Assembly (NCBI GenBank): GCA_946554335.1
Contig: CAMNSA010000015.1
Location: 1-60,442 of the forward strand
Source: an uncultured Neglectibacter sp.
GTDB lineage: Bacteria > Bacillota > Clostridia > Oscillospirales > Acutalibacteraceae
Direction of reading: 5' to 3'
Length of the DNA: 60,442 nt
Below are positions 1-60,442 of this stretch, piece after piece (position 1 is the first letter of the stretch; each line of letters begins with the position of its first letter). The notes beneath the pieces are model-generated. The model saw only the letters and a program-made list of their open reading frames with translations. It was not told the origin of the DNA and searched no databases. A program made the translations under genes and the position numbers.

Positions 1-20
1 CTAAGCTACATCCACCATAT

Positions 21-97
21 TGGCGCGCCAAAAGGGACTCGAACCCCTGGCCTACTGCTTAGAAGGCAGTTGCTCTATCCAGCTGAGCTATTGGCGC
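21..97 (-). tRNA. tRNA-Arg, anticodon TCT
   Basis: Read on the minus strand the segment folds as a cloverleaf: acceptor GCGCCAA pairs with TTGGCGC, the anticodon stem ACTGC/GCAGT encloses the loop CTTCTAA with anticodon TCT, and the T arm carries GGTTCGAGTCC. The 3' CCA is encoded. It reads AGA arginine codons and is the last gene of the minus-strand cluster that also holds tRNA-Gly. Confidence 0.96.
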
Positions 98-187
98 ACA
101 TAAAAAAGGGTCTTCCCCTGGCTCGCGGGGGGAGAGAATGATAAAGCGCCGAAAGGCGCCTTACCTCCTCGTTTCAGCGACCAAAAA

Positions 188-279
188 GCCGCCTCTTGCA
201 GTTGGAACAGATCATACTCCGCCGTCTTACCGTGGAGCGGATCATGGCCCCGCTGTCTTACTTTTGGAGCGGGTGATGG
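188..279. repeat. Decayed tandem copies of the tRNA-Gly 3' end
   Basis: Three imperfect units of about 30 bp lie head to tail at 188-216, 217-247 and 248-279. The last unit includes the real 3' end of tRNA-Gly plus its 17-bp trailer. The middle unit keeps the tRNA-like 3' end (GGAGCGGATCATGG on the plus strand) and most of the trailer. The outer unit is more diverged. They look like slippage or recombination duplicates of the tRNA end, or scars of insertions into it. Confidence 0.6.
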
Positions 280-338
280 GAATCGAACCCACACGACCAG
301 CTTGGAAGGCTGGGGTTCTACCACTGAACTACACCCGC
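265..338 (-). tRNA. tRNA-Gly, anticodon TCC
   Basis: On the minus strand the acceptor GCGGGTG pairs with CACCCGC, the anticodon stem CCAGC/GCTGG holds the loop CTTCCAA with anticodon TCC, and the T arm reads GGTTCGATTCC. The CCA end is encoded after discriminator T. It reads GGA/GGG glycine codons. It lies upstream of tRNA-Arg in the same direction, so the two may be co-transcribed. Confidence 0.96.
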
Positions 339-408
339 ATATCCACAACGGGGCTATTATACCATTGCGCTCCTCATTCGTCAAGTGTTTTTTCGCGCCT
401 TTGGCTCC

Positions 409-1065
409 TCAAAAGCTTTTAAAAGTTCCCATGGCAAGCTCCAACAAATGCACGGCGCGGCCGCCTCCCGCAAGCACACCCTTGACGCAGCGATTGCAGT
501 AGCACACGGTCAGAGGGCAGGTGTACTTTGCCACCTGCTCCCGCATCAGGGCGGCCACTGCCTCTTCGGGCAGCCGATAGAGCGGCGTTCCGGGATACCG
601 GGCAAGAAGCTCTTTGTTTTCTCTGGTTTTCGGCTCAAAATGAAGATCTCCGCAGAATACGGAGCGCTCTTTGCACTCCTCCAGCTCCACTACGGTAATT
701 TTCATTTTTTGAAGCAGGCTTCGCACTGCCTGAAAGATTTCCGGGTGCTCCCTGTCTCTCCAGCAATCCTGCACATTGACTGTAAGCCCGCTGTAATCGG
801 GAGGAGAAAAGCCCGAGTCCCGGTCAAGATAGGAAAACAGGTCCTCACATTCCATGGAGCCCTGGGTCTTCTCCTCGATCCTCTCCCGGCAGGCCTGACA
901 GAAATAGACCGCCCGATACTCCGGCCGGAAGGCTTTTTCATCGACCTGGCAGCAGCCCGCTACCTCCATGGTCCGGGAAAGATAGCGGCGAATTCGTTTC
1001 GCCGCTTCAGGGCTCGCACTGCTGAAATTGCAGCTGGGAAAAAATAGTTTCTGTCTCTCTGCCAT
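409..1065 (-). CDS. CCG-type cysteine-rich (Fe-S)-binding protein
   Basis: This 218-residue protein resembles one half of the HdrB/GlpC cysteine-rich (CCG) fold. It has C12 followed by the pair C38-C39, then an FCQAC motif, a QDCWRDREHP stretch where the family usually has an HxPC or DPCR motif, and a variant FCGD in place of the second CCG. A last CxxC-type cluster (CYCNRC) lies near the C-terminus. In known relatives such cysteines hold Fe-S clusters used in thiol or quinone redox chemistry. No partner subunit is next to it, so the substrate is unknown. I chose ATG at 1065 with GGGGGA upstream, not the TTG one codon earlier. It follows the clp gene by about 75 bp on the same strand. Confidence 0.7.
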   Translation of the reverse strand: MAERQKLFFPSCNFSSASPEAAKRIRRYLSRTMEVAGCCQVDEKAFRPEYRAVYFCQACRERIEEKTQGSMECEDLFSYLDRDSGFSPPDYSGLTVNVQDCWRDREHPEIFQAVRSLLQKMKITVVELEECKERSVFCGDLHFEPKTRENKELLARYPGTPLYRLPEEAVAALMREQVAKYTCPLTVCYCNRCVKGVLAGGGRAVHLLELAMGTFKSF

Positions 1066-1140
1066 CAAGGTCCCCCATTTTGCTGAAAAAGAGGGAACGC
1101 CTGAAGCGGCTTTCCCCTTTTTCCCTGATTTTCCGGATGC

Positions 1141-3399
1141 TTAAAGCACATTCAGCTTTAAATTCTCTCCGTCCACAGACAGCGCTACCGCGCTGACGCC
1201 TCCTTCTCCGGCCTCTACCAGAGTCTCGGCGATCTTATCCTCCACCATACGGCGGATGTTGTTGCGCAGGTCTCTTGCCCCGCTTTTCCCGCCAATGGAC
1301 TTTCCGGCCAGCAGCGCGCAGGCTTCCTCGGTAAAGGTGAAGCGGATCCCCTTTTCCTTCAGGACCTCCACATATTCCGAAAGCATCAAAGCGGAAATCT
1401 TTTCGTAGTCCTTCTCATCCAGCGGACGGAACACCACCACTTCGTCCACGCGGCTCAAAAACTCTGGCCGCAGAAATTCTCGAAGGGCCTTCAGCGCCTT
1501 TTCCCTGCTGATGTCAGCCGCCGTTTTGGCAAAGCCCAGGGAGGCCTCCTGCCGGTCGCTTCCGGCGTTGGAGGTCATCACGATGACCGTGTTTTCAAAA
1601 TTTACCGTCCGGCCGTGGGCGTCGGTGATCCTGCCCTCGTCCAGGATCTGCAAAAGGATATTCATCACATCGGGATGGGCCTTTTCGATCTCGTCGAACA
1701 GCAGGACCGAATAGGGCCTGCGCCGGACCTTTTCCGTCAGCTGTCCGGCCTCGTCATACCCCACATAGCCGGGAGGGGAACCGATGATCTTCGACACGGA
1801 GTGCTTCTCCATAAACTCGGACATATCCAGGCGGATCAGGGTTTCCGGCGTGTCAAACAGTTCCTGGGAAATGACCCGCACCAGCTCGGTCTTCCCCGTT
1901 CCTGTGGGCCCTACAAAAATGAAGGAGGCGGGCCGTCTTCTGGGGCTGATCTGCACCCGGCTGCGGCGGATGGCGGCGGAGATCGCCTTCACCGCCTCGT
2001 CCTGCCCGATGATCTTCTGAGACAGGACCTCTTCCAGACTTCCGAGACGCTTGAGCTCATTTTCTTCTACCCGGGCGGCAGGGATGCCGGTCCACAGCTC
2101 GATCACATAGGCGAGATCCTTTTCCTCCACCGAAGCAAAGATCCCCTCTTTTTTCAGGTCTTCCAGATTTTCTTCCAAAGCGGCAATGCGGTAATGCGTC
2201 TTGGCCAGCTCCTCATAGTCCACTGCCCCGCCGTCTGAGGGGTTGGAAAGATCCTGCTCTCTCACCCGCTCCTTAGAAAGCTTCAGCTGGGCCTCGTCGT
2301 ATTCCGCCAGCTTTTTGTTGCGCAATGCCGCGCAGGCGCAGGCCTCGTCCAGCAGATCGATGGCCTTATCCGGCAGATACCGGTCGTTGATATAGCGCTC
2401 GGAAAGCACTACGATCCTTCGCACGATCTGATCGGACACTGTGACCCGGTGATAGGCTTCATAATAATTTTTGATCCCGGAAATGACATCGATGGCGTCC
2501 TGAATGGAGGGCTCGCCCACGGTCACCGGCTGGAACCGGCGCTCCAATGCGGCGTCCTTTTCAATGTATTTCCGGTATTCGGAAAAGGTGGTGGCGCCGA
2601 TGACCTGGATCTCTCCTCTGGAAAGGGCGGGCTTCAGGATATTGGCGGCATTCATGCTGCCCTCCGCGTCCCCTGTCCCCACCAGATTGTGGATCTCGTC
2701 GATGAAGAGGATGATATTGCCGTCCGCCTTCACCTCGTCCACCAGGCCCTTGATCCGGCTTTCAAACTGTCCGCGAAACTGCGTTCCCGCCACCAGCGAG
2801 GTGAGGTCCAGCAGCTGGATCTCCTTATCCCGCAGCTTGGCGGGCACATTTCCTTCTGCTATGCGCAGAGCAAGGCCCTCCGCCACGGCGGTTTTTCCCA
2901 CGCCGGGCTCGCCGATGAGGCAGGGATTATTCTTAGTGCGCCGGGAAAGGATCTGCACCACGCGCTGGATCTCCTTTTCTCTGCCCACGATGCGGTCCAG
3001 CTCTCCCCGCCGGGCGCGGCCGGTAAGGTCTGTACAGTAGTTGCTGATATGCTTTCTCTTTTTCTTATGAAAGCTCTCCTTTTTCTCCTGCACATTGGGC
3101 CGTCCGTTCTGGCCGGACATTCCGCCCAGCATCATATCAGAGGGCAGCGTCGCGGCGCCTCCGGGGGTAAAGCTTTCCTCCCCGTCCTCCTCGTTGTCCA
3201 GGTTCATCAGCTCACTCATCTGGTCCGCGGCCGCTTCCAGCTCTTCATCGGTAATTCCCATTTTCTGCATGATATCGTTCACGGGCTTGATGCCCAGCTC
3301 TTTCGCGCACACAAAGCAAAGCCCCTGGGGATTTCCGTCCAGTGAATTGGAAACAAACACGACCGCGGGCCGCTTTTTACAGCGGGTACACATTAACAT
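1141..3399 (-). CDS. clpE: ClpE-type AAA+ unfoldase, ATPase subunit of Clp protease
   Basis: A 752-residue two-ring AAA+ unfoldase that would feed proteins to ClpP. The N-terminus is a four-cysteine zinc finger (C4, C7, C28, C31), not the paired Clp_N repeats of ClpC, which is the reason for the ClpE label. The first ATPase module has Walker A GEPGVGKT at 163-170 and Walker B LFIDEIHNL; a coiled middle region follows. The second module carries GPTGTGKT, LLFDEIEKAHPD and the C-terminal ClpB-D2-type lid. It lies 20 bp behind the pgsA-like gene and probably shares its transcript. No CtsR-type regulator is adjacent. Some annotations would call it ClpC or simply ATP-dependent Clp protease ATP-binding subunit. 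Confidence 0.9.
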   Translation of the reverse strand: MLMCTRCKKRPAVVFVSNSLDGNPQGLCFVCAKELGIKPVNDIMQKMGITDEELEAAADQMSELMNLDNEEDGEESFTPGGAATLPSDMMLGGMSGQNGRPNVQEKKESFHKKKRKHISNYCTDLTGRARRGELDRIVGREKEIQRVVQILSRRTKNNPCLIGEPGVGKTAVAEGLALRIAEGNVPAKLRDKEIQLLDLTSLVAGTQFRGQFESRIKGLVDEVKADGNIILFIDEIHNLVGTGDAEGSMNAANILKPALSRGEIQVIGATTFSEYRKYIEKDAALERRFQPVTVGEPSIQDAIDVISGIKNYYEAYHRVTVSDQIVRRIVVLSERYINDRYLPDKAIDLLDEACACAALRNKKLAEYDEAQLKLSKERVREQDLSNPSDGGAVDYEELAKTHYRIAALEENLEDLKKEGIFASVEEKDLAYVIELWTGIPAARVEENELKRLGSLEEVLSQKIIGQDEAVKAISAAIRRSRVQISPRRRPASFIFVGPTGTGKTELVRVISQELFDTPETLIRLDMSEFMEKHSVSKIIGSPPGYVGYDEAGQLTEKVRRRPYSVLLFDEIEKAHPDVMNILLQILDEGRITDAHGRTVNFENTVIVMTSNAGSDRQEASLGFAKTAADISREKALKALREFLRPEFLSRVDEVVVFRPLDEKDYEKISALMLSEYVEVLKEKGIRFTFTEEACALLAGKSIGGKSGARDLRNNIRRMVEDKIAETLVEAGEGGVSAVALSVDGENLKLNVL

Positions 3400-3419
3400 G
3401 GCACTGATTTCCTTTCCTG

Positions 3420-4097
3420 TTACTTCTTCCTGCGGACCTTCTCCCGCACGGTTTTCGCCCGGATCTCATCGGGCAGATCCAGTTCATATTTTTCATCGTC
3501 TGAGTGGAAAATTTCTCGAAAAATCTGGAAATAATGGATCGCGGAATAGATCATCATCACCGCGGTGAGGATCAAAAGCACATTGGCAACAATGCTGAAC
3601 ACCCAGGTGCGTACATGGAAAAATCCGTCCATGACCACGATGACGCCAACCGAGAGATAAAACATCACCGTAGCCACTTTCCCATACCACTTGGCAGAGC
3701 AGGGCCTTTTTTTCTCTTTCAATAAAATCACCGCGCAGCAAAGCATGGCAAACTCTTTGGCGATGAAAAGCAGCAAAACCGGACAGATCACTGGGAACTT
3801 GATGGCAAGACACATAGCTACCACGCCCTGGGTGAGCTTATCCGCGAAGGGATCCAGCATCTTCCCTAACTCCGTCACCTGATTGAACTTTCTGGCGATC
3901 ACGCCGTCGAACAGGTCTGAAAGGCCGGAAAGAGCCAAAAGAGACACAGCGGCGGTCAGCTTCCCCTTTAAGAAGTACCAGGCAAAAAAGGGCACGATCA
4001 GGATACGCAGCACGGACAGCGCGTTGGGAACCGTCAGATTCTGATTTCTCGGTTTTCTTTCAGCGGGCATGGAGAGGATCCTCACTTTTTCTTTCAT
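3420..4097 (-). CDS. pgsA: CDP-alcohol phosphatidyltransferase, probably phosphatidylglycerophosphate synthase
   Basis: The 225-residue integral membrane protein has a perfect family signature: D61-x2-D64-G65-x2-A68-R69-x8-G78-x3-D82-x3-D86. These residues bind the metal ions and the CDP group. The rest is a set of hydrophobic helices and a charged C-terminal tail. Such enzymes transfer a phosphatidyl group from CDP-diacylglycerol to an alcohol, here most likely glycerol-3-phosphate, the first step to phosphatidylglycerol. A cardiolipin synthase of the same fold cannot be excluded from sequence alone. It sits between cvpA and clpE-like genes in one direction with short gaps. Confidence 0.82.
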   Translation of the reverse strand: MKEKVRILSMPAERKPRNQNLTVPNALSVLRILIVPFFAWYFLKGKLTAAVSLLALSGLSDLFDGVIARKFNQVTELGKMLDPFADKLTQGVVAMCLAIKFPVICPVLLLFIAKEFAMLCCAVILLKEKKRPCSAKWYGKVATVMFYLSVGVIVVMDGFFHVRTWVFSIVANVLLILTAVMMIYSAIHYFQIFREIFHSDDEKYELDLPDEIRAKTVREKVRRKK

Positions 4098-4159
4098 ATT
4101 TGCGGGGCTTGAGGGAAGCGTGGACAGCCGGTCCCGAAGGGAAAGAGGCCCTGCAAAGG

Positions 4160-4849
4160 CTATCGGAACATTCCCCCCAGAGGGTTCATTCCCGCGATGA
4201 CCTTCATGAGCACAGATCTCTCTACTGCCCGGGACAGGGAGGCCTGCATTTCCAGGGAGGTCATGGGCAGGAAGATCTTTAAAGCGCTGATCAGGACCCA
4301 GAGAAGAAGCAGCGCCATCAAAAAGCCGAAGAGTCCGCCCAAAGCGCTGTTTACCTGGCTCAAAAGGGGAAGCTCAAAGGCGGCGGCTAAAAGATTTGCC
4401 AAAATACGGGTCAGAACTAAAAACAGCAGAAACAGGCCGAACACGGTAAGGACCTTCAAAAAGCTGACGAACACCGGCTCCAAAGCCTCTGCCAGCACAG
4501 CGGCGGCCTCACCGCTTTGCGAGGCAAGGCTTCCCGTAAGGGTCGCCTTGGTAACGCCTGCGGTCTCCAGGGCCCGCACAATGAAATCGGGCAGTCCGTC
4601 CAGTACGGCCTGGGCCGCGTCCGGGCCGCTGATGGACAATATGGCTCCCCGGATCTTTTCGATAAGGGCGTCGCGAAACAGCAGGTCATAGAGCCATTGG
4701 GCGGCTATTCCGCCCAGCACGGCGGAAAGGCAGGCGGAGATCACCGCGCCCACAAACCTGGCGGCAGACCTGACGAAGCCTCGCCTGATCCCCGTGATGA
4801 TACAGGCCGCCATCACACAGATCAAGAAAATATCAAGCGCAAAGTTCAT
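4160..4849 (-). CDS. CvpA family membrane protein
   Basis: A 229-residue protein with an N-terminal helix, a second helix after the conserved GxxRGFVR turn (ITGIRRGFVRSAARF), and two further strongly hydrophobic segments in the C-terminal half. This is the CvpA/colicin-V-production architecture. Its molecular role in Clostridia is not established; E. coli CvpA affects envelope integrity and secretion of colicin V. It is the first gene after the promoter at 4910-4938 and is followed by the pgsA-like gene, which fits an envelope-related role. The start has GACGGGAGG directly upstream of ATG. Confidence 0.82.
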   Translation of the reverse strand: MNFALDIFLICVMAACIITGIRRGFVRSAARFVGAVISACLSAVLGGIAAQWLYDLLFRDALIEKIRGAILSISGPDAAQAVLDGLPDFIVRALETAGVTKATLTGSLASQSGEAAAVLAEALEPVFVSFLKVLTVFGLFLLFLVLTRILANLLAAAFELPLLSQVNSALGGLFGFLMALLLLWVLISALKIFLPMTSLEMQASLSRAVERSVLMKVIAGMNPLGGMFR

Positions 4850-4909
4850 CCTCCCGTCTGCCCCCCTTTTCCGGAATTTTGCCGGGAATTTTCCCGCCTA
4901 TAGAAATAA

Positions 4910-4938
4910 ATCATATCACAATCCCAAGGCTTCTACAA
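4910..4938 (-). promoter_or_regulatory. Promoter of the cvpA-pgsA-clpE unit
   Basis: On the minus strand -35 TTGTAG (4933-4938) is separated by 17 bp from -10 TATGAT (4910-4915), and TGA precedes the -10, giving an extended -10. The -35 region overlaps a 7-bp palindrome AAGGCTT/AAGCCTT that could be an operator. This splits the long minus-strand array into two units. Confidence 0.6.
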
Positions 4939-4985
4939 GCCTTAATCCCTTACGGAAATCTGTCAAGACATCAGAATCCCATTTT

Positions 4986-6242
4986 TTAAGACGCCTGCGC
5001 CATGCGGATCTCGCTGATCCCCAGCACATAGGCCCTGCTTTCGCTGAGCAGCGCCACACTGCGCGCGTCGCTGCCGGCGGAGGCCCTCGACTGCTCCGTT
5101 CCGGTGGTATAGTCGTAGAACACCACCTCCGTGCCCTCCAAAGAGGCCACGGAAGCACCGGAAACGGAAAGGGACTTGGCACGCTGTCTGGATTCGATCT
5201 TCAGGGGCTCCCGCTGGCCGTTAAACACCAGGATCGTGCTGGAGCCCGCGTGCTCGTAAGCGGAAATAGAGACAAACGCCCTGTTTTCCGCCAGGGCGAA
5301 GGAAGCGAGAGATCTGCCGTCGTAGCTGTACTGCACAAACTGGAAGGAAGCGGAATCGGTGGAAACCACCGCGGAATCCCCCACGGCGTACAGGTTCCCG
5401 TTATCGCCCCAATAGATGCCTAACAGCAGATTGTCCCTGCTTTCGTATTCGGCGATGGGCTCTGTGTCCTGAAAGGAGAAGGCGGTGATCTTTGACACCA
5501 GCTCTCCGTTTTCACTGCGCACCGTACACACCGCCCCATAGGTCCCGTCGGAATTCAGCGCCAGGGCGGTAATATAGTCTCTGGCAAAGCGATAGGAGTA
5601 TTGCAGAGTCCCATCCTTTAAGTAGACTTCCAGAAGGGAAGCGCCCTCTGAACCCTGCATTCCCAAGGCGAACCGGCCGCTGCGGCACACCGCTCCCGCC
5701 AAAATATCCGCAGGGGCGTTTTTATTAACTACCGTATCTGTGCCGCTTTGCAGAAGATACCCGGTGCTTCCCAGGTTGTAGAGCAGATAATTCCCTCCCG
5801 AAGCGCACAAAACGGGGTCGTTGAAGCCGTGCTGGAGAGAGATGAGGGAACGGCCGGTGGAGTTGATGAGGGAAAAGGAGGTGTCGCTGAGGACGGCGGC
5901 CGCTCCGTCGTGCTGGGTGAAATTGCCTTCCCGCACATCGGTGCCCGTGATCTGCACAGGGAATCCGTCGCCGGAGCCGGAGCCCATCAGCTGAAGCTTG
6001 AACCAGCTGATCACCCGGTCCGGGGCCAGGTTGCCGCGGTTCATCCAGAGAATCAGCCCCAGGATCACCACCACCAGGATCACGCCGATCCGGTACACAG
6101 CCTTGGGGATCTTCACCTTTTTGAGAAGCTCTTCTTCCTCTTCTTCCTCCTCGTACTGGATCTCCGGCTCCTCTTCCTTTTGGAACTCGTCAAGCTGCAG
6201 GAGCTCCTTTTCCTCCTTCTTCGCGTGCTTTCCTCGTTTCAA
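4986..6242 (-). CDS. DUF5711 family membrane-anchored propeller-like protein
   Basis: This 418-residue protein starts with a highly charged cytoplasmic segment (runs of Lys and a block of about 15 acidic residues near 25-40), then one transmembrane helix (about 52-68, IGVILVVVILGLILW) and a large extracytoplasmic domain of repeated beta strands. The repeats resemble a beta-propeller. I recognise it as DUF5711, a family found mainly in Clostridia and of unknown function. It follows truA by 26 bp and precedes cvpA, so it may have an envelope role, but nothing in the sequence shows an activity. Confidence 0.72.
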   Translation of the reverse strand: MKRGKHAKKEEKELLQLDEFQKEEEPEIQYEEEEEEEELLKKVKIPKAVYRIGVILVVVILGLILWMNRGNLAPDRVISWFKLQLMGSGSGDGFPVQITGTDVREGNFTQHDGAAAVLSDTSFSLINSTGRSLISLQHGFNDPVLCASGGNYLLYNLGSTGYLLQSGTDTVVNKNAPADILAGAVCRSGRFALGMQGSEGASLLEVYLKDGTLQYSYRFARDYITALALNSDGTYGAVCTVRSENGELVSKITAFSFQDTEPIAEYESRDNLLLGIYWGDNGNLYAVGDSAVVSTDSASFQFVQYSYDGRSLASFALAENRAFVSISAYEHAGSSTILVFNGQREPLKIESRQRAKSLSVSGASVASLEGTEVVFYDYTTGTEQSRASAGSDARSVALLSESRAYVLGISEIRMAQAS

Positions 6243-6268
6243 CCCTCATTTCCCTCCTTTCTTTTTCG

Positions 6269-7009
6269 TCAATAAAACACCCGGTTGAGATAGAGCCCGC
6301 AGGCCGGCGCGGTGGGGCCGGCCCGGCTTCTGTCCCTCGCTTCCAGAATACAGGGAATATCCTCCGGCGAAAGCTTTCCCTCCTGTACCCGAAGCAGCGT
6401 CCCTGTCATAATACGCACCATATTGTAAAGAAATCCGTCCGCCGCCACGGTGAAGATCACCTTGTCTCCCCGGCGCTCCACCTGAGATCTGGTAACACGG
6501 CGGGTCAGATCTCCCCGCTCCCGCCGGTCCAGCGTACAGAAGGAGGAAAAGTCGTGGCTGCCCAAATACCCTTTAGCCGCCCGGTCCAGAAGCTTTTCGT
6601 TCAAGGGGTACCAGTAGTGCAGCGCCCGATCCTTCAAAAAGGGGCTGCGCACCGGATGATTCCAGATCTCGTAGCAGTATTCCTTTCCCTTGCAGGAGTA
6701 GCGGGCGTGAAAGTCCATTGGCACCTCCCGGCAGGAGAGGACCGCCACATCCGGGGGCAGATAGTGGTTAAGGGCCGCCGCCATCCGTTCTGAGGACACG
6801 GCGCTTCCCGTTTTCAAACTGATACAGAACTCTCTGGCGTGCACTCCCGTATCCGTGCGGGAGCATGCCTTCAGCTCCTCCTGCTTCCCGGTGACGGAAA
6901 ACAGGGCCTTTTGGAATACCTCCTGGACTGTGAGAGCGTTTTCCTGGATCTGCCAGCCGTGATAGGCGGCGCCGTCATAGGCTATGGTGATGAGAAGATT
7001 TCGCTCCAA
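6269..7009 (-). CDS. truA: tRNA pseudouridine(38-40) synthase TruA
   Basis: TruA isomerises uridines at positions 38, 39 and 40 of the anticodon stem-loop of many tRNAs. The 246-residue length is normal. The catalytic aspartate is D53 in the motif RTDTGVHA, and the conserved YDG-x2-YHGWQ start and C-terminal FLYNMVR motif are present. It sits directly behind ecfT, an arrangement common in Bacillota, where ecfA1-ecfA2-ecfT-truA follow the ribosomal protein genes. Here the ecf-truA cassette is attached to glmM and ruv genes instead. Confidence 0.96.
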   Translation of the reverse strand: MERNLLITIAYDGAAYHGWQIQENALTVQEVFQKALFSVTGKQEELKACSRTDTGVHAREFCISLKTGSAVSSERMAAALNHYLPPDVAVLSCREVPMDFHARYSCKGKEYCYEIWNHPVRSPFLKDRALHYWYPLNEKLLDRAAKGYLGSHDFSSFCTLDRRERGDLTRRVTRSQVERRGDKVIFTVAADGFLYNMVRIMTGTLLRVQEGKLSPEDIPCILEARDRSRAGPTAPACGLYLNRVFY

Positions 7010-7024
7010 GGCTTTCCCTCCCGT

Positions 7025-7837
7025 CTAGCGCGCCGCAGGCAAGGCCAGGGTGAGGGTGAGGAACAAAGCGAAAAACAGGGTCACGCAGCAAAGCACCAGG
7101 GCGTCCTGCTTTCCCATTTTCAGGACCTTCATCTTGGTCCTGCCCTCGCCGCCGTGATAGCAGCGGCTCTCCATGGCGGTCGCCAGATCAAAAGCTCTGC
7201 GAAAGGCGGAAATGAACAGGGGGATCAGAATGGGCACCAGCGCCTTGAGCCGCTGAAGGATCCCGCCGCTTTCCATATCCGCGCCCCGGGCCTTCTGGGC
7301 GCTCATGATCTTATCCGTTTCCTCTAAAAGCAGGGGCACAAAGCGCAGGGCGATGGTCATCATCATGGCAAATTCGTGCACCGGAACATGCAGCTTTCCC
7401 AAGGGCTTCAGCAGCCGCTCAATGGCGTCTGTCAGCTGGGTGGGAGAGGTGGTAAAGGTGAGAATGGAGCTTACTAAGATCAGAGTGATGATCCGCACCG
7501 AAACAAAGACACAGTTAAGAAGCCCGTTTTTCGTAATCTTTATAAAGCCCCACTGAAGTAAGGGGTCCCCGGCGCCGTAAAAAATATTCAGCACCGCCGT
7601 AAATACTACGAGAAACAGAATGGGCTTCAGGCTTTTCAGGTAGAGCTTGAAGGGAACCCTGGAGCAGGCCATGGCAAGCAGCACAAAGGCCACCACCGAC
7701 CCCAGGGCATAGAAATTACCTGCCGTGAAGATCAGCACGATATAAAACACCGTCAGGCAAAGCTTGATCCGGGGATCTGTTCGGTGCAGAACAGAACGCC
7801 CGGGGAAAAACTGCCCCAAGGTGATATCCGAGATCAT
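7025..7837 (-). CDS. ecfT: Energy-coupling factor transporter membrane subunit EcfT
   Basis: EcfT is the membrane scaffold that links the two EcfA ATPases to interchangeable S components for vitamins and cobalt or nickel. The 270-residue protein has about five hydrophobic helices. It carries the two cytoplasmic coupling motifs with Ala-Arg-Gly-like cores: AQKARGADM (about residues 180-188) and a second Arg-containing one near AMESRCYHGG. It lies 18 bp behind ecfA2. No S component is encoded in the window, so this should be a group II ECF module that serves S components encoded elsewhere. Confidence 0.93.
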   Translation of the reverse strand: MISDITLGQFFPGRSVLHRTDPRIKLCLTVFYIVLIFTAGNFYALGSVVAFVLLAMACSRVPFKLYLKSLKPILFLVVFTAVLNIFYGAGDPLLQWGFIKITKNGLLNCVFVSVRIITLILVSSILTFTTSPTQLTDAIERLLKPLGKLHVPVHEFAMMMTIALRFVPLLLEETDKIMSAQKARGADMESGGILQRLKALVPILIPLFISAFRRAFDLATAMESRCYHGGEGRTKMKVLKMGKQDALVLCCVTLFFALFLTLTLALPAAR

Positions 7838-7855
7838 GAAACCCCTCCCCTCCCG

Positions 7856-8743
7856 CTATTCTTCCGAACCGGCAGGCTCTGCTCCCGCCGTTCTGGCCTT
7901 CAAAAAAGAGGCGAGCGTATGCAGCGCCTCGTCCACGGTGAGCACGCAGTCCTCCGCGGGACACCCCAGCTCCTTGAGCCTGTGCATAATGGCGGTGATC
8001 TGCGGGATCTGAAGGCCCAGAGCCTTCAGCTCTTCTCCTTTGGAAAATACTTCTCTGGTCTTTCCCAGCATCGCCTTGTGCCCACCGTTCATCACCAGCA
8101 CCCGGTCCGCTGTGCGGCCGATATCCTCCATGCTGTGAGATACCAGCAGCACCGTGTTCTTTCTCGCTTTGTGATACTGCATGATCTGAGACAGCAGCAC
8201 ATCTCTTCCCCGGGGGTCCAGCCCCGCGGTGGGCTCGTCTAAGATCAACACATCCGGGTCCATGGCGATCACCCCGGCAATGGCGGCTCTGCGCTTTTCT
8301 CCTCCGGAAAGCTCAAAGGGGGACTTTTCCAGAAGCTCTTTTTTCAGCCCGGCAAAGCCTGCGGCCTCCACGGCCCTCCCCCTTGCCTCCTCCTCGGAAA
8401 GCCCCATATTCTTCGGGCCGAACATGATGTCCTTCAAAACCGTCTCTTCAAAGAGCTGGTATTCCGGGTACTGGAACACCATCCCCACACGAAACCGCAC
8501 ACTGCGGATCTTTTTCGGCTCCTCCCAGATATCCTTCCCATCTAACAGCACCCGCCCTGAGGTGGGGCGGATCAGGCCGTTGAGCATCTGCACCAGGGTG
8601 GATTTTCCGCTTCCCGTATGGCCGATCACACCCAAAAATTCCCCCTCCTCCAGAGAGAGGGAAACCTGCTCTACCGCCGTTTTCTGAAAAGGGGTGCCGA
8701 TGCCGTATTGGTAGGTCAGATCTTCAGTTGTCAATATTGCCAT
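7856..8743 (-). CDS. ecfA2: Energy-coupling factor transporter ATPase EcfA2
   Basis: A 295-residue ABC ATPase with Walker A GHTGSGKST, Q-loop FQYPEYQLF, signature LSGGEKRRAAIAG and Walker B LILDEPTAGLDP, then an EcfA C-terminal extension. The Glu-containing signature and the FxYPExQLF Q-loop are typical of the EcfA2 (CbiO2) partner. It pairs with EcfA1 just upstream, and both drive EcfT. The gap to ecfA1 is about 80 bp, the only loose spacing in the cassette. Confidence 0.93.
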   Translation of the reverse strand: MAILTTEDLTYQYGIGTPFQKTAVEQVSLSLEEGEFLGVIGHTGSGKSTLVQMLNGLIRPTSGRVLLDGKDIWEEPKKIRSVRFRVGMVFQYPEYQLFEETVLKDIMFGPKNMGLSEEEARGRAVEAAGFAGLKKELLEKSPFELSGGEKRRAAIAGVIAMDPDVLILDEPTAGLDPRGRDVLLSQIMQYHKARKNTVLLVSHSMEDIGRTADRVLVMNGGHKAMLGKTREVFSKGEELKALGLQIPQITAIMHRLKELGCPAEDCVLTVDEALHTLASFLKARTAGAEPAGSEE

Positions 8744-8824
8744 CTCACCGGCACTTCCCTTCTGAACTCTTTTTTAACCTTACTCTGAGCAAGATGCGGC
8801 GCTTCCCTTTGCTCGTGCTGCCCG

Positions 8825-9706
8825 TCAAAGCGGTTTCTCCCCTGAAACGGAGCTTTTTTCCCGTGTGCTCTGAAGCAGCTTCCCGATCATGGAAACGCAG
8901 TCCTCTTCCGTAAGAGGGACGCCGGGCAGGGGAACTCCCGCAGCCCGCAGCCGGTAAACCAGCTCAGCGGCCTGGGGCACATCCAGGTCATGGCGCTTTA
9001 AAAACTCCACCTGGGAGAACACTTCCCCGGGCGCCCCATCCTTTAAGATCTTTCCCTCGTCCATCACCACTACCCGGCCGGCGCTCACCGCCTCGTCCAT
9101 GTAGTGGGTGATCAAAACGATGGTGATCCCCTTTTCCCGGTTAAGCCGGTGAACGGTCTCCATCACTTCCCGCCTGCCCCTGGGGTCCAGCATAGCCGTG
9201 GGCTCATCCAAAACGATGCAGCTGGGCTCCATGGCGATTACGCCGGCGATCGCCACCCGCTGCTTCTGTCCGCCGGAAAGCTTATGGGGAGCGTGCTCCC
9301 GGTATTCATACATATCCACGGCCTTCAAAGCCTCGTCCACCCGGCGGCGGATCTCCTCGGGCGGAAAGCCCAGATTCTCCGGGCCGAAAGCCACATCCTC
9401 CTCCACGATGCCCGCCACCATCTGGTTGTCCGGGTTCTGCTGGACAAGCCCCACATGAGAGCGGATAAAAAGCTGATTGTCCTCATCCCGGGTATCTCTC
9501 CCCTCGATGAGCACCCGGCCGGAGTTTGGGATCAGCATGCCGTTTAAGAGCTTTGCCACCGTGGATTTCCCACAGCCGTTATGACCTAAGAGGGCCACAA
9601 ACTCTCCCTTCTCCACAGAAAGGTCGATCCCCTCCAGCACATCTCCGCCGTCCGGAGATTCCGTTGTATAGGAAAATTTCACCTGTTCCATTTGAATGAA
9701 AGGCAT
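8825..9706 (-). CDS. ecfA1: Energy-coupling factor transporter ATPase EcfA1
   Basis: A 293-residue ABC ATPase with Walker A GHNGCGKST, Q-loop QNPDNQMV, signature LSGGQKQRVAIAG and Walker B IVLDEPTAMLDP. The QNPDNQ Q-loop marks the EcfA1 (CbiO1) member of the heterodimer. It is the first gene of the ecfA1-ecfA2-ecfT cassette and follows the RlmI-like methyltransferase by 27 bp, so it probably depends on the ruvC-side promoter. Confidence 0.93.
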   Translation of the reverse strand: MPFIQMEQVKFSYTTESPDGGDVLEGIDLSVEKGEFVALLGHNGCGKSTVAKLLNGMLIPNSGRVLIEGRDTRDEDNQLFIRSHVGLVQQNPDNQMVAGIVEEDVAFGPENLGFPPEEIRRRVDEALKAVDMYEYREHAPHKLSGGQKQRVAIAGVIAMEPSCIVLDEPTAMLDPRGRREVMETVHRLNREKGITIVLITHYMDEAVSAGRVVVMDEGKILKDGAPGEVFSQVEFLKRHDLDVPQAAELVYRLRAAGVPLPGVPLTEEDCVSMIGKLLQSTREKSSVSGEKPL

Positions 9707-9733
9707 CTGTGCCCCCCCTTTCCATCATTTTTC

Positions 9734-10603
9734 TCACGCTCCGGTTTTCTCCCAGATCGCCGTGCTGCCGCAGGGCAGCACCAGCCCGGTATTGGTCACC
9801 GGCAAACCGATCTCGTCACTGGAAACCTGTCCGCCCAGGCGTTTTTGAAGCAGCAGGCCCAAAAGATACTCCATCACAGCCGGGGAGAGCCCGGTGGTAT
9901 AGGAATTGAGCAAAAAGAACAGGGGGTCCTCCGACAGGATGGGCAGACACATCTCCACCAGAGAGTAAAGCTGCTCCTCCAGCTTCCACACCTCTCCCCC
10001 GGGACCCCGACCGTAGGAGGGCGGATCCATGATGATGCCGTCATAAGCGTTTCCTCTGCGCTGCTCCCGCTGGACGAATTTCATGCAGTCGTCCACCAGC
10101 CAGCGCACCGGCCTCTGGGAAAGCCCGGAGGCTTCCGCGTTTTCCTTTGCCCACTGCACCATGCCCTTGGAGGCGTCCACATGGGTGACCTGGGCCCCCG
10201 CCGCCAGACAGGCTAAAGTGGCGGCTCCTGTGTAGCCGAAGAGGTTCAGAACCTTAACGGGCTTCCCGGAATTCCTGATCTTTTCCTGTACCAGAGCCCA
10301 GTTTACCGCCTGCTCCGGAAAAATGCCGGTATGCTTAAAGCCCATGGGCTTCAGACGGAAGGTGAGATCCTCCCAGGCGATCTTCCACACGGCGGGAAGC
10401 TTTTGATACTCCTCCCACCTTCCGCCCCCGGTGCGGGAGCGGTGATAGCGGGCGTGGGCACTTTTCCAGCGGGGATCGCGCTTCTCTCCCCGCCAGATGA
10501 TCTGGGGATCCGGCCGGATGAGAAGGATCTCGCCCCAGCGTTCCAGGCGCTCGCCATCCGCCGTATCAATCAATTCATAGTCCTTCCACTTTGCTCTTCT
10601 CAT
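9734..10603 (-). CDS. RlmI-like class I SAM-dependent methyltransferase
   Basis: The 289-residue protein has a Rossmann methyltransferase core: motif I NLFGYTGAATLA, an acidic VDASKGMV after strand 2 and the DPPSYGRG motif IV of nucleic-acid base methyltransferases. It belongs with the RlmI/RlmK-type group that methylates 23S rRNA cytosine or guanine. The N-terminal PUA domain found in E. coli RlmI is missing, so the exact base is uncertain. It lies between glmM and ecfA1 in the same direction. Confidence 0.8.
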   Translation of the reverse strand: MRRAKWKDYELIDTADGERLERWGEILLIRPDPQIIWRGEKRDPRWKSAHARYHRSRTGGGRWEEYQKLPAVWKIAWEDLTFRLKPMGFKHTGIFPEQAVNWALVQEKIRNSGKPVKVLNLFGYTGAATLACLAAGAQVTHVDASKGMVQWAKENAEASGLSQRPVRWLVDDCMKFVQREQRRGNAYDGIIMDPPSYGRGPGGEVWKLEEQLYSLVEMCLPILSEDPLFFLLNSYTTGLSPAVMEYLLGLLLQKRLGGQVSSDEIGLPVTNTGLVLPCGSTAIWEKTGA

Positions 10604-10656
10604 AATCGCTCATTTCCCGCGCTCTGCTTCGCGCGCAAGGATCCTTTGTCATTTCC

Positions 10657-12009
10657 TCAGGTAAGCTCTTCCTCGATGACCTTGGCCACATCCTGGGCAA
10701 GCTTCCCGATCAGTTCTTCGTCTTTGCCCTCCACCATCACTCGCAGCAGGGGCTCGGTGCCGGAGGGGCGAACGATCACCCGGCCGTCCGCTCCAAGGGT
10801 GTCCGAGGCCTTGGCGATAGCGGCCTTCACCTTGTGATCTGTATAGAAATTCAGCTTTCCCTCCGGAGAGACCTTGATGTTGAGCATAGTCTGCGGATAG
10901 CGCTGCATGAGCCCGGAAAGGGAGGAAAGCTTCGCCTCTCGTCTTCGCATCAGGCTCAATAGCTGGCAGGCGGTGAGCTGCCCGTCTCCGGTGGTGGCAA
11001 AATCCCGGAAGATCACATGCCCGCTTTGCTCGCCGCCGAAGTTGTAGCCCGAAAGCAGCATTTCCTCCAGTACATACCGGTCCCCCACCTTGGTGGCCTC
11101 GAAGTCCATGCCGTTCTCCTCGCAGAACCGCTGGAAGCCCAGATTGGTCATGATGGTGCCCACCACCGTGTTTTTGGAAAGCTTGCCCCGGCTCTTCATA
11201 TCCATGGCGCAGATCGCCATGATGAAATCGCCGTCCACGAAATTCCCCTCTTCGTCCACCATGAGACACCGGTCTGCGTCGCCGTCAAAGGCCACGCCGG
11301 CGTCCACCTCATGGGTCTTTACATACTCGATCAGCCCCTCCATATGGGTGGAGCCGCAGGCGGCGTTTACATTGACGCCGTCGGGCTGGTCGTTGAGCAT
11401 CACCACATCGGCTCCCAGCTCGGTAAACAGGGCCTTCGCCGTGGCGCTCGCGGAGCCGTTCGCGCAGTCGATGGCCACCTTCAGGCCGTCCAGGGCAAAA
11501 TGCACCGTGCTTTTCACATGCTCGATATAGTCCCGTACGGCGTTGTCCGCCCGGGTCACCGTTCCGATGCCGTCCTCTGCGGCCATCTCCCGGGAGATAT
11601 CCGTTTTTCCCAGGATGATGTCCTCAATGCGCTCCTCCAGGTCGTCCGGCAGCTTAAAGCCGTCCCCGGAAAAGATCTTGATACCGTTGTACTCGTAGGA
11701 ATTGTGGGAAGCGGAGATCATCACGCCCGCGTCCGCCTTATATTTTTCCACCAGATAGGCCACCGCCGGAGTGGGCACCACACCCAGGTTCACCACGCTG
11801 GCGCCGATGCTGCACAGTCCCGCCGCCATGGCGCTTTCCAGCATATCGGAGGAAAGGCGGGTGTCCTTTCCGATGAGCACCTTGGGATGGCGGTTGCTCT
11901 TGTTGGTAAGCACCTGCGCAGCCGCCCGGCCCAGCTGAGTGGCAAGCTCACAGGTCAAATCTTCATTGGCGATCCCCCGGATGCCGTCTGTTCCAAATAA
12001 TCTGCCCAT
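10657..12009 (-). CDS. glmM: Phosphoglucosamine mutase GlmM
   Basis: GlmM converts glucosamine-6-phosphate to glucosamine-1-phosphate for UDP-GlcNAc and cell-wall synthesis. The 450-residue protein has the phosphoserine loop ISASHNS near residue 100, the metal-binding DGDADR loop, the substrate motif GGEQSGH and the C-terminal phosphate-binding loop RPSGTEP. These are diagnostic of GlmM and not of a general phosphoglucomutase. It starts 29 bp behind ruvB, which is an unusual neighbour; in many Bacillota glmM follows cdaA and cdaR. Confidence 0.95.
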   Translation of the reverse strand: MGRLFGTDGIRGIANEDLTCELATQLGRAAAQVLTNKSNRHPKVLIGKDTRLSSDMLESAMAAGLCSIGASVVNLGVVPTPAVAYLVEKYKADAGVMISASHNSYEYNGIKIFSGDGFKLPDDLEERIEDIILGKTDISREMAAEDGIGTVTRADNAVRDYIEHVKSTVHFALDGLKVAIDCANGSASATAKALFTELGADVVMLNDQPDGVNVNAACGSTHMEGLIEYVKTHEVDAGVAFDGDADRCLMVDEEGNFVDGDFIMAICAMDMKSRGKLSKNTVVGTIMTNLGFQRFCEENGMDFEATKVGDRYVLEEMLLSGYNFGGEQSGHVIFRDFATTGDGQLTACQLLSLMRRREAKLSSLSGLMQRYPQTMLNIKVSPEGKLNFYTDHKVKAAIAKASDTLGADGRVIVRPSGTEPLLRVMVEGKDEELIGKLAQDVAKVIEEELT

Positions 12010-12038
12010 ATCTATCTACTCCTTTTTCTGATTTTTCA

Positions 12039-13139
12039 TCAGGGCTCCTCCCACCTTATTTGCTCGGGGCTGCCCCCATCCTCCCGAAGTCTCCCCGGCA
12101 CGGGAAGCCCCAAATGCAGATAGGCGGAAGCCGTCACACAGCGTCCCCGGGGAGTACGGGTCAAAAATCCGATCTGCATGAGGTAGGGCTCGTTCACATC
12201 CTCGATGGTCACTGCCTCTTCCCCGATGGCGGCTGCCAAAGTTTCCAGCCCTACCGGTCCGCCTCCGTAATGCTTGATCATGGCGGAAAGCATCCGCCGG
12301 TCGCTTTGATCCAGTCCCAGTTCGTCGATCTCCAGCCGATCCAGTGCTATGCGGGCCGTTTGCAGAGTGACCACACCCTCGCTCATCACCTGGGCAAAAT
12401 CCCGCACCCGTTTTAACAGCCGGTTGGCGATACGGGGCGTTCCGCGGGAGCGGGAGGCGATCTCCAAGGCGGCGTCCGCTTCCATTTCGATCCCCAGGAT
12501 CCTGGCGCTTCGCATCACGATTTTGGAAAGCTCTCTGGGGTCGTAAAGCTCCAGGCGAAGCACCACGCCGAAACGGTCCCGCAGAGGAGCGGAAAGCTGC
12601 CCGGCCCGGGTGGTGGCGCCCACCAGAGTAAAGTGAGGCAGAGGCAGGTGATAAGAGGCCGCCATCTGCCCCTTGCCCGTGATAATATCCAGAGCAAAGT
12701 CTTCCATAGCGGGGTACAGGATCTCCTCCACCGTGCGGGGCAGACGGTGCACCTCATCGATAAACAGCACATCCCCGGGAGACAGGTTGGTCAAAAGAGC
12801 CGCCAAATCTCCGGGCTTCTCGACGGCCGGGCCGCTGGTGATCCGCAGGTTCACCCCAAGCTCGTTGGCAACAATCCCCGCCAGAGTAGTTTTTCCCAGT
12901 CCGGGAGGCCCATACAAAAGCACATGATCCAGAGATTCTTTCCTGCTTTTGGCCGCCTCAATGAAAATCTGCAGGTTTTCCTTTACCTTGTCCTGTCCGA
13001 TATACTCTGAAAAGGTTCTGGGCCGTAAGGGATTTTCTACCTCCTGATCCTCCGGAGTATAGCCCGTTTCCATAATGCGGTTTTCCAGGTCCAGAGTTTC
13101 CTCGTCCCAGTCCGCTTCTCCGCCGCTTTTTCGAATCAT
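12039..13139 (-). CDS. ruvB: Holliday junction branch migration helicase RuvB
   Basis: RuvB is the AAA+ motor that drives branch migration with RuvA. The 366 residues contain the Walker [12 protein letters not shown], Walker B FIDEVHRL, sensor 1 GATTRAG and the C-terminal winged helix ending in RTPRGR. The first 30 residues (acidic, [13 protein letters not shown]) extend a little beyond the common start. It follows ruvA by about 36 bp. Confidence 0.96.
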
Positions 13140-13175
13140 TTGAGCGCCTCCTTTCCTTACCCGGTTCCGCTTTTG

Positions 13176-13781
13176 TTACCTCATGCTCCCAAAGGATTTC
13201 AGCGCCAGGCGGATCAGTTCCTCTACCGGCAGGCCGTCCTCCAGCCTTCCCACCGCCGCCGCGGCGTCAGAGGGAGAATACCCCAGGGTGACCAAAGCCT
13301 CCACAGCCTGTGCCATATTGCCGGAGGCCGAGGGGCCGCCCGGGATGACATCCTCCATGGAAAGGCCGGAGGAGGAAAAGCTTTTCACCTTATCCTTCAA
13401 TTCCAGCACGATGCGCTGGGCAAGCTTCGGGCCCACGCCGCTGGCTTTCGTAAAGCGTTTGGCGTCTCCCGCCGCTGCGGAAAGCGCCACCGTCTCCGGG
13501 GCCATCTCCGACAAGATGGCAAGCCCCGCCTTTGGGCCCACTCCGCTGATGGCGGTAAGAAGCTTGAAGCAGTTCAGCTCTCCCTGGGTGAGGAATCCGA
13601 AGAGGTCCAACGCGTCCTCCCGCACATTCAAAAGGGTATAGAGCGTGGCCTTTTCCCCCAGGGCCGGGAGGTTTCGCAGGGTGTTCATGGAGGTGAAGCA
13701 TTTGAAAGCCACGCCTCCCACATCGATCACCGCCATGCCCGGCTCTGTATGGGCTAATTTTCCTGTCAGACTGTAAAACAT
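13176..13781 (-). CDS. ruvA: Holliday junction DNA-binding subunit RuvA
   Basis: RuvA binds the four-way junction as a tetramer and loads RuvB. The 201-residue protein has the N-terminal OB fold (MFYSLTGKLAHTEPG), two helix-hairpin-helix motifs (around ISGVGPKAGLAIL and ASGVGPKLAQRIV) and the mobile C-terminal domain III that contacts RuvB. Length and order match the family. It lies between ruvC and ruvB in one direction. Confidence 0.96.
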   Translation of the reverse strand: MFYSLTGKLAHTEPGMAVIDVGGVAFKCFTSMNTLRNLPALGEKATLYTLLNVREDALDLFGFLTQGELNCFKLLTAISGVGPKAGLAILSEMAPETVALSAAAGDAKRFTKASGVGPKLAQRIVLELKDKVKSFSSSGLSMEDVIPGGPSASGNMAQAVEALVTLGYSPSDAAAAVGRLEDGLPVEELIRLALKSFGSMR

Positions 13782-13815
13782 CGCAATATCCTTTCCGGCC
13801 GTTTTGTCCGGCCGT

Positions 13816-14340
13816 TCAAATCACTTTTCCCGGGTCCCTGTTTTGCAGCAGCAGCTCGCGTCTCAAGGAAGAGCCCGCCGCCTGACCGTGGCAGATAGCC
13901 AAAGCCAAAGCGTCCGCCGTGTCGTCCGGCTTGGGCGCCGACCTCAGGCGCAGCAGTCTTCTGGTCATCTCCTGCACCTGGGGCTTTAAAGCCTTTCCGT
14001 AGCCCGTCACCGCCTGCTTCACCTGCATGGGCGTGTATTCAAACAGCGGAACGCCTCCCTGTGACAGGGAAAGGAGAATCACTCCCCTGGCCTCCGCCAC
14101 GCCGATGCCGGTGGTCTTATTGTTGGAGAAGTACAGCTTTTCCACCGCCGCCGCCTGGGGCTTCAGCCGGGAGAGAAGCTCCTGCATCCCCTCGTAGATC
14201 TCCTGTAGGCGCATTGAAAAATCCGCGCCGGCCTGGGTGGTGACTGCGCCGTATTCCACCGGCAGATACCGGCCGTTTCGGCAGTCCACCACTCCATAGC
14301 CCACAATGGCATATCCCGGGTCAATGCCAAGGATCCGCAA
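13816..14340 (-). CDS. ruvC: Holliday junction resolvase RuvC
   Basis: RuvC cuts Holliday junctions symmetrically. The RNase H-like fold is shown by the N-terminal LGIDPG with its first catalytic Asp, the conserved VEKLYFSNNKTTG segment with catalytic Glu, and the acidic pair near DDTADALA. I chose the TTG codon at 14340 as start, giving 174 residues beginning MRILGIDPG, because GGGGTGA lies 7-8 nt before it. A TTG at 14358 and a GTG at 14349 are in frame but lack a ribosome binding site and would add residues not usual in RuvC. It is the first gene after the promoter at 14418. Confidence 0.94.
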   Translation of the reverse strand: MRILGIDPGYAIVGYGVVDCRNGRYLPVEYGAVTTQAGADFSMRLQEIYEGMQELLSRLKPQAAAVEKLYFSNNKTTGIGVAEARGVILLSLSQGGVPLFEYTPMQVKQAVTGYGKALKPQVQEMTRRLLRLRSAPKPDDTADALALAICHGQAAGSSLRRELLLQNRDPGKVI

Positions 14341-14417
14341 AAAAGTCACCCCAGTCAAAGGGGGAAGGAAATCCTGCCCCGCTTCATGTTCTCACATTGC
14401 AAAAAATTCCATTGTTA

Positions 14418-14426
14418 AGTATATCA
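14418..14426 (-). promoter_or_regulatory. Extended -10 promoter of the ruvC-led operon
   Basis: On the minus strand TGATATACT forms an extended -10 (TGn-TATACT) about 75 bp before the ruvC start. The -35 (TGTTCT at 14441-14446, 17-bp spacer) is weak, as expected for an extended -10 promoter. It would drive ruvC-ruvA-ruvB-glmM and onward to DUF5711. Confidence 0.55.
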
Positions 14427-14546
14427 TAAAGTTGCCGGAAAGAACAGCCAAAAAATTCTGAAAAGAATATGAATTTTCCTTTTCCAAAAAGAAGAGACTA
14501 GCTTTAAGCTTTTCGTTTCCGGAAAGTGGGAAAGGATGACAAACCC

Positions 14547-15893
14547 ATGAAAAAATCCTCTAAAATAAGACTTCTGTCTTTTTCCGCTGCGTTTCTCCTG
14601 ACTTTAGGCGGGTTTCTGCTGGACTCCCGGCTCTCTCTGCACCTTCAGAAGACCGATCTGGAATACGCCTACCGCCGGGCGCTGAACGACCTTTGCGACT
14701 ATGTTTCCGGCCTTCACTCCACATTGGAAAAAGCGGCCTATGTAAACACGCCCATGTTACAGAACACCGTGTGCGCGAAGCTGATGGAGCAAAGCGGCGG
14801 CGCCAAGGCCGCCATGGCCATCCTCCCCTTCTCCCAGGAAAGAGGCGGGCAGATCAGCCGCTTTCTCGCCCAGGTGGGGGACTACGCTCTGGCGCTGAGC
14901 AGAAAGGTCTCCTCCGGCAAGCAGCTTTCCAAAGAGGAGCTTCAAAGCTTTCTCACCATGGAGGAATATGCCCGGCGCCTCAATGAAGCGCTTTCCGAAA
15001 TGCAGACGGAGTTGGACGAGAAAGAGGGGGAGATCGGCCGCACCCAAAGCGTGCTGAACAATGTGGACGACCTCTCCAGCCTCCCTGAATTCGACGACGG
15101 CTTAGAGGAGACTGTCCGGGAATTCACCCAATTTCCCAGCCTGCTTTATGACGGCCCCTTTTCGGATCATATTGCCCGGCGGGAAGCGCTATTCCTGCAG
15201 GACAAATCGGAGGTCACCCGGGAGGAGGCCCAGAAAAGGGCCGCCGCCTTTCTGGACTGTACTCCCGAAGAGCTTCAGGACGGCGGAGAGACAGGCACAG
15301 CCCTTGCCTCCTTCGTGTTCCTCTGCGGAGAAAAGCGGATCTGCGTCACCAAAAAGGGCGGCGAGATCGCCTATTGCAAAAGCTCTCTTTCCCCCAGGGA
15401 GGAAAACCTCAGCGAGCAAGAGGCAGTAAAGGCCGCCAGGAAGCTGCTGGAAGCCGCGGGGATCTCCTCCCTTCAGGAGAGCTACACCCTGAAAAGCGAG
15501 CAGCGCTGCACTATCAATTTTTCCTATGTGACAGAGGACGAATTACAGGTAATGTGCTACCCCGATCTCATCAAGGTGAGCATTGAGCTGGAAAAAGGCT
15601 CTCTGGTAGAGTATGACGCCTCCGGGTATCTGATGAATCATCACGAGAGGCAGCTGCAGGCCCCCATTCTGGATCAGGAGGAGGCCGTACAGAATAAAAG
15701 CCCTCTGCTAAATGATAAAAGCTCCCGTCTGGCCCTCATCCCCACCCCGGGACTTCACGAGGTGCTGTGTTGGGAATATCTTTGTGAAAACGAGAAGGGG
15801 CAGGAATTCCTTCTCTATCTCAACGCCCAAAGCGGCATGGAGGAGCAGCTTTACCTGATGCAGGAAACGCCCGGAGGAAAATTGGCCTTTTAG
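14547..15893 (+). CDS. ypeB: Spore germination protein YpeB
   Basis: YpeB is an inner-membrane protein made in the forespore that is needed for the cortex-lytic enzyme SleB to be functional. The 448-residue protein starts with an uncleaved signal anchor (LLSFSAAFLLTLGGFLL), then a helical middle region with the family stretch LNNVDDLSSLPEFDDG, then PepSY-like repeats in the C-terminal half. I chose ATG at 14547 with AAAGGA 10 nt upstream rather than the in-frame GTG at 14526. No sleB lies next to it, unlike in Bacillus. Its presence is good evidence that the organism sporulates. Its last codons lie inside a hairpin and tandem repeat. Confidence 0.9.
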   Translation: MKKSSKIRLLSFSAAFLLTLGGFLLDSRLSLHLQKTDLEYAYRRALNDLCDYVSGLHSTLEKAAYVNTPMLQNTVCAKLMEQSGGAKAAMAILPFSQERGGQISRFLAQVGDYALALSRKVSSGKQLSKEELQSFLTMEEYARRLNEALSEMQTELDEKEGEIGRTQSVLNNVDDLSSLPEFDDGLEETVREFTQFPSLLYDGPFSDHIARREALFLQDKSEVTREEAQKRAAAFLDCTPEELQDGGETGTALASFVFLCGEKRICVTKKGGEIAYCKSSLSPREENLSEQEAVKAARKLLEAAGISSLQESYTLKSEQRCTINFSYVTEDELQVMCYPDLIKVSIELEKGSLVEYDASGYLMNHHERQLQAPILDQEEAVQNKSPLLNDKSSRLALIPTPGLHEVLCWEYLCENEKGQEFLLYLNAQSGMEEQLYLMQETPGGKLAF

Positions 15894-15981
15894 GCTAATT
15901 TTCCTCTTGGGAAACCTGGCATTTTAGGCTGGTTTTCCTCCGGGGAAACCTGGCTTTTTAAGCCGGGTTCTTGCAAAACCT
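15884..15981. repeat. 34-bp tandem repeat overlapping the ypeB stop codon
   Basis: Unit 1 (15884-15917) and unit 2 (15918-15951) are 34 bp each with five differences; unit 3 (15952-15981) is shorter and diverged but ends in the same AAACCT. Each unit can pair with itself or its neighbour: the arms 15874-15887 and 15893-15906 form 14 pairs with one wobble around a loop containing the ypeB stop codon, and AACCTGGCTT pairs with AAGCCGGGTT near 15948-15968. No T-tract follows, so it is not a standard terminator. Confidence 0.75.
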
Positions 15982-16094
15982 TTGCAAAAAGATTGAAAGA
16001 CAAGCTTTCCATCTTCCTCGAATTTTACTTTTGCGGTACGCAAACCGCAACAGTTCGGGAAGAGCGTGCCTTTGGCCCCCTCGTCAGAGGGATC

Positions 16095-16133
16095 CAAGGG
16101 CAAGGACACACCCTCTCAGGCGCTATGTGCCAG
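16095..16133. repeat. Partial copy of the dispersed repeat also found in the 24.2-kb MITE-like element
   Basis: CAAGGGCAAGG followed by RCAC, CTCAG and then GTGCCAG is shared with 24254-24298. Just before it lies GGCCCCCTCGTCAGAGGG, itself a small palindrome. Together they look like a remnant of a dispersed intergenic repeat family, not a gene. The rest of 15982-16150 shows no coding signal. Confidence 0.5.
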
Positions 16134-16154
16134 TGTCTCGCCTGCAAACAGAAA

Positions 16155-16197
16155 ACTTCTCCCAGTGGGGCAAAGCCCCCACTGGGAGGAGTTTTTT
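16155..16197. terminator. Bidirectional terminator between ypeB and the ABC exporter
   Basis: A GC-rich stem CTCCCAGTGGGG/CCCCACTGGGAG with a short CAAAG-type loop is followed by TTTTTT on the plus strand and by TTTTCTGTTT on the minus strand. It ends the convergent ypeB and exporter transcripts. Confidence 0.85.
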
Positions 16198-16204
16198 CTT
16201 CTCT

Positions 16205-18103
16205 TTATTCCAGCTCAAAAGCGCCGGTATACAGCTGATAATACTTACCCTTCTGGGCGATTAGCTCCTCATGGGAGCCCCGCTCGATCACTCTTCCAAG
16301 CTCCAGCACCAGGATGGTGTCGGAGTTCTGCACCGTGGAGAGCCGGTGGGCGATAACGAAAACCGTGCGGCCCTTCATCAGGCCGTCCATGCCCTTCTGC
16401 ACCAGCCGTTCCGTTCTGGTGTCGATGGAGGAGGTGGCCTCGTCCAGGATCATCACCGGGGGGTCAGCCACCGCCGCCCTGGCGATACTCAACAGCTGGC
16501 GCTGGCCCTGGGAGAGGCTTCCCCCGTCCCCGGACAGCACCGTTTCGTACCCCTCCGGCAGACGACGGATAAAGTCATCCGCATTGGCAAGCTTTGCCGC
16601 GGCCTCGATCTCCTCCCTGGTGGCGGAAAGCTTTCCGTAGCGGATGTTTTCCTCCACCGTGCCGGTAAAGAGGTTCACATCCTGCAAAACGATCCCCAAA
16701 GAGCGGCGCAGATCGTTTTTCTTGATCTTGTTGATATTGATGCCGTCATAGCGGATCTTGCCGTCAGCCAGATCATAGAACCGGTTGATGAGGTTGGTGA
16801 TGGTGGTCTTCCCCGCGCCGGTGGCTCCTACAAAGGCCATCTTTTCACCGGGCTGAGCATTGAGCGTGATATTGTGCAGCACCAGCTTCTCTTCCTGATA
16901 TCCGAAATCCACATCGAAAAACTCCACATGGCCCGTGAGCCTCGTATAGGTGACGGTGCCGTCGCCATGGGGATGCTTCCAGGCCCACAGACCCGTGCGC
17001 TCCTCGCTTTCCCTGAGCTCGCCATTTTCCTCCTTCGCGTTGACCAAAGTGACATAGCCCTCGTCCGTCTCCGGTTCTTCGTCCAGCAGGTCGAAGATGC
17101 GCTCTGCGCCGGCTAAGGCCATAATGATGGAGTTGAACTGCTGGGAGACCTGAGTGATGGGCATGGTAAAGCTGCGGGAAAGCTGCAAAAACGCGGCGAT
17201 GGCGCCCAGTGTCAGACCGCCGATATTGCCAAGGGCCAAAGCGCCTCCCACCATGGCGATGAGGACATATTGCAGATGCCCCAGATTCCCCATGACCGGG
17301 CCCATGATATTCGCGTAGGTGTTGGCAGCAGCCGCCTCCTCACGGAGGGTCTCGTTGAGCTTGTCAAAATCCTCCTTGGCCTTCTCCTCGTGGCAGAATA
17401 CCTGGACTACCTTCTGGCCGGATACCATCTCCTCAATGTATCCATTCACAGCGCCCAGGGAGCGCTGCTGTTTCACAAAGTATTTTCCGCTTTGGCGGCC
17501 GATCTTCTGCGTCAGGAACAGCATGACAGCCACGATGAGCAGCACCAGTATCGTAAGGAAAACGCTGGTGGTGATCATGGCGCAGAATACCGAGACGATG
17601 GTGATCACCGAAGAAAACATCTGCGGGATGCTTTGGGAGATCATCTGGCGAAGAGTGTCCGTATCGTTTGTGTAGCGGCTCATCAGATCGCCGTGGGTAT
17701 GGCTGTCAAAATACCGGATGGGGAGCTTCTGCATATGGGAAAACAGATCGTCCCGGATGGTTTTCAGCACTCCCTGAGACACCGTGACCATCAGCCAGTT
17801 ATAAAGGAAGGTGGAAGCCACGCCTGTCAGATAGATGAGAGCCATGATCCCGATGGCCTTCAGAAGCCCGGAAAACACTGGGTTCTCCATCTTCAGCAGG
17901 GGCGCGATATAGTCGTCTATCAGTGTCTTCAAAAACATGGAACCGATCACATTGACCACCGCGCTTACCAGTATACACACAAGAACGATGGCAAAAAGAA
18001 AGCGGTAACGGCTCAAATAGCTCAGCAGCCGCCGGATGACAGCGCCCTGATTTTTCGCTTTTTTCCCGCCGGCAAAGGCGGCTCCTACATTAGGCCTGGG
18101 CAT
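16205..18103 (-). CDS. Heterodimeric ABC exporter, subunit with canonical Walker B
   Basis: A 632-residue half-transporter: six membrane helices (about residues 30-340) and a nucleotide-binding domain with Walker A GATGAGKTT and Walker B MILDEATSSID, which keeps the catalytic Glu. Its signature is LSQGQ, not LSGGQ. About 40 extra residues (around EEPETDEGYVTLVNAKEENG) sit between membrane and ATPase domains, as in YfiC/YheH-like exporters. It overlaps the partner gene by 14 bp. The two should form one asymmetric exporter for drugs, lipids or peptides; the substrate is not evident. The MarR gene upstream suggests induction by a small molecule. Confidence 0.9.
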   Translation of the reverse strand: MPRPNVGAAFAGGKKAKNQGAVIRRLLSYLSRYRFLFAIVLVCILVSAVVNVIGSMFLKTLIDDYIAPLLKMENPVFSGLLKAIGIMALIYLTGVASTFLYNWLMVTVSQGVLKTIRDDLFSHMQKLPIRYFDSHTHGDLMSRYTNDTDTLRQMISQSIPQMFSSVITIVSVFCAMITTSVFLTILVLLIVAVMLFLTQKIGRQSGKYFVKQQRSLGAVNGYIEEMVSGQKVVQVFCHEEKAKEDFDKLNETLREEAAAANTYANIMGPVMGNLGHLQYVLIAMVGGALALGNIGGLTLGAIAAFLQLSRSFTMPITQVSQQFNSIIMALAGAERIFDLLDEEPETDEGYVTLVNAKEENGELRESEERTGLWAWKHPHGDGTVTYTRLTGHVEFFDVDFGYQEEKLVLHNITLNAQPGEKMAFVGATGAGKTTITNLINRFYDLADGKIRYDGININKIKKNDLRRSLGIVLQDVNLFTGTVEENIRYGKLSATREEIEAAAKLANADDFIRRLPEGYETVLSGDGGSLSQGQRQLLSIARAAVADPPVMILDEATSSIDTRTERLVQKGMDGLMKGRTVFVIAHRLSTVQNSDTILVLELGRVIERGSHEELIAQKGKYYQLYTGAFELE

Positions 18104-19826
18104 CCTTGTCTACCCCCTTTTGCTGAGATTCATAAACTTCCCGATAAATGCTGCTGGAGCCGAGAAGCTCTTCATGGGCGCCGACAGCAGACACTCTCCC
18201 GTTATCCAGAACCACGATCTGATCCGCATCCTGAACAGAAGCCACCCGCTGGGCGATGATGATCTTGGTCGTGTCCGGGATCTCCGTGCGGAAAGCCTGT
18301 CGAATCAGCGCGTCGGTGTGAGTATCCACCGCGCTGGTGGAATCGTCCAGAATCAGAATTTTGGGCTTTTTCAGCAGCGCTCTTGCGATACACAGGCGCT
18401 GCTTCTGTCCTCCGGACACATTGGTGCCTCCCTGCTCCAGATAGGTGTCATACCCCTGGGGAAATTCCCGGATAAAGGAATCGGCCTGGGAGAGCTTACA
18501 GGCATGGACCAGCTCCTCCTCGGTTGCGTCCTCCTTGCCCCAGCGCAGGTTTTCCTTGACGGTGCCGGAAAAAAGCTCGTTTTTCTGCAGCACCATGGCC
18601 ACTTCCTCCCGAAGAGCCTTGACGTTATAGTCCCTCACGTCGATCCCGCCTACCAGCACACGGCCGGAAGCAGGGTCATAAAGCCGGGGGATCAGCTGTA
18701 CCAGACTGCTCTTTCCGCTTCCGGTTCCGCCCAGGATCCCCACGGTCTGCCCCGGTTCTATTTTGAGGTTAACTTCGTTCAGACAGGGCTTTCTGCCTTT
18801 CTTATAAGCAAAGGAGACATTTTGAAACTCCACCGCGCCGTTGGGGACAGTTTCGATATTCTTTTCGCCGTCCTGAATATCGCTTTCTTCCCGGAGGATC
18901 TCCACGATCCGCTGGGCGGAAGCCCTGGACATGGTGATCATCACAAAGATCATGGAAAGCATCATCAGGCTCATCAGGATCTGAGAGGCATAGGAGATCA
19001 GGCTCATCAGCTGCCCGGTAGTCATCTCATTTTGAACAATGAGCTTGGCGCCGAGCCAGGAGATCAGCAAAATACAGCCGTACATGCAAAACTGCATCAG
19101 CGGAGAGTTGAAGGCCAGGATCTTTTCTGCCCGGGAAGAATCCTTCCGGATGTTTTCCGAAGCCTCTTCAAATTTCTCCGTCTCCCGCTCTTCCCGCACA
19201 AAGGCCTTTACCACCCGGATCCCTCTCAGGTTTTCCTCCACCACCGTATTCAGATGGTCATAGCGCTTCATCATCCGCTCGAACACCGGATGGGCCCTGG
19301 TAATGATAAAGAGGAGACCCGCGCCCAGAATCGGGATCGCCGCCAGAAAGATGAGGGAAAGCCGGGGGTTCATGCCAAAGGCCATGATGAGAGAGAAAAC
19401 CAGCATCATGGGCCCGCGCACTGCGATCCTGATAATCATCTGATAGGCATTCTGCACATTCTGCACATCGGTCGTCAGCCTGGTGACAATGCTGGAGGCA
19501 GAGAACCGATCAATATTCTGAAAGGAAAATTTCTGTACATTGTAATACATATCCTGCCGAAGATTTGCCGCATAGCCCGTGGAGGCCCGGGCAGCGCTTT
19601 TTCCGGACAGGGCGCCGAAAATGAGGGAGGCCACGGTGGAGAGGATCAGCATCAGGCCGATTTTCAAAATAGCGTTCATATCCCCCGCCTCAATACCAAG
19701 GTCGATGAGGTTCGCCATCAGCAGGGGGATCACCACCTCCATCACCACCTCCAGAGTCACAAACGCCGGCGACAAAAGGGAGTCCTTCCGGTACTGCCTC
19801 ACGCTTTTCAACAGTTCTTTGATCAT
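18090..19826 (-). CDS. Heterodimeric ABC exporter, subunit with degenerate Walker B
   Basis: A 578-residue half-transporter with a six-helix membrane domain and an ATPase domain carrying Walker A GGTGSGKSS, a normal signature VSGGQKQR and Walker B LILDDSTSAVD, where Asp replaces the catalytic Glu. That is the mark of the non-catalytic site in TM287/TM288- or BmrCD-like exporters. I chose ATG at 19826 (AGAAAGGA 8 nt upstream); an in-frame ATG at 19859 has no ribosome binding site and lies beside an operator-like palindrome. It is the second gene of the marR-exporter unit. Confidence 0.9.
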   Translation of the reverse strand: MIKELLKSVRQYRKDSLLSPAFVTLEVVMEVVIPLLMANLIDLGIEAGDMNAILKIGLMLILSTVASLIFGALSGKSAARASTGYAANLRQDMYYNVQKFSFQNIDRFSASSIVTRLTTDVQNVQNAYQMIIRIAVRGPMMLVFSLIMAFGMNPRLSLIFLAAIPILGAGLLFIITRAHPVFERMMKRYDHLNTVVEENLRGIRVVKAFVREERETEKFEEASENIRKDSSRAEKILAFNSPLMQFCMYGCILLISWLGAKLIVQNEMTTGQLMSLISYASQILMSLMMLSMIFVMITMSRASAQRIVEILREESDIQDGEKNIETVPNGAVEFQNVSFAYKKGRKPCLNEVNLKIEPGQTVGILGGTGSGKSSLVQLIPRLYDPASGRVLVGGIDVRDYNVKALREEVAMVLQKNELFSGTVKENLRWGKEDATEEELVHACKLSQADSFIREFPQGYDTYLEQGGTNVSGGQKQRLCIARALLKKPKILILDDSTSAVDTHTDALIRQAFRTEIPDTTKIIIAQRVASVQDADQIVVLDNGRVSAVGAHEELLGSSSIYREVYESQQKGVDKDAQA

Positions 19827-19861
19827 CGCGTTCATCCTTTCTCGTATAGAATCAGTCATTT

Positions 19862-19877
19862 TGTAAGGCTCAAAACA
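19862..19877 (-). promoter_or_regulatory. Weak MarR operator-like palindrome
   Basis: On the minus strand TGTTTT-GAGC-CTTACA has the same 6-4-6 layout as the two stronger sites but more mismatches. Its centre is 30 bp, about three helical turns, from the site at 19892. Confidence 0.4.
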
Positions 19878-19891
19878 TTCCGTATCCTTAC

Positions 19892-19907
19892 TGTAAGCTT
19901 CCTAACA
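19892..19907 (-). promoter_or_regulatory. MarR operator-like palindrome before the exporter genes
   Basis: On the minus strand TGTTAG-GAAG-CTTACA matches the marR-promoter site (TGTTAG-GACA-CTAACA) with one mismatch in the right arm and the same 4-bp spacer. It lies between marR and the exporter start, so the regulator may control the exporter separately from its own promoter. Confidence 0.6.
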
Positions 19908-19943
19908 TTTTAAATATACTTTCCCGTTGGAGGGAAGGGTTTC

Positions 19944-20384
19944 TCACTCTTCCTCAATACCCGCCTTGATCTTTTCACACAGCATAAAAAAGGTCTCTTT
20001 TTCCGCTTCCGTCAGGTTCTGGGACAACCGCCGCTCCATCTCACGGATCCCGGCGCGAACCTGCTGGTGGAGCTTGATGGCCTTGGGCGTCAGTTGGATC
20101 CTCTTGAGCCTGGCGTCGTCCTGCACCGGCGTGCGGGTGATCAGGCCGTTTTTTTCCATCAGCTGAAGGATCCCGGTGACAGTCGAACGGCGGATCATAA
20201 ATCGTTCTTGAATATCCCTCTGAAAGATCTCCCGATCCTGATTTTCATAGAGATACCCGATCATCCAGCCGTGCATTCCCGTGCACTGCGCGACCTCCTC
20301 GGGAAATACAGTTTGGTCTGCCATGCGTTTGATGAGATGGGACAGGGTGCGAACCTGAAACCCGATCTCTCTTTTCTCCTCCAC
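19944..20384 (-). CDS. MarR family transcriptional regulator
   Basis: A 146-residue winged-helix repressor. Residues about 50-105 hold the DNA-binding core: the helix-turn-helix around RDIQERFMIRRSTVTGILQLMEKNGLI and the wing RTPVQDDARLKRIQLT. The flanking helices form the dimer interface. It is the first gene of a marR-exporter operon. The palindrome TGTTAG/CTAACA at its own promoter and a near copy before the exporter suggest it represses both. The effector is unknown; in this family it is usually a toxic small molecule. Confidence 0.92.
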   Translation of the reverse strand: MEEKREIGFQVRTLSHLIKRMADQTVFPEEVAQCTGMHGWMIGYLYENQDREIFQRDIQERFMIRRSTVTGILQLMEKNGLITRTPVQDDARLKRIQLTPKAIKLHQQVRAGIREMERRLSQNLTEAEKETFFMLCEKIKAGIEEE

Positions 20385-20403
20385 GATTTCGCCTCCTGTT
20401 TTT

Positions 20404-20419
20404 TGTTAGGACACTAACA
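20404..20419 (-). promoter_or_regulatory. MarR operator palindrome at the marR promoter
   Basis: TGTTAG-GACA-CTAACA is a perfect 6-bp inverted repeat with a 4-bp spacer. It begins at the last base of the -10 and covers the expected transcription start, a position that would block RNA polymerase. Confidence 0.7.
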
Positions 20420-20447
20420 GTATACTCTCCGTCGATTTTTTTGTCAA
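20419..20447 (-). promoter_or_regulatory. marR promoter
   Basis: On the minus strand a consensus -35 TTGACA (20442-20447), a 17-bp spacer and -10 TATACT (20419-20424) form the strongest vegetative promoter of this part of the window. Confidence 0.8.
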
Positions 20448-20467
20448 GGCTTTTCCCGGGGAACTTC

Positions 20468-20496
20468 TGGACAAGCGGGGAAAACCGTTGTAGAAT
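20468..20496 (+). promoter_or_regulatory. Promoter of the ywaF-like/sfsA unit
   Basis: -35 TGGACA (20468-20473), 17-bp spacer and -10 TAGAAT (20491-20496). It diverges from the marR promoter about 20 bp away. Confidence 0.6.
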
Positions 20497-20605
20497 GGGA
20501 AAAACGCCTCCCTGATATTTGAAGGGAAACACGCATATACTACCCTCGCTCCGAACAGCAGGTCCCGGCTTTCAAAAACTCAACGCGCAAGGGAGGGAAC
20601 CGCCC

Positions 20606-21352
20606 GTGTTCTGGACGCCAAAAGAAGAGCTTCCGCCAAAAACGGCGGGCGTAGCCATCGGAAGTCCTGTTCATCTGCTCTGGCTGACTGCCGTGCTGCT
20701 GGTTTCCCTCATTTTCTGCTTCCGCTTTTCTCGGATGACCGAAAAAGGCCGGAGGCGGGCGCTGCAGGTCACCTCCGGCCTTTGCCTGTTCCTTTTGCTT
20801 TTCAGGCTCCTTTTATACCTTGTTTCCGGCGTTTTTCGGCCCTCCATCTATCTGCCCCTGCATCTGTGCGACCTGATGGTGTTTCTGGAATTTTTGGCCG
20901 CCTTTCTCCCGAAGGGACGGGCTCTTTTTCCACTGTGCTGGTGGCTGGGGCTCCCCGGCGCTCTTTTCGCCCTGCTTACCCCAGGGGAGACCCTCTACCC
21001 CTTCTGGAATGTGTATTATCTCATCTTCATTCTGCTTCACTGCCTTTTATTGCTCTTTCCCCTATGCCTCTTTCTTGACGGGTTTCGCCCCAGGCTCCGG
21101 CAGCTTCCCGGCTGCTTTTTAACCCTGCTGGCACTGGCGGGTCTGGCGGAGATCGGCAACCTGATCTTCGGGGGAAACTACTGCTTCCTCCATTTTGCTC
21201 CTGTGGGAAGTATTCTTGTCCCCTTGCAGGAAGGGGCCGGAGCCCTGTATCTTCCGGCCTTTTCTGTGCTGGTCTGGGCGATCTGGGGCGTGATGCAGCT
21301 GCTCTTTACTTTGGGACAAAAAATCAAAAGCACCGTTTCCAAACGGAACTGA
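20606..21352 (+). CDS. YwaF-like (TIGR02206-type) integral membrane protein
   Basis: A 248-residue protein with about seven hydrophobic helices. Motifs of the YwaF/TMEM164-like group are visible: PLHLCDLMVF in the third helix region and GNYCFLHFAPVGS before the last helices. Bacterial members have no proven activity. I chose GTG at 20606 with GGGAGGGA 8 nt upstream; a longer frame from 20519 has no ribosome binding site and would add an unconserved non-hydrophobic stretch. It is followed 19 bp later by sfsA on the same transcript. Confidence 0.72.
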   Translation: MFWTPKEELPPKTAGVAIGSPVHLLWLTAVLLVSLIFCFRFSRMTEKGRRRALQVTSGLCLFLLLFRLLLYLVSGVFRPSIYLPLHLCDLMVFLEFLAAFLPKGRALFPLCWWLGLPGALFALLTPGETLYPFWNVYYLIFILLHCLLLLFPLCLFLDGFRPRLRQLPGCFLTLLALAGLAEIGNLIFGGNYCFLHFAPVGSILVPLQEGAGALYLPAFSVLVWAIWGVMQLLFTLGQKIKSTVSKRN

Positions 21353-21371
21353 AACAGGAGAGAGACTGCCC

Positions 21372-22049
21372 ATGACATATTCTCACATCAAAAAGGGGAT
21401 CTTTCGCTCCCGTCCCAACCGCTTTATTGCCTATGTGGAGGTGGAAGGGGCTTTGATGGTCTGCCATGTGAAAAACACCGGCAGATGCCGGGAGCTTCTG
21501 GTGGACGGGGCCACAGTCTACCTTGAAGAAAGCGGGAACCCCCAGCGAAAGACCAAATACGACCTGATTGCCGTCCAAAAGGGGGCGCTGCTCATCAACA
21601 TGGACAGCCAATCTCCCAATCAGGCGGCAAGGGAATTTTTTCCCAGCCTCTTCCCGAACCTTACCCTACTTAAACCCGAAACGGCTTTCGGAAATTCCCG
21701 CTTTGACTTCTACATAGAGACCTCGGAAAAGCGCTGGTTCTGGGAGGTCAAGGGAGTGACCCTGGAGGAAAACGGCGTCGCCCGCTTTCCGGACGCGCCC
21801 ACCCTGCGGGGCGTCAAGCATTTAAAAGAGCTGGGGCTCTGCCGAAAAGAGGGCTACGGGGCGGGGATCCTGTTTGTGGTGCAGATGAAGGGCGTCTCCC
21901 GCTTTGAGCCCAACCGGGAAACTCACCCGGAATTTGCGGACGCCCTCAAAGCCGCCCAGGAGGAGGGGGTCACGATCTTAGTCAGGGATTGCCTGGTCAC
22001 CCCAGGCTCCATGACGGTGGACGCCCCTGTTCCCTTTTCCCTCGTTTGA
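21372..22049 (+). CDS. sfsA: DNA/RNA nuclease SfsA family protein
   Basis: The 225-residue protein has the SfsA layout: an N-terminal OB-like part with RPNRFIAYVEV and HVKNTGRCRELL, and a C-terminal PD-(D/E)XK-like nuclease core with RFDFYIE and WFWEVKGVTLEENGVARFPDAPT. It was first linked to sugar fermentation in E. coli, and the fold is that of a nuclease. The start has GGAGAG 9-14 nt upstream. It is the second gene behind the YwaF-like gene and is followed by a terminator. Confidence 0.93.
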   Translation: MTYSHIKKGIFRSRPNRFIAYVEVEGALMVCHVKNTGRCRELLVDGATVYLEESGNPQRKTKYDLIAVQKGALLINMDSQSPNQAAREFFPSLFPNLTLLKPETAFGNSRFDFYIETSEKRWFWEVKGVTLEENGVARFPDAPTLRGVKHLKELGLCRKEGYGAGILFVVQMKGVSRFEPNRETHPEFADALKAAQEEGVTILVRDCLVTPGSMTVDAPVPFSLV

Positions 22050-22086
22050 TGGGAAGCCGGGAGATAGACTAAAATGTGCAGAAAAG

Positions 22087-22120
22087 CCCTGTCCGACTTC
22101 CCATCGGACAGGGTTTTTTT
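22087..22120. terminator. Terminator after sfsA
   Basis: A 10-bp perfect stem CCCTGTCCGA/TCGGACAGGG with a 7-nt loop is followed by TTTTTTT on the plus strand. On the minus strand it is followed by CTTTTC and could also end the GH51-DUF6171 transcript. Confidence 0.88.
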
Positions 22121-22130
22121 CGATGAACCG

Positions 22131-22396
22131 GCAAAGCTCAGATGAAAAAGCGCCGCGTACTGTTTCCCGGCTGTTTCGTTTTGGTCAGTCCACACCGCCT
22201 CGCCCTCTGAGCTCATCGGGCCTGCACTCAGGCGGCAGCAGAGAAAGCGCCCTCCCGGTTGGTGAGCTGCGAAAGGGCTTAAAACCTTCTGCCAGTACCC
22301 AGGCGTTATCCCTGACCTGCTCCTCGCCAATGGTGGTGTCGTAATAGTTACGGCCGTTCCACCCCATAGGCGGGGTGGGAGCAAACAGATTTTTAT
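22131..22396 (-). pseudogene. Remnant of an alpha-galactosidase (GH27-like)
   Basis: On the minus strand, directly behind the DUF6171 stop codon, the frame reads APTPPMGWNGRNYYDTT and about 25 more residues, the typical N-terminus of GH27 alpha-galactosidases (APTPPMGWNSW). It then breaks. A different frame reads VWTDQNETAGKQYAALFHLS, which resembles the C-terminal beta domain of the same enzymes. The catalytic barrel is missing, so an internal deletion with frame loss is the simplest explanation. It no longer encodes an enzyme. The neighbouring GH51 gene suggests it once belonged to a plant-glycan cluster. Confidence 0.6.
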
Positions 22397-22657
22397 TTAC
22401 GCCCCTTCCTTCTTCCATTTTTCCAGAGGACAGCCAAGCTTTCTCTTCGCCGCCCGGACCTCCGCAAAGCATCCGCACTGAACGCACATGCCGTTTTGCA
22501 GGTCATCACAGGTCCGGCAAAGCGCAAGCCTCCGGGCATACTCCTCCCCGGAGGCTTTCTGCTCCTTAGGGAGATTCTCAATATAGCGGTAGATGGACTG
22601 GAAATATTCCCCATCCAATTCCCGCAAAAGGCAGCGTTTACAAATGGGTCGGTTCAT
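22397..22657 (-). CDS. DUF6171 family small zinc-ribbon-like protein
   Basis: An 86-residue cytoplasmic protein with paired cysteines: CKRC near the N-terminus, CRTCDDL in the middle and GMCVQCGCF towards the end, then a conserved RAAKRKLGCP. The spacing suggests one or two structural zinc sites. It matches what I know of DUF6171, a Clostridia family without known function. It overlaps the GH51 gene by 4 bp (ATGA), so the two are translationally coupled. Confidence 0.75.
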   Translation of the reverse strand: MNRPICKRCLLRELDGEYFQSIYRYIENLPKEQKASGEEYARRLALCRTCDDLQNGMCVQCGCFAEVRAAKRKLGCPLEKWKKEGA

Positions 22658-24132
22658 CTGAGCAGGAAAGACGCCACAGAACAGGCGGGCAGATCGGCCT
22701 TGAAGCCGCTTTCCGTCAGCTCTGCCTTCAGGGGAACGGGCTTTACCCGGTCCTCCGCGCCGAAATCATTGAACGCGCCTCTCTCCCCGGTGAGTACCCG
22801 GCCTTCCGCCCGGCTCATTTTTCCCATACCGGTGAGAGCGCAGTCCAGCTTTGCGCTGTCCGTGTCGCTGAGATTCGCTACCGTCACCAGCACGCCCTTG
22901 TCCGATACGCTGGAGGAAATGTGCAAATTCGGCACCTGATGCTCTCCCTCGCCGGTGAGAGCGGTCTCCACATAGCTTTCCAGCTGCTTTGCTCCCTGGT
23001 GGCCCTGATACATCTCAAACACATGATAGGTGGGAGTCAAAAGCATTTTTCCGCCCTCTGTGAGGATTACAGACTGTAATACATTCACCACCTGAGCGAT
23101 ATTCGCCATCACCACAGTGTCGCAGTGATTGTTGAAGAGATTCAGGTTCACAGCCGCCACCAAGGCGTCTCGCATGGTGTTCTGCTGGTAGAGAAATCCC
23201 GGATTTGTCCCGGGCTCCACATCGAACCAGGTTCCCCACTCGTCCACGCACAGGCCCACCTTTCTCTCTCCCTGGTACTGCCGGATGATGCGGCTATGGT
23301 TCTCGATGAGCTCTTCCATGTACAGTGTCCGGGAAAGGGTGGAGTAATACTCGTCCCGGGAAAATCCGGTAGCCGGTCCCTTGTCATCCCAGCTCTCGGT
23401 GCGCGGGGTGGTGTAGAAATGCAGGCTCACCGCGTCGATGAACTGTCCGGCTTTTTCCATCACCACCTTGGTCCAGTGGTAGTCAGCTATATTGGCGCCG
23501 GAGGCGATCTTGCAGATCTTATGGTCGTTATCGTAGTTTCGCAGATAGGTGGAATACTGGCGGCAAAGGTTGGCGTAGAACTCCGGCTCCATATTGCCTC
23601 CACAGCCCCAGGCCTCATTCCCGATGCCCCAGTATTTTACATTCCAGGGGGCATCCTGACCGTTTTTTCTGCGCTCCTGTGCCATGGGGGACTGTCCGCC
23701 CATATTGCAGTATTCGATCCAATCAGAAAACTCCTGCACCGTGCCGCTGCCCACATTTCCGGAAATATAGGCTTCGCAGCCCAGCTGGCGGCAGAGCTCC
23801 ATAAACTCGTGGGTGCCGAAGGAGTTGTCCTCTGTCACACCGCCCCAGTTGGTATTGACAATTTTCTTCCGGTTCTCCTTAGGGCCGATGCCGTCGCGCC
23901 AGTGATAGGTATCCGCAAAGCAGCCGCCGGGCCAGCGCAGCAGCGGGATCCCCATCTTTTTTAATGCCTCTACCACATCGGTGCGCATCCCCTTTACATT
24001 GGGAATGTCTGAGTTTTCCCCAACAAAAATGCCGTTGTAAATACACCGGCCCAGATGCTCGGAAAAGTGTCCGTAAATATTGGGGTCGATGGTCCCTTTA
24101 GAGCGTTTTCCATTGATGATTGCTTTTGCCAT
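22654..24132 (-). CDS. Alpha-L-arabinofuranosidase, GH51
   Basis: A 492-residue cytoplasmic glycosidase that releases terminal arabinofuranose from arabinan or arabinoxylan oligomers. It starts with the family pattern IDPNIYGHFSEHLGRCIYNG and has LLRWPGGCFADTYHW. The acid/base Glu is in GIGNEAWGCGG and the nucleophile Glu in CVDEWGTWFD; a C-terminal beta-sandwich follows. No signal peptide is present, so it acts on imported oligomers. It has its own promoter with a palindrome in the spacer and is followed by DUF6171 and the alpha-galactosidase remnant. Confidence 0.95.
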   Translation of the reverse strand: MAKAIINGKRSKGTIDPNIYGHFSEHLGRCIYNGIFVGENSDIPNVKGMRTDVVEALKKMGIPLLRWPGGCFADTYHWRDGIGPKENRKKIVNTNWGGVTEDNSFGTHEFMELCRQLGCEAYISGNVGSGTVQEFSDWIEYCNMGGQSPMAQERRKNGQDAPWNVKYWGIGNEAWGCGGNMEPEFYANLCRQYSTYLRNYDNDHKICKIASGANIADYHWTKVVMEKAGQFIDAVSLHFYTTPRTESWDDKGPATGFSRDEYYSTLSRTLYMEELIENHSRIIRQYQGERKVGLCVDEWGTWFDVEPGTNPGFLYQQNTMRDALVAAVNLNLFNNHCDTVVMANIAQVVNVLQSVILTEGGKMLLTPTYHVFEMYQGHQGAKQLESYVETALTGEGEHQVPNLHISSSVSDKGVLVTVANLSDTDSAKLDCALTGMGKMSRAEGRVLTGERGAFNDFGAEDRVKPVPLKAELTESGFKADLPACSVASFLLR

Positions 24133-24191
24133 GATGCTGCCTCCCAGAATGGACGAATGATCAAGCCTGCCGGACTGATCTCGCTATCTTA

Positions 24192-24219
24192 ATAATAGCC
24201 GTATTTTACGGGCTGTCAA
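24192..24219 (-). promoter_or_regulatory. GH51 promoter with palindrome in the spacer
   Basis: On the minus strand -35 TTGACA (24214-24219), a 16-bp spacer and -10 TATTAT (24192-24197). The spacer holds the palindrome CCGTA-AAA-TACGG (24199-24211), a likely operator for a sugar-responsive repressor not encoded here. Confidence 0.65.
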
Positions 24220-24233
24220 GAGAGTTGTTGGAC

Positions 24234-24364
24234 TTTAGATATTAGATGTTGGACAAGGGCAAGGGCACGACCCCTCAGTCACGGCTTTGCCGTGCCAGCT
24301 CCCCTTACGCCGGGGAGCTAAGGTCAAGAGATTTAAGGAATCTACTTCCCATCTAACATCTAAA
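24234..24364. mobile_element. MITE-like non-coding repeat element
   Basis: Terminal inverted repeats of 15 bp (24234-24248 and 24350-24364) differ at one position. Inside are two hairpins, CACGGC-TTT-GCCGTG and CTCCCC/GGGGAG, and no reading frame. The internal CCCTCAGTCACGGC and CTCCCCTTACGCCGGGGAG resemble intergenic repeats that I know to be common in gut Clostridia genomes. Target duplication is not clear. It sits between the GH51 promoter and the terminator of the amino-acid transporter. Confidence 0.65.
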
Positions 24365-24375
24365 ATCCCGCCTCA

Positions 24376-24415
24376 AAACACAAAAACCCCTCCCCATGAC
24401 AGAGCACAGGGAGGG
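24376..24415 (-). terminator. Terminator of the amino-acid ABC operon
   Basis: On the minus strand the stem CCCTCCC/GGGAGGG with a loop of about 14 nt is followed by GTTTTTGTGTTTT. It lies about 40 bp after the ATPase gene. Confidence 0.75.
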
Positions 24416-24457
24416 ATCACTGCTTGATAAATGTCGGGATCAAAAATGGGCCTGCTG

Positions 24458-25219
24458 TCAGGTTTCCTGATAGCGGGACAAAAACTGCCGGGTGCGCTCC
24501 TGAGACGGGGATTCGATCACCTGTCTGGCCGGACCTTGCTCCACGATAGCGCCCTCATCCATGAAGATCACCTCATCCGCCACATCCCGGGCAAAGGCCA
24601 TTTCATGGGTGACGATGATCATGGTGGTCTTCTGCTGGGCGAGGGAACGGATCACCCGCAGTACTTCATTTGTCAGCTCCGGATCCAACGCGGAGGTGGG
24701 CTCGTCAAAACAAAGCACATCCGGGGAAAGGGCCAGCGCCCGGGCGATGGCCACCCGCTGCTGCTGTCCCCCGGAAAGCTCGTGAGGATAGTGTCCCGTC
24801 CGCTGAGAAAGGCCCATCTGCCCTAAAAGCGCCCTGCCTCTCTCCTCGATCTCTTTCCACTTACCCTTGTCCTTTTCCCGCAGCTTTCCCGCCAAAGCGA
24901 CATTTTCCAGGGCGGTATACTGGGGAAACAGGTTGAAATTCTGAAACACCAGGCCGAAGTGCAGCCGCTTCTGTCGGATCGCCTCTTCGCTGTAGGAGGC
25001 CTTGTCATCAGCGTCGAAAAGCGTTTCTCCTTTGACCTTAATCAAACCGCGATCCGGCGTCTCCAAAAAATTCAGACAGCGAAGCAGGGTGGTTTTTCCG
25101 CTGCCGGAGGACCCGATCACCGCCAAAGCCTTTCCCTCCTCCAAGGAGAAGGAGATCCCACCCAGCACCTGGGTAGAGCCAAACCGCTTTTCCATTTCCC
25201 GAACCTCTAAAAGCGCCAT
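24458..25219 (-). CDS. Polar amino-acid ABC transporter, ATPase (GlnQ-like)
   Basis: A 253-residue ATPase with Walker A GSSGSGKTT, Q-loop VFQNFNLFPQ, signature LSGGQQQRVAIARAL and Walker B LCFDEPTSALDPEL, all in the form typical of GlnQ/ArtP/HisP amino-acid importers. It is the last gene of the set binding protein, permease, ATPase, 13 bp behind the permease. Confidence 0.94.
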   Translation of the reverse strand: MALLEVREMEKRFGSTQVLGGISFSLEEGKALAVIGSSGSGKTTLLRCLNFLETPDRGLIKVKGETLFDADDKASYSEEAIRQKRLHFGLVFQNFNLFPQYTALENVALAGKLREKDKGKWKEIEERGRALLGQMGLSQRTGHYPHELSGGQQQRVAIARALALSPDVLCFDEPTSALDPELTNEVLRVIRSLAQQKTTMIIVTHEMAFARDVADEVIFMDEGAIVEQGPARQVIESPSQERTRQFLSRYQET

Positions 25220-25232
25220 TGTCCACTCCCCC

Positions 25233-25910
25233 TCACTTGAAATAATCCAGCTTTTTCTCCAGCTTCCCCAGCAGCAGCGTCACCACTCCGTTAAAAATCA
25301 GATAGTAGACGCCGGCGAAGAACAGCGGCCAGAGAAGCCCGGAGATCCCGTGAGAGGTCTTCATAAACGCCTGGCCCGCCCAGATGACCTCCTGAAAGGA
25401 GATGATACGCGCCAAGGAGGTATCCTTCACCAAGGTGATGATCTCATTGGACATAGGCGGGACAATGCGTTTCACCATTTGCAGCAGAGTGACCTTGAAA
25501 AAGATCTGCCTGCCTGTCATTCCCAGCACCATGCCCGCTTCCTGCTGTCCTTTGGGGACTCCCTGAATACCGCCCCGGTAGATCTCGGAAAAATAGCAGG
25601 CGTAATTGATGATAAAAGCAATGGAGGCGGCTAAAAACCGTCCTGGCTCCCCTGTGCCCCAGGGGGAATAGCCCATCACCTTCCCGGGCACATAGTAGAG
25701 GATGATCAGCTGAAGCATCAGAGGCGTACCCCGGATGACCCAGATCACCCCCCGGGTAAGTAAGCGCAAGGGGATAAAACGGCTCATGGAGCCAAATGAG
25801 ATGATAAGTCCCAAAGGCAGCGCCCCCAGCAGGGTGACGGCAAACAGCTTGAGAGTCTGCAAAAAGCCTTCGTTCAGGGCATTTACTACAATGAGAAACA
25901 GGGAAAGCAC
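25233..25910 (-). CDS. Polar amino-acid ABC transporter, permease
   Basis: A 225-residue permease with five hydrophobic helices and the cytoplasmic EAA loop (around YRGGIQGVPKGQQEAGMVLG) that docks on the ATPase. It starts with the HisM/GlnP pattern GFLQTLKLFAVTLLGALPLG. The start is not certain: GTG at 25910 lies within the ribosome-binding-like GGGAGGTG, so translation could begin a few codons further in. One permease gene implies a homodimer. Confidence 0.93.
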   Translation of the reverse strand: MLSLFLIVVNALNEGFLQTLKLFAVTLLGALPLGLIISFGSMSRFIPLRLLTRGVIWVIRGTPLMLQLIILYYVPGKVMGYSPWGTGEPGRFLAASIAFIINYACYFSEIYRGGIQGVPKGQQEAGMVLGMTGRQIFFKVTLLQMVKRIVPPMSNEIITLVKDTSLARIISFQEVIWAGQAFMKTSHGISGLLWPLFFAGVYYLIFNGVVTLLLGKLEKKLDYFK

Positions 25911-25956
25911 CTCCCGTCCATACTGCGGCGCAAAGGGCCGCCTGAAAACAGAGCCT

Positions 25957-26742
25957 TTACTTCTGCTCGATCAGCTTGTCGCCGATCTTATAGGTATCCG
26001 CGATCTGCTGCATGGTGCCGTCTTTATAAGCCTTTTTGAAGAACTCGTTGAGGGCCGCCGCCAGGTCAGAGCCCTTTCTGAAGCCTACGCCGTACTGCTC
26101 CTCATTGAGGCTCACCGTGTAGGTAAGATCCGCATAGCTGGTGCCCTCGCCCACCATGGCAGCCGCCATCAGATAGTCCACCACCGCGGCGTCCGCAGTG
26201 CCGGAGGAGACCTCTAATAAGGCGGTGGCCTGATCCAACACAGGCGTGTAGGAGGCTTCCAGCGCCTCCACCTGCTCCATTCCCGCGGAGCCGTTCTCCA
26301 CCGCGAAATTGAGGCTCTTAACGCTGTCTGCCGTCTGGTAATTTTCTGCCTTGTCCTTGGGCACGATGACCACCTGGGCATTGTTGAAGTAGGCGTTGGA
26401 GCAAGCCATTGCCGCCTTGACATCGTCTGTAAGGGTCATCCCGTTCCACACCACATCGATGGTTTTTCCTTCCAGCTCGGAGATCTTGTTGTCCCAGTCG
26501 ATCACCTGGAACTTGGCTTCCACGCCCAGGCTCTCTGCAAAGGCCTTGGCAAGGTCCGCGTCAAAGCCGATCCAATCACCGTTTTCGTCTGTATAATCCA
26601 TGGGCTCGAATTCCGTAATTCCCACCACCAGCTCGCCCTTTTCCTGGACATACTTCCGGTCGCTTTCAGCGTCCTTTCCCCCGCAGGCGCACAGGGACAA
26701 AACGAGAACCAGCGTCAATAAAATACAGATCCATCTTTTCAT
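25957..26742 (-). CDS. Polar amino-acid ABC transporter, substrate-binding lipoprotein
   Basis: A 261-residue SBP_bac_3 family protein. The signal peptide ends in a lipobox (LSLCACGG), so the mature protein is lipid-anchored at Cys. The mature part begins with the ligand-binding pattern LVVGITEFEPMDYTDENGDWIGFD and contains the Arg-free WNGMTLTDD variant of the usual amino-acid carboxylate motif. The ligand cannot be told, but a polar amino acid or cystine-like compound is likely. It is the first gene of the importer operon and has a good GGAGGA ribosome binding site. Confidence 0.92.
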   Translation of the reverse strand: MKRWICILLTLVLVLSLCACGGKDAESDRKYVQEKGELVVGITEFEPMDYTDENGDWIGFDADLAKAFAESLGVEAKFQVIDWDNKISELEGKTIDVVWNGMTLTDDVKAAMACSNAYFNNAQVVIVPKDKAENYQTADSVKSLNFAVENGSAGMEQVEALEASYTPVLDQATALLEVSSGTADAAVVDYLMAAAMVGEGTSYADLTYTVSLNEEQYGVGFRKGSDLAAALNEFFKKAYKDGTMQQIADTYKIGDKLIEQK

Positions 26743-26806
26743 CGGTAAATTCCTCCAGTAATTTTGATTTCCTGTTGTCGCGTCCGTGCTTTCACAACGC
26801 TTTACT

Positions 26807-26835
26807 ATAGTAACACGCTAATGCGAAAATGTAAA
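26807..26835 (-). promoter_or_regulatory. Promoter of the amino-acid ABC operon
   Basis: On the minus strand -35 TTTACA (26830-26835), 17-bp spacer and -10 TACTAT (26807-26812). The -35 overlaps the T-tract of the MATE terminator, so the two transcription units are packed without spare DNA. Confidence 0.6.
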
Positions 26836-26885
26836 GAAAAAGTTTCAGCGAAAGGAAAATTCCCGATTCTCCTTTTCGCTGAAAC
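26833..26885 (-). terminator. Terminator of the MATE gene
   Basis: On the minus strand GTTTCAGCGAAA pairs with TTTCGCTGAAAC, extended by AGGA/TCCT, around a short loop, and is followed by TTTTTCTTT. Confidence 0.9.
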
Positions 26886-26904
26886 AAAGAAATCAAAAAA
26901 GCTC

Positions 26905-28287
26905 TCACTGCTTTCCCAAGGTCTCCGCCTCTTCCTCCCGCCTGAGAGAGCGGAAAAAGGCCAAAAGGAAGGGCACACAGCAAATCGCCGTACACAGGTC
27001 CGCCGCTGTCTGGGTGATCTGTACCCCGGTAAGGCCCAATGTTCTGGGCAGGATGGCGATCAAGGGCAGGAAAAATACACCCTGGCGGCAGGAGGAGATA
27101 AAGGTCGCCTGCCACGAACATCCCACAGTCTGGAAGGTCATATTGGAAAGCACGATGATCGGCTGAAGGACCAGCGTCAGGCATTGGGCCCGCATGGCAA
27201 AGGCGCCGATTTCGATCACTTCCCGATCGTCCGCGCGAAACACCGTCATCAGCTGCGGAGCGAGGAAAAAGCCGATCACGCCCAGCAAAGTGAGAACCGA
27301 AACGCCCACTGCCACGGCAAAGCGGAAACATTCCCGCACCCGGCCGTACTTTTTGGCGCCGTAATTAAAGCCCACCACCGGCATATAGCCCTGGCCAAAA
27401 CCGATCATGGTAGAGCCGATGAGCATCATCACCCGTCCCACAATAGACATCGCCGCCACGGCCGGGTCGCCATAGACCGCCGCGCTGACATTTAGGGACA
27501 CGGTGGCGATACTGGCAAGCCCCTGTCTGCAAAGGGAGGGAAGCCCGGTTTTCACAATGAGCCAATAGGTGGAGAAATGCCGGGAAACCAGCCGGATATC
27601 CAGATGTACCGTACTTTTGCCGCTGAGGAAAAAGAACAGCATAATACTGAAGCTGACGCACTGGCTGAACAGTGTGGCGATGGCCGCCCCGGAGATCCCC
27701 CAATTAAACACAAAGATGCACAAAGGGTCCAGCGCAATATTCAGCACGCCCCCGGTGGCGATCCCGATCATAGAAAGGGTTGCCCTGCCCTGAGAGCGCA
27801 GGATATTGTTGAGCACAAAGGAGGCGCACATGACAGGAGCGCCGAAGAGGATGTATTGGGCATAGCTTTGCGCGTAGGGCAGGATCGTCTTGGTGGAACC
27901 CAACACCCGCATCAGCCCTTCTCCCCAGGAAAGGCCCCCCACCGTCAGCAGGAGGCCGAAGGCCAGCGCTGTGAAAAAGGCTGTGGAGCCCACCTGATTA
28001 GCCTTCTGATTTTCCTGCTGGCCCAGAAGCCTGGAAATATTGGCTCCCGCGCCCATGCCCAGCATGAAGCCCACTGCCTGGATGATCGCCATCAGGGAGA
28101 ACACCACCCCTACCGCTCCGGCGGCGCTGGTGCCCAGCTGCGACACGAAAAAGGTGTCCGCCATATTGTAGATGGAGGTGGTCAGCATGCTGATGATGGT
28201 GGGAGCCGCCAGCTTTAAGATCAGCCCCTGCACCGGCGTTTGAGTCATTTTGTGGTATTGCTTTTCCTGCGCGGTCATTTCACTCAT
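26905..28287 (-). CDS. MATE family multidrug/sodium efflux transporter
   Basis: A 460-residue protein with twelve hydrophobic helices in two related halves. The N-terminal half has the family pattern PTIISMLTTSIYNMADTFFVSQLG and the equivalent region of the second half has AVYGDPAVAAMSIVGRVMML. MATE pumps export organic cations with Na+ or H+ entry. I chose ATG at 28287 (GAGGAGAGG 7 nt upstream); the longer frame to 28356 adds 23 residues that overlap the promoter. It is a single-gene unit with its own promoter and terminator. Confidence 0.92.
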   Translation of the reverse strand: MSEMTAQEKQYHKMTQTPVQGLILKLAAPTIISMLTTSIYNMADTFFVSQLGTSAAGAVGVVFSLMAIIQAVGFMLGMGAGANISRLLGQQENQKANQVGSTAFFTALAFGLLLTVGGLSWGEGLMRVLGSTKTILPYAQSYAQYILFGAPVMCASFVLNNILRSQGRATLSMIGIATGGVLNIALDPLCIFVFNWGISGAAIATLFSQCVSFSIMLFFFLSGKSTVHLDIRLVSRHFSTYWLIVKTGLPSLCRQGLASIATVSLNVSAAVYGDPAVAAMSIVGRVMMLIGSTMIGFGQGYMPVVGFNYGAKKYGRVRECFRFAVAVGVSVLTLLGVIGFFLAPQLMTVFRADDREVIEIGAFAMRAQCLTLVLQPIIVLSNMTFQTVGCSWQATFISSCRQGVFFLPLIAILPRTLGLTGVQITQTAADLCTAICCVPFLLAFFRSLRREEEAETLGKQ

Positions 28288-28327
28288 GGGGAAACCTCTC
28301 CTCAAAACAGTTGCGTTTGATACTAAA

Positions 28328-28356
28328 AAAATACCACAAAATTCGTTCTTTGTCAC
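28328..28356 (-). promoter_or_regulatory. MATE gene promoter
   Basis: On the minus strand -35 GTGACA (28351-28356), 17-bp spacer and -10 TATTTT (28328-28333). Confidence 0.5.
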
Positions 28357-28369
28357 TCCCCCTCATAAA

Positions 28370-28388
28370 ATTCCCGGATCTCGGGAAT
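28370..28388. promoter_or_regulatory. Palindrome between divergent MATE and TauE/SafE genes
   Basis: ATTCCCG-GATCT-CGGGAAT is a perfect 7-bp inverted repeat with a 5-bp spacer. A TAAAAT (28366-28371) on the plus strand ends inside its left arm, so a bound protein would cover the start of the TauE/SafE transcript. No regulator gene is adjacent. Confidence 0.45.
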
Positions 28389-28452
28389 ACTGAGATCAGA
28401 AAATTGCCGGGAAAGCTGGAGATACCGGCTTGAAAAGGGGAACGCAAGAAGC

Positions 28453-28830
28453 ATGAGCAGAAATCGGAAATTCGCGGCGAATTGGAAATTCGTTGTGACG
28501 GGCGCGCTGGGAGGCCTCGCCAACGGCCTGTTCGGCTCCGGAGGCGGACTGTTTCTGGTGCCGCTGATGACCAAATGGGGAAAGCTGGAGCAGAGGAAGG
28601 CCTTCGCCACCTCCGTGGCGGTGATCCTGCCCCTTTCCCTTGTTTCTGCGGTGGTCTACTTTTCCAAGGGAGCGCTGGAGCTTTCCACCGCCTGGCCGTA
28701 TCTTCTGGGCGGAGCCGTGGGCGGCGCAATTTCCGGGCTGGTTTTCCGAAAAGTCTCCCTGACCTTCCTCAGGCGGGTCTTCGGTCTCTTGATCCTCTAC
28801 GGGGGCGTGAGGGCGGTGCTTGCCCTATGA
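28453..28830 (+). CDS. TauE/SafE family permease, half-size subunit 1
   Basis: A 125-residue protein with four hydrophobic helices and the family motif GGLANGLFGSGGGLFLVPLM at the start. Full-length TauE/SafE proteins of about 250 residues have two such four-helix halves; here each half is a separate gene. The next gene overlaps by the four bases ATGA. The pair probably acts as a heterodimer that exports sulfite or another small organic anion, but the substrate is unproven. Confidence 0.82.
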   Translation: MSRNRKFAANWKFVVTGALGGLANGLFGSGGGLFLVPLMTKWGKLEQRKAFATSVAVILPLSLVSAVVYFSKGALELSTAWPYLLGGAVGGAISGLVFRKVSLTFLRRVFGLLILYGGVRAVLAL

Positions 28831-29282
28831 GTTGGTTTTTCCCCATTCTCGTGGGCGCCGCCACAGGCGTGCTATCGGGCTTCGGCATCGGAGGCGGCAC
28901 ATTGCTGCTGCTTTGGCTGACCATGGTTTCCGGCATGGATCAGCTCCACGCCGGAGGAATCAACCTGGCCTATTTTATCGCCTGCGCCCTGCCCGCGCTG
29001 TGGTATCACCTGAAAAACGGACTTATCGAGAAAAGAGCAGCCCTTTGGTGTATTCTCGCGGGGGTGCCCGCCTGTATTCTCGCTTCCCTTCTGGCCGCTC
29101 GGATGGATGTGACGCTTTTGAGAAGATTTTTCGGTGTGTTCCTGCTGGGGATCGGTTTTCGGGAATTATTCTTCAAATCGAAAAAAGGGGGAACTCCAAA
29201 TCCTGAGGCGGTGAAAAAGAGCACCCAGGCCGGGGAATACCTTCCGCTGTCAACAAAGAAAGCAGAGAACTCAAAAAAATGA
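28827..29282 (+). CDS. TauE/SafE family permease, half-size subunit 2
   Basis: A 151-residue protein with four hydrophobic helices, a matching second-half motif GVLSGFGIGGGTLLLLWLTM and a polar C-terminal tail of about 35 residues. It is translationally coupled to subunit 1 through ATGA. The stop codon lies in the loop of the terminator hairpin. A longer upstream reading frame exists in this phase but overlaps subunit 1 and is not real. Confidence 0.82.
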   Translation: MSWFFPILVGAATGVLSGFGIGGGTLLLLWLTMVSGMDQLHAGGINLAYFIACALPALWYHLKNGLIEKRAALWCILAGVPACILASLLAARMDVTLLRRFFGVFLLGIGFRELFFKSKKGGTPNPEAVKKSTQAGEYLPLSTKKAENSKK

Positions 29283-29300
29283 GTCTCTGCCTTTTCTTTT
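29262..29300 (+). terminator. Terminator of the TauE/SafE pair
   Basis: GCAGAGA-ACTC pairs with GAGT-CTCTGC (one bulge) and is followed by CTTTTCTTTT. It overlaps the end of the second gene. Confidence 0.85.
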
Positions 29301-29766
29301 ACTGACTCTGTTCTCTGCGCAATCCTTCCAGATAGATAGCTCTTGTACAATCTGTCCACTTTCTTAAATTCGGCAGTTTTCTGTAGCAAAGCACTCTCCG
29401 AAAAATAGCAGTGACCTCTTCCGGCGTTTTGACATACCGCTTATACTGAGTCCACGAATGGTTGTGAGCCCCCAAACGACTTTGGAAATGATAAAAGAAA
29501 AAGCAGGGCTTTTCAAAATGCACTTCCAAAAGATATTTGTTTCGGTTAACCATCCTTACCTGGATATAGCTAAGAGTACCTATCCAATTCCGGAGCTCCA
29601 CAATCAGGTAATTATCCTCTATAGCCCTCAAGGAACGAATAATTGCATCGATGATAGCAAACTGCTGCTTGTCCATAGCAAAATTGACAGTAATTGTCCA
29701 GGCAGACTTTTTGCGCCTGTTTTTGGAAAAAAAGATCATTTCGGATTTTGCACGCCTGGTTGCCAT
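29299..29766 (-). CDS. Uncharacterised AT-rich orphan gene
   Basis: I do not recognise this 155-residue protein. It has a basic N-terminus (RRAKSEMIFFSKNRRKKSAW), a middle segment with mixed hydrophobic strands (YLIVELRNWIGTL, YLLEVHFEKPCFFFYHF) and no membrane helix or signal peptide. AGGAGG lies 12 nt before ATG, which supports translation. Its base composition is clearly more AT-rich than both neighbours, which suggests recent transfer. It is alone on the minus strand between the TauE/SafE terminator and parC. A DNA-binding or toxin-like role would be a guess. Confidence 0.6.
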   Translation of the reverse strand: MATRRAKSEMIFFSKNRRKKSAWTITVNFAMDKQQFAIIDAIIRSLRAIEDNYLIVELRNWIGTLSYIQVRMVNRNKYLLEVHFEKPCFFFYHFQSRLGAHNHSWTQYKRYVKTPEEVTAIFRRVLCYRKLPNLRKWTDCTRAIYLEGLRREQSQ

Positions 29767-29881
29767 ATTAACAAAAGTCCTCCTGCTTAATAAAAGCCTC
29801 CATACTTATCAGGTTTTCAGTAATCCAAAAATCTCTCAGACACTCTGTGTTCTATCCTGGTGTTCACTAAAAACAGACATT

Positions 29882-32113
29882 TTACAGCGTCATCTGTTCT
29901 CCCGCTGTTTCCTCCGCGTCCGGCAGCGCCCCCAAGGCGGGGAGCTTTTTTCGGTAGCGGGCAGGGTTCGAGAGGGCTCCCTCCTCATAGACCCGAGCGC
30001 TTATCAGACGCTGGCCCTTTTTCAGGCTCATGGCCTGTACGCCCTGGGTGTTTTTCGTGGTTTTCGGCAGGATCAGGCCGGTGTGGAACAACAGCATCCG
30101 GCCGGAAGAAGAGGTCAGCAGCACCTCCGCGTCCTCATGGAGGTAAAGGGCCGCCGTCAGGGGGGATTTATCGCTGTAGGCGCCAATGAGCTTTTTCCGG
30201 TTGGTCTTTGTCTGATAGGCACTCATCTCCACCTTGGCCGCTTTTCCGTTTTCAAACAGGAACAGCATAAATCCGTCGTAGTCTTTTGTGACCGCCATGG
30301 AAAAAGCCTTTTCCCCCTCGTCCATCTGGACCTTGGCAGGGATATAGTCGCCCAGTACGCTTGCCTTTGAATCCTCAAAATCGGAGGCCCGCAGCTTATA
30401 GACCTGGGCCTTGTCCGAGAAGAACATGAGCTCCGCCGAGTTGGTGCTCTCCTCCTGAAGGACGATCTCATCCCCCTCCTTGAGCTTCTGCTCGCCGCTC
30501 ATGCGCAGAGACTGAGGCGTAATCTTTTTGAAATAGCCCTCCTTTGAGAAGAAAAGCGTCACAGGATAGTCCGGAACCTCCTCCTTGATCTGAATCTCTT
30601 CGATCTCATCCGCGTAAAGCAGCATGGTCCGTCTGGGCTGTCCATAGCGCTTTGCCACCTCTTCCAGCTCGCGGATGATGATGGACTTCACTCTGGATTT
30701 GGAACCCAGGATTCCTTCCAGCTCATTGATCTCCTTTTTCAGGTCCTCCGCTTCCGCTGTGCGCTTCAGGATATATTCTCGGTTTAAGTGGCGCAGGCGG
30801 ATTTCCGCCACATACTCGGCCTGAGTCTCGTCAATGCCGAAGCCGATCATCAGGTTGGGCACCACTTCGCTCTCTTCCTCGGTCTCCCGCACGATCCGGA
30901 TGGCCTTATCGATATCCAGCAAAATAGCCTGTAATCCCAGAAGCAGATGAAGCTTTTCCTTTCTCTTTTGCAGGTCAAAATAGGTGCGCCTACGCACACA
31001 CTCAATGCGAAAGCCCGTCCACTCGTCCAAGAGCTCCCGGATCCCCAGCACCCGGGGCACTCCGCCGATGAGCACATTGAAATTGCAGGCAAAGCTGTCC
31101 TCCAGGGTAGTGAGCTTGAAAAGCTTCTGCATCAGCTTGTCCGGATCCACGCCCCGCTTCAGATCAATGGTGATCTTCAAGCCGTCCAGGCCGGTTTCAT
31201 CCCGGATATCCGAGATCTCCTTGAGCCTGCCCTGCTTGACCAGGTCCACCACCTTCTCCACGATGACCTCCACGGTGGTGGTGGGCGGGATCTGGGTAAT
31301 GTCCACGCAGCCCGCGGACTTATCATAGGAATACCGGCTTCTCACCCGGAAGCTGCCCCGGCCCGTCTCATAGATCTTTCCCATCTGTTCCCGGTCGAAA
31401 ACAAGCTGTCCGCCTCCGGGGAAATCGGGAGCCTGCAGCGTCTCAAACAGATCTGCCTGAGGGTCTCTCAGCAGCGCCGCCGCCGTCAGGCACACCTCCG
31501 AAAGGTTAAAGGGGCAGATATTGCTGGCCATGCCCACGGCGATACCGGTGTTGGCGTTTACTAGCACCGAGGGGAAGCTGGCAGGCAGGAGCGTGGGCTC
31601 CTTCATGGTGTTGTCGTAATTGTCGGTAAAGTCTACCGTGTCCTTGTCGATATCCCGGAAAAGCTCCTTACAGATATCGTCAAGCCGCGCTTCCGTATAG
31701 CGGGAGGCCGCCCAGGCCATGTCTCTGGAATAGGCCTTGCCGAAATTCCCCTTGGAGTCCACAAAGGGGTGCAATAACGCCTCATACCCCCGGGAAAGAC
31801 GCACCATGGTGTCATAGATCGCCATGTCTCCATGGGGATTGAGCTTCATGGTCTGCCCTACGATATTGGCGCTCTTGGTCCGGCCGGACCCTAAAAGCCC
31901 CATCTTGTACATGGTAAACAGCAGCTTTCTGTGAGAGGGCTTGAAGCCGTCGATCTCCGGGATAGCCCGGCTCAAGATCACGCTCATGGCATAGGGCATG
32001 AAGTTTTTCCGCATGGTCTCCCCTACATCCTGCTCTACGATCTCGCCCGCTCCGGCGATATAGCCCTTTGCCTTGGGCTGCTTTTCAGGGCTCCCCTTTG
32101 TTTTTCTGGGCAT
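29882..32113 (-). CDS. parC: Topoisomerase IV-like subunit A (ParC type)
   Basis: A 743-residue type IIA topoisomerase cleavage subunit. The winged-helix domain carries the active tyrosine in AASRYTEARL (about residue 119-128), followed by the tower, a long coiled coil (around residues 430-490) and a C-terminal domain without a clear GyrA box (QRRGGKG), which argues for topoisomerase IV rather than gyrase. It pairs with the ParE-type gene upstream, from which it is separated by a broken GNAT gene. It would decatenate daughter chromosomes. Confidence 0.88.
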   Translation of the reverse strand: MPRKTKGSPEKQPKAKGYIAGAGEIVEQDVGETMRKNFMPYAMSVILSRAIPEIDGFKPSHRKLLFTMYKMGLLGSGRTKSANIVGQTMKLNPHGDMAIYDTMVRLSRGYEALLHPFVDSKGNFGKAYSRDMAWAASRYTEARLDDICKELFRDIDKDTVDFTDNYDNTMKEPTLLPASFPSVLVNANTGIAVGMASNICPFNLSEVCLTAAALLRDPQADLFETLQAPDFPGGGQLVFDREQMGKIYETGRGSFRVRSRYSYDKSAGCVDITQIPPTTTVEVIVEKVVDLVKQGRLKEISDIRDETGLDGLKITIDLKRGVDPDKLMQKLFKLTTLEDSFACNFNVLIGGVPRVLGIRELLDEWTGFRIECVRRRTYFDLQKRKEKLHLLLGLQAILLDIDKAIRIVRETEEESEVVPNLMIGFGIDETQAEYVAEIRLRHLNREYILKRTAEAEDLKKEINELEGILGSKSRVKSIIIRELEEVAKRYGQPRRTMLLYADEIEEIQIKEEVPDYPVTLFFSKEGYFKKITPQSLRMSGEQKLKEGDEIVLQEESTNSAELMFFSDKAQVYKLRASDFEDSKASVLGDYIPAKVQMDEGEKAFSMAVTKDYDGFMLFLFENGKAAKVEMSAYQTKTNRKKLIGAYSDKSPLTAALYLHEDAEVLLTSSSGRMLLFHTGLILPKTTKNTQGVQAMSLKKGQRLISARVYEEGALSNPARYRKKLPALGALPDAEETAGEQMTL

Positions 32114-32141
32114 CGGTCAGTCTCCCTTCCTCTTTCACACT

Positions 32142-32551
32142 TTACAGCAATACCATACCTTCGCCGAGGTCCGCTTCGCTGCGGGTCAAAAAGCCGAAGC
32201 GCCGGTAAAAGCTCTCCCGCCCCTTAGAAGCGCCCAAATAGGCCCGCAGGTCCGGACTCTCCCGCTTGTATTCCCCGATCTTTTCCATCAGGGCCTCCAT
32301 GAGCTTCGTGCCGATTCCCTTTCCCTGATAATCGGGATGGACCATCACATCCGCACATAGAGGAAAACTGTTTTGTCCCCCAGCAGACGGGCATATCCTA
32401 CTAAGACTCCATTTTCTCTGGCGCAGACAGAATAAAGCGTATTTCTTAGCGCCTCTTCCACTACAGAAATTTCTCTCATTCCCCAGCCTACAGAGTCTGT
32501 GAGAAAATTAAACTCCTCGGCGGAGAGTTTCTCCGTTGTCAGTTCGATCAT
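32142..32551 (-). pseudogene. GNAT N-acetyltransferase broken by a single-base frameshift
   Basis: The upstream part (32345-32551) encodes LVGYARLLGDKTVFLYV and stops at once; the downstream part (32142-32348) encodes MVHPDYQGKGIGTKLMEAL, the acetyl-CoA-binding QxxGxG/A loop, through the C-terminal FYRRFGF. One extra base near 32347 would join them as ...FLYVRDVMVHPDYQ... and give a normal 136-residue GNAT. The break is therefore a one-base deletion, recent in origin or a sequencing error. A GTG overlaps the premature stop, so some re-initiation is possible. Confidence 0.85.
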
Positions 32552-32673
32552 TTATTTTCGCCTTTCTCATACTATTTTTCCACTGTCCTCTCATTTCTCC
32601 TGTTTTCCTTTTCATCTTTCCCATCCCCTTTTCGTTTTTCAGCTGTTAAAAGGTCCGCAGAATGTGCAGCCTG

Positions 32674-34656
32674 TCAGCTCACGTCCAATTCCTCGGCGTA
32701 CTCCGCCCCGTGCTCGGCGATATAGTTCTTTCTTCCTTCCAGGTCGTCGCCCTCCATGATGTCAAACATCCAGGCGGCATAGTCCGCATCTCCGGGCAGC
32801 ACCTTGATCAGCCGCCGGGTGGCAGGATTCATGGTGGTAAGATTCATCATATCCGGCTCGTTTTCACCCAGGCCCTTGGAGCGCTGAATGGTGTATTTCT
32901 GCCCCTCCAGTTTTTTGACGAACTCCGCTTTCTCCCTCTCATCATAGGCGAAGTAGGTTTCGTCCTTTGCGGTGATCTCATACAGGGGAGATTCCGCGAT
33001 ATAGATCTTCCCTGCCTCGATCAGCGCCGGCGTCAGGCGGTAGATCATCGTCAGCAGCAGGGTGCGGATCTGGAAGCCGTCAACATCGGCGTCGGTGCAG
33101 AGAATGACCTTGTTCCACCGAAGGTTCGCCATATCAAATTCTCCCAGATTCTTGTTGGCCTTGCTCTTCACCTGCACGCCGCACCCCAGCACCTTCAGAA
33201 GGTCGGTGATAATCTCGCTTTTGAAGATCCGGTCATAGTCTGCCTTCAGGCAGTTAAGGATTTTTCCGCGAATGGGCATCACAGCCTGAAAATTGGGGTC
33301 TCTTGCCTGCTTGACGGAGCCCAGAGCCGAATCGCCCTCCACGATGAATAGCTCCCGCTCATTCACATCCCGGCTGCGGCAGTCCACAAATTTCGCCACC
33401 CGGCTGGTGATATCCATTTTTCCGGTGAGCTTCGTTTTCAGGTTGAGCCTGGTCTTTTCCGCGTCCTCCCGGCTGCGCTTGTTGATGAGCACCTGGTTTG
33501 AGATTTTTTCGGCGTCCAGAGGATTCTCGATGAAATAGACCTCCAGATTGTGCCGGAGCATCTCCACCATAGCTTCCTGGATCCCCTTATTGGTAATGGC
33601 TTTTTTCGTCTGGTTTTCATAGGAGGTCTGCGTGGAGAAGGAGGAGATCACCACGATGAGGCAGTCCTCTACATCCTGAAATGTGATCTTGCTCTCGTTT
33701 TTCGTATATTTGTTGTTCTGCTTCAGGTAGGAGTCGATCTGATAGACAAAGGCGTTTCTCACCGCCTTATCCGGCGCGCCCCCGTGCTCCAGCCAACTGG
33801 AATTGTGGTAATATTCCGCCACATGCACCCGGTTGGAAAAGGCCGCGGCCACATTGATCTTCGTGTTGTAAAGGGCCATGTCCGCCCGATCCCGCACCTT
33901 TTTCTCGCTCTGCCAGAACTGCACCGCGGTAAGAGCGTCCTCTCCGCACAGCTCCTTCGCGTGGTCCAGGATCCCGTTTTCATAGCAGAAGTCTCTGGTC
34001 TCGAACTTTCCGGGAGCGACCTCGTTCTTGAAGTGGAACACCACCCCGGCGTTGACCACAGCCTGGCGCTTTAAAATGTCCAGATAATATTCCTCGCTCA
34101 CATCGATGTCGGTAAACACCTGTAAATCGGGACGCCATTTAATGATAGAGCCTGTCCCCTTCTTTTCATAGGGCTCCTTATTGAGCCCGCCCACATTTTC
34201 CCCATGCTCAAAATGCAGGGTATAGCGGAACCCGTCCCGGCGGATATCCACATCCATATACTCGGAGGCGTACTGGGTAGAGCACAGTCCCAAGCCGTTC
34301 AGGCCCAGGGAATACTCATAGTTTTCTCCGGAATCGTTATTGTACTTGCCGCCCGCGTACAGCTCGCAGAAAACCAGCTCCCAGTTATACTGCTGCTCCT
34401 TGGTGTTGTAATCCACCGGGATCCCCCGTCCATGATCCTCCACCTGAACCGAGTGATCCAAAAAGCGGGTGATGGTGATCTCCTTCCCGTAGCCCTGCCG
34501 GGCCTCGTCGATGGAGTTGGAAAGGATCTCGAAAATGGAATGTTCGCAGCCGTCGATGCCGTCTGACCCGAAAATGACCGCCGGGCGCAGCCTGACTCTG
34601 TCGGCCCCTTTCAAGCTCTGGATACTGTCGTTTCCGTAAACCGGTTGTTTAGGCAT
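32674..34656 (-). CDS. parE: Topoisomerase IV-like subunit B (ParE type)
   Basis: A 660-residue ATPase subunit. The GHKL ATPase has ILSNSIDEARQG, the DHGRGIPVD motif and LNGLGLCS; the Toprim domain has IVEGDSALGSVKQARDPNFQ and DADVDGFQIRTLLL. The Ala-Leu-Gly and Phe-Gln changes differ from standard GyrB (EGDSAGGSAKQGRDR, DADVDGAHIRTLLLT), so this is a diverged paralogue rather than gyrase. I chose ATG at 34656 with GGAGTGAG upstream; the frame to 34719 only adds a hydrophobic tail from the leader. parC follows after the broken GNAT gene. Confidence 0.88.
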   Translation of the reverse strand: MPKQPVYGNDSIQSLKGADRVRLRPAVIFGSDGIDGCEHSIFEILSNSIDEARQGYGKEITITRFLDHSVQVEDHGRGIPVDYNTKEQQYNWELVFCELYAGGKYNNDSGENYEYSLGLNGLGLCSTQYASEYMDVDIRRDGFRYTLHFEHGENVGGLNKEPYEKKGTGSIIKWRPDLQVFTDIDVSEEYYLDILKRQAVVNAGVVFHFKNEVAPGKFETRDFCYENGILDHAKELCGEDALTAVQFWQSEKKVRDRADMALYNTKINVAAAFSNRVHVAEYYHNSSWLEHGGAPDKAVRNAFVYQIDSYLKQNNKYTKNESKITFQDVEDCLIVVISSFSTQTSYENQTKKAITNKGIQEAMVEMLRHNLEVYFIENPLDAEKISNQVLINKRSREDAEKTRLNLKTKLTGKMDITSRVAKFVDCRSRDVNERELFIVEGDSALGSVKQARDPNFQAVMPIRGKILNCLKADYDRIFKSEIITDLLKVLGCGVQVKSKANKNLGEFDMANLRWNKVILCTDADVDGFQIRTLLLTMIYRLTPALIEAGKIYIAESPLYEITAKDETYFAYDEREKAEFVKKLEGQKYTIQRSKGLGENEPDMMNLTTMNPATRRLIKVLPGDADYAAWMFDIMEGDDLEGRKNYIAEHGAEYAEELDVS

Positions 34657-34735
34657 AAACTCACTCCATAAAAATAACAAAAATAAAAGACTTTGCGCTG
34701 GGAAAAAGGCAGCGTGCATCTAGGGCGCTTACAGC

Positions 34736-34778
34736 AAGAAAGGAACTGCTGCAAAATGTTTCATTTTGCAGCAGTTCC
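34736..34778 (-). terminator. Long hairpin terminator between ftsH and parE
   Basis: A perfect 17-bp stem (34742-34758 with 34762-34778) and a 3-nt loop, followed on the minus strand by TTTCTT. It most likely ends the rnj-to-ftsH operon, or acts as the terminator of the structured element just upstream. Confidence 0.75.
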
Positions 34779-34780
34779 CG

Positions 34781-34852
34781 GAAAAAACGCCTGCGGGCTG
34801 TAACTTAGTCCCGCGTTTCCCGTCCTGACAAGACGCGAAACCGCGTTTTTTC
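34781..34852 (-). other. Possible structured RNA with a three-way junction
   Basis: GAAAAAACGC pairs with GCGTTTTTTC as a closing stem. Inside are a stem GCGGG/CCCGC with a 12-nt loop and a stem GTTTC-GTC/GAC-GAAAC with an internal bulge. On the minus strand it is followed within 3 nt by the 17-bp hairpin at 34742-34778. It does not match a riboswitch consensus I know. It could be a leader or attenuator of parE, a 3' UTR of ftsH or a small RNA. Confidence 0.35.
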
Positions 34853-34907
34853 ACAGTCTCCTGCTCATTCAAATTACATCCTCTGAAGACAGGGCTTTCG
34901 GTGCGTT

Positions 34908-36884
34908 TTATTCCTTTGCTTTTTCACTGTCCTCCGGCTTTGAAGAGAGAGTCTCCTGGGAATCTATCTTGGGAAGATCAGGCAGCTGAAGATTATCCCC
35001 CTCCCCCGTCCTGTCTGTGCCGGGCAGGAGGCGGCCGTCCATCACTTCCTGGAACTGGGCGCCGTCCAGCTTTTCCTTCTCAAACAGCACGCCTGCCAGC
35101 CTGTGCAGCTCGTCGATGTGGTCCTTCAGAATCTGCTCGGTGCGGCCGTAGGCGGTGGAGATGATGTCCTGGATCTCCTCGTCGATCTCAGAAGCGGTGC
35201 GCTCGGAATAATTGCTGATATGGCCCATTTCCTTGCCTAAAAAGGGGTTGCTGTCATCCGTGCCGTAAGTGATGGGCCCCAGCTTCTCGCTCATGCCGTA
35301 TTTGGTCACCATAGCTCTGGCAATTTTCGTGGCCCGTTCAATGTCGTTGGAGGCTCCGGTGGAAATATCGGAAAGCACCAGCGCCTCCGCCACCCGACCG
35401 CCCAGCAGCACGACCAGCTCTTCCTTCATCTCATCGCGGCTCTGATAAGAGCGGTCCTCTGTGGGCAGGTGCATGGTATAACCCCCCGCCATGCCCCGGG
35501 GAATGATGGAGATCTGGTGCACCGGATCCTGTGTCTTGCAATAATAGGTGGCTAACGCGTGGCCGGCCTCATGATAGGCCGTAAGCTTCTTTTCCTTTTC
35601 GCTCATCACACGGCTCTTCTTCTCCGTGCCCACCACCACCTTGATGGTGGCCTCTTCGATCTCCGTCATGGTGATGGCCTTATGGTTCCTTCTGGCAGCC
35701 AGGAGCGCCGCCTCATTGAGCAGGTTTTCCAGATCCGCTCCGGTAAAGCCGGCAGTGGACTTGGCAATGGTGGAAAGCACCACATCGGGAGCCAGGGGCT
35801 TTCCTCTGGCGTGTACCCGAAGGATCTCCTCTCTGCCCTTGATGTCAGGATAACCTACCATCACCTGCCGGTCAAACCGGCCGGGACGCATCAAGGCGGG
35901 GTCCAGAATATCGGGACGGTTGGTGGCGGCGATCATAATGACGCCCTCATTGGCGCCGAATCCGTCCATTTCTACCAGGAGCTGATTTAAAGTCTGCTCT
36001 CTCTCGTCGTGTCCGCCGCCCAGGCCCGCGCCTCTCTGGCGGCCCACCGCGTCGATCTCATCGATAAAGATGATGCAGGGATGATTCTTTTTCGCCTTCT
36101 CGAACAGGTCTCTCACGCGGGAGGCGCCTACGCCCACGAACATCTCCACGAAGTCGGAGCCGGAGATGGAGAAGAAGGGCACTCCCGCTTCTCCGGCCAC
36201 CGCCCTGGCAAGCAGAGTCTTACCGGTGCCGGGAGGGCCTACCAGCAGCACGCCCTTGGGGATCCTCGCTCCCAGGCTGTTGAACTTGCTGGGATTGCGC
36301 AGAAACTCCACGATCTCTCTGAGCTCTTCCTTCTCCTCATCCGCTCCCGCCACATCGGCAAAGGTGGTTTTCCGCTTCTCGTCGCTCATCTGCTTGATCT
36401 TCGCCTTGCCGAAGTTCATCTGCTTGTCGCCGCCCATGGTGGTGTTGAGGCGCTTCATCATAAAGATCCAGAAGGCGATCAGCCCGCCGAAGAGGAGCAG
36501 CGTGGGCAGCAAGCTGATAAACCAGCTGGTCTCCACGGGCCGGATAATATCCTGCGCCATCTTTCGATCCGGATGGTCTTCGTTATAAGCCTCAATGTAT
36601 CGGTCCGCGTGGCGGTAAAAAAGGTCCACGCTGGGCAGCACATACTCTACCGTGGTGGTGTTTCCTCCCCCCTCGTCCACTACCGTCAGAGTCATTTCTC
36701 CGGTGCCTAAATTCAGCCGGTAAGAGCTTACTCTTTCCGAAGCAAAATAATTCAAAATATCGGAATACTTATAGTTTTCCCGCTCCGGAGCCTGATTGAA
36801 GAGGATGAGGATGATGAATAGGACCACCACCGGAAGCCCCAGATAGAGCAGCAAATTGCGAATGGTTTTTTTATAGCCGTTCAA
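34908..36884 (-). CDS. ftsH: ATP-dependent zinc metalloprotease FtsH
   Basis: A 658-residue membrane AAA+ protease that degrades damaged membrane and short-lived soluble proteins. Two membrane helices (about 10-28 and 120-142) flank an extracytoplasmic domain. The AAA module has Walker A GPPGTGKT, Walker [10 protein letters not shown] and the second region of homology [22 protein letters not shown]. The zinc site is HEAGH with a downstream conserved Asp. It is the last gene of tilS-hpt-ftsH, a classic Bacillota order. Confidence 0.97.
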
Positions 36885-36917
36885 AAATTTATCCCCCTAA
36901 ATCTCCGCTTTTCGCCC

Positions 36918-37454
36918 TTACGCGTATACCTGGGGCTTCAACACCCCCACGAAGGGCAGATTGCGGTATTTCTCATCATAGTCGAGCCCATAGCCCACGA
37001 TAAAGGCGTCCGGGATCTGCGTGCCCACATAGGCGGCCTCGATCTCCACCTGACGGCGTTCCGGCTTATCGAACAGCGTACAGATCTTCAGACTGTTGGG
37101 ATTTCTGGACTGAAGCAGCTCCACGAGATAGGAAAGGGTCTTTCCGCTGTCCAGAATGTCCTCCACCAAAACAATGTCATAGCCCTCCAGATTGATGTCC
37201 AGATCCTTGATGATCTTCACCACGCCGGAGGTCTTGGTCCCGGAGCCGTAGCTGGAGGTAGCCATAAAATCGATGCGGGCCGGAATGTCGATGGAACGCA
37301 TCAGATCTGCCATAAATACCACGGACCCCTTCAGCACGCTGACCAGCAGCAGGTTCTTTCCCCGATAGTCCCGGGTGATCTCCTTGCCGATGCGCTCGAC
37401 GATCACGGCGATCTGCCGTTCGGTAAACAGCACCCTCTCAATGTCCTCAAGCAT
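36918..37454 (-). CDS. hpt: Hypoxanthine phosphoribosyltransferase
   Basis: A 178-residue purine-salvage enzyme that makes IMP and often GMP from PRPP. The PRPP-binding motif is VLVEDILDSGKTL, and the base-recognition Lys/Asp lie in the C-terminal region around VGYGLDYDEKYRNLP. I chose ATG at 37454 with GGAGAAGG just upstream; the longer frame adds 14 unconserved residues. The gene overlaps tilS by 8 bp and precedes ftsH. Confidence 0.95.
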   Translation of the reverse strand: MLEDIERVLFTERQIAVIVERIGKEITRDYRGKNLLLVSVLKGSVVFMADLMRSIDIPARIDFMATSSYGSGTKTSGVVKIIKDLDINLEGYDIVLVEDILDSGKTLSYLVELLQSRNPNSLKICTLFDKPERRQVEIEAAYVGTQIPDAFIVGYGLDYDEKYRNLPFVGVLKPQVYA

Positions 37455-38871
37455 TTCCTTCTCCTGCTCCAAGATCTTTGCCCCCCTTATCCACAATTCC
37501 CTTTTCCTCTGGATCTATTACCCGCACAAATACCACCTTCCGCGTCCTGTTCGTAACCTGGAAACGCCTGGATACTCCCAGGCCCTCACAGTAAACGATC
37601 TCAGAACCGCAGGTGAGCAGCACCGCATTTTTCCGCCGGGCAGCCGGGATCTTCTCCTCCTGAAACAGCTGCTTCAGGCTTCTGCTCCCCTCTCTTCCGG
37701 GAGGAAGGAACCGATCCCCCTCCCTTCTGCTGCGTACGAGGAAAGCTGCTGTAATTGTATCACAGTCAAAAGAATTTTTGAATAACAAATTGTGAAATTT
37801 TCTTTCCCCACAGCGGTCAAATCCCTCTCTTTTCTCCAAAATCAGGATTTTTCCGTTGGGAAGAGGCGTTTCCCGCTGAAAAACCGGCTCTTCAAATTCC
37901 ACGGCCGCCTTCTCTTCGCTCACAAAAAGCAGCCCTTGAAAACATTCTGCCAGCAACCCCTCGGGCAGCTGGAAGCGACCTCCCCCCTCCAGGATCTTCA
38001 AAAGCCCCGCAAGGTGCTTTTCCTCTAAGGGACGGCATCCCTTTTCCTTAAACCAGCTTTTCAGCGCGAAGCTTCTCAGCGCCGGATGGGCCTTTTTCAG
38101 AACCTCTGCCTGAAGGCCGTCCCTCTCTTTTGCCTCCTCCAAAAGCTTTTTTGCCTCCCCACAGAGGTAATCCTCTATAAGGGCAAGACTTTCCGCGGTC
38201 CTCCCCACGGCCTTCAGAAAACCGGGGTTTTCCTCCTTGAAAAAGGGAAGCACCTGAAGGCGGAGCCGGTTGCGGCGAAAGCTTTCGGAAAAATTGCTGC
38301 TGTCCGTCACAAAGGGAAGCTCATAAAACCGGCAGTAGGCCTCGATCTCTTCCCGGGAGACACGCAGCAGGGGCCGGAGGATCTCCCCTCTTTTCGGCGG
38401 GATCCCGCAAAGCCCGGAGAGGGAGGCTCCCCGCAGCAGATTCATCAGGACGGTCTCCGCGTTGTCGTCCGCGTTGTGGGCGGTGAGGATGGCCCCTCCC
38501 GGGCCTTCCTGCTGTAAAAGGCTGTGAAGAAAACGATAACGCACCTCTCGTCCGCACTCCTCCAAGCCCATTTTACGCTCACGGGCAAGGGCCTTTACAT
38601 CCGTCCTGAAAAGCGCGAAGCGAAGCCCCTCTTTCCGGGCAAAGGCCCGGGCCGCGGCTTCGTCTCTCTCTGATTCCTCCCCCCTCAGTCCATGATTCAC
38701 ATGGGCAAGGAGGATCCTATTCTGTTGTGCCGCGCCCTTCAGCGCGTGGGCCAGAGCCATGGAATCCGCTCCCCCGGAAAAGCCCACCACCAAAGCACCC
38801 TCCTTTGGCAGCAGGGAAAAATCCGCTCCGGAAAGCAGGGCGATTTGGGAAAGGCGGCTCCTGTCATTCAC
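37447..38871 (-). CDS. tilS: tRNA(Ile)-lysidine synthetase TilS
   Basis: TilS attaches lysine to C34 of tRNA-Ile(CAU) so that it reads AUA. The 474-residue protein has the PP-loop motif FSGGADSM at about 30-37, the HVNHGLRG loop and the TAHNADDNAETVLMNLLRG segment, followed by the C-terminal domain with FLPPGREGSRSLKQLF. It overlaps dnaB by 8 bp at its start and hpt by 8 bp at its end, which suggests tight translational coupling. Confidence 0.95.
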   Translation of the reverse strand: MNDRSRLSQIALLSGADFSLLPKEGALVVGFSGGADSMALAHALKGAAQQNRILLAHVNHGLRGEESERDEAAARAFARKEGLRFALFRTDVKALARERKMGLEECGREVRYRFLHSLLQQEGPGGAILTAHNADDNAETVLMNLLRGASLSGLCGIPPKRGEILRPLLRVSREEIEAYCRFYELPFVTDSSNFSESFRRNRLRLQVLPFFKEENPGFLKAVGRTAESLALIEDYLCGEAKKLLEEAKERDGLQAEVLKKAHPALRSFALKSWFKEKGCRPLEEKHLAGLLKILEGGGRFQLPEGLLAECFQGLLFVSEEKAAVEFEEPVFQRETPLPNGKILILEKREGFDRCGERKFHNLLFKNSFDCDTITAAFLVRSRREGDRFLPPGREGSRSLKQLFQEEKIPAARRKNAVLLTCGSEIVYCEGLGVSRRFQVTNRTRKVVFVRVIDPEEKGIVDKGGKDLGAGEGNA

Positions 38872-40255
38872 GGCGGATCACCTCGCGGGAGGTAAAGCGC
38901 ATATATTCGCCCTGCCAGTGCATCGGCACCGACTTGCTTTCGCCGTGGCGGTTTTTCGCCACGATACATTCGCAGCTGTTCTGGTCCCCCTCCTCCGAAG
39001 CGCCTGCCGCCTCAGAGCCGTAATACTCCTCACGGTACAGAAACAGCACGATATCCGCGTCCTGCTCAATAGAGCCGGAATCCCGCAGGTCGGAAAGCAC
39101 CGGGCGGTGATCCGTCCGCTTCTCGCTGGAGCGGGCCAGCTGAGCCAAGGCCACTACCGGAATATTCAGCTCTTTCGCCATGATCTTCAGATTCCTGGTG
39201 ATCTCGGAAATCTCCTGGACCCGGTTGTCGATCCTCTTCGCGCTGCTCATCAACTGGATATAATCCACGAAAATAACATCCACTCCACCCTTTAAGCGGC
39301 GCACCTTGGCCTTCATTTCCGGGACGGTGATCCCGGGGCTGTCATCAAAATAAAGCTCCGCCTTGGAGAGAATATCTCCCGCCTCCACCAGGCGGGTCCA
39401 CTCGTCATTGGTAAGGTCGCCGGAGCGCAGCTTTGTGCCTTCCACCAGCGCCTCGCTGGAAAGCAGACGGGAAACCAGCTGCTCCTTTCCCATTTCCAAA
39501 GAGAAGAAGGCCGCTCTGCGATGCGCGGAAAGGCACACATGCCGGGCAATATTCAAGGCGAAACTGGTTTTTCCCATGCCGGGGCGGGCGCCCACAATGA
39601 TCAGATCAGAACGGTTGAGCCCTGTAATGGTGGCGTCCAGTTCCCCGATGCCCGTGGGAATTCCCCGATACAGATCCTTGTCCGGAGAATTGAGCTTATC
39701 CAGCCGGTCAAAGGTCTCGAGCAGCAGCTCCCGCACCGGCTGCAGGCCCTTTACGCTTTTCCCCTGGCGGATGTCATAGATCCTCTGCTCCGCCGCGTCC
39801 AGCAGCAGAGAGGATTCTTCCACACCCTGACTGGCATCGTCCAGAATACTGCGGGCCGCCTGCATCAGCATACGGACATCGTACTTGTCCCGCACGATCC
39901 CGGCGTAGATCTCCACATTGGCGATAGAGGGGACCAGCTGGGCAAGCTGCGTCAAGTACACCTTCCCCGTGTCCTCGTCAAACTCGCCGCTTTCCTTGAG
40001 CCGTTCCAACACGGTAATAAAGTCCACCGGCTGGCCCAGGGTGAAAAGCTCCTGCATCACACCGTAGATCAGGCGGTTATTCACCGCGTAGAAATACTCC
40101 GCTCTGGGAAGGATCTCCAGCACGGCGGAAAGACAGGAGGGCTCCAGCAGGACCGCGCCCAGCACAGACTGCTCCGCTTCCAGGCTGAAGGGCATCATGA
40201 CCCCGGGGATCGCCTGAGCTCCCTCTTCAAATTGCGATTGCAGCTGCTGCGCCAT
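38864..40255 (-). CDS. dnaB: Replicative DNA helicase DnaB
   Basis: A 463-residue hexameric helicase. The N-terminal helical domain begins with PFSLEAEQSVLGAVLLEP, and the RecA-like motor has Walker A GARPGMGKTSFAL, FSLEMGKEQLVSRLL and the C-terminal AKNRHGESKSV loop. I chose ATG at 40255 with GGAGGGG 6 nt upstream over a start ten codons earlier. It follows rplI, the usual Bacillota order rplI-dnaB. Confidence 0.96.
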   Translation of the reverse strand: MAQQLQSQFEEGAQAIPGVMMPFSLEAEQSVLGAVLLEPSCLSAVLEILPRAEYFYAVNNRLIYGVMQELFTLGQPVDFITVLERLKESGEFDEDTGKVYLTQLAQLVPSIANVEIYAGIVRDKYDVRMLMQAARSILDDASQGVEESSLLLDAAEQRIYDIRQGKSVKGLQPVRELLLETFDRLDKLNSPDKDLYRGIPTGIGELDATITGLNRSDLIIVGARPGMGKTSFALNIARHVCLSAHRRAAFFSLEMGKEQLVSRLLSSEALVEGTKLRSGDLTNDEWTRLVEAGDILSKAELYFDDSPGITVPEMKAKVRRLKGGVDVIFVDYIQLMSSAKRIDNRVQEISEITRNLKIMAKELNIPVVALAQLARSSEKRTDHRPVLSDLRDSGSIEQDADIVLFLYREEYYGSEAAGASEEGDQNSCECIVAKNRHGESKSVPMHWQGEYMRFTSREVIRRE

Positions 40256-40294
40256 CCCGGCCCCTCCTCTCAAGTCAGTCCGCAAGCCCGAAGC

Positions 40295-40744
40295 TTACTC
40301 CTTCTCACACACCGCCACGCTCATGGTGGTAGAGATCCCAGTGTAAAATTTCACATCGAAGTTATAAGTACCAAAAGCCTTGATGTCGCCGTCCAGCTCG
40401 ATCTTCCGTTTATCCACCGAAACGCCGAACTGCTTTTCGATCTCCTCGGAGAGCTCCTTGGAGGTAACGGAGCCGAAGATTTTTCCTCCCTGCCCCGCCT
40501 TGGCGTAAATCTTCACGGTCTTGCCGCCCAGGATATCGGCGTTTTTCTGGGCCTCCTCCGTCTCGGTTTTGATCTTATACTGCCTGGCGGCCTCCGCGTT
40601 TTTCAGCTCGTTCATAGCCTGGGCGTTGGCCTCTTTCGCAAGCTTTCTGGGCAAAAGGAAATTCCTCCCATAGCCGTCGGAAACCGTCGCCAGCTCTCCC
40701 TTTTTGCCGATGGATTTCACATCCTGAAGCAATACTACCTTCAT
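40295..40744 (-). CDS. rplI: 50S ribosomal protein L9
   Basis: A 149-residue two-domain protein that binds 23S rRNA near the L1 stalk base. The N-terminal domain starts [16 protein letters not shown] with [11 protein letters not shown]; a long helix joins it to the C-terminal domain with [14 protein letters not shown] chose ATG at 40744 (AGGGAGGA 8-9 nt upstream). The frame continues to 40849 but those residues belong to the intergenic region. Confidence 0.97.
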
Positions 40745-40845
40745 GCCGTTGTCCTCCCTTTCCTGATCTCTTATTGTATGAACTGTTTCGGGCGAAGCCG
40801 GGAACAGTTTCTGCTTCCGGCTTAAAACCGGACATAGAACCTTTC

Positions 40846-42837
40846 TCAATCCTGCTGGATCATCTCCGGCAGCTTTTCATCCAACGCACGGATCAGGGCG
40901 CGCCGCGCCTCGTTGACGGAGATGTTTTTCACCTGGGCGCCCGCCATATTGAAGTGGCCGCCTCCGCCGAATTCCTCCAGAATCACCTGCACATTGATGT
41001 CCCCCAGGCTCCTGGCGGAAAAATTCACATCATTTCCCGTTCGGTAAAGCACAAAGGACGCCTTTACTCCCTGGATGGACAAAAGCTCGTCGGCCGCCTG
41101 AGCGGCCGCGATGCGCAGATCCTCCATTTCCCAGCTGGAGGTGGCGATGGCACAGCCCTTATAGACCTCCGCCCCGGACACCAGCTGAGACTTCTGCTTA
41201 TAGGTGTCCAGCGTGTTGGAAAACAGCTTCTTCACAGCCACGGTATCCGCCCCGCGCCTTCTCAGAAAAGCGGAAGCCTCGAAGGTCCTCACGCCGGTTT
41301 TCAAGACAAAGTTCTTGGTGTCCAGCATAATGCCTGCCAGCAGCGCCTGAGCGTCTACCGGGTCAATGGCGGAAGCCTTCATATATTGGGCCAGCTCGGC
41401 CACCATTTCCGAGGCGGAGCTGGCATAGGGCTCGTGATAAAAAATGAGGGAATTCTTGATGTGGGTGACCATCATGCGGTGATGGTCGATCACCACCGTG
41501 CGCGCCGCCCGATCCAGCAGCTCCCGGCTCTCCACAAAATTGACGGAGTGAGTGTCCACCACGATGAGCAGGGAACGATCTGTCATAGCCTGCTGGGCCA
41601 TCATGGGACTGATGAAAATAGTCTCCTCCTCATAGGCCTTTTCCACGCTGTCCACCAGGGCCTCCGCCAGCGTGCGGCTTCTCTGGATGACGATATGCGC
41701 CTCCCTCTCCAAGCCCTTTCGGATAATGGCCCACATGCCCACCGCCGCGCCCACGCTGTCCAGGTCTGAGTTGGCGTGGCCCATAATGAACACGCGGTCG
41801 CTGGAGTTGATATGGTCGGAAAGGGTGGAAGCGATCACACGGGTACGCACCTTATCCCGCTTTTCCACACCCTTGGAAAGGCCGCCGAAGAACTCGTAGG
41901 CGTCGCCCTTCTGCTTTACTGCCACCTGATCTCCGCCGCGGCCCAGAGCCATGTCCAGCGCCTGCAGGGCCCATCGTTCGCTTTCGGCCATGCTTTGGGC
42001 GTCCCGGCCTACGCCGATGGACACAGTGGCGGACATTTTCCGGTTGGGGCTCTTGATCTCCCGGATCTTATCCAGCACCTGGAAGCGGCGTTTTTTCGCC
42101 TCCTCCACATGGGATTCGTCCGTCAGGATCAGGTAGCGGCCGTTGGCAAGCCGGCGGATCACGCCGCCCATCTCTTCCACCGCCCAGCTCCACAGCACCG
42201 TATCCACTTCGCCTACTACACGGGAGTCCTCTCCGCCTCCCACGCTGTCCCGCACCAGCTCTTCCCGGTTGTCGAAAGAGGCGAGGCAGACCACCGGCTT
42301 TTTCTCCCGGTACTCTCTGTACACCGCCTTAAAGTAGGTGTCGTCTATAAAATAGAGGATGTACCCCGCGGATGCCCTGGCAGCGTATACCGTGTATTCC
42401 CGGCCGCCGTGCGAGATCGCCGCTCCCTTTTCCTCCGTGACCTGCCGGAAGGTTTTGGGATAGAGATAGCGCAGCACATTTTCCCCCGCGCACTCTTCTC
42501 CCCGGTTAAGCGACTGAGAAAAGGCGGAATTCGCCCACACGATATCTCCCGCCGGAGCCACCACTGCCACCGGCAGAGGATACTCCGTCAGGGCGTATTC
42601 CTCCTCGGCGGTAAGCACCTTTTTTGCACTCTTCACCGCCAAAGTCACATTTCGGTGAAACAGAATGTCAGACGCGGCCACCGCCAGGGCGGCCAGGCAG
42701 GACAGCGTCAGCTCTGCCGCAAAGATCACCTTGTTATAGCGGTAGGACATCAACGCCATCAGAAACATCGCCAGCGCCATGAGATAAAACAGCGGGGATA
42801 CCATCCAGACCTTTTTTCTGCGTCTCATTCTCTTCAC
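40846..42837 (-). CDS. gdpP: Cyclic-di-AMP phosphodiesterase GdpP
   Basis: A 663-residue membrane protein. Two helices near 15-57 are followed by a PAS-like domain, a degenerate GGDEF domain and a DHH/DHHA1 phosphodiesterase with [21 protein letters not shown] and VIDHHRM. GdpP hydrolyses c-di-AMP to pApA and so affects potassium and cell-wall homeostasis. It lies between rnj and rplI, the order seen in many Bacillota (gdpP-rplI-dnaB). Confidence 0.95.
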
Positions 42838-42865
42838 CTCCTCTTTTCTTTCCGGGAGCCTCGCG

Positions 42866-44932
42866 TCACACCTCCATGATCACAGGCAGGATCATGGGGT
42901 TGCGCTTGGTGCGCTGATAGAGGAACCGGGAGAGCTCTTCCTTGATGCTCTGCTTCATGCCGCTCCAATCCCGAACCCGGTGCTTCGCGCACTCCTCCAA
43001 AGTATTATACACCAGCTTTCTCGCTTCGTCCATAAGAGGTTCTGATTCTCTTACATAAACAAATCCTCTGGAGATGAGATCCGGGCCGGAAACGATCTCT
43101 CCCGTGCCGGAATCGATGGAGCACACCGCGATGATCAAGCCGTCCTCCGCCAAGTGCTTCCGGTCTCTCAGCACGATGCTGCCCACATCTCCCACGCCCA
43201 GTCCGTCCACCATGACGCTGCCCGCGGGAACATCGGCGATCTGCTTCATGGAATTCTCGCTGAGCTCCAGAACATTTCCCACATCCCCGATAAAAATACT
43301 CTCCCGGGGCATCCCCATAGCCATGGCAAGGCTCGCGTGCTTTTGCAGATGCTTCTGCTCGCCGTGAACAGGGATAAAGTATTTCGGCTTTGTCAGGCCC
43401 TGGATAAGCTTCAGCTCCTCCTGACAGGCGTGGCCCGAGACATGGACCTCGTACATGGATTCATAGATCACCGTACAGCCCTGCTTCAAAAGCTCGTCTA
43501 CCACCGCGCCCACCGTCTTTTCGTTGCCCGGAATGGGGCGGGCGGAAATGATGATAAAGTCGTTGGGATTAATGGCCACCTGACGGTGGTCGGAAAACGC
43601 CATACGGGTCAACGCAGACATGGGCTCTCCCTGGCTTCCGGTGGTGATCAGCACCACCTGCCCCGCCTCATAGCGGTTGATCATGCTCAGATCGATGAGC
43701 ACCCCGTCCGGGATTTCCAAATAGCCCAGCTCACTGGCGATCCCCATCACATTGACCATGCTGCGCCCGGAGAGGGCCACCTTCCTGCCGTACTTCACCG
43801 CGCAGTTGATGATCATCTGCACCCGGCTGATGGAGGAGGCGAAGGTGGCCACGATCACCCGCTTCCCCTCCGCCCGGGCAAACAGGGAGTCCAGAGAGTT
43901 GTTTACCGTCTGCTCCGTCTGGGTGTAGCCGGGCCGCTCGGCATTGGTGGAATCCGCCAGCAGCGCCAGCACTCCCTCCTTGCCCAGCTCTGCGAAGCGG
44001 GCAAGATCTATCATCTTCCCCTCGGCGGGGGTACAGTCGATCTTAAAGTCCCCGGTGTGCACCACCACGCCGGCCGGGCTGTGGATGGCCAGAGCCACCG
44101 CATCCGCGATGGAGTGGTTCACATGGATCAGCTCGATCTCCATACAGCCCATTTTCAGCCGGGAGCCGGGCGGGGTCACCTGCAAACGGGCGGAACCCAT
44201 CAGCCCATGCTCCTTGAGCTTTCCCTCGATGAGTCCGATGGTGAGAGCCGTTCCGTACACCGGTACATTCAGCTTTTTCAAAAGGTAGGGCACCGCGCCG
44301 ATATGGTCCTCATGGCCGTGAGTGATCACCACGCCGCGGATCTTATCCCGGTTTTTCTCCACAAAGGTGAAATCGGGGATCACACTGTCCACGCCCAGCA
44401 TCTCCTCATCCGGGAAGCTGAGACCGCAGTCCACGATCACCATGTCCCCCTCGCACTCATAGAGGGTAAAGTTTTTGCCGATCTCGTTGAGCCCGCCCAG
44501 GAAATAGACCCGGATGGGGGGCCTGCCCGACTTTTTCTGCCGTCCTCTGCCGCGCCCGGCGGGCTGAGGGGCGCGCTGTACCCGCTTCTGGGGCGCTGGC
44601 GCCTTCTCGGAAAGGGGAGCGGCGCTGCGCCGGCCCTTCTGCTGCCCCGGCCTGGACGATGAAACTTTGGGCTTTTCCTCTTTCTTACCTGTTTCCCTTG
44701 AGGTGGGAGAAGCCTGTCTCTGGGCAGCGGGCTGCTTTTTGGCGGGCTGCTTCCTGCGTTCTGCTCTTTTCGCCCCCCGGTTTTCCTTTAAAAGCTCCGT
44801 GGACTTTTGGGGCCCGGATATTTTGCCGATCTGCAGGGAGCCGGCCGTGCCGCTCAGGGGCTGGTCCAACTGTTTCTCCACATGCTCCAAAGAGGGTGTG
44901 CGTCTGATTCGATTATTCTTTTTTTCTGCCAC
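42866..44932 (-). CDS. rnj: Ribonuclease J with long basic N-terminal extension
   Basis: A 688-residue metallo-beta-lactamase/beta-CASP nuclease with 5'-3' exo- and endo-activity on mRNA. The metal site ITHGHEDHIG and the CASP motifs IVATFASSISR and ISARPIPGNE are complete. Before the core (from about residue 138, PPIRVYFLGGLNEIG) lies an unstructured Lys/Arg/Pro/Gln-rich tail that standard RNase J of about 555 residues lacks. The start is GTG at 44932 with AGGAGG 7 nt upstream. It heads the operon that runs to ftsH and has a leader of about 340 nt. Confidence 0.93.
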   Translation of the reverse strand: MAEKKNNRIRRTPSLEHVEKQLDQPLSGTAGSLQIGKISGPQKSTELLKENRGAKRAERRKQPAKKQPAAQRQASPTSRETGKKEEKPKVSSSRPGQQKGRRSAAPLSEKAPAPQKRVQRAPQPAGRGRGRQKKSGRPPIRVYFLGGLNEIGKNFTLYECEGDMVIVDCGLSFPDEEMLGVDSVIPDFTFVEKNRDKIRGVVITHGHEDHIGAVPYLLKKLNVPVYGTALTIGLIEGKLKEHGLMGSARLQVTPPGSRLKMGCMEIELIHVNHSIADAVALAIHSPAGVVVHTGDFKIDCTPAEGKMIDLARFAELGKEGVLALLADSTNAERPGYTQTEQTVNNSLDSLFARAEGKRVIVATFASSISRVQMIINCAVKYGRKVALSGRSMVNVMGIASELGYLEIPDGVLIDLSMINRYEAGQVVLITTGSQGEPMSALTRMAFSDHRQVAINPNDFIIISARPIPGNEKTVGAVVDELLKQGCTVIYESMYEVHVSGHACQEELKLIQGLTKPKYFIPVHGEQKHLQKHASLAMAMGMPRESIFIGDVGNVLELSENSMKQIADVPAGSVMVDGLGVGDVGSIVLRDRKHLAEDGLIIAVCSIDSGTGEIVSGPDLISRGFVYVRESEPLMDEARKLVYNTLEECAKHRVRDWSGMKQSIKEELSRFLYQRTKRNPMILPVIMEV

Positions 44933-45274
44933 TAGGTTGCCTCCTAAAATTCTTTCACGGCAAACAAAAAGCTCTTCCGCCCGGAGGTTCTTTCTGAAAA
45001 GGAAATTGCGCGTCCGCCTTTTCCCTTTTCCGCTATAAGAACCATTCCCGAAGCCTCTCAAAAAGACTTCGGGTCGCTTTTCTTAAACTGAAAATTGAGT
45101 TTTAAAAGCGCAGGAAAGAACCAGCCCCGGGATCTCCCGCGGCGCTGGGCTTTCTGTTCCGGCAGCCGGAGTCGCTCTCTCGCTTGCCTTTTTTCCGTAT
45201 CTATCAAAGCGGCTTTGCCGCAGATGCACTGGATCAGGGAGGGAAATTTTCCCAAGGGAATACTCTCCCTTTCT
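44933..45274 (-). other. Long structured 5' leader of RNase J
   Basis: Between the promoter and the GTG start lie about 340 transcribed nucleotides without a convincing gene. Hairpins are visible near 45056-45085 (CCCGAAG/CTTCGGG) and in the G/C-rich segment around 45125-45165. The region may regulate RNase J, possibly through cleavage by RNase J itself. A 91-codon frame at 45058-45333 lacks a ribosome binding site and begins upstream of the promoter, so I do not count it. Confidence 0.5.
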
Positions 45275-45280
45275 ATGAGT

Positions 45281-45309
45281 ATTTTACCGACTGCGCCTGA
45301 TTCTGTCAA
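45281..45309 (-). promoter_or_regulatory. Promoter of the rnj-gdpP-rplI-dnaB-tilS-hpt-ftsH operon
   Basis: On the minus strand consensus -35 TTGACA (45304-45309), 17-bp spacer and -10 TAAAAT (45281-45286). Confidence 0.8.
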
Positions 45310-45413
45310 GTGAGGGGCCAAAAAAGCCGCCATTTATTTCTTATTTTGGGCTGTCTTTTGAGGCCTTATGCTTTCCCCTTTTTCTATTTTTTGAAATAAT
45401 TTGAGGGAACATA

Positions 45414-45442
45414 TTGAAAAGTATACTAAAATGGTGTATATT
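45414..45442 (+). promoter_or_regulatory. nifS-nifU promoter
   Basis: -35 TTGAAA (45414-45419), 17-bp spacer and -10 TATATT (45437-45442), about 85 bp before nifS. The region 45310-45413 between the two divergent promoters is AT-rich and holds no other signal I can name. Confidence 0.65.
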
Positions 45443-45527
45443 AATTTCTGCACGAAACAAACTACAAAACATGTCGGGTGGGGTCAGCCCTCCCGGTACA
45501 GGATAGAGAAAGGATGGCAACAGTTTC

Positions 45528-46775
45528 ATGAGCAGGATCGTTTACGCTGACAACGCCGCCACCACCAGAGTTTCGGAACAGGTGCTGGAGAGCATGCTCC
45601 CCTTTTACCGGGAGGTATACGGAAACCCCTCCAGCCTTTACACCCTGGGCCAGCAGGCCAAGGCTCCTCTGGAGGAGGCCAGGGAAAAGGTGGCGAAATG
45701 CCTGGGCGCCCGCCCGAATGAGATCTATTTTACCAGCTGCGGGACGGAGAGCGACAACTGGGCGATCAAAGGCGTCGCTCGGGCTCTGAAGGGCAAGGGA
45801 AAGAACCATATCATCACCTCCAAATTCGAGCATCATGCGGTGCTGCACACCTGCGAGGCCCTGGAAAAAGAGGGCTTTCAGGTCACCTATCTGGATGTAT
45901 ATGAAAACGGCCTCGTCCGTCCGGAGGATGTGGAGACGGCCATTACGGAAAACACCGCCCTGGTCACCATCATGTACGCGAACAACGAGATCGGCACGAT
46001 CCAGCCCATTCCGGAGATCGGCGAGATCTGCAAAAAGCACGGCGTGCTCTTCCACACAGACGCGGTACAGGCCGTGGGTAATGTGGAGATCAATGTGAAG
46101 GATCAGAATATTGACCTGTTGTCTTTAAGCGGCCATAAGATCCACGCCCCCAAGGGGGTGGGCGCTCTCTATGTGCGCACCGGCGTCCCCCTTCAGAACT
46201 TCATCGATGGCGGCGCCCAGGAGCGGGCAAGGCGCGGGGGGACGGAAAATGTGGCCGAGATCGTAGGGCTTGCCACCGCCATGGAGCTTGCCTGCGCGGA
46301 CATTCCCGGGCGGATCCAACGGCTTTCCGCCATGCGGGATAAGCTGATCCATGAGGTTTTGAAGGTGGACAGGGCCCGCTTGAACGGTGACCCAATTCGC
46401 CGCCTTCCCGGCAACGCCAGCTTCTGCTTCCAGGGCGTGGAGGGAGAATCTCTCCTTTTACTGCTGGATTTAAAGGGCATCAGCGCCTCCTCCGGCTCCG
46501 CCTGCACAAGCGGCTCCCTGGACCCCAGCCATGTGCTGCTTTCCATCGGCTTGCCTCACGAGGTGGCCCACGGCTCCCTCAGGCTCTCTTTGGGGGATGA
46601 GAACACCATGGAGGATGTGGACTATATCATCGAAACGCTTCCCGGTATCATCGAGCGCCTGCGCTCCATGTCCCCCCTGTGGGACGCAATCCAGACCGGG
46701 AAGGTATCCTACGACAAGTATTTTACGGAAAGAAAAGCTCCTCATACAAACCGCTTTTTGGCGGTGGAGCATTAA
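45528..46775 (+). CDS. nifS: Cysteine desulfurase NifS
   Basis: A 415-residue pyridoxal-phosphate enzyme that takes sulfur from cysteine for Fe-S cluster assembly. The PLP lysine is in [11 protein letters not shown], the PLP-stacking His in KFEHHAVLH, and the persulfide cysteine in [17 protein letters not shown], which has the long loop of group I desulfurases. The C-terminus extends a little beyond the usual end. It is followed 23 bp later by nifU. Confidence 0.96.
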
Positions 46776-46798
46776 TTTGAGAAAGGAAGAAACTTATC

Positions 46799-47224
46799 AT
46801 GGCATACAGTGAAAAGGTAATGGACCATTTCGCCAACCCCAGAAATGTGGGAGAGATGAAGGACGCCAACGGCATGGGCGAAGTGGGAAACCCCAAATGC
46901 GGGGACATCATGCGCATGTACATCAAGGTGGAGAACAACATCATCAAGGACGTTTCCTTTATGACCTTCGGCTGCGGGGCGGCCATCGCCACCAGCAGCA
47001 TGGCCACTGAGATGATCAAGGGAAAATCCCTGGACGACGCTTTGAAGCTTACCAACAAAGCAGTGATGGAGGCCCTGGACGGGCTTCCGCCGGTAAAGGT
47101 CCACTGCTCCGTTTTAGCGGAGCAGGCCATCAAAGCGGCCATCTCCGATTACTACCGCCGCCAGGGGATCGACCCCACCCCCTTCGTGGGCGAGGTTCCG
47201 GAATGTGAGGCCTGCGAGCTCTAA
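46799..47224 (+). CDS. nifU: Fe-S cluster scaffold NifU/IscU
   Basis: A 141-residue scaffold on which NifS builds Fe-S clusters. The three ligand cysteines are in GNPKCGD, FGCGAA and VHCSVLA. The C-terminal tail (VPECEACEL) adds two more cysteines, common in Clostridia NifU proteins. It lacks the second, Nfu-type domain of diazotroph NifU. With nifS it forms the minimal Fe-S system typical of strict anaerobes. Confidence 0.95.
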   Translation: MAYSEKVMDHFANPRNVGEMKDANGMGEVGNPKCGDIMRMYIKVENNIIKDVSFMTFGCGAAIATSSMATEMIKGKSLDDALKLTNKAVMEALDGLPPVKVHCSVLAEQAIKAAISDYYRRQGIDPTPFVGEVPECEACEL

Positions 47225-47225
47225 A

Positions 47226-47274
47226 AAGGAACCGGCCCTGCTTTTTTTTAAAAAGCAGAGCCGGTTCCTTTTTT
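47226..47274. terminator. Bidirectional terminator after nifU
   Basis: AAGGAACCGGC...GCAG pairs with CTGC...GCCGGTTCCTT and is followed by TTTTTT on the plus strand; the minus strand likewise ends in a T-run. A second G/C-rich stem GGGGAGAG/CTCTCCCC (47279-47310) follows towards the convergent gene. Confidence 0.9.
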
Positions 47275-47320
47275 GCAGAGGGGAGAGAACGCCGTCCCGT
47301 CCTCTCCCCTTCGGAAGAAA

Positions 47321-48124
47321 CTATTTACAGCATCTTCCGTTGTCGGGAAGATCAGTGGCCTTCGGGGGGAAGAACTCGTCTGTGGGGAAGTCGATGCGTC
47401 TGAACAGCTCGCAGGGGTTGTCGCTGGAGGCCACACATTCCTTTTCGGGAATACAGAAATCGTAAGCGGGGATCAGCATCTGCACGTTGCGCACGATCTG
47501 CACGATGATGAACAGGCCGATGGTGGCATACACGGTGTTCTTGCACTGGCCACATTCAAAATTGTCGCCGTAGCGCTGGCAGATACATTCCGGGATCCGG
47601 CAATAGGGCTCGCAGCCGCATACGGGATGGTCGCACAGCCTGGCGGAAAGGGCCACGGGCTCCGCCACCTGGACCGTGGCCTTGGGAAGCACCTTGCAGT
47701 CCTGTACATCCACGTCCTCCAGACAGCAGTCGGAAGAATACATCTTCACATTGCCCTCGCTGCCGTAGAGGATCACCTTCTTGTTGAAGATGGAAATACC
47801 GTTGATGGGTACCGGGCAAGAGGTAGGACCTCCGAACAGATCCAGGCACACATCGAAGAAGAAGGTCATATCCACGGAGTAAAAGCCCTTGTTGAAGGGA
47901 ATGGGCTGAAGGTCCAGATAGACCGTGATGACGCTTACATCCCGGATGCGCACATTGGTTGCGCTGTCTACCAAAGGCTGTCTCGAGGCGGGAAACAGCA
48001 CTCTGATATCCTCCAGGCAATCTTTATCAGAACACGAGTCGTAAATACGCATCGCGTCGATACAGACCGCCTCTTTGAAATAGTCCCGGCAGTCGTACTC
48101 GGGAATATTCTCGTTGTCGGCCAT
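47321..48124 (-). CDS. Uncharacterised cysteine-rich Clostridia protein, possible spore-coat component
   Basis: A 267-residue protein with 22 cysteines, including CC pairs and a dense CGCEPYC...CIC...CGQC cluster in the C-terminal third. Conserved-looking stretches are KEAVCIDAMRIYDSCSDKDC, PFNKGFYSVDMTFFF and FNKKVILYGSEGN. One hydrophobic segment (YATIGLFIIVQIV) follows the Cys cluster. I know similar unnamed proteins from Clostridia but no function. A sigma-K-like promoter precedes it, which with the Cys content suggests a disulfide- or metal-rich coat protein. The start is ATG at 48124 behind AAAGGAGGAGA; the longer frame to 48166 has no such site. Confidence 0.7.
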   Translation of the reverse strand: MADNENIPEYDCRDYFKEAVCIDAMRIYDSCSDKDCLEDIRVLFPASRQPLVDSATNVRIRDVSVITVYLDLQPIPFNKGFYSVDMTFFFDVCLDLFGGPTSCPVPINGISIFNKKVILYGSEGNVKMYSSDCCLEDVDVQDCKVLPKATVQVAEPVALSARLCDHPVCGCEPYCRIPECICQRYGDNFECGQCKNTVYATIGLFIIVQIVRNVQMLIPAYDFCIPEKECVASSDNPCELFRRIDFPTDEFFPPKATDLPDNGRCCK

Positions 48125-48153
48125 AGAAATCTCCTCCTTTAAGGTTTCTTCTT

Positions 48154-48180
48154 TATTGTATGACAAAGGAGGAAATTGGT
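48154..48180 (-). promoter_or_regulatory. Sigma-K-like promoter of the cysteine-rich gene
   Basis: On the minus strand CATACAATA (48154-48162) fits the sigma-K -10 CATAnnnTA exactly and also the sigma-E form CATACAnT. AC within CACC (48179-48180 is the AC) lies 16 bp upstream, as in the sigma-K -35 mACm. No vegetative -35 is visible. The ribosome binding site follows about 20 nt later. Confidence 0.55.
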
Positions 48181-48230
48181 GCTAAAGGGCGCCCTCCGCT
48201 TGAGATGCCCTTACCGGAATTCTTCGGGTA

Positions 48231-48785
48231 TTATGATTTCCTTTCGCTCTTTTTTTCGTTCTTCTTTTCCGCTTTTTCCGTGGGGTCCTGCAGCAGGATC
48301 TGGGCTGCCGCCCGTTTGATCCCGGCCTGGGCCGCCAGACACAGAGCCTGCTGCTCCGGGGATCCTCCCTCTGCGCAGGCTTTTTGCAGATCCTTGTGTA
48401 CCCGGGAAAGCGCCTCCTGATGCGCCTTTAAAAAGTAGTGAAAGGTCTCCTCGCAAAGGGGCATTTCCGAAAACAGCGCCTTGATCTCCTGAAGGGAAAG
48501 CTCCGTTTTCAGCATACAGATCATCAAAAGCCCCGCCAGATGGATCCGCCCATACTTCTTCTTTTCCGGGCGGGGCAGGACCCCGTTTTTCACATAGTTG
48601 TTCACCATGGAGCTGGTAAGCAGCGCGGCTTCGCCTCCGCGCTCAAAGGGCTCTATGATCTCCTTCAGATAGAGCAGCACCTGATCCATGTATAAAGGGA
48701 TTGCGGGAAGCTCCCCCCAGCTGGGGAAAACCTTCTCCTGTCCCTCCTTCATCCAAGCCTGTACCTTTTCCCAAGCGGCCTCCAT
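48231..48785 (-). CDS. DUF1836 domain-containing protein
   Basis: A 184-residue protein. Residues about 30-125 match DUF1836: MDQVLLYLKEII, LTSSMVNNYVKNGVLPRPEKKKYGRIHLAGLLMICMLK. The pattern of a helix-turn-helix with NYVK and KKKY resembles the MerR-like N-terminal fold, so a DNA-binding regulator is possible. The C-terminus is helical and ends in a Lys/Glu/Ser-rich tail. It is divergent from pcrA and lies upstream of the cysteine-rich gene on the same strand. Confidence 0.85.
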   Translation of the reverse strand: MEAAWEKVQAWMKEGQEKVFPSWGELPAIPLYMDQVLLYLKEIIEPFERGGEAALLTSSMVNNYVKNGVLPRPEKKKYGRIHLAGLLMICMLKTELSLQEIKALFSEMPLCEETFHYFLKAHQEALSRVHKDLQKACAEGGSPEQQALCLAAQAGIKRAAAQILLQDPTEKAEKKNEKKSERKS

Positions 48786-48881
48786 GTTCTGCCCCTTTCC
48801 CGGATCACCGTATCGTTTTTCTTAGTCTACCCGTGTTTTCGCGGATTGTCAAATCTCAGGGGAAAGCATCCCTCTTTTCCA

Positions 48882-48910
48882 TTGCTTTGTGCCCAAAAAT
48901 CAAGTATAAT
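48882..48910 (+). promoter_or_regulatory. pcrA promoter
   Basis: -35 TTGCTT (48882-48887), 17-bp spacer and perfect -10 TATAAT (48905-48910), 40 bp before the pcrA ATG. Confidence 0.75.
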
Positions 48911-48949
48911 GACAAGGTATGCAAAAAACACGAGAAAGGCTTCAAAACC

Positions 48950-51316
48950 ATGAGCTATACACAGGAAGAGAAGATCGAGCTGAGAAAAAGGGTGCTGAAA
49001 AAGGAGTTTTCCCGGATGAACAGCCGCCAGCAGGAGGCGGTGTTCACCACCGAGGGACCTCTGCTGGTGCTGGCCGGGGCCGGCTCCGGAAAGACTACCG
49101 TGCTGGTCAACCGCATCGCCAATATCGTGCGCTTTGGCAAGGCCTTTGAAAGCGGCTTTGTGGCCGACACTCTCACGGAAGAGGACCTTTCGGCCTGCGA
49201 AAGCTATCTTTCCGGCACAAAAAGCGAACTTTCGGACCTTACCCGGGCGCGGCTTTCCGTCAGCGCCTGTCCCCCTTACCGAGTGATGGCCATCACCTTT
49301 ACCAACAAAGCGGCCAAAGAGCTGAAGGACCGGCTGTGCCAGATGCTGGGCGAAGAGGGGGAGGACATCTGGGCCTCCACCTTCCACTCCAGCTGTGCAA
49401 GGATCCTGCGCCGGGACGGGGATCGGCTGGGCTATACCTCCCACTTTACCATCTACGACACGGACGACAGCCGCAGGTTGATGAAGGACATTATGAGAGA
49501 GCTGGATCTCTCGGAAAAAAGCCTTTCTCCCAAAGCGATCCTGGGAGAGATCTCCCGGGCCAAGGACGAGCTGATCCCCTCTGAGGAATACGAACGGCAG
49601 GCGGGGGATGACTTCCGGCTGAAGCTGATCGCCAGGGCCTACCGGCTCTATCAGCACCGGCTGAAGGATTCCGACGCCATGGACTTTGACGATCTTATTG
49701 TCAATACCGTGCGCCTTTTTCAGAGCTTCCCCGACGTGCTGGAATACTATCAGGACAAATTTCGTTATATTATGGTGGACGAATATCAGGACACAAACCA
49801 CGCCCAGTACGAATTTGTGAATCTGCTGGCAAAAAAAAGCGGGAACCTGTGCGTGGTGGGCGACGACGACCAGAGCATCTACAAATTCCGGGGCGCGACC
49901 ATTGAAAACATCATGAATTTTGAGGAGGATTTCCCCGGCGCCCAGGTGATCCGGCTGGAGCAGAACTACCGCTCCACCCAGAATATTCTGGACGCGGCCA
50001 ACGCCGTGATCTCCAACAACACCGCCCGCAAGGGAAAGAACCTGTGGACCAGCAAGGGCGCGGGCGACTCCATCTCCCTGCACACCGCCGAGGATGAGAC
50101 GGATGAGGCGGACTGTATTGCCCGGGCGATTTTAGACAGCGTTTCCGGAGGCAGGAAATTTTCAGACCACGCCGTGCTCTACCGCATGAACTCCCAGTCT
50201 CTCTCTCTGGAAAGAATGTTCGCGAAGCAGGGGATCCCCCACCGGATCATCGGCGGGACCAGGTTCTTTGACCGGGCGGAAATCCGGGATATGATCGCCT
50301 ATTTAAGCGTGATCAACAACCCGGACGACGAGGTGCGCCTGCGCCGTATTATCAATACGCCCAAGCGGGGCATCGGCGAAAAAAGCGTGAATACCGCGGG
50401 GGAAGCCGCCCAGCAGCTGGGAGAAAGCCTTTTCTCCATCATGACCCACCCCAAGGATTTCCCGGTCCTTTCCCGGGCCGCGGACCGGTTTCTGGAATTC
50501 TCCGGCATGATGGAAGAGCTGATAGAGGAAAACAACTCCGGCGAGGCCCTTCCCAGCGAGCTGTATGAGCAGCTTCTGGAAAAGACCGGGTACCGGGAAT
50601 ATCTTAGAGCGGAGGATCCGGAAAAGGCGGAGGAGAAGCTGGAAAACATCGGCGAGCTTTCCTCCATGCTCCGCCGGTACGAGGAGGAGACTGGGGGCGC
50701 GGGCGACCTCTCCGGATTTTTGGAGGAGGTTTCCCTGTTTACCGACATCGACAATTACGACACGGATTCGGACTCCGTGGTGCTGATGACCATCCATTCA
50801 GCCAAGGGCCTGGAATTTCCAGTGGTGTTCCTGCCCGGCTGGGAGGAGGGGGTCTTCCCCGGCTCCGCCGTGCTCTATGATCCCTCTCAGGTGGAGGAGG
50901 AGCGGCGCCTTGCCTATGTAGCCATCACCCGGGCAAGAGAAAAGCTGTATCTCTACCACGCCCAGTCCCGGATGCTGTTCGGCTCCACAAACCGCAATCA
51001 GATCTCCCGGTTCGCCCAGGAGATCCCGGAGGAGCTGGTAGAAAAGTCCCGCAGCCGGGAATTCCCCTCCTATCTTCCCAGCTTTGGGAAAACGGGCTTT
51101 TCTGAAGCCCGGCCCCAGGTGTACACTCCCACCCCTCAGAAGCAGGTCCCCCAGGGCACCTACAAGGCCGGGGACTCGGTGGAGCACAGGACATTCGGCA
51201 CAGGGCTGATCCTCTCCGCCACCCCCATGGCCAACGACACCCTTCTGGAGATCGCCTTTGAAAAGGTGGGGACGAAAAAGCTGTTTGCCAATTTTGCCAA
51301 GCTGAAAAAGCTGTAG
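48950..51316 (+). CDS. pcrA: UvrD/PcrA-family DNA helicase
   Basis: A 788-residue superfamily 1A helicase that unwinds 3'-5' in repair and displaces RecA. Walker A is LAGAGSGKTTVL, motif II VDEYQDTNHAQ, motif III GDDDQSIYKFRGA, motif V TIHSAKGLEFPVV and motif VI AYVAITRAREKLYLY. About 40 extra residues between motif I and Ia (around VADTLTEEDLSACESYLSG) are not in Bacillus PcrA. The C-terminal Tudor-like part (DSVEHRTFGTGLI) is present. The start is ATG at 48950, 40 bp behind a perfect -10. Confidence 0.92.
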   Translation: MSYTQEEKIELRKRVLKKEFSRMNSRQQEAVFTTEGPLLVLAGAGSGKTTVLVNRIANIVRFGKAFESGFVADTLTEEDLSACESYLSGTKSELSDLTRARLSVSACPPYRVMAITFTNKAAKELKDRLCQMLGEEGEDIWASTFHSSCARILRRDGDRLGYTSHFTIYDTDDSRRLMKDIMRELDLSEKSLSPKAILGEISRAKDELIPSEEYERQAGDDFRLKLIARAYRLYQHRLKDSDAMDFDDLIVNTVRLFQSFPDVLEYYQDKFRYIMVDEYQDTNHAQYEFVNLLAKKSGNLCVVGDDDQSIYKFRGATIENIMNFEEDFPGAQVIRLEQNYRSTQNILDAANAVISNNTARKGKNLWTSKGAGDSISLHTAEDETDEADCIARAILDSVSGGRKFSDHAVLYRMNSQSLSLERMFAKQGIPHRIIGGTRFFDRAEIRDMIAYLSVINNPDDEVRLRRIINTPKRGIGEKSVNTAGEAAQQLGESLFSIMTHPKDFPVLSRAADRFLEFSGMMEELIEENNSGEALPSELYEQLLEKTGYREYLRAEDPEKAEEKLENIGELSSMLRRYEEETGGAGDLSGFLEEVSLFTDIDNYDTDSDSVVLMTIHSAKGLEFPVVFLPGWEEGVFPGSAVLYDPSQVEEERRLAYVAITRAREKLYLYHAQSRMLFGSTNRNQISRFAQEIPEELVEKSRSREFPSYLPSFGKTGFSEARPQVYTPTPQKQVPQGTYKAGDSVEHRTFGTGLILSATPMANDTLLEIAFEKVGTKKLFANFAKLKKL

Positions 51317-51363
51317 AAAAAGCGTTTTTCCTTCCTCTTTAAATCCCGAAAGGTGGTTTTCCC

Positions 51364-51936
51364 ATGAGTTTAGCAGAGCTTTTCATTCTGGCCGTAGGGC
51401 TTTCCATGGACGCTTTCGCCGTGGCGGTGTGCAAGGGCCTCTCTTTGAGACAGGTCAAACCCTCACAGATGGCGCTGGTAGGCCTCTGGTTCGGCGGCTT
51501 TCAGGCGCTGATGCCTGTTTTGGGGTATCTTCTGGGAGTACGTTTTCGGGACAGCATCACCGCCTTTGACCACTGGATCGCCTTTTTCCTGTTGGGGCTC
51601 ATCGGCGTGAACATGATCCGGGAAGCGCTCAGCAAGGAAAAGGAAGCCCAGGAGGAAAGCGCCTCCCTCTCACCCCGCGCCATGCTTCCTTTGGCGGTTG
51701 CCACCAGCATCGACGCCCTGGCGGTAGGCGTAAGCTTTGCCTTTTTGGCGGTGGATATCGTCCCCGCCGTCTCCTTTATCGGCGTGGTCACCTTTTTGCT
51801 CTCCGCGGCGGGGGTCAAAGCGGGGGCCGTATTCGGCCTGCGCTATAAATCCAGGGCGGAGCTTGCCGGAGGAATCATCCTGATCCTGATCGGCGTCAAA
51901 ATTCTCTTGGAGCATCTGGGGCTTTTGCCCTTTTGA
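51364..51936 (+). CDS. mntP: Manganese efflux pump MntP
   Basis: A 190-residue protein with six membrane helices in two related halves, each with the family aspartate motif: GLSMDAFAVAVCKG in the first and ATSIDALAVGVSF in the second. MntP exports Mn2+. No yybP-ykoY-type Mn riboswitch is visible in the 47 bp before it. It lies between pcrA and the kinase on one strand and probably shares their transcript. Confidence 0.93.
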   Translation: MSLAELFILAVGLSMDAFAVAVCKGLSLRQVKPSQMALVGLWFGGFQALMPVLGYLLGVRFRDSITAFDHWIAFFLLGLIGVNMIREALSKEKEAQEESASLSPRAMLPLAVATSIDALAVGVSFAFLAVDIVPAVSFIGVVTFLLSAAGVKAGAVFGLRYKSRAELAGGIILILIGVKILLEHLGLLPF

Positions 51937-51953
51937 CCGGAGGAGGCCTTGCT

Positions 51954-52757
51954 ATGAACGAGCTTCAAAGCTTTTCCTTCTCTATTAACGGCCTTGTGAC
52001 AAGGGTTTGCTACGGGAAGGAGGAGATCCATTCCCTGTTCCTGCCCCTGATCTCCGCTCTCAGGAAGAGACAGGCGGAAAAGGAGAAACGGCTCATCGTC
52101 TTTCTGGCCGCGCCTCCCGGCGCGGGAAAATCCACCCTTGCCTCCTTTTTTGCCTTCCTGTCTCAAAACGATGGGGGAACACACATCGAAGCTTTGGGGT
52201 TGGATGGCTTTCACTACCATCAGGACTATATCCTCTCCCATCAGGCGAAGGACTTTGCGGGAAACCTGCGCCCCATGAAGGAGATCAAGGGAAGCCCCGA
52301 GACCTTTGACCTTGCCCGCTTCCGGGAAAAACTTCTGGCCTTACAGGCGGGAGACCCGCCCTGGCCGGTTTACGACAGAACCCTCCACGATGTGGTAGAG
52401 GACAAGCTATTTCCCACCTCCCCTATCGTCATTCTGGAGGGGAACTGGCTGCTGCTAAGGGAAAAGGGGTGGGAAGAGCTTTCCGCCCTTGCCGATCTCT
52501 CCATCTTTATCCGGGCAGAGGAAGGGCTTCTCAAAAAGCGCCTCATCGCCCGAAAGATCCAGGGCGGCCTTTCCAGGAAGGAGGCCGAGACCTTTTACCA
52601 AACCGGCGACGGGCCCAATGTGCTGAGGGCGCTGCAGGGCAGCCGGGAAGGAGACCTGATCCTCTCCCTTTCCGAAGAGGGGAGGTTCTCCCTTGTAAAG
52701 GGAAAAGAACTGCTTTGCGGCGGAAAGACCTCCCATGAAAATCCCCTCGTTTTTTAA
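51954..52757 (+). CDS. Nucleoside/nucleotide kinase-family P-loop protein
   Basis: A 267-residue protein of the uridine kinase/phosphoribulokinase-like class. The P-loop is APPGAGKSTLAS, followed by the acceptor region LGLDGFHYHQDY, the segment WPVYDRTLHDVVED and the EGNWLL strand. Similar Clostridia and enterobacterial proteins are annotated only as nucleoside/nucleotide kinase family; the phosphate acceptor is not known. I chose ATG at 51954 behind GGAGGAGG; the longer frame adds seven residues and overlaps mntP. Confidence 0.82.
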   Translation: MNELQSFSFSINGLVTRVCYGKEEIHSLFLPLISALRKRQAEKEKRLIVFLAAPPGAGKSTLASFFAFLSQNDGGTHIEALGLDGFHYHQDYILSHQAKDFAGNLRPMKEIKGSPETFDLARFREKLLALQAGDPPWPVYDRTLHDVVEDKLFPTSPIVILEGNWLLLREKGWEELSALADLSIFIRAEEGLLKKRLIARKIQGGLSRKEAETFYQTGDGPNVLRALQGSREGDLILSLSEEGRFSLVKGKELLCGGKTSHENPLVF

Positions 52758-52796
52758 AAGCAAGCCCATTTTTCTGTGGCATATTGACGGGGATTA

Positions 52797-52805
52797 TGCT
52801 ATACT
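52797..52805 (+). promoter_or_regulatory. Extended -10 promoter of the DUF1846 gene
   Basis: TGCTATACT is an extended -10 (TGn-TATACT). The -35 (TGGCAT, 17 bp upstream) is poor. It lies about 65 bp before the ATG. Confidence 0.5.
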
Positions 52806-52870
52806 GAATTCCAGATGTGATTTTTATTTCGGCCAAAAGATTCCGGGAAATTTCTTGAGGGGGAAACAGA

Positions 52871-54352
52871 ATGGAAACGGGCTTTGACAACGACAAATAT
52901 CTCAGTATGCAATCCAAGCAGATCCGGGAGCGGATCGATCAATTCGGCGGGAAGCTCTACCTGGAGTTCGGCGGGAAGCTCTTTGACGACTACCACGCCT
53001 CCCGGGTGCTGCCGGGATTCCAGCCGGACAGCAAGATCACCATGCTCAAGCAGCTGAGCGACCAGGCGGAGATCGTCATCGTCATCAACGCTTCGGACAT
53101 TGAAAAGAACAAGGTGCGGGGAGACCTGGGCATCACCTATGACCTGGATGTGCTTCGCCTGATCGACGCCTTCCGGGAGATCGGCCTCCTGGTAGGCAGC
53201 GTGGTGCTGACCAGGTACAGCGAGCAAAACGCCGCCAGAGCCTTTCAGGACCGGCTGGAATCCCTGGGGGTGAAGGTATACCGCCACTACACCATTCCCG
53301 GCTATCCCTCCAATGTTCCCCTCATCGTCAGCGACGAGGGCTTCGGGAAAAATGATTATATCGAGACCACCCGCTCTCTGGTGGTGGTCACAGCTCCGGG
53401 ACCCGGAAGCGGGAAAATGGCCACCTGCCTAAGCCAGCTCTACCACGAGCACAAACGGGGCGTCAAGGCGGGCTATGCCAAGTTTGAGACCTTCCCCATC
53501 TGGAATCTGCCCTTGAAGCACCCGGTAAACCTGGCCTATGAGGCCGCCACGGCAGATCTGAACGATGTGAATATGATCGACCCCTTCCATCTGGACGCCT
53601 ACGGCGTTACCGCCGTAAACTATAACCGGGATGTGGAGGTGTTCCCGGTGCTCAGCGCCATCTTTGAAAAGATCTCCGGCGCCTCCCCCTACCGTTCTCC
53701 CACCGACATGGGCGTGAACATGGCCGGAAACTGCATCGTGGACGACGAGGTTTGCAGCCGCGCCGCCCGGCAGGAGATCATCCGCCGTTACTACACCGCC
53801 ATGTGCGAACAGCGCCAGGGCGCCGGCACCAAGGAGGAAGCCTATAAGCTGGAGCTTCTCATGAACCAGGCGGGCGTTGCTCCCGCGGACCGCCCTGTGA
53901 TCTCCGACGCTTTGAGCCGGGCAGAGGACACCGGTCTGCCCGCCGCCGCCATAGAGCTGCCGGGAGGGAAAATTGTCACAGGGAAGACCTCTTCCCTGTT
54001 AGGCGCGGCCTCCGCCATGCTGCTCAACGCCCTGAAAGCCCTGGGCGGGATCCAGAAGGATATCCACCTCATCTCTCCCATCGTCATCGAGCCCATTCAA
54101 AATCTGAAGCTCAAGCATCTGGGCAACCGGAACCCAAGGCTTCACACGGACGAGATCCTGGTGGCTCTCTCCATCTGCGCCGCCACCAATCCCACCGCCG
54201 AGCTGGCCCTGCGCCAACTGCCCAAGCTGCGGGGCTGCGACGCCCACTCCTCCGTGATCCTTTCCCATATCGACGAGACCACCCTGCGCAAGCTGGGGAT
54301 CAACCTCACCTGCGAGCCCCAATACCAGACGAAGAAGCTCTATCATCCCTGA
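52871..54352 (+). CDS. DUF1846 domain-containing protein
   Basis: A 493-residue cytoplasmic protein that matches DUF1846 along its full length. A loop [22 protein letters not shown] at about 175-195 resembles a nucleotide-binding P-loop. Family members are widespread in Bacillota and some structures are known, but no reaction is established. GAGGGGG lies 8 nt before ATG. It is a single-gene unit with its own extended -10 promoter and a strong terminator. Confidence 0.9.
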
Positions 54353-54366
54353 ATGAAAAGCCCGTC

Positions 54367-54415
54367 GCATACAAAAAGGAAGCGCTGCTTTACGCAGCGC
54401 TTCCTTTTTGTATGC
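54367..54415. terminator. Bidirectional terminator between DUF1846 and GH42 genes
   Basis: A perfect inverted repeat of about 22 bp, GCATACAAAAAGGAAGCGCTGC with its complement, surrounds a loop of about 5 nt. The A/T-rich inner part gives TTTTTG on either strand. Confidence 0.88.
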
Positions 54416-54492
54416 AGGCACTTTGCCTCCCAGCTTCCGGGAGACAGGTCCCCCCTGAAAAACATCTTCTCTTTCAGGGCTTCCCCTTTTGC

Positions 54493-56511
54493 CTACTCCT
54501 GTGCCTTTCCCTCTTCCAGAATCTTCACTCCCCAGGGCTCCAAATGCAGCTTTGTCCCCTTGGCCACCAGATCGCCGGAAAGCAGCTCTACCCCGTGGTC
54601 GTGAACATATTCCTGCTCCACCGCTTCCATGGAGTAGTTGAAATAGTAATGCACCCTTTTCCCCAACCCGTTTTCACCGCTTCTGATGATGACGGGAAAC
54701 TGGGCCTTCTGCGTTTCTCCCCAAAGGCTGGCACGGGTGAGGCGTCTGCGCAAAAAGGCTTTTAAGTACGCCTTTTCCGGCAGGCAGCCCACATAGGCGG
54801 CAGAACCCTTCCCATAGGAATTTTCCGTGATGGCTGCGTATTTTCCCCAATAGGGATGGTCGTAAGAGGCGAACACATTGGCGGTGGTGGGCTCAAGCAG
54901 CTCCATCCAGGCGGAGACCTTCCGCTCTTCCTTTGTCAGGGTCAGGTCATCCCCCGTCAGAGTCACATTCCGAGGCTCGGTGAATTCGTCATAGGTGACC
55001 CCGAAGCAGTCGGTGAGCAGATGGGGCTGGGTGTCGTGGGCGACTGTCAAATACTCATTGGCAAAGCCAGTTTTGAAGGTGGCCAGCAGATGACCGCCCT
55101 CCTTTACATACCGGGAGAGGGCCAAAAGCAGGGAATCGGGCGCGCTGTAAAGAGCCGGAACAGCGATAAAGTCATAGTCTGAAAGTCTTTCTTCGTCTTC
55201 CGGGAACAGGATATCGCACTCCACATTGAGCTCATAAAGGGAGTCGTACAGACGGCGGAAGATGTCGTTATACAGAACTCCTTCCGGCAGCGGGAACTTC
55301 TCAAGCCCTGTGAGGGACTCGTTGCTCACCAGAAGAGCCGCCCGGTTCTTTTTCTTCAGATTGACCAAATGTTCGGAAAGCCTCTCAAAATCCGCACCGA
55401 TGGTACAGGCCTCCCGATAAACGGCATTCGGCTTCAAATCGTGGCTCAGGATCCCCTTCCAGTAGGTCTCAATGGCGTTGTGGATGGAGTGCCAGTGCCA
55501 GTACATCACCGAATTGGCTCCGCTCGCCAGATGGCTGAAGGCCTGCAGGCGCAGCTGGCCGTCAAAAGGCGTCCAATCCGCGTGGCCCTGGGCCTGGGTC
55601 TCGATCACCAGGTAATTGTCCCCCTTGAGGCTCCGGCAGACATCGCCCCCGAAGGCGATCTCGGCCCCGGTGAGCCTTTCCTGGGTGGGATGGTAGATGT
55701 CGCAGCCCGAGATGGTGAGGGCCCTTGCCGTCTCCTTGTGGTTGAGTCCCGGCTTCACGCCGAAGGAATAGCCCCTCCACTCGTAGTCAAAATTGTGGGT
55801 GATGAACTGTCCCTCTTTTAAGTATCCGCGCACAATGTCAGACTGCCACTGAAGATATTCCGCCACCAACCCCCGGCGGAACTTGTCAAACTCCGCCAGG
55901 AAGCTGCCGTTGATGGACCCTGTCACATCCGGCACATTTTCCCAGGCGTCGATCCGGTTGCTCCAATAGTTAAAGCCGAATTCCCGGTTAAGCTCCTCCA
56001 GGGTGCCGAATTTCTCCCGGAGATACCGGACGAAGGCCTTCTGTACATTGGGGCCGGAGGTGTTGTAATGTCCTGTTTCATTGTCCAGCTGGAATCCGAT
56101 CACATTGGAGTATTCCTGCACGCAGGAAAGAAGCTTTTCGATGATCCGCCGGGCATAAAAACGATAGACGGGGCTGGTGATGTCCATGTTCTGCCGGTGG
56201 CCGTACTTTCCCCTGCCCTTTTCCGTGACGGCCAAAATTTCCGGATGCTCCGCCGCAAGCCAGGGCGGGATCGCATAGGTAGGCGTTCCCACGATCACGG
56301 AGATCCCCGCCTGCCCGGCGGCCTCCAGCGCCCGCCTTACATGGGTAAAATCGAAGACGCCGTTTTCCGGCTCCTCCGTCGCCCAGGTAGACTCCGCGAT
56401 ACGGATCACGTTGATCCCCGCTTTCTGCATCAGCTCCATGTCTTCCTTCAGCCGCTCCACTGGCATATACTCATCGTAATAAGCGGCGCCGTAAAGCAAA
56501 TGATCCATCAT
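54493..56511 (-). CDS. Beta-galactosidase, GH42
   Basis: A 672-residue cytoplasmic beta-galactosidase. It starts YGAAYYDEYMP and has the GH42 barrel pattern GINVIRIAESTWATEEPENG; the acid/base Glu is in FQLDNETGHYN and the nucleophile Glu probably in VIETQAQGH. A trimerisation domain and a beta-sandwich follow. I chose ATG at 56511 with AGGAGGTC 4 nt further upstream; a longer frame to 56649 enters the intergenic hairpin. It is the last gene of the sugar-uptake operon, which suggests the imported sugar is a galactoside. Confidence 0.94.
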   Translation of the reverse strand: MMDHLLYGAAYYDEYMPVERLKEDMELMQKAGINVIRIAESTWATEEPENGVFDFTHVRRALEAAGQAGISVIVGTPTYAIPPWLAAEHPEILAVTEKGRGKYGHRQNMDITSPVYRFYARRIIEKLLSCVQEYSNVIGFQLDNETGHYNTSGPNVQKAFVRYLREKFGTLEELNREFGFNYWSNRIDAWENVPDVTGSINGSFLAEFDKFRRGLVAEYLQWQSDIVRGYLKEGQFITHNFDYEWRGYSFGVKPGLNHKETARALTISGCDIYHPTQERLTGAEIAFGGDVCRSLKGDNYLVIETQAQGHADWTPFDGQLRLQAFSHLASGANSVMYWHWHSIHNAIETYWKGILSHDLKPNAVYREACTIGADFERLSEHLVNLKKKNRAALLVSNESLTGLEKFPLPEGVLYNDIFRRLYDSLYELNVECDILFPEDEERLSDYDFIAVPALYSAPDSLLLALSRYVKEGGHLLATFKTGFANEYLTVAHDTQPHLLTDCFGVTYDEFTEPRNVTLTGDDLTLTKEERKVSAWMELLEPTTANVFASYDHPYWGKYAAITENSYGKGSAAYVGCLPEKAYLKAFLRRRLTRASLWGETQKAQFPVIIRSGENGLGKRVHYYFNYSMEAVEQEYVHDHGVELLSGDLVAKGTKLHLEPWGVKILEEGKAQE

Positions 56512-56544
56512 AATTGACCTCCTGAAAGGGTTCTTTTCTGCCCT

Positions 56545-56553
56545 ATCATAGCA
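56545..56553 (-). promoter_or_regulatory. Possible internal promoter of the GH42 gene
   Basis: On the minus strand TGCTATGAT is an extended -10 about 35 bp before the ATG. The -35 is a T-rich stretch without a good match. Confidence 0.35.
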
Positions 56554-56608
56554 AAAAAGAAAGGGAAAGAAAAGCCTTCTTTTTCCCAAAATAACGGGTA
56601 AAGGGAGA

Positions 56609-56634
56609 GGCGGCAGGGAAAACCCCCTGCCGCC
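56609..56634 (-). terminator. Intra-operon hairpin behind the sugar-binding lipoprotein gene
   Basis: On the minus strand GGCGGCAGGG pairs perfectly with CCCTGCCGCC around a 6-nt loop, and no proper T-tract follows. Such hairpins often protect the 3' end of binding-protein mRNA and let it be made in excess over downstream genes. Confidence 0.6.
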
Positions 56635-56670
56635 CCATTTTCCCGGCAAAGTACCGGTGATCTTTTTTGA

Positions 56671-58251
56671 TTACGCTACGGGATGAGCGTCGCAGTATGC
56701 GTCGATCTGCTTCTGCATCTCTTCGACGACCTTCTCCATACCGGCTGCCTTCATCTTCTCGGTGTAGTCAGCCAGACCGGACTCCAGATCCACAAAGCCC
56801 AGCTCCAGAGGCAGGAAGTATTCCTGCGTGACATTCTGGACAGCGGCGAACTCTGTCTCCATCATGGAAGTATCCAGTACGAAAGCGGCATAGCGGGCTG
56901 CGCCCTTGCCGTTCTGATCAGCAATGTACTTATCCCACTCGGCCTTGTATTCCTTGACACTGGAAGGAGAACCCTCGGTTGCCATATGGAACTCGGGAAC
57001 ACGGGCAGCCCAGCAGGCGGAGGTGCCGTAGTTGTCTGTATCCAGCATCTTCACCTGGCCGTTGACTTCCTCATAAGAGGTGCCCTCGATGCCGAAGTAG
57101 AAGGCGCGATAGGCTTCCTTGTCGCTGGTGATCAAATCGTACAGAGCCAGTGCGCGCTCGGGGTTCTTGGCGGTGTTGGAAACCACCAGGGCGTCCTGAG
57201 TGAAGGGCAGATAGGAAACGTCCTTACGGAAGTCAGCGTACTCGAACTTCCACTCGGGATGCTCGATATAACGGCTCTCATAGGTGTCAATGTTGTGGAT
57301 GGTGCAGGCAGCCTTACCGCCCTGCATCTTCTGGGAATCGGTGTCGGACAGAGCGGACTTGCTCCAGTAGCCCTTCTCGTTCCAGCGATGAGTCATCTCC
57401 AGATAAGGCTTGAGCTCGGGGATGTCATAGGAAGGAACTACGGTGGGCTTGTCGGCGGTCACATCGATGTAGCAGGGCACGCCGTTGGCGTTGCCTACCG
57501 CATACTTGTAATTGGTGTTGACGCACAGATACCAGCCAAAGTAGCCAAGGCCGTTAGAGTACACATTCAGGGGCTCCATCTCGGGAGCGTTGGCTTTTAC
57601 GGCGTCGCAATAGGCTTCCAGATCCTCAAAGTTCTCCATCTTGTTTTCCCAATCAGTACCCTCCAGGATATCGGTACGATAGATGGGGCCCTGAGAAGAA
57701 TAGGTGGGAAGCAGGGTGGGGATGCAGTAGAGCTTGCCATTCACAGTGGCCTGCTCTTTGGCAGCGTCAGTCTGCTTCGCCCAGTTCTTGGGCGCGTACT
57801 TGGGCCACAGCTCATCCAGCTCCATAAAGGCGCCCTTCTGGGCCAGGGAGGAGAACTTCAGCCAGGTGGCGGTGTAAGCCAGGTCAAACTCTTCGCCGGA
57901 AGAGAACAGCAGCGGATACTTGTTGCTGTACTCGGCCCAGGTAATCCAGTTGACCTTCAGGGTGGTGTTGAGCTTCTCCTTGAAGATCTTGTTGAAGTTC
58001 GCGTCGATCTCATCTTGCTTGGCAGGGCGGTCGCTGACTACATACATGACGACCTCCACTTCCTTGGAAGTATCCAGGTCGCCTGTTTCAGGGGTGGACT
58101 CGGCTTTGCCCGTGCTGCTGTTGTTTGTTTCTGCGGGCTTGCTCTCCGCCGGTTTGCTTTCGCCACCGCCGTTTCCGCCGCAGCCCGCAAACGCTGTCAG
58201 GATCATGCACAACGCAAGCAGTAAAGCTGCAAGTCTCATAGACTTCTTCAT
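56671..58251 (-). CDS. Sugar ABC transporter substrate-binding lipoprotein (LipO/YtcQ-like)
   Basis: A 526-residue extracellular binding protein. The signal peptide ends in a lipobox FAGCGG, followed by a low-complexity Gly/Ser/Glu/Lys/Pro linker of about 35 residues and a large two-lobe domain with YVVSDRPAKQDEIDANFNKIFKEKLN. This is the type that partners the YteP/YtcP permeases and often belongs to DUF3502-like proteins. Its position in a GH42 operon suggests it binds galactosides. It has a good GGAGG site and stands between the second permease and GH42 genes. Confidence 0.9.
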   Translation of the reverse strand: MKKSMRLAALLLALCMILTAFAGCGGNGGGESKPAESKPAETNNSSTGKAESTPETGDLDTSKEVEVVMYVVSDRPAKQDEIDANFNKIFKEKLNTTLKVNWITWAEYSNKYPLLFSSGEEFDLAYTATWLKFSSLAQKGAFMELDELWPKYAPKNWAKQTDAAKEQATVNGKLYCIPTLLPTYSSQGPIYRTDILEGTDWENKMENFEDLEAYCDAVKANAPEMEPLNVYSNGLGYFGWYLCVNTNYKYAVGNANGVPCYIDVTADKPTVVPSYDIPELKPYLEMTHRWNEKGYWSKSALSDTDSQKMQGGKAACTIHNIDTYESRYIEHPEWKFEYADFRKDVSYLPFTQDALVVSNTAKNPERALALYDLITSDKEAYRAFYFGIEGTSYEEVNGQVKMLDTDNYGTSACWAARVPEFHMATEGSPSSVKEYKAEWDKYIADQNGKGAARYAAFVLDTSMMETEFAAVQNVTQEYFLPLELGFVDLESGLADYTEKMKAAGMEKVVEEMQKQIDAYCDAHPVA

Positions 58252-58293
58252 AACTTACCTCCATGTTGGAAATTTATTTTGGCACGATCGGTT

Positions 58294-59208
58294 TTATCCT
58301 TTCACGGAGCCGATCGTAATGCCCTTGACAAAGTACTTCTGCACAAAGGGATACAAGAGAATGATGGGACCGGTGGCGATCACCGCCATGGCCAGCTTCA
58401 GGGCGTTGGAGGGCAGATCCTCCGCACGCACCCCCACCTGGCTGGCAATGGCCGCCAGAGCCTGGGCTCTTTGCAGCATGTTGTAAAGCATGTACTGCAG
58501 CGGAAATTTGTCTTCCGTGTTCATATAGAGCATGGCGTTGTACCAGTCGTTCCAGTAGCCTAAAGCCTTAAACAGGCCGATGGTGGCAAGACCGGACTTC
58601 AGAAGCGGGAAAACGATCTGGATGAAGGTCCTGAATTCTCCCGCGCCGTCGATCTTTGCCGACTCGATCAGAGCGACGGGCACATTGTTTACAAAGCTTC
58701 TCATGATCAGCAGATAGAACACATTCATCATGCCCGGCAGGATCAGCGCCAGGTAATTGTCCTTCAGATGCAGATACTGGATATAGAAGATGTAGGTGCT
58801 GACCATGCCGCCGTTAAACAGCGTTGTGAAATAGAAAAAGAAGGAGATCTTATTGCGGTACTTGAAATCCTTCCGGCCGATGACATAGGCTGTCATCGTG
58901 GTGATAAACAGGCCGACGGCCGTGCCTACTGCCGTGATGAAGATGGTCACGCCGTAAGCGCGCACGATCTTTTCAGGATTCCGGAAAAGGAAGGCATAAG
59001 CCTCCGTGCTGAACTCCTGGGGCAGAACGCTGTAGCCGTAAAACCGGATCGCGTGCTCCGAACTGAAGGAGCCGGAAACCAGCATGATAAAGGGCAACAG
59101 GCAAATAAGCGCCAGCAGACCGATGAACACATAGGAAATGATATTAAAAACGATACGGGATGTAGTAAGCTTGATTTTATTGGAATGTTTCACTTTAGCT
59201 GCCGCCAT
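58294..59208 (-). CDS. Carbohydrate ABC transporter permease (YtcP/LplC-like)
   Basis: A 304-residue permease with six hydrophobic helices, the EAA loop around VALIESAKIDGAGEFRTFIQIVFP and the C-terminal PFVQKYFVKGITIGSVKG typical of LplC/YtcP. It pairs with the YteP/LplB-like permease encoded just upstream. No ATPase is encoded in the operon, so a shared MsmX-like ATPase encoded elsewhere would energise it. Confidence 0.93.
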   Translation of the reverse strand: MAAAKVKHSNKIKLTTSRIVFNIISYVFIGLLALICLLPFIMLVSGSFSSEHAIRFYGYSVLPQEFSTEAYAFLFRNPEKIVRAYGVTIFITAVGTAVGLFITTMTAYVIGRKDFKYRNKISFFFYFTTLFNGGMVSTYIFYIQYLHLKDNYLALILPGMMNVFYLLIMRSFVNNVPVALIESAKIDGAGEFRTFIQIVFPLLKSGLATIGLFKALGYWNDWYNAMLYMNTEDKFPLQYMLYNMLQRAQALAAIASQVGVRAEDLPSNALKLAMAVIATGPIILLYPFVQKYFVKGITIGSVKG

Positions 59209-59250
59209 AGAAATACCTCCGTTTCTGTATTTTGGGAATCCGCAGGCCCA

Positions 59251-60177
59251 TCAGAACAGGGCGTAATCCGCCTCGATTTTCTTTACAATAGCGTTCACGA
59301 TCATGATGATGGCGAAACACAGAAACGATTGATAGAACGCCGCAGCAGCAGTCATGCCGAAGTTGGAATTGTTCATCAGGGAACGGAACACATAGGTATC
59401 GATCACATCTGTGGCGTCAAAAAGCTGCCCGTTGTTGCCAACGATCTGGTAGAACATCTCAAAGTCTCCCCGAAGAATACGGCCTACCTGCAAAAGCAGC
59501 ATAGTGATGATCGTAGGACGGATGGAGGGGAAGGTGATATACCAGATTTTCTGGAAGATATTGGCGCCGTCGATATCCGCCGCCTCAAAGCACTCCGCGT
59601 CGATGCTGGTAATGGCCGCTATGTAGATGATAGAGTTGTAGCCCACCCATTTCCAGGAGTTAAACAGGCAGATAATGACGGGCCAGACCCCGGTCATTTC
59701 CTTGCTGTACAAATTCACCGGCTCACCGCCGAAAACACGAATAATGCCGTTGAGCACGCCGGTCTCATAGTTGAAGATATTGAACACGAAGGTGCCCACG
59801 ATGACCCAGGAAATGAAGTAGGGGAGGAAAATCACGGACTGGGTGACCTTCTTATAAATACGCCCGGTCATCTCGGAGATGAGGACGGCCACCAGCACTG
59901 CCAAAAACTGAGAAGTGATCAAATTCAGCAGGTTGTAGAGAATGGTGTTGCGGGTAATGATCCAGCCCTTTCCGGATTCAAACAGATACCGGAAGTTTTC
60001 CAGGCCGTTCCACGGGCTTCTAAAGACGCCCAAGTTGAACTTGTAGTCCTTGAAGGCCAGTACTAAACCCGTCATGGGCAGGTAGGACATCACAAACACC
60101 AAAAGAACCGCGGGAGCCACCATCACGAACAGCGCCTTGTTCTTTTTCAGTTCGTGGAGAAAGCCCGTTTTTTTCAT
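59251..60177 (-). CDS. Carbohydrate ABC transporter permease (YteP/LplB-like)
   Basis: A 308-residue permease with six helices, the LplB-type start KNKALFVMVAPAVLLVFVMSYLPM and EAA loop around CFEAADIDGANIFQKIWYITFP. I chose ATG at 60177 because GGGGG lies 7 nt upstream; ATG at 60183 is too close to that site. It is the first gene of the operon YteP-like, YtcP-like, binding protein, GH42. Confidence 0.93.
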   Translation of the reverse strand: MKKTGFLHELKKNKALFVMVAPAVLLVFVMSYLPMTGLVLAFKDYKFNLGVFRSPWNGLENFRYLFESGKGWIITRNTILYNLLNLITSQFLAVLVAVLISEMTGRIYKKVTQSVIFLPYFISWVIVGTFVFNIFNYETGVLNGIIRVFGGEPVNLYSKEMTGVWPVIICLFNSWKWVGYNSIIYIAAITSIDAECFEAADIDGANIFQKIWYITFPSIRPTIITMLLLQVGRILRGDFEMFYQIVGNNGQLFDATDVIDTYVFRSLMNNSNFGMTAAAAFYQSFLCFAIIMIVNAIVKKIEADYALF

Positions 60178-60253
60178 GTACATACCCCCTTATGTGATTT
60201 GACCAAAGTCCCTCGAAAATAAGAACGAACGCTTTTATGTATTTGATATATTT

Positions 60254-60282
60254 ATTATACCCTCCCCATTCCGGGGAAAAAA
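60254..60282 (-). promoter_or_regulatory. Promoter of the sugar-uptake operon
   Basis: On the minus strand a perfect -10 TATAAT (60254-60259) lies about 77 bp before the first gene. The -35 (TTTTTT at 60277-60282, 17-bp spacer) is poor, so an activator may be needed. The spacer contains CCCC-GGAAT-GGGG, a small inverted repeat. Confidence 0.5.
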
Positions 60283-60354
60283 ACCGGTTAAAACTACGAT
60301 TTTCTGGAAAAATATATGGTGATTTGTTGATATTCTCCATATTTGTAATCATAA

Positions 60355-60368
60355 TGTAACCGTTTTAT
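60355..60368. promoter_or_regulatory. cre-like site upstream of the sugar operon
   Basis: TGTAACCGTTTTAT agrees with the catabolite-responsive element TGWAANCGNTNWCA at its first twelve positions and differs at the last two. It lies about 100 bp upstream of the operon promoter, so CcpA control is possible but not sure. The rest of 60184-60442 shows no gene; 60391-60410 holds a GC-rich palindrome CGCGCC/GGCGCG. Confidence 0.35.
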
Positions 60369-60442
60369 GCTGTTTCGGCAAAGGGTGAGCACGCGCCGGT
60401 GGCGCGTTGACGCGAACCGTCCGAGCCGGCAGGCGAGAAAGC

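Follow-up and report, generated by a model that had tools for sequence, protein, structure and literature searches.

A probable sigma-K-dependent gene for a cysteine-rich spore-surface protein of Clostridia is split by recombinase-bearing elements in relatives

Programmed gene reconstitution during sporulation is known for a handful of Bacillus and Clostridium genes, and the Oscillospirales and their kin are gut spore-formers that have been little studied. The interrupted spore genes that are described comprise sigK, spsM, spoVFB, gerE, yabG and spoVR (PMC5025042, PMC5595907, PMC10747680). The locus presented here can be likened to skin in sigK of B. subtilis and C. difficile, SPbeta in spsM, vfbin in spoVFB, gin in gerE and yin in yabG. 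It shares with skin-like elements a serine recombinase, an insertion in a coding sequence and the exact restoration of that sequence (here in silico), as well as an apparent late-sporulation target and the occurrence of prophage and non-prophage forms, as far as the latter features are described in PMC5025042, PMC5595907 and PMC10747680. Unlike the skin-like systems, the target is a different, unnamed gene, four sites are used with separate recombinase clades for sites A, B and C, some copies of the gene are cut twice, and excision is a prediction. The known interrupted genes do not include this family in the literature searched, in which we found no report of its interruption by elements; we therefore regard our observations as a known arrangement in an unnamed gene, the new aspects being this target gene, its four target sites and the multiply cut copies. 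With fair confidence, we propose that it is a late mother-cell gene of spore-forming Clostridia, controlled by sigma-K and coding for a spore-surface protein, which in relatives is split by elements and restored by their precise excision.

A second group of described systems concerns the protein itself. The self-assembling exosporium proteins CsxA of C. sporogenes, CdeC of C. difficile and ExsY/CotY of Bacillus are likewise described as rich in cysteines and tied to spore-formers; the likeness is one of description. The size of the protein is similar to that given for CsxA, 33 kDa (PMC7333573).

The gene lies in a stretch of 60,442 nucleotides from an uncultured Neglectibacter sp., which is referred to as the window in its full length. 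The copy in the window is intact, and the splitting of the gene in relatives is not visible from the window. The features of the gene and its surroundings are as follows.

47321..48124, minus strand: open reading frame of the family, 267 aa, intact, with invariant cysteines 21, 31, 36, 224, 230 and 238
48132..48140, minus strand: strong ribosome-binding site AAAGGAGGA; AAAGGAGG starts at 48140
48154..48162, minus strand: -10 element CATACAATA of the sigma-K-type promoter
48179..48180, minus strand: -35 dinucleotide AC, separated from the -10 element by 16 nt
47225..47274, no strand assigned: inverted repeat with T-runs between the gene and the convergent nifU, read from the sequence

The frame runs from an ATG at 48124 to a stop at 47321, has a GC content of 74% at third, 52% at first and 38% at second codon positions, and is the single copy of the gene in its genome. 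An earlier note on this DNA had counted 22 cysteines in 267 residues and described conserved-looking blocks; the open reading frame confirms the former, and the latter proved real, since an alignment of 41 sequences (that of the window plus 40 relatives) has 49 invariant columns. The neighbours in the window are housekeeping genes, namely nifS and nifU downstream in convergent orientation and the genes for a DUF1836 protein and pcrA upstream. The inverted repeat is a probable terminator shared by nifU and the cysteine-rich gene; it is absent from the output of a scan over 47200-48300. The earlier note had also pointed to ypeB. A YpeB-like protein is indeed encoded in the window (14526-15893), but it adds little support because it lies 31-33 kb away and scores 227.5 bits against a family cut-off of 303.55 bits.

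The Pfam and NCBIfam models gave no match to the 267-residue protein, so that the suggestion of a new protein family holds for these two libraries. An AlphaFold model is beta-rich and of moderate quality (pLDDT 73, pTM 0.64), and a fold search with this model returned no convincing match. Although the richness in cysteines is real, its conservation is partial: over the 41 sequences, which contain between 11 and 23 cysteines each, six of the 22 are invariant, whereas the others vary, with the exception of Cys 266, which 37 of the sequences retain. The invariant residues are spaced C-x9-C-x4-C near the N-terminus and C-x5-C-x7-C near the C-terminus. In eight distant relatives with open frames of 216-305 aa, all six were kept in seven and four in the eighth. 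Two full-length copies of the family per genome were seen in four genomes (G106, G130, G152 and G173).

A metal-storing protein, which the earlier note had considered, finds no support in this pattern. No clustered Cys-x-x-Cys array is conserved across the 41 sequences, and we reject a metallothionein-like metal store because most of the cysteines are unconserved and the six that are invariant have spacings of x9 and x4, and of x5 and x7. A related possibility is that the protein is made under sigma-K late in the mother cell and has a non-structural role, for example in metal or redox buffering in the mother cell or the coat. The number of cysteines, 22 here and 11-23 over the family, and the adjoining cysteine desulfurase/NifU pair would fit such a role; however, the invariance of only six cysteines, the lack of a kept Cys-x-x-Cys cluster and the presence of nifS and nifU in the fetched stretch of only one of the 80 relatives' loci argue against it, and we consider it unlikely. 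Instead, we favour a structural protein of the coat or exosporium that is probably disulfide-linked. The assignment to the spore coat that the earlier note suggested is a good but indirect inference.

Distant homologues were located in two further genomes.

L220, 6506-7279 and 12286-13071: distant homologues in genome G202
L222, 2028-2888: distant homologue in genome G092

Genes for class-V aminotransferases resembling cysteine desulfurases also occur near these homologues in both genomes, as the window copy adjoins nifS/nifU, which is possibly due to chance. One of the homologues in G202 adjoins a gene for a cysteine-rich DUF4489 protein (L220, 7557-8150; 14 cysteines in 198 residues), possibly another spore protein. 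The homologue in G092 (287-289 aa, 20 cysteines) lies about 2.5 kb from zapA, and zapA is also described in the neighbourhood of csxA (PMC7333573); we take this neighbourhood of one distant homologue as a lead only towards a link with csxA.

The sigma-K consensus consists of AC about 16 nt upstream of CATAnnnTA. The earlier note had described an AC 16 bp upstream of the -10 element and no vegetative -35, and this is exact: the window gene is preceded by AC-N16-CATACAATA, and a scan of 47200-48300 on both strands found no sigma-70-type site. Within the 60-kb window, the strict pattern AC-N16/17-CATAnnnTA has one further match besides that at the cysteine-rich gene, on the plus strand at 28143. 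The spacing observed here agrees with PMC517825, according to which 14-16 nt separate a 5-nt from a 10-nt element. We analysed the upstream regions of relatives in two sets. From 80 upstream stretches, window included, 62 were used, in which the gene copy is intact, the ribosome site is clear and no fewer than 75 nt of sequence are available; split, truncated or unclear cases were dropped. The pattern AC-N16/17-CATAnnnT was present within 110 nt upstream of 56 of the 62 (the window and 55 of 61 relatives; six relatives had no match), with 16 nt between AC and CATA in 49 and 17 nt in seven. This is more than expected by chance, as 100 dinucleotide-preserving shuffles of the 62 stretches gave 0.92 matches on average and never more than 3. 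The second set contained 33 copies out of 39 loci, one of which also contains an upstream stretch of the first set; here, the -10 element was found in all 33 and the full pattern in 30, against a mean of 0.44 and a maximum of 3 in 200 single-base shuffles. A match was also present upstream of five of eight split copies (the exceptions being L092, L096 and L098), and a sigma-K-like site preceded six of 14 distant genes and was absent from the other eight.

Since the -10 elements of sigma-E and sigma-K are alike, CATACAAT would also fit the consensus of sigma-E, and the gene might then belong to the early mother-cell programme. Against this, the conserved upstream element is an AC at 16 nt, and the strict sigma-E-like pattern ATA-N15-18-CATACAnT was found in none of the 62 intact copies, which makes transcription by sigma-E in place of sigma-K improbable. 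A sigma-70-like pattern was likewise found in 0/62. Both sporulation sigma factors are encoded in the same genome as the window gene, each by one gene without internal stops. SigK reaches 299.6 bits with PRK05803 (cut-off 252) and 286.9 bits with TIGR02846, just under the cut-off of 298.65, and SigE, which is encoded behind a SpoIIGA-like open reading frame, reaches 354.6 bits with PRK08301 (cut-off 339). The assignment of SigK rests on PRK05803, a plain genome search for sigK being unspecific with matches in 11 of 14 controls too. The conserved promoter and the presence of SigK and SigE thus lend strong support to the sigma-K-dependent late mother-cell control that the earlier note had proposed. 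Further support comes from the strong carriers in the class sample, all of which have a spore-marker hit, and from the split copies, an arrangement known for mother-cell genes. We therefore consider the prediction of a sigma-K-dependent, late mother-cell gene to be strongly supported.

In a sample of 243 genomes of the class, a profile search matched 111 at E 1e-5, of which 93 had strong matches (E below 1e-20) and the remaining 18 weak ones. At the same threshold, the family was matched in 247 of 297 genomes of the order. Of 249 genomes of the phylum, 18 had a match; in this sample, four matches were strong and all within the class, own genome included, and the 14 matches outside the class were all weak. 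SpoIVA was matched in 183 of the 243 class genomes (181 above cut-off), and the own genome is also SpoIVA-positive. Strong family matches were found in 90 of the 183 SpoIVA-positive and in three of the 60 SpoIVA-negative class genomes; expressed the other way, 90 of 93 strong carriers are SpoIVA-positive compared to 93 of 150 others (Fisher p = 5e-11, a value that ignores kinship). In each of the three strong carriers lacking a SpoIVA hit (G098, G106 and G149), SpoIIIAE was matched, above the cut-off in one and below it in two, and therefore all 93 strong carriers in the class sample have a spore-marker hit. Wide occurrence in non-spore-formers, which according to the earlier note would speak against a sporulation gene, was looked for and not found, and in the class sample the strong carriers appear to be restricted to spore-formers. 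Five matches in phage records of faecal origin probably stem from bacterial DNA, as 91-94% of the query is covered by each.

Among the 93 strong class genomes, 20 have a split gene, and the breaks fall at four positions (residues ~31, ~70, ~100 and ~155). The split genomes are listed by site, followed by the equivalent positions in the window, all of which are empty and were computed from residue numbers.

Site A (residue ~31): G200, G298, G147, G225, G067, G276
Site B (residue ~70): G128, G292, G276
Site D (residue ~100): G124
Site C (residue ~155): G123, G189, G291, G241, G224, G167, G049, G087, G073, G150, G099, G124
48017..48043, minus strand: equivalent of site A, codons 28-36 (YDSCSDKDC)
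47903..47932, minus strand: approximate equivalent of site B, residues ~65-74
47819..47830, minus strand: approximate equivalent of site D, residues ~99-102, a site found in one genome (G124)
47651..47686, minus strand: approximate equivalent of site C, residues ~147-158

A serine recombinase is encoded in the fetched junction stretch of 19 of the 20 genomes, and none was found in that of G099. Both halves lie on one contig in ten genomes; in the remaining ones, the pieces are on different contigs or a single piece was found. The copy in G124 is in three pieces, that in G276 is cut at A and B, and G067 has an additional copy that is apparently unsplit. The same arrangement was seen in the set of 80 loci, 15 of which have a match that starts at residue 28-33, past a junction. 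In eight of these, the missing first 31-33 residues are encoded on the same strand at a distance of 1.9-3.9 kb upstream, and a large serine recombinase gene occupies the intervening DNA; such a recombinase is present in all of the 15 except L076. Caproiciproducens galactitolivorans BS-1 (L082) has a split copy with an element of about 2.7 kb at site A, and Neglectibacter timonensis (L074) has an intact one. Among the matches listed for the order sample, ten begin at residues 29-33. An assembly error can be rejected as the source of the split copies, given that both halves are on one contig in ten class genomes and eight loci and that the recombinase clades match.

Some loci show additional rearrangements. 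In G037, the gene pieces are about 18 kb apart on opposite strands (L180, 832-1380; L181, 9031-9663), as would be expected if the insertion had been followed by an inversion, and the piece on the opposite strand covers residues 32-72. G276 has an extra C-terminal gene piece. A short extra piece with residues 16-41 (G275:C49:4628-4705) is accompanied by a full-length copy elsewhere in the genome and may represent the 5' end of another copy that has been split. In two site-C copies (L142, 2122-3315; L143, 1482-2675), the 5' half runs in frame into the element, giving 398 codons.

All ten recombinases that were scanned contain the Resolvase and Recombinase domains. The site-A enzymes have 477-579 aa (14 loci), and five site-C enzymes have only 281-284 aa, two of which were scanned and gave no zinc-ribbon match. 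The large serine recombinases and phage integrases to which they can be compared include those of Terrisporobacter and Thermoanaerobacterium phages, with about 40% identity. In a tree of 43 rows, 42 of them different, the recombinases of sites A (27 rows, two identical), B (three rows) and C (11 rows) are each set apart from all others by a branch, the supports being 100/99, 100/99 and 99/97, respectively, which suggests that each of these sites has its own recombinase lineage. As the rows were chosen for lying at this gene, the tree shows separate lineages per site and not exclusivity. The branch leading to the site-D row is long, and the program warned that long branches meet. L205_other, which is not the recombinase just upstream of the L205 gene piece, falls beside site C. 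Among the 32 matches listed for the site-A recombinase of L063 (= G298) in the class sample, six are at this gene and include the five best (E below 1e-110), and the others are elsewhere, with 34-41% identity.

Where both halves are on one contig, the element measures between 1.4 kb (G123) and about 40.5 kb (G200). In the latter, six of eight large open reading frames scanned match portal, terminase, minor head, tape-measure, tail-fibre or minor-tail families. In IMG/VR, 14 viral contigs carry pieces of the gene, 11 of which start at residues 30-33; a recombinase lies directly upstream in eight of these 11, and of the three remaining stretches two are identical. One viral contig (L217) carries residues 29-156 of the gene, with a break at either end of this piece. 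The sizes, the phage genes of G200 and the viral contigs indicate that prophages and very small elements target the same gene. We found neither a consistent candidate for a directionality factor in the elements nor a consistent sigma-E or sigma-K promoter in front of the recombinases, L146 alone having a sigma-E-like match. The lack of a consistent mother-cell promoter is not fatal to the proposed timing, because the recombinase of C. difficile skin is described as constitutive too, with the timing set by a separate factor (PMC5025042).

The sequences of the split copies bear on whether these are functional. When the flanks of eight site-A loci, the site at which restoration was tried, were joined in silico at the shared GA, open frames of 270-292 aa were obtained in all eight, each with YDSCSDKDC at the seam. 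Between pairs of species in which the gene is split in both, dN/dS was 0.023-0.121 for the site-A 3' halves (eight of nine pairs, one being saturated) and 0.11-0.49 in five pairs for the site-A 5' halves, which have 31-33 codons and are noisier, one pair being identical. At site C, dN/dS was 0-0.033 in the first and 0.006-0.093 in the second half of the gene (ten pairs each). Both halves of the split copies thus remain under purifying selection. Low dN/dS and open rejoined frames argue that the split genes have not been lost, and we reject the notion that they are pseudogenes. One could also argue that the gene is a mere conserved landing site for serine integrases, the interrupted copies being dead and the gene dispensable, since large serine recombinases are described as often targeting conserved genes (PMC10083194) and the gene was not matched at E 1e-5 in 50 of the 297 genomes of the order. 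However, selection on both open halves and the exact restoration of the frame in every locus tried speak against this, and four sites in a single gene of 267 codons would have to be a coincidence; we regard this explanation as very unlikely. On the simplest interpretation, the element would be excised at the time at which the protein is required.

Taken together, we propose that the gene is expressed under sigma-K at a late stage of the mother cell, as the promoter and the distribution suggest. The beta-rich protein would assemble on the spore, where, by analogy with CsxA-like proteins, its six invariant cysteines may be cross-linked by disulfides. In strains with a split gene, the mother-cell programme would, by analogy with skin, trigger excision before the protein is made, and each element would be removed precisely by its own serine recombinase. 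Excision during sporulation, the mother-cell timing, the location on the spore surface and the role of the disulfides are parts of this model that we infer. As its product would be required in a terminal cell only, the gene could tolerate insertions that are excised in the mother cell. We further speculate, with evenly balanced confidence, that few genes of gut Clostridia have been split as recurrently as this single late mother-cell spore gene, hit at four sites by at least four recombinase lineages that range from prophages to single-recombinase elements, and that three-piece copies need two programmed excisions before the spore surface is finished.

If so, the family would extend programmed gene reconstitution to the order Oscillospirales and their kin, with one gene repeatedly hit, and the insertions would provide a natural genetic argument that the gene is needed only in the cell that will die. 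In addition, the family may serve as a marker for a spore surface that is so far uncharacterised, and its many natural pairs of recombinases and sites form a large collection.
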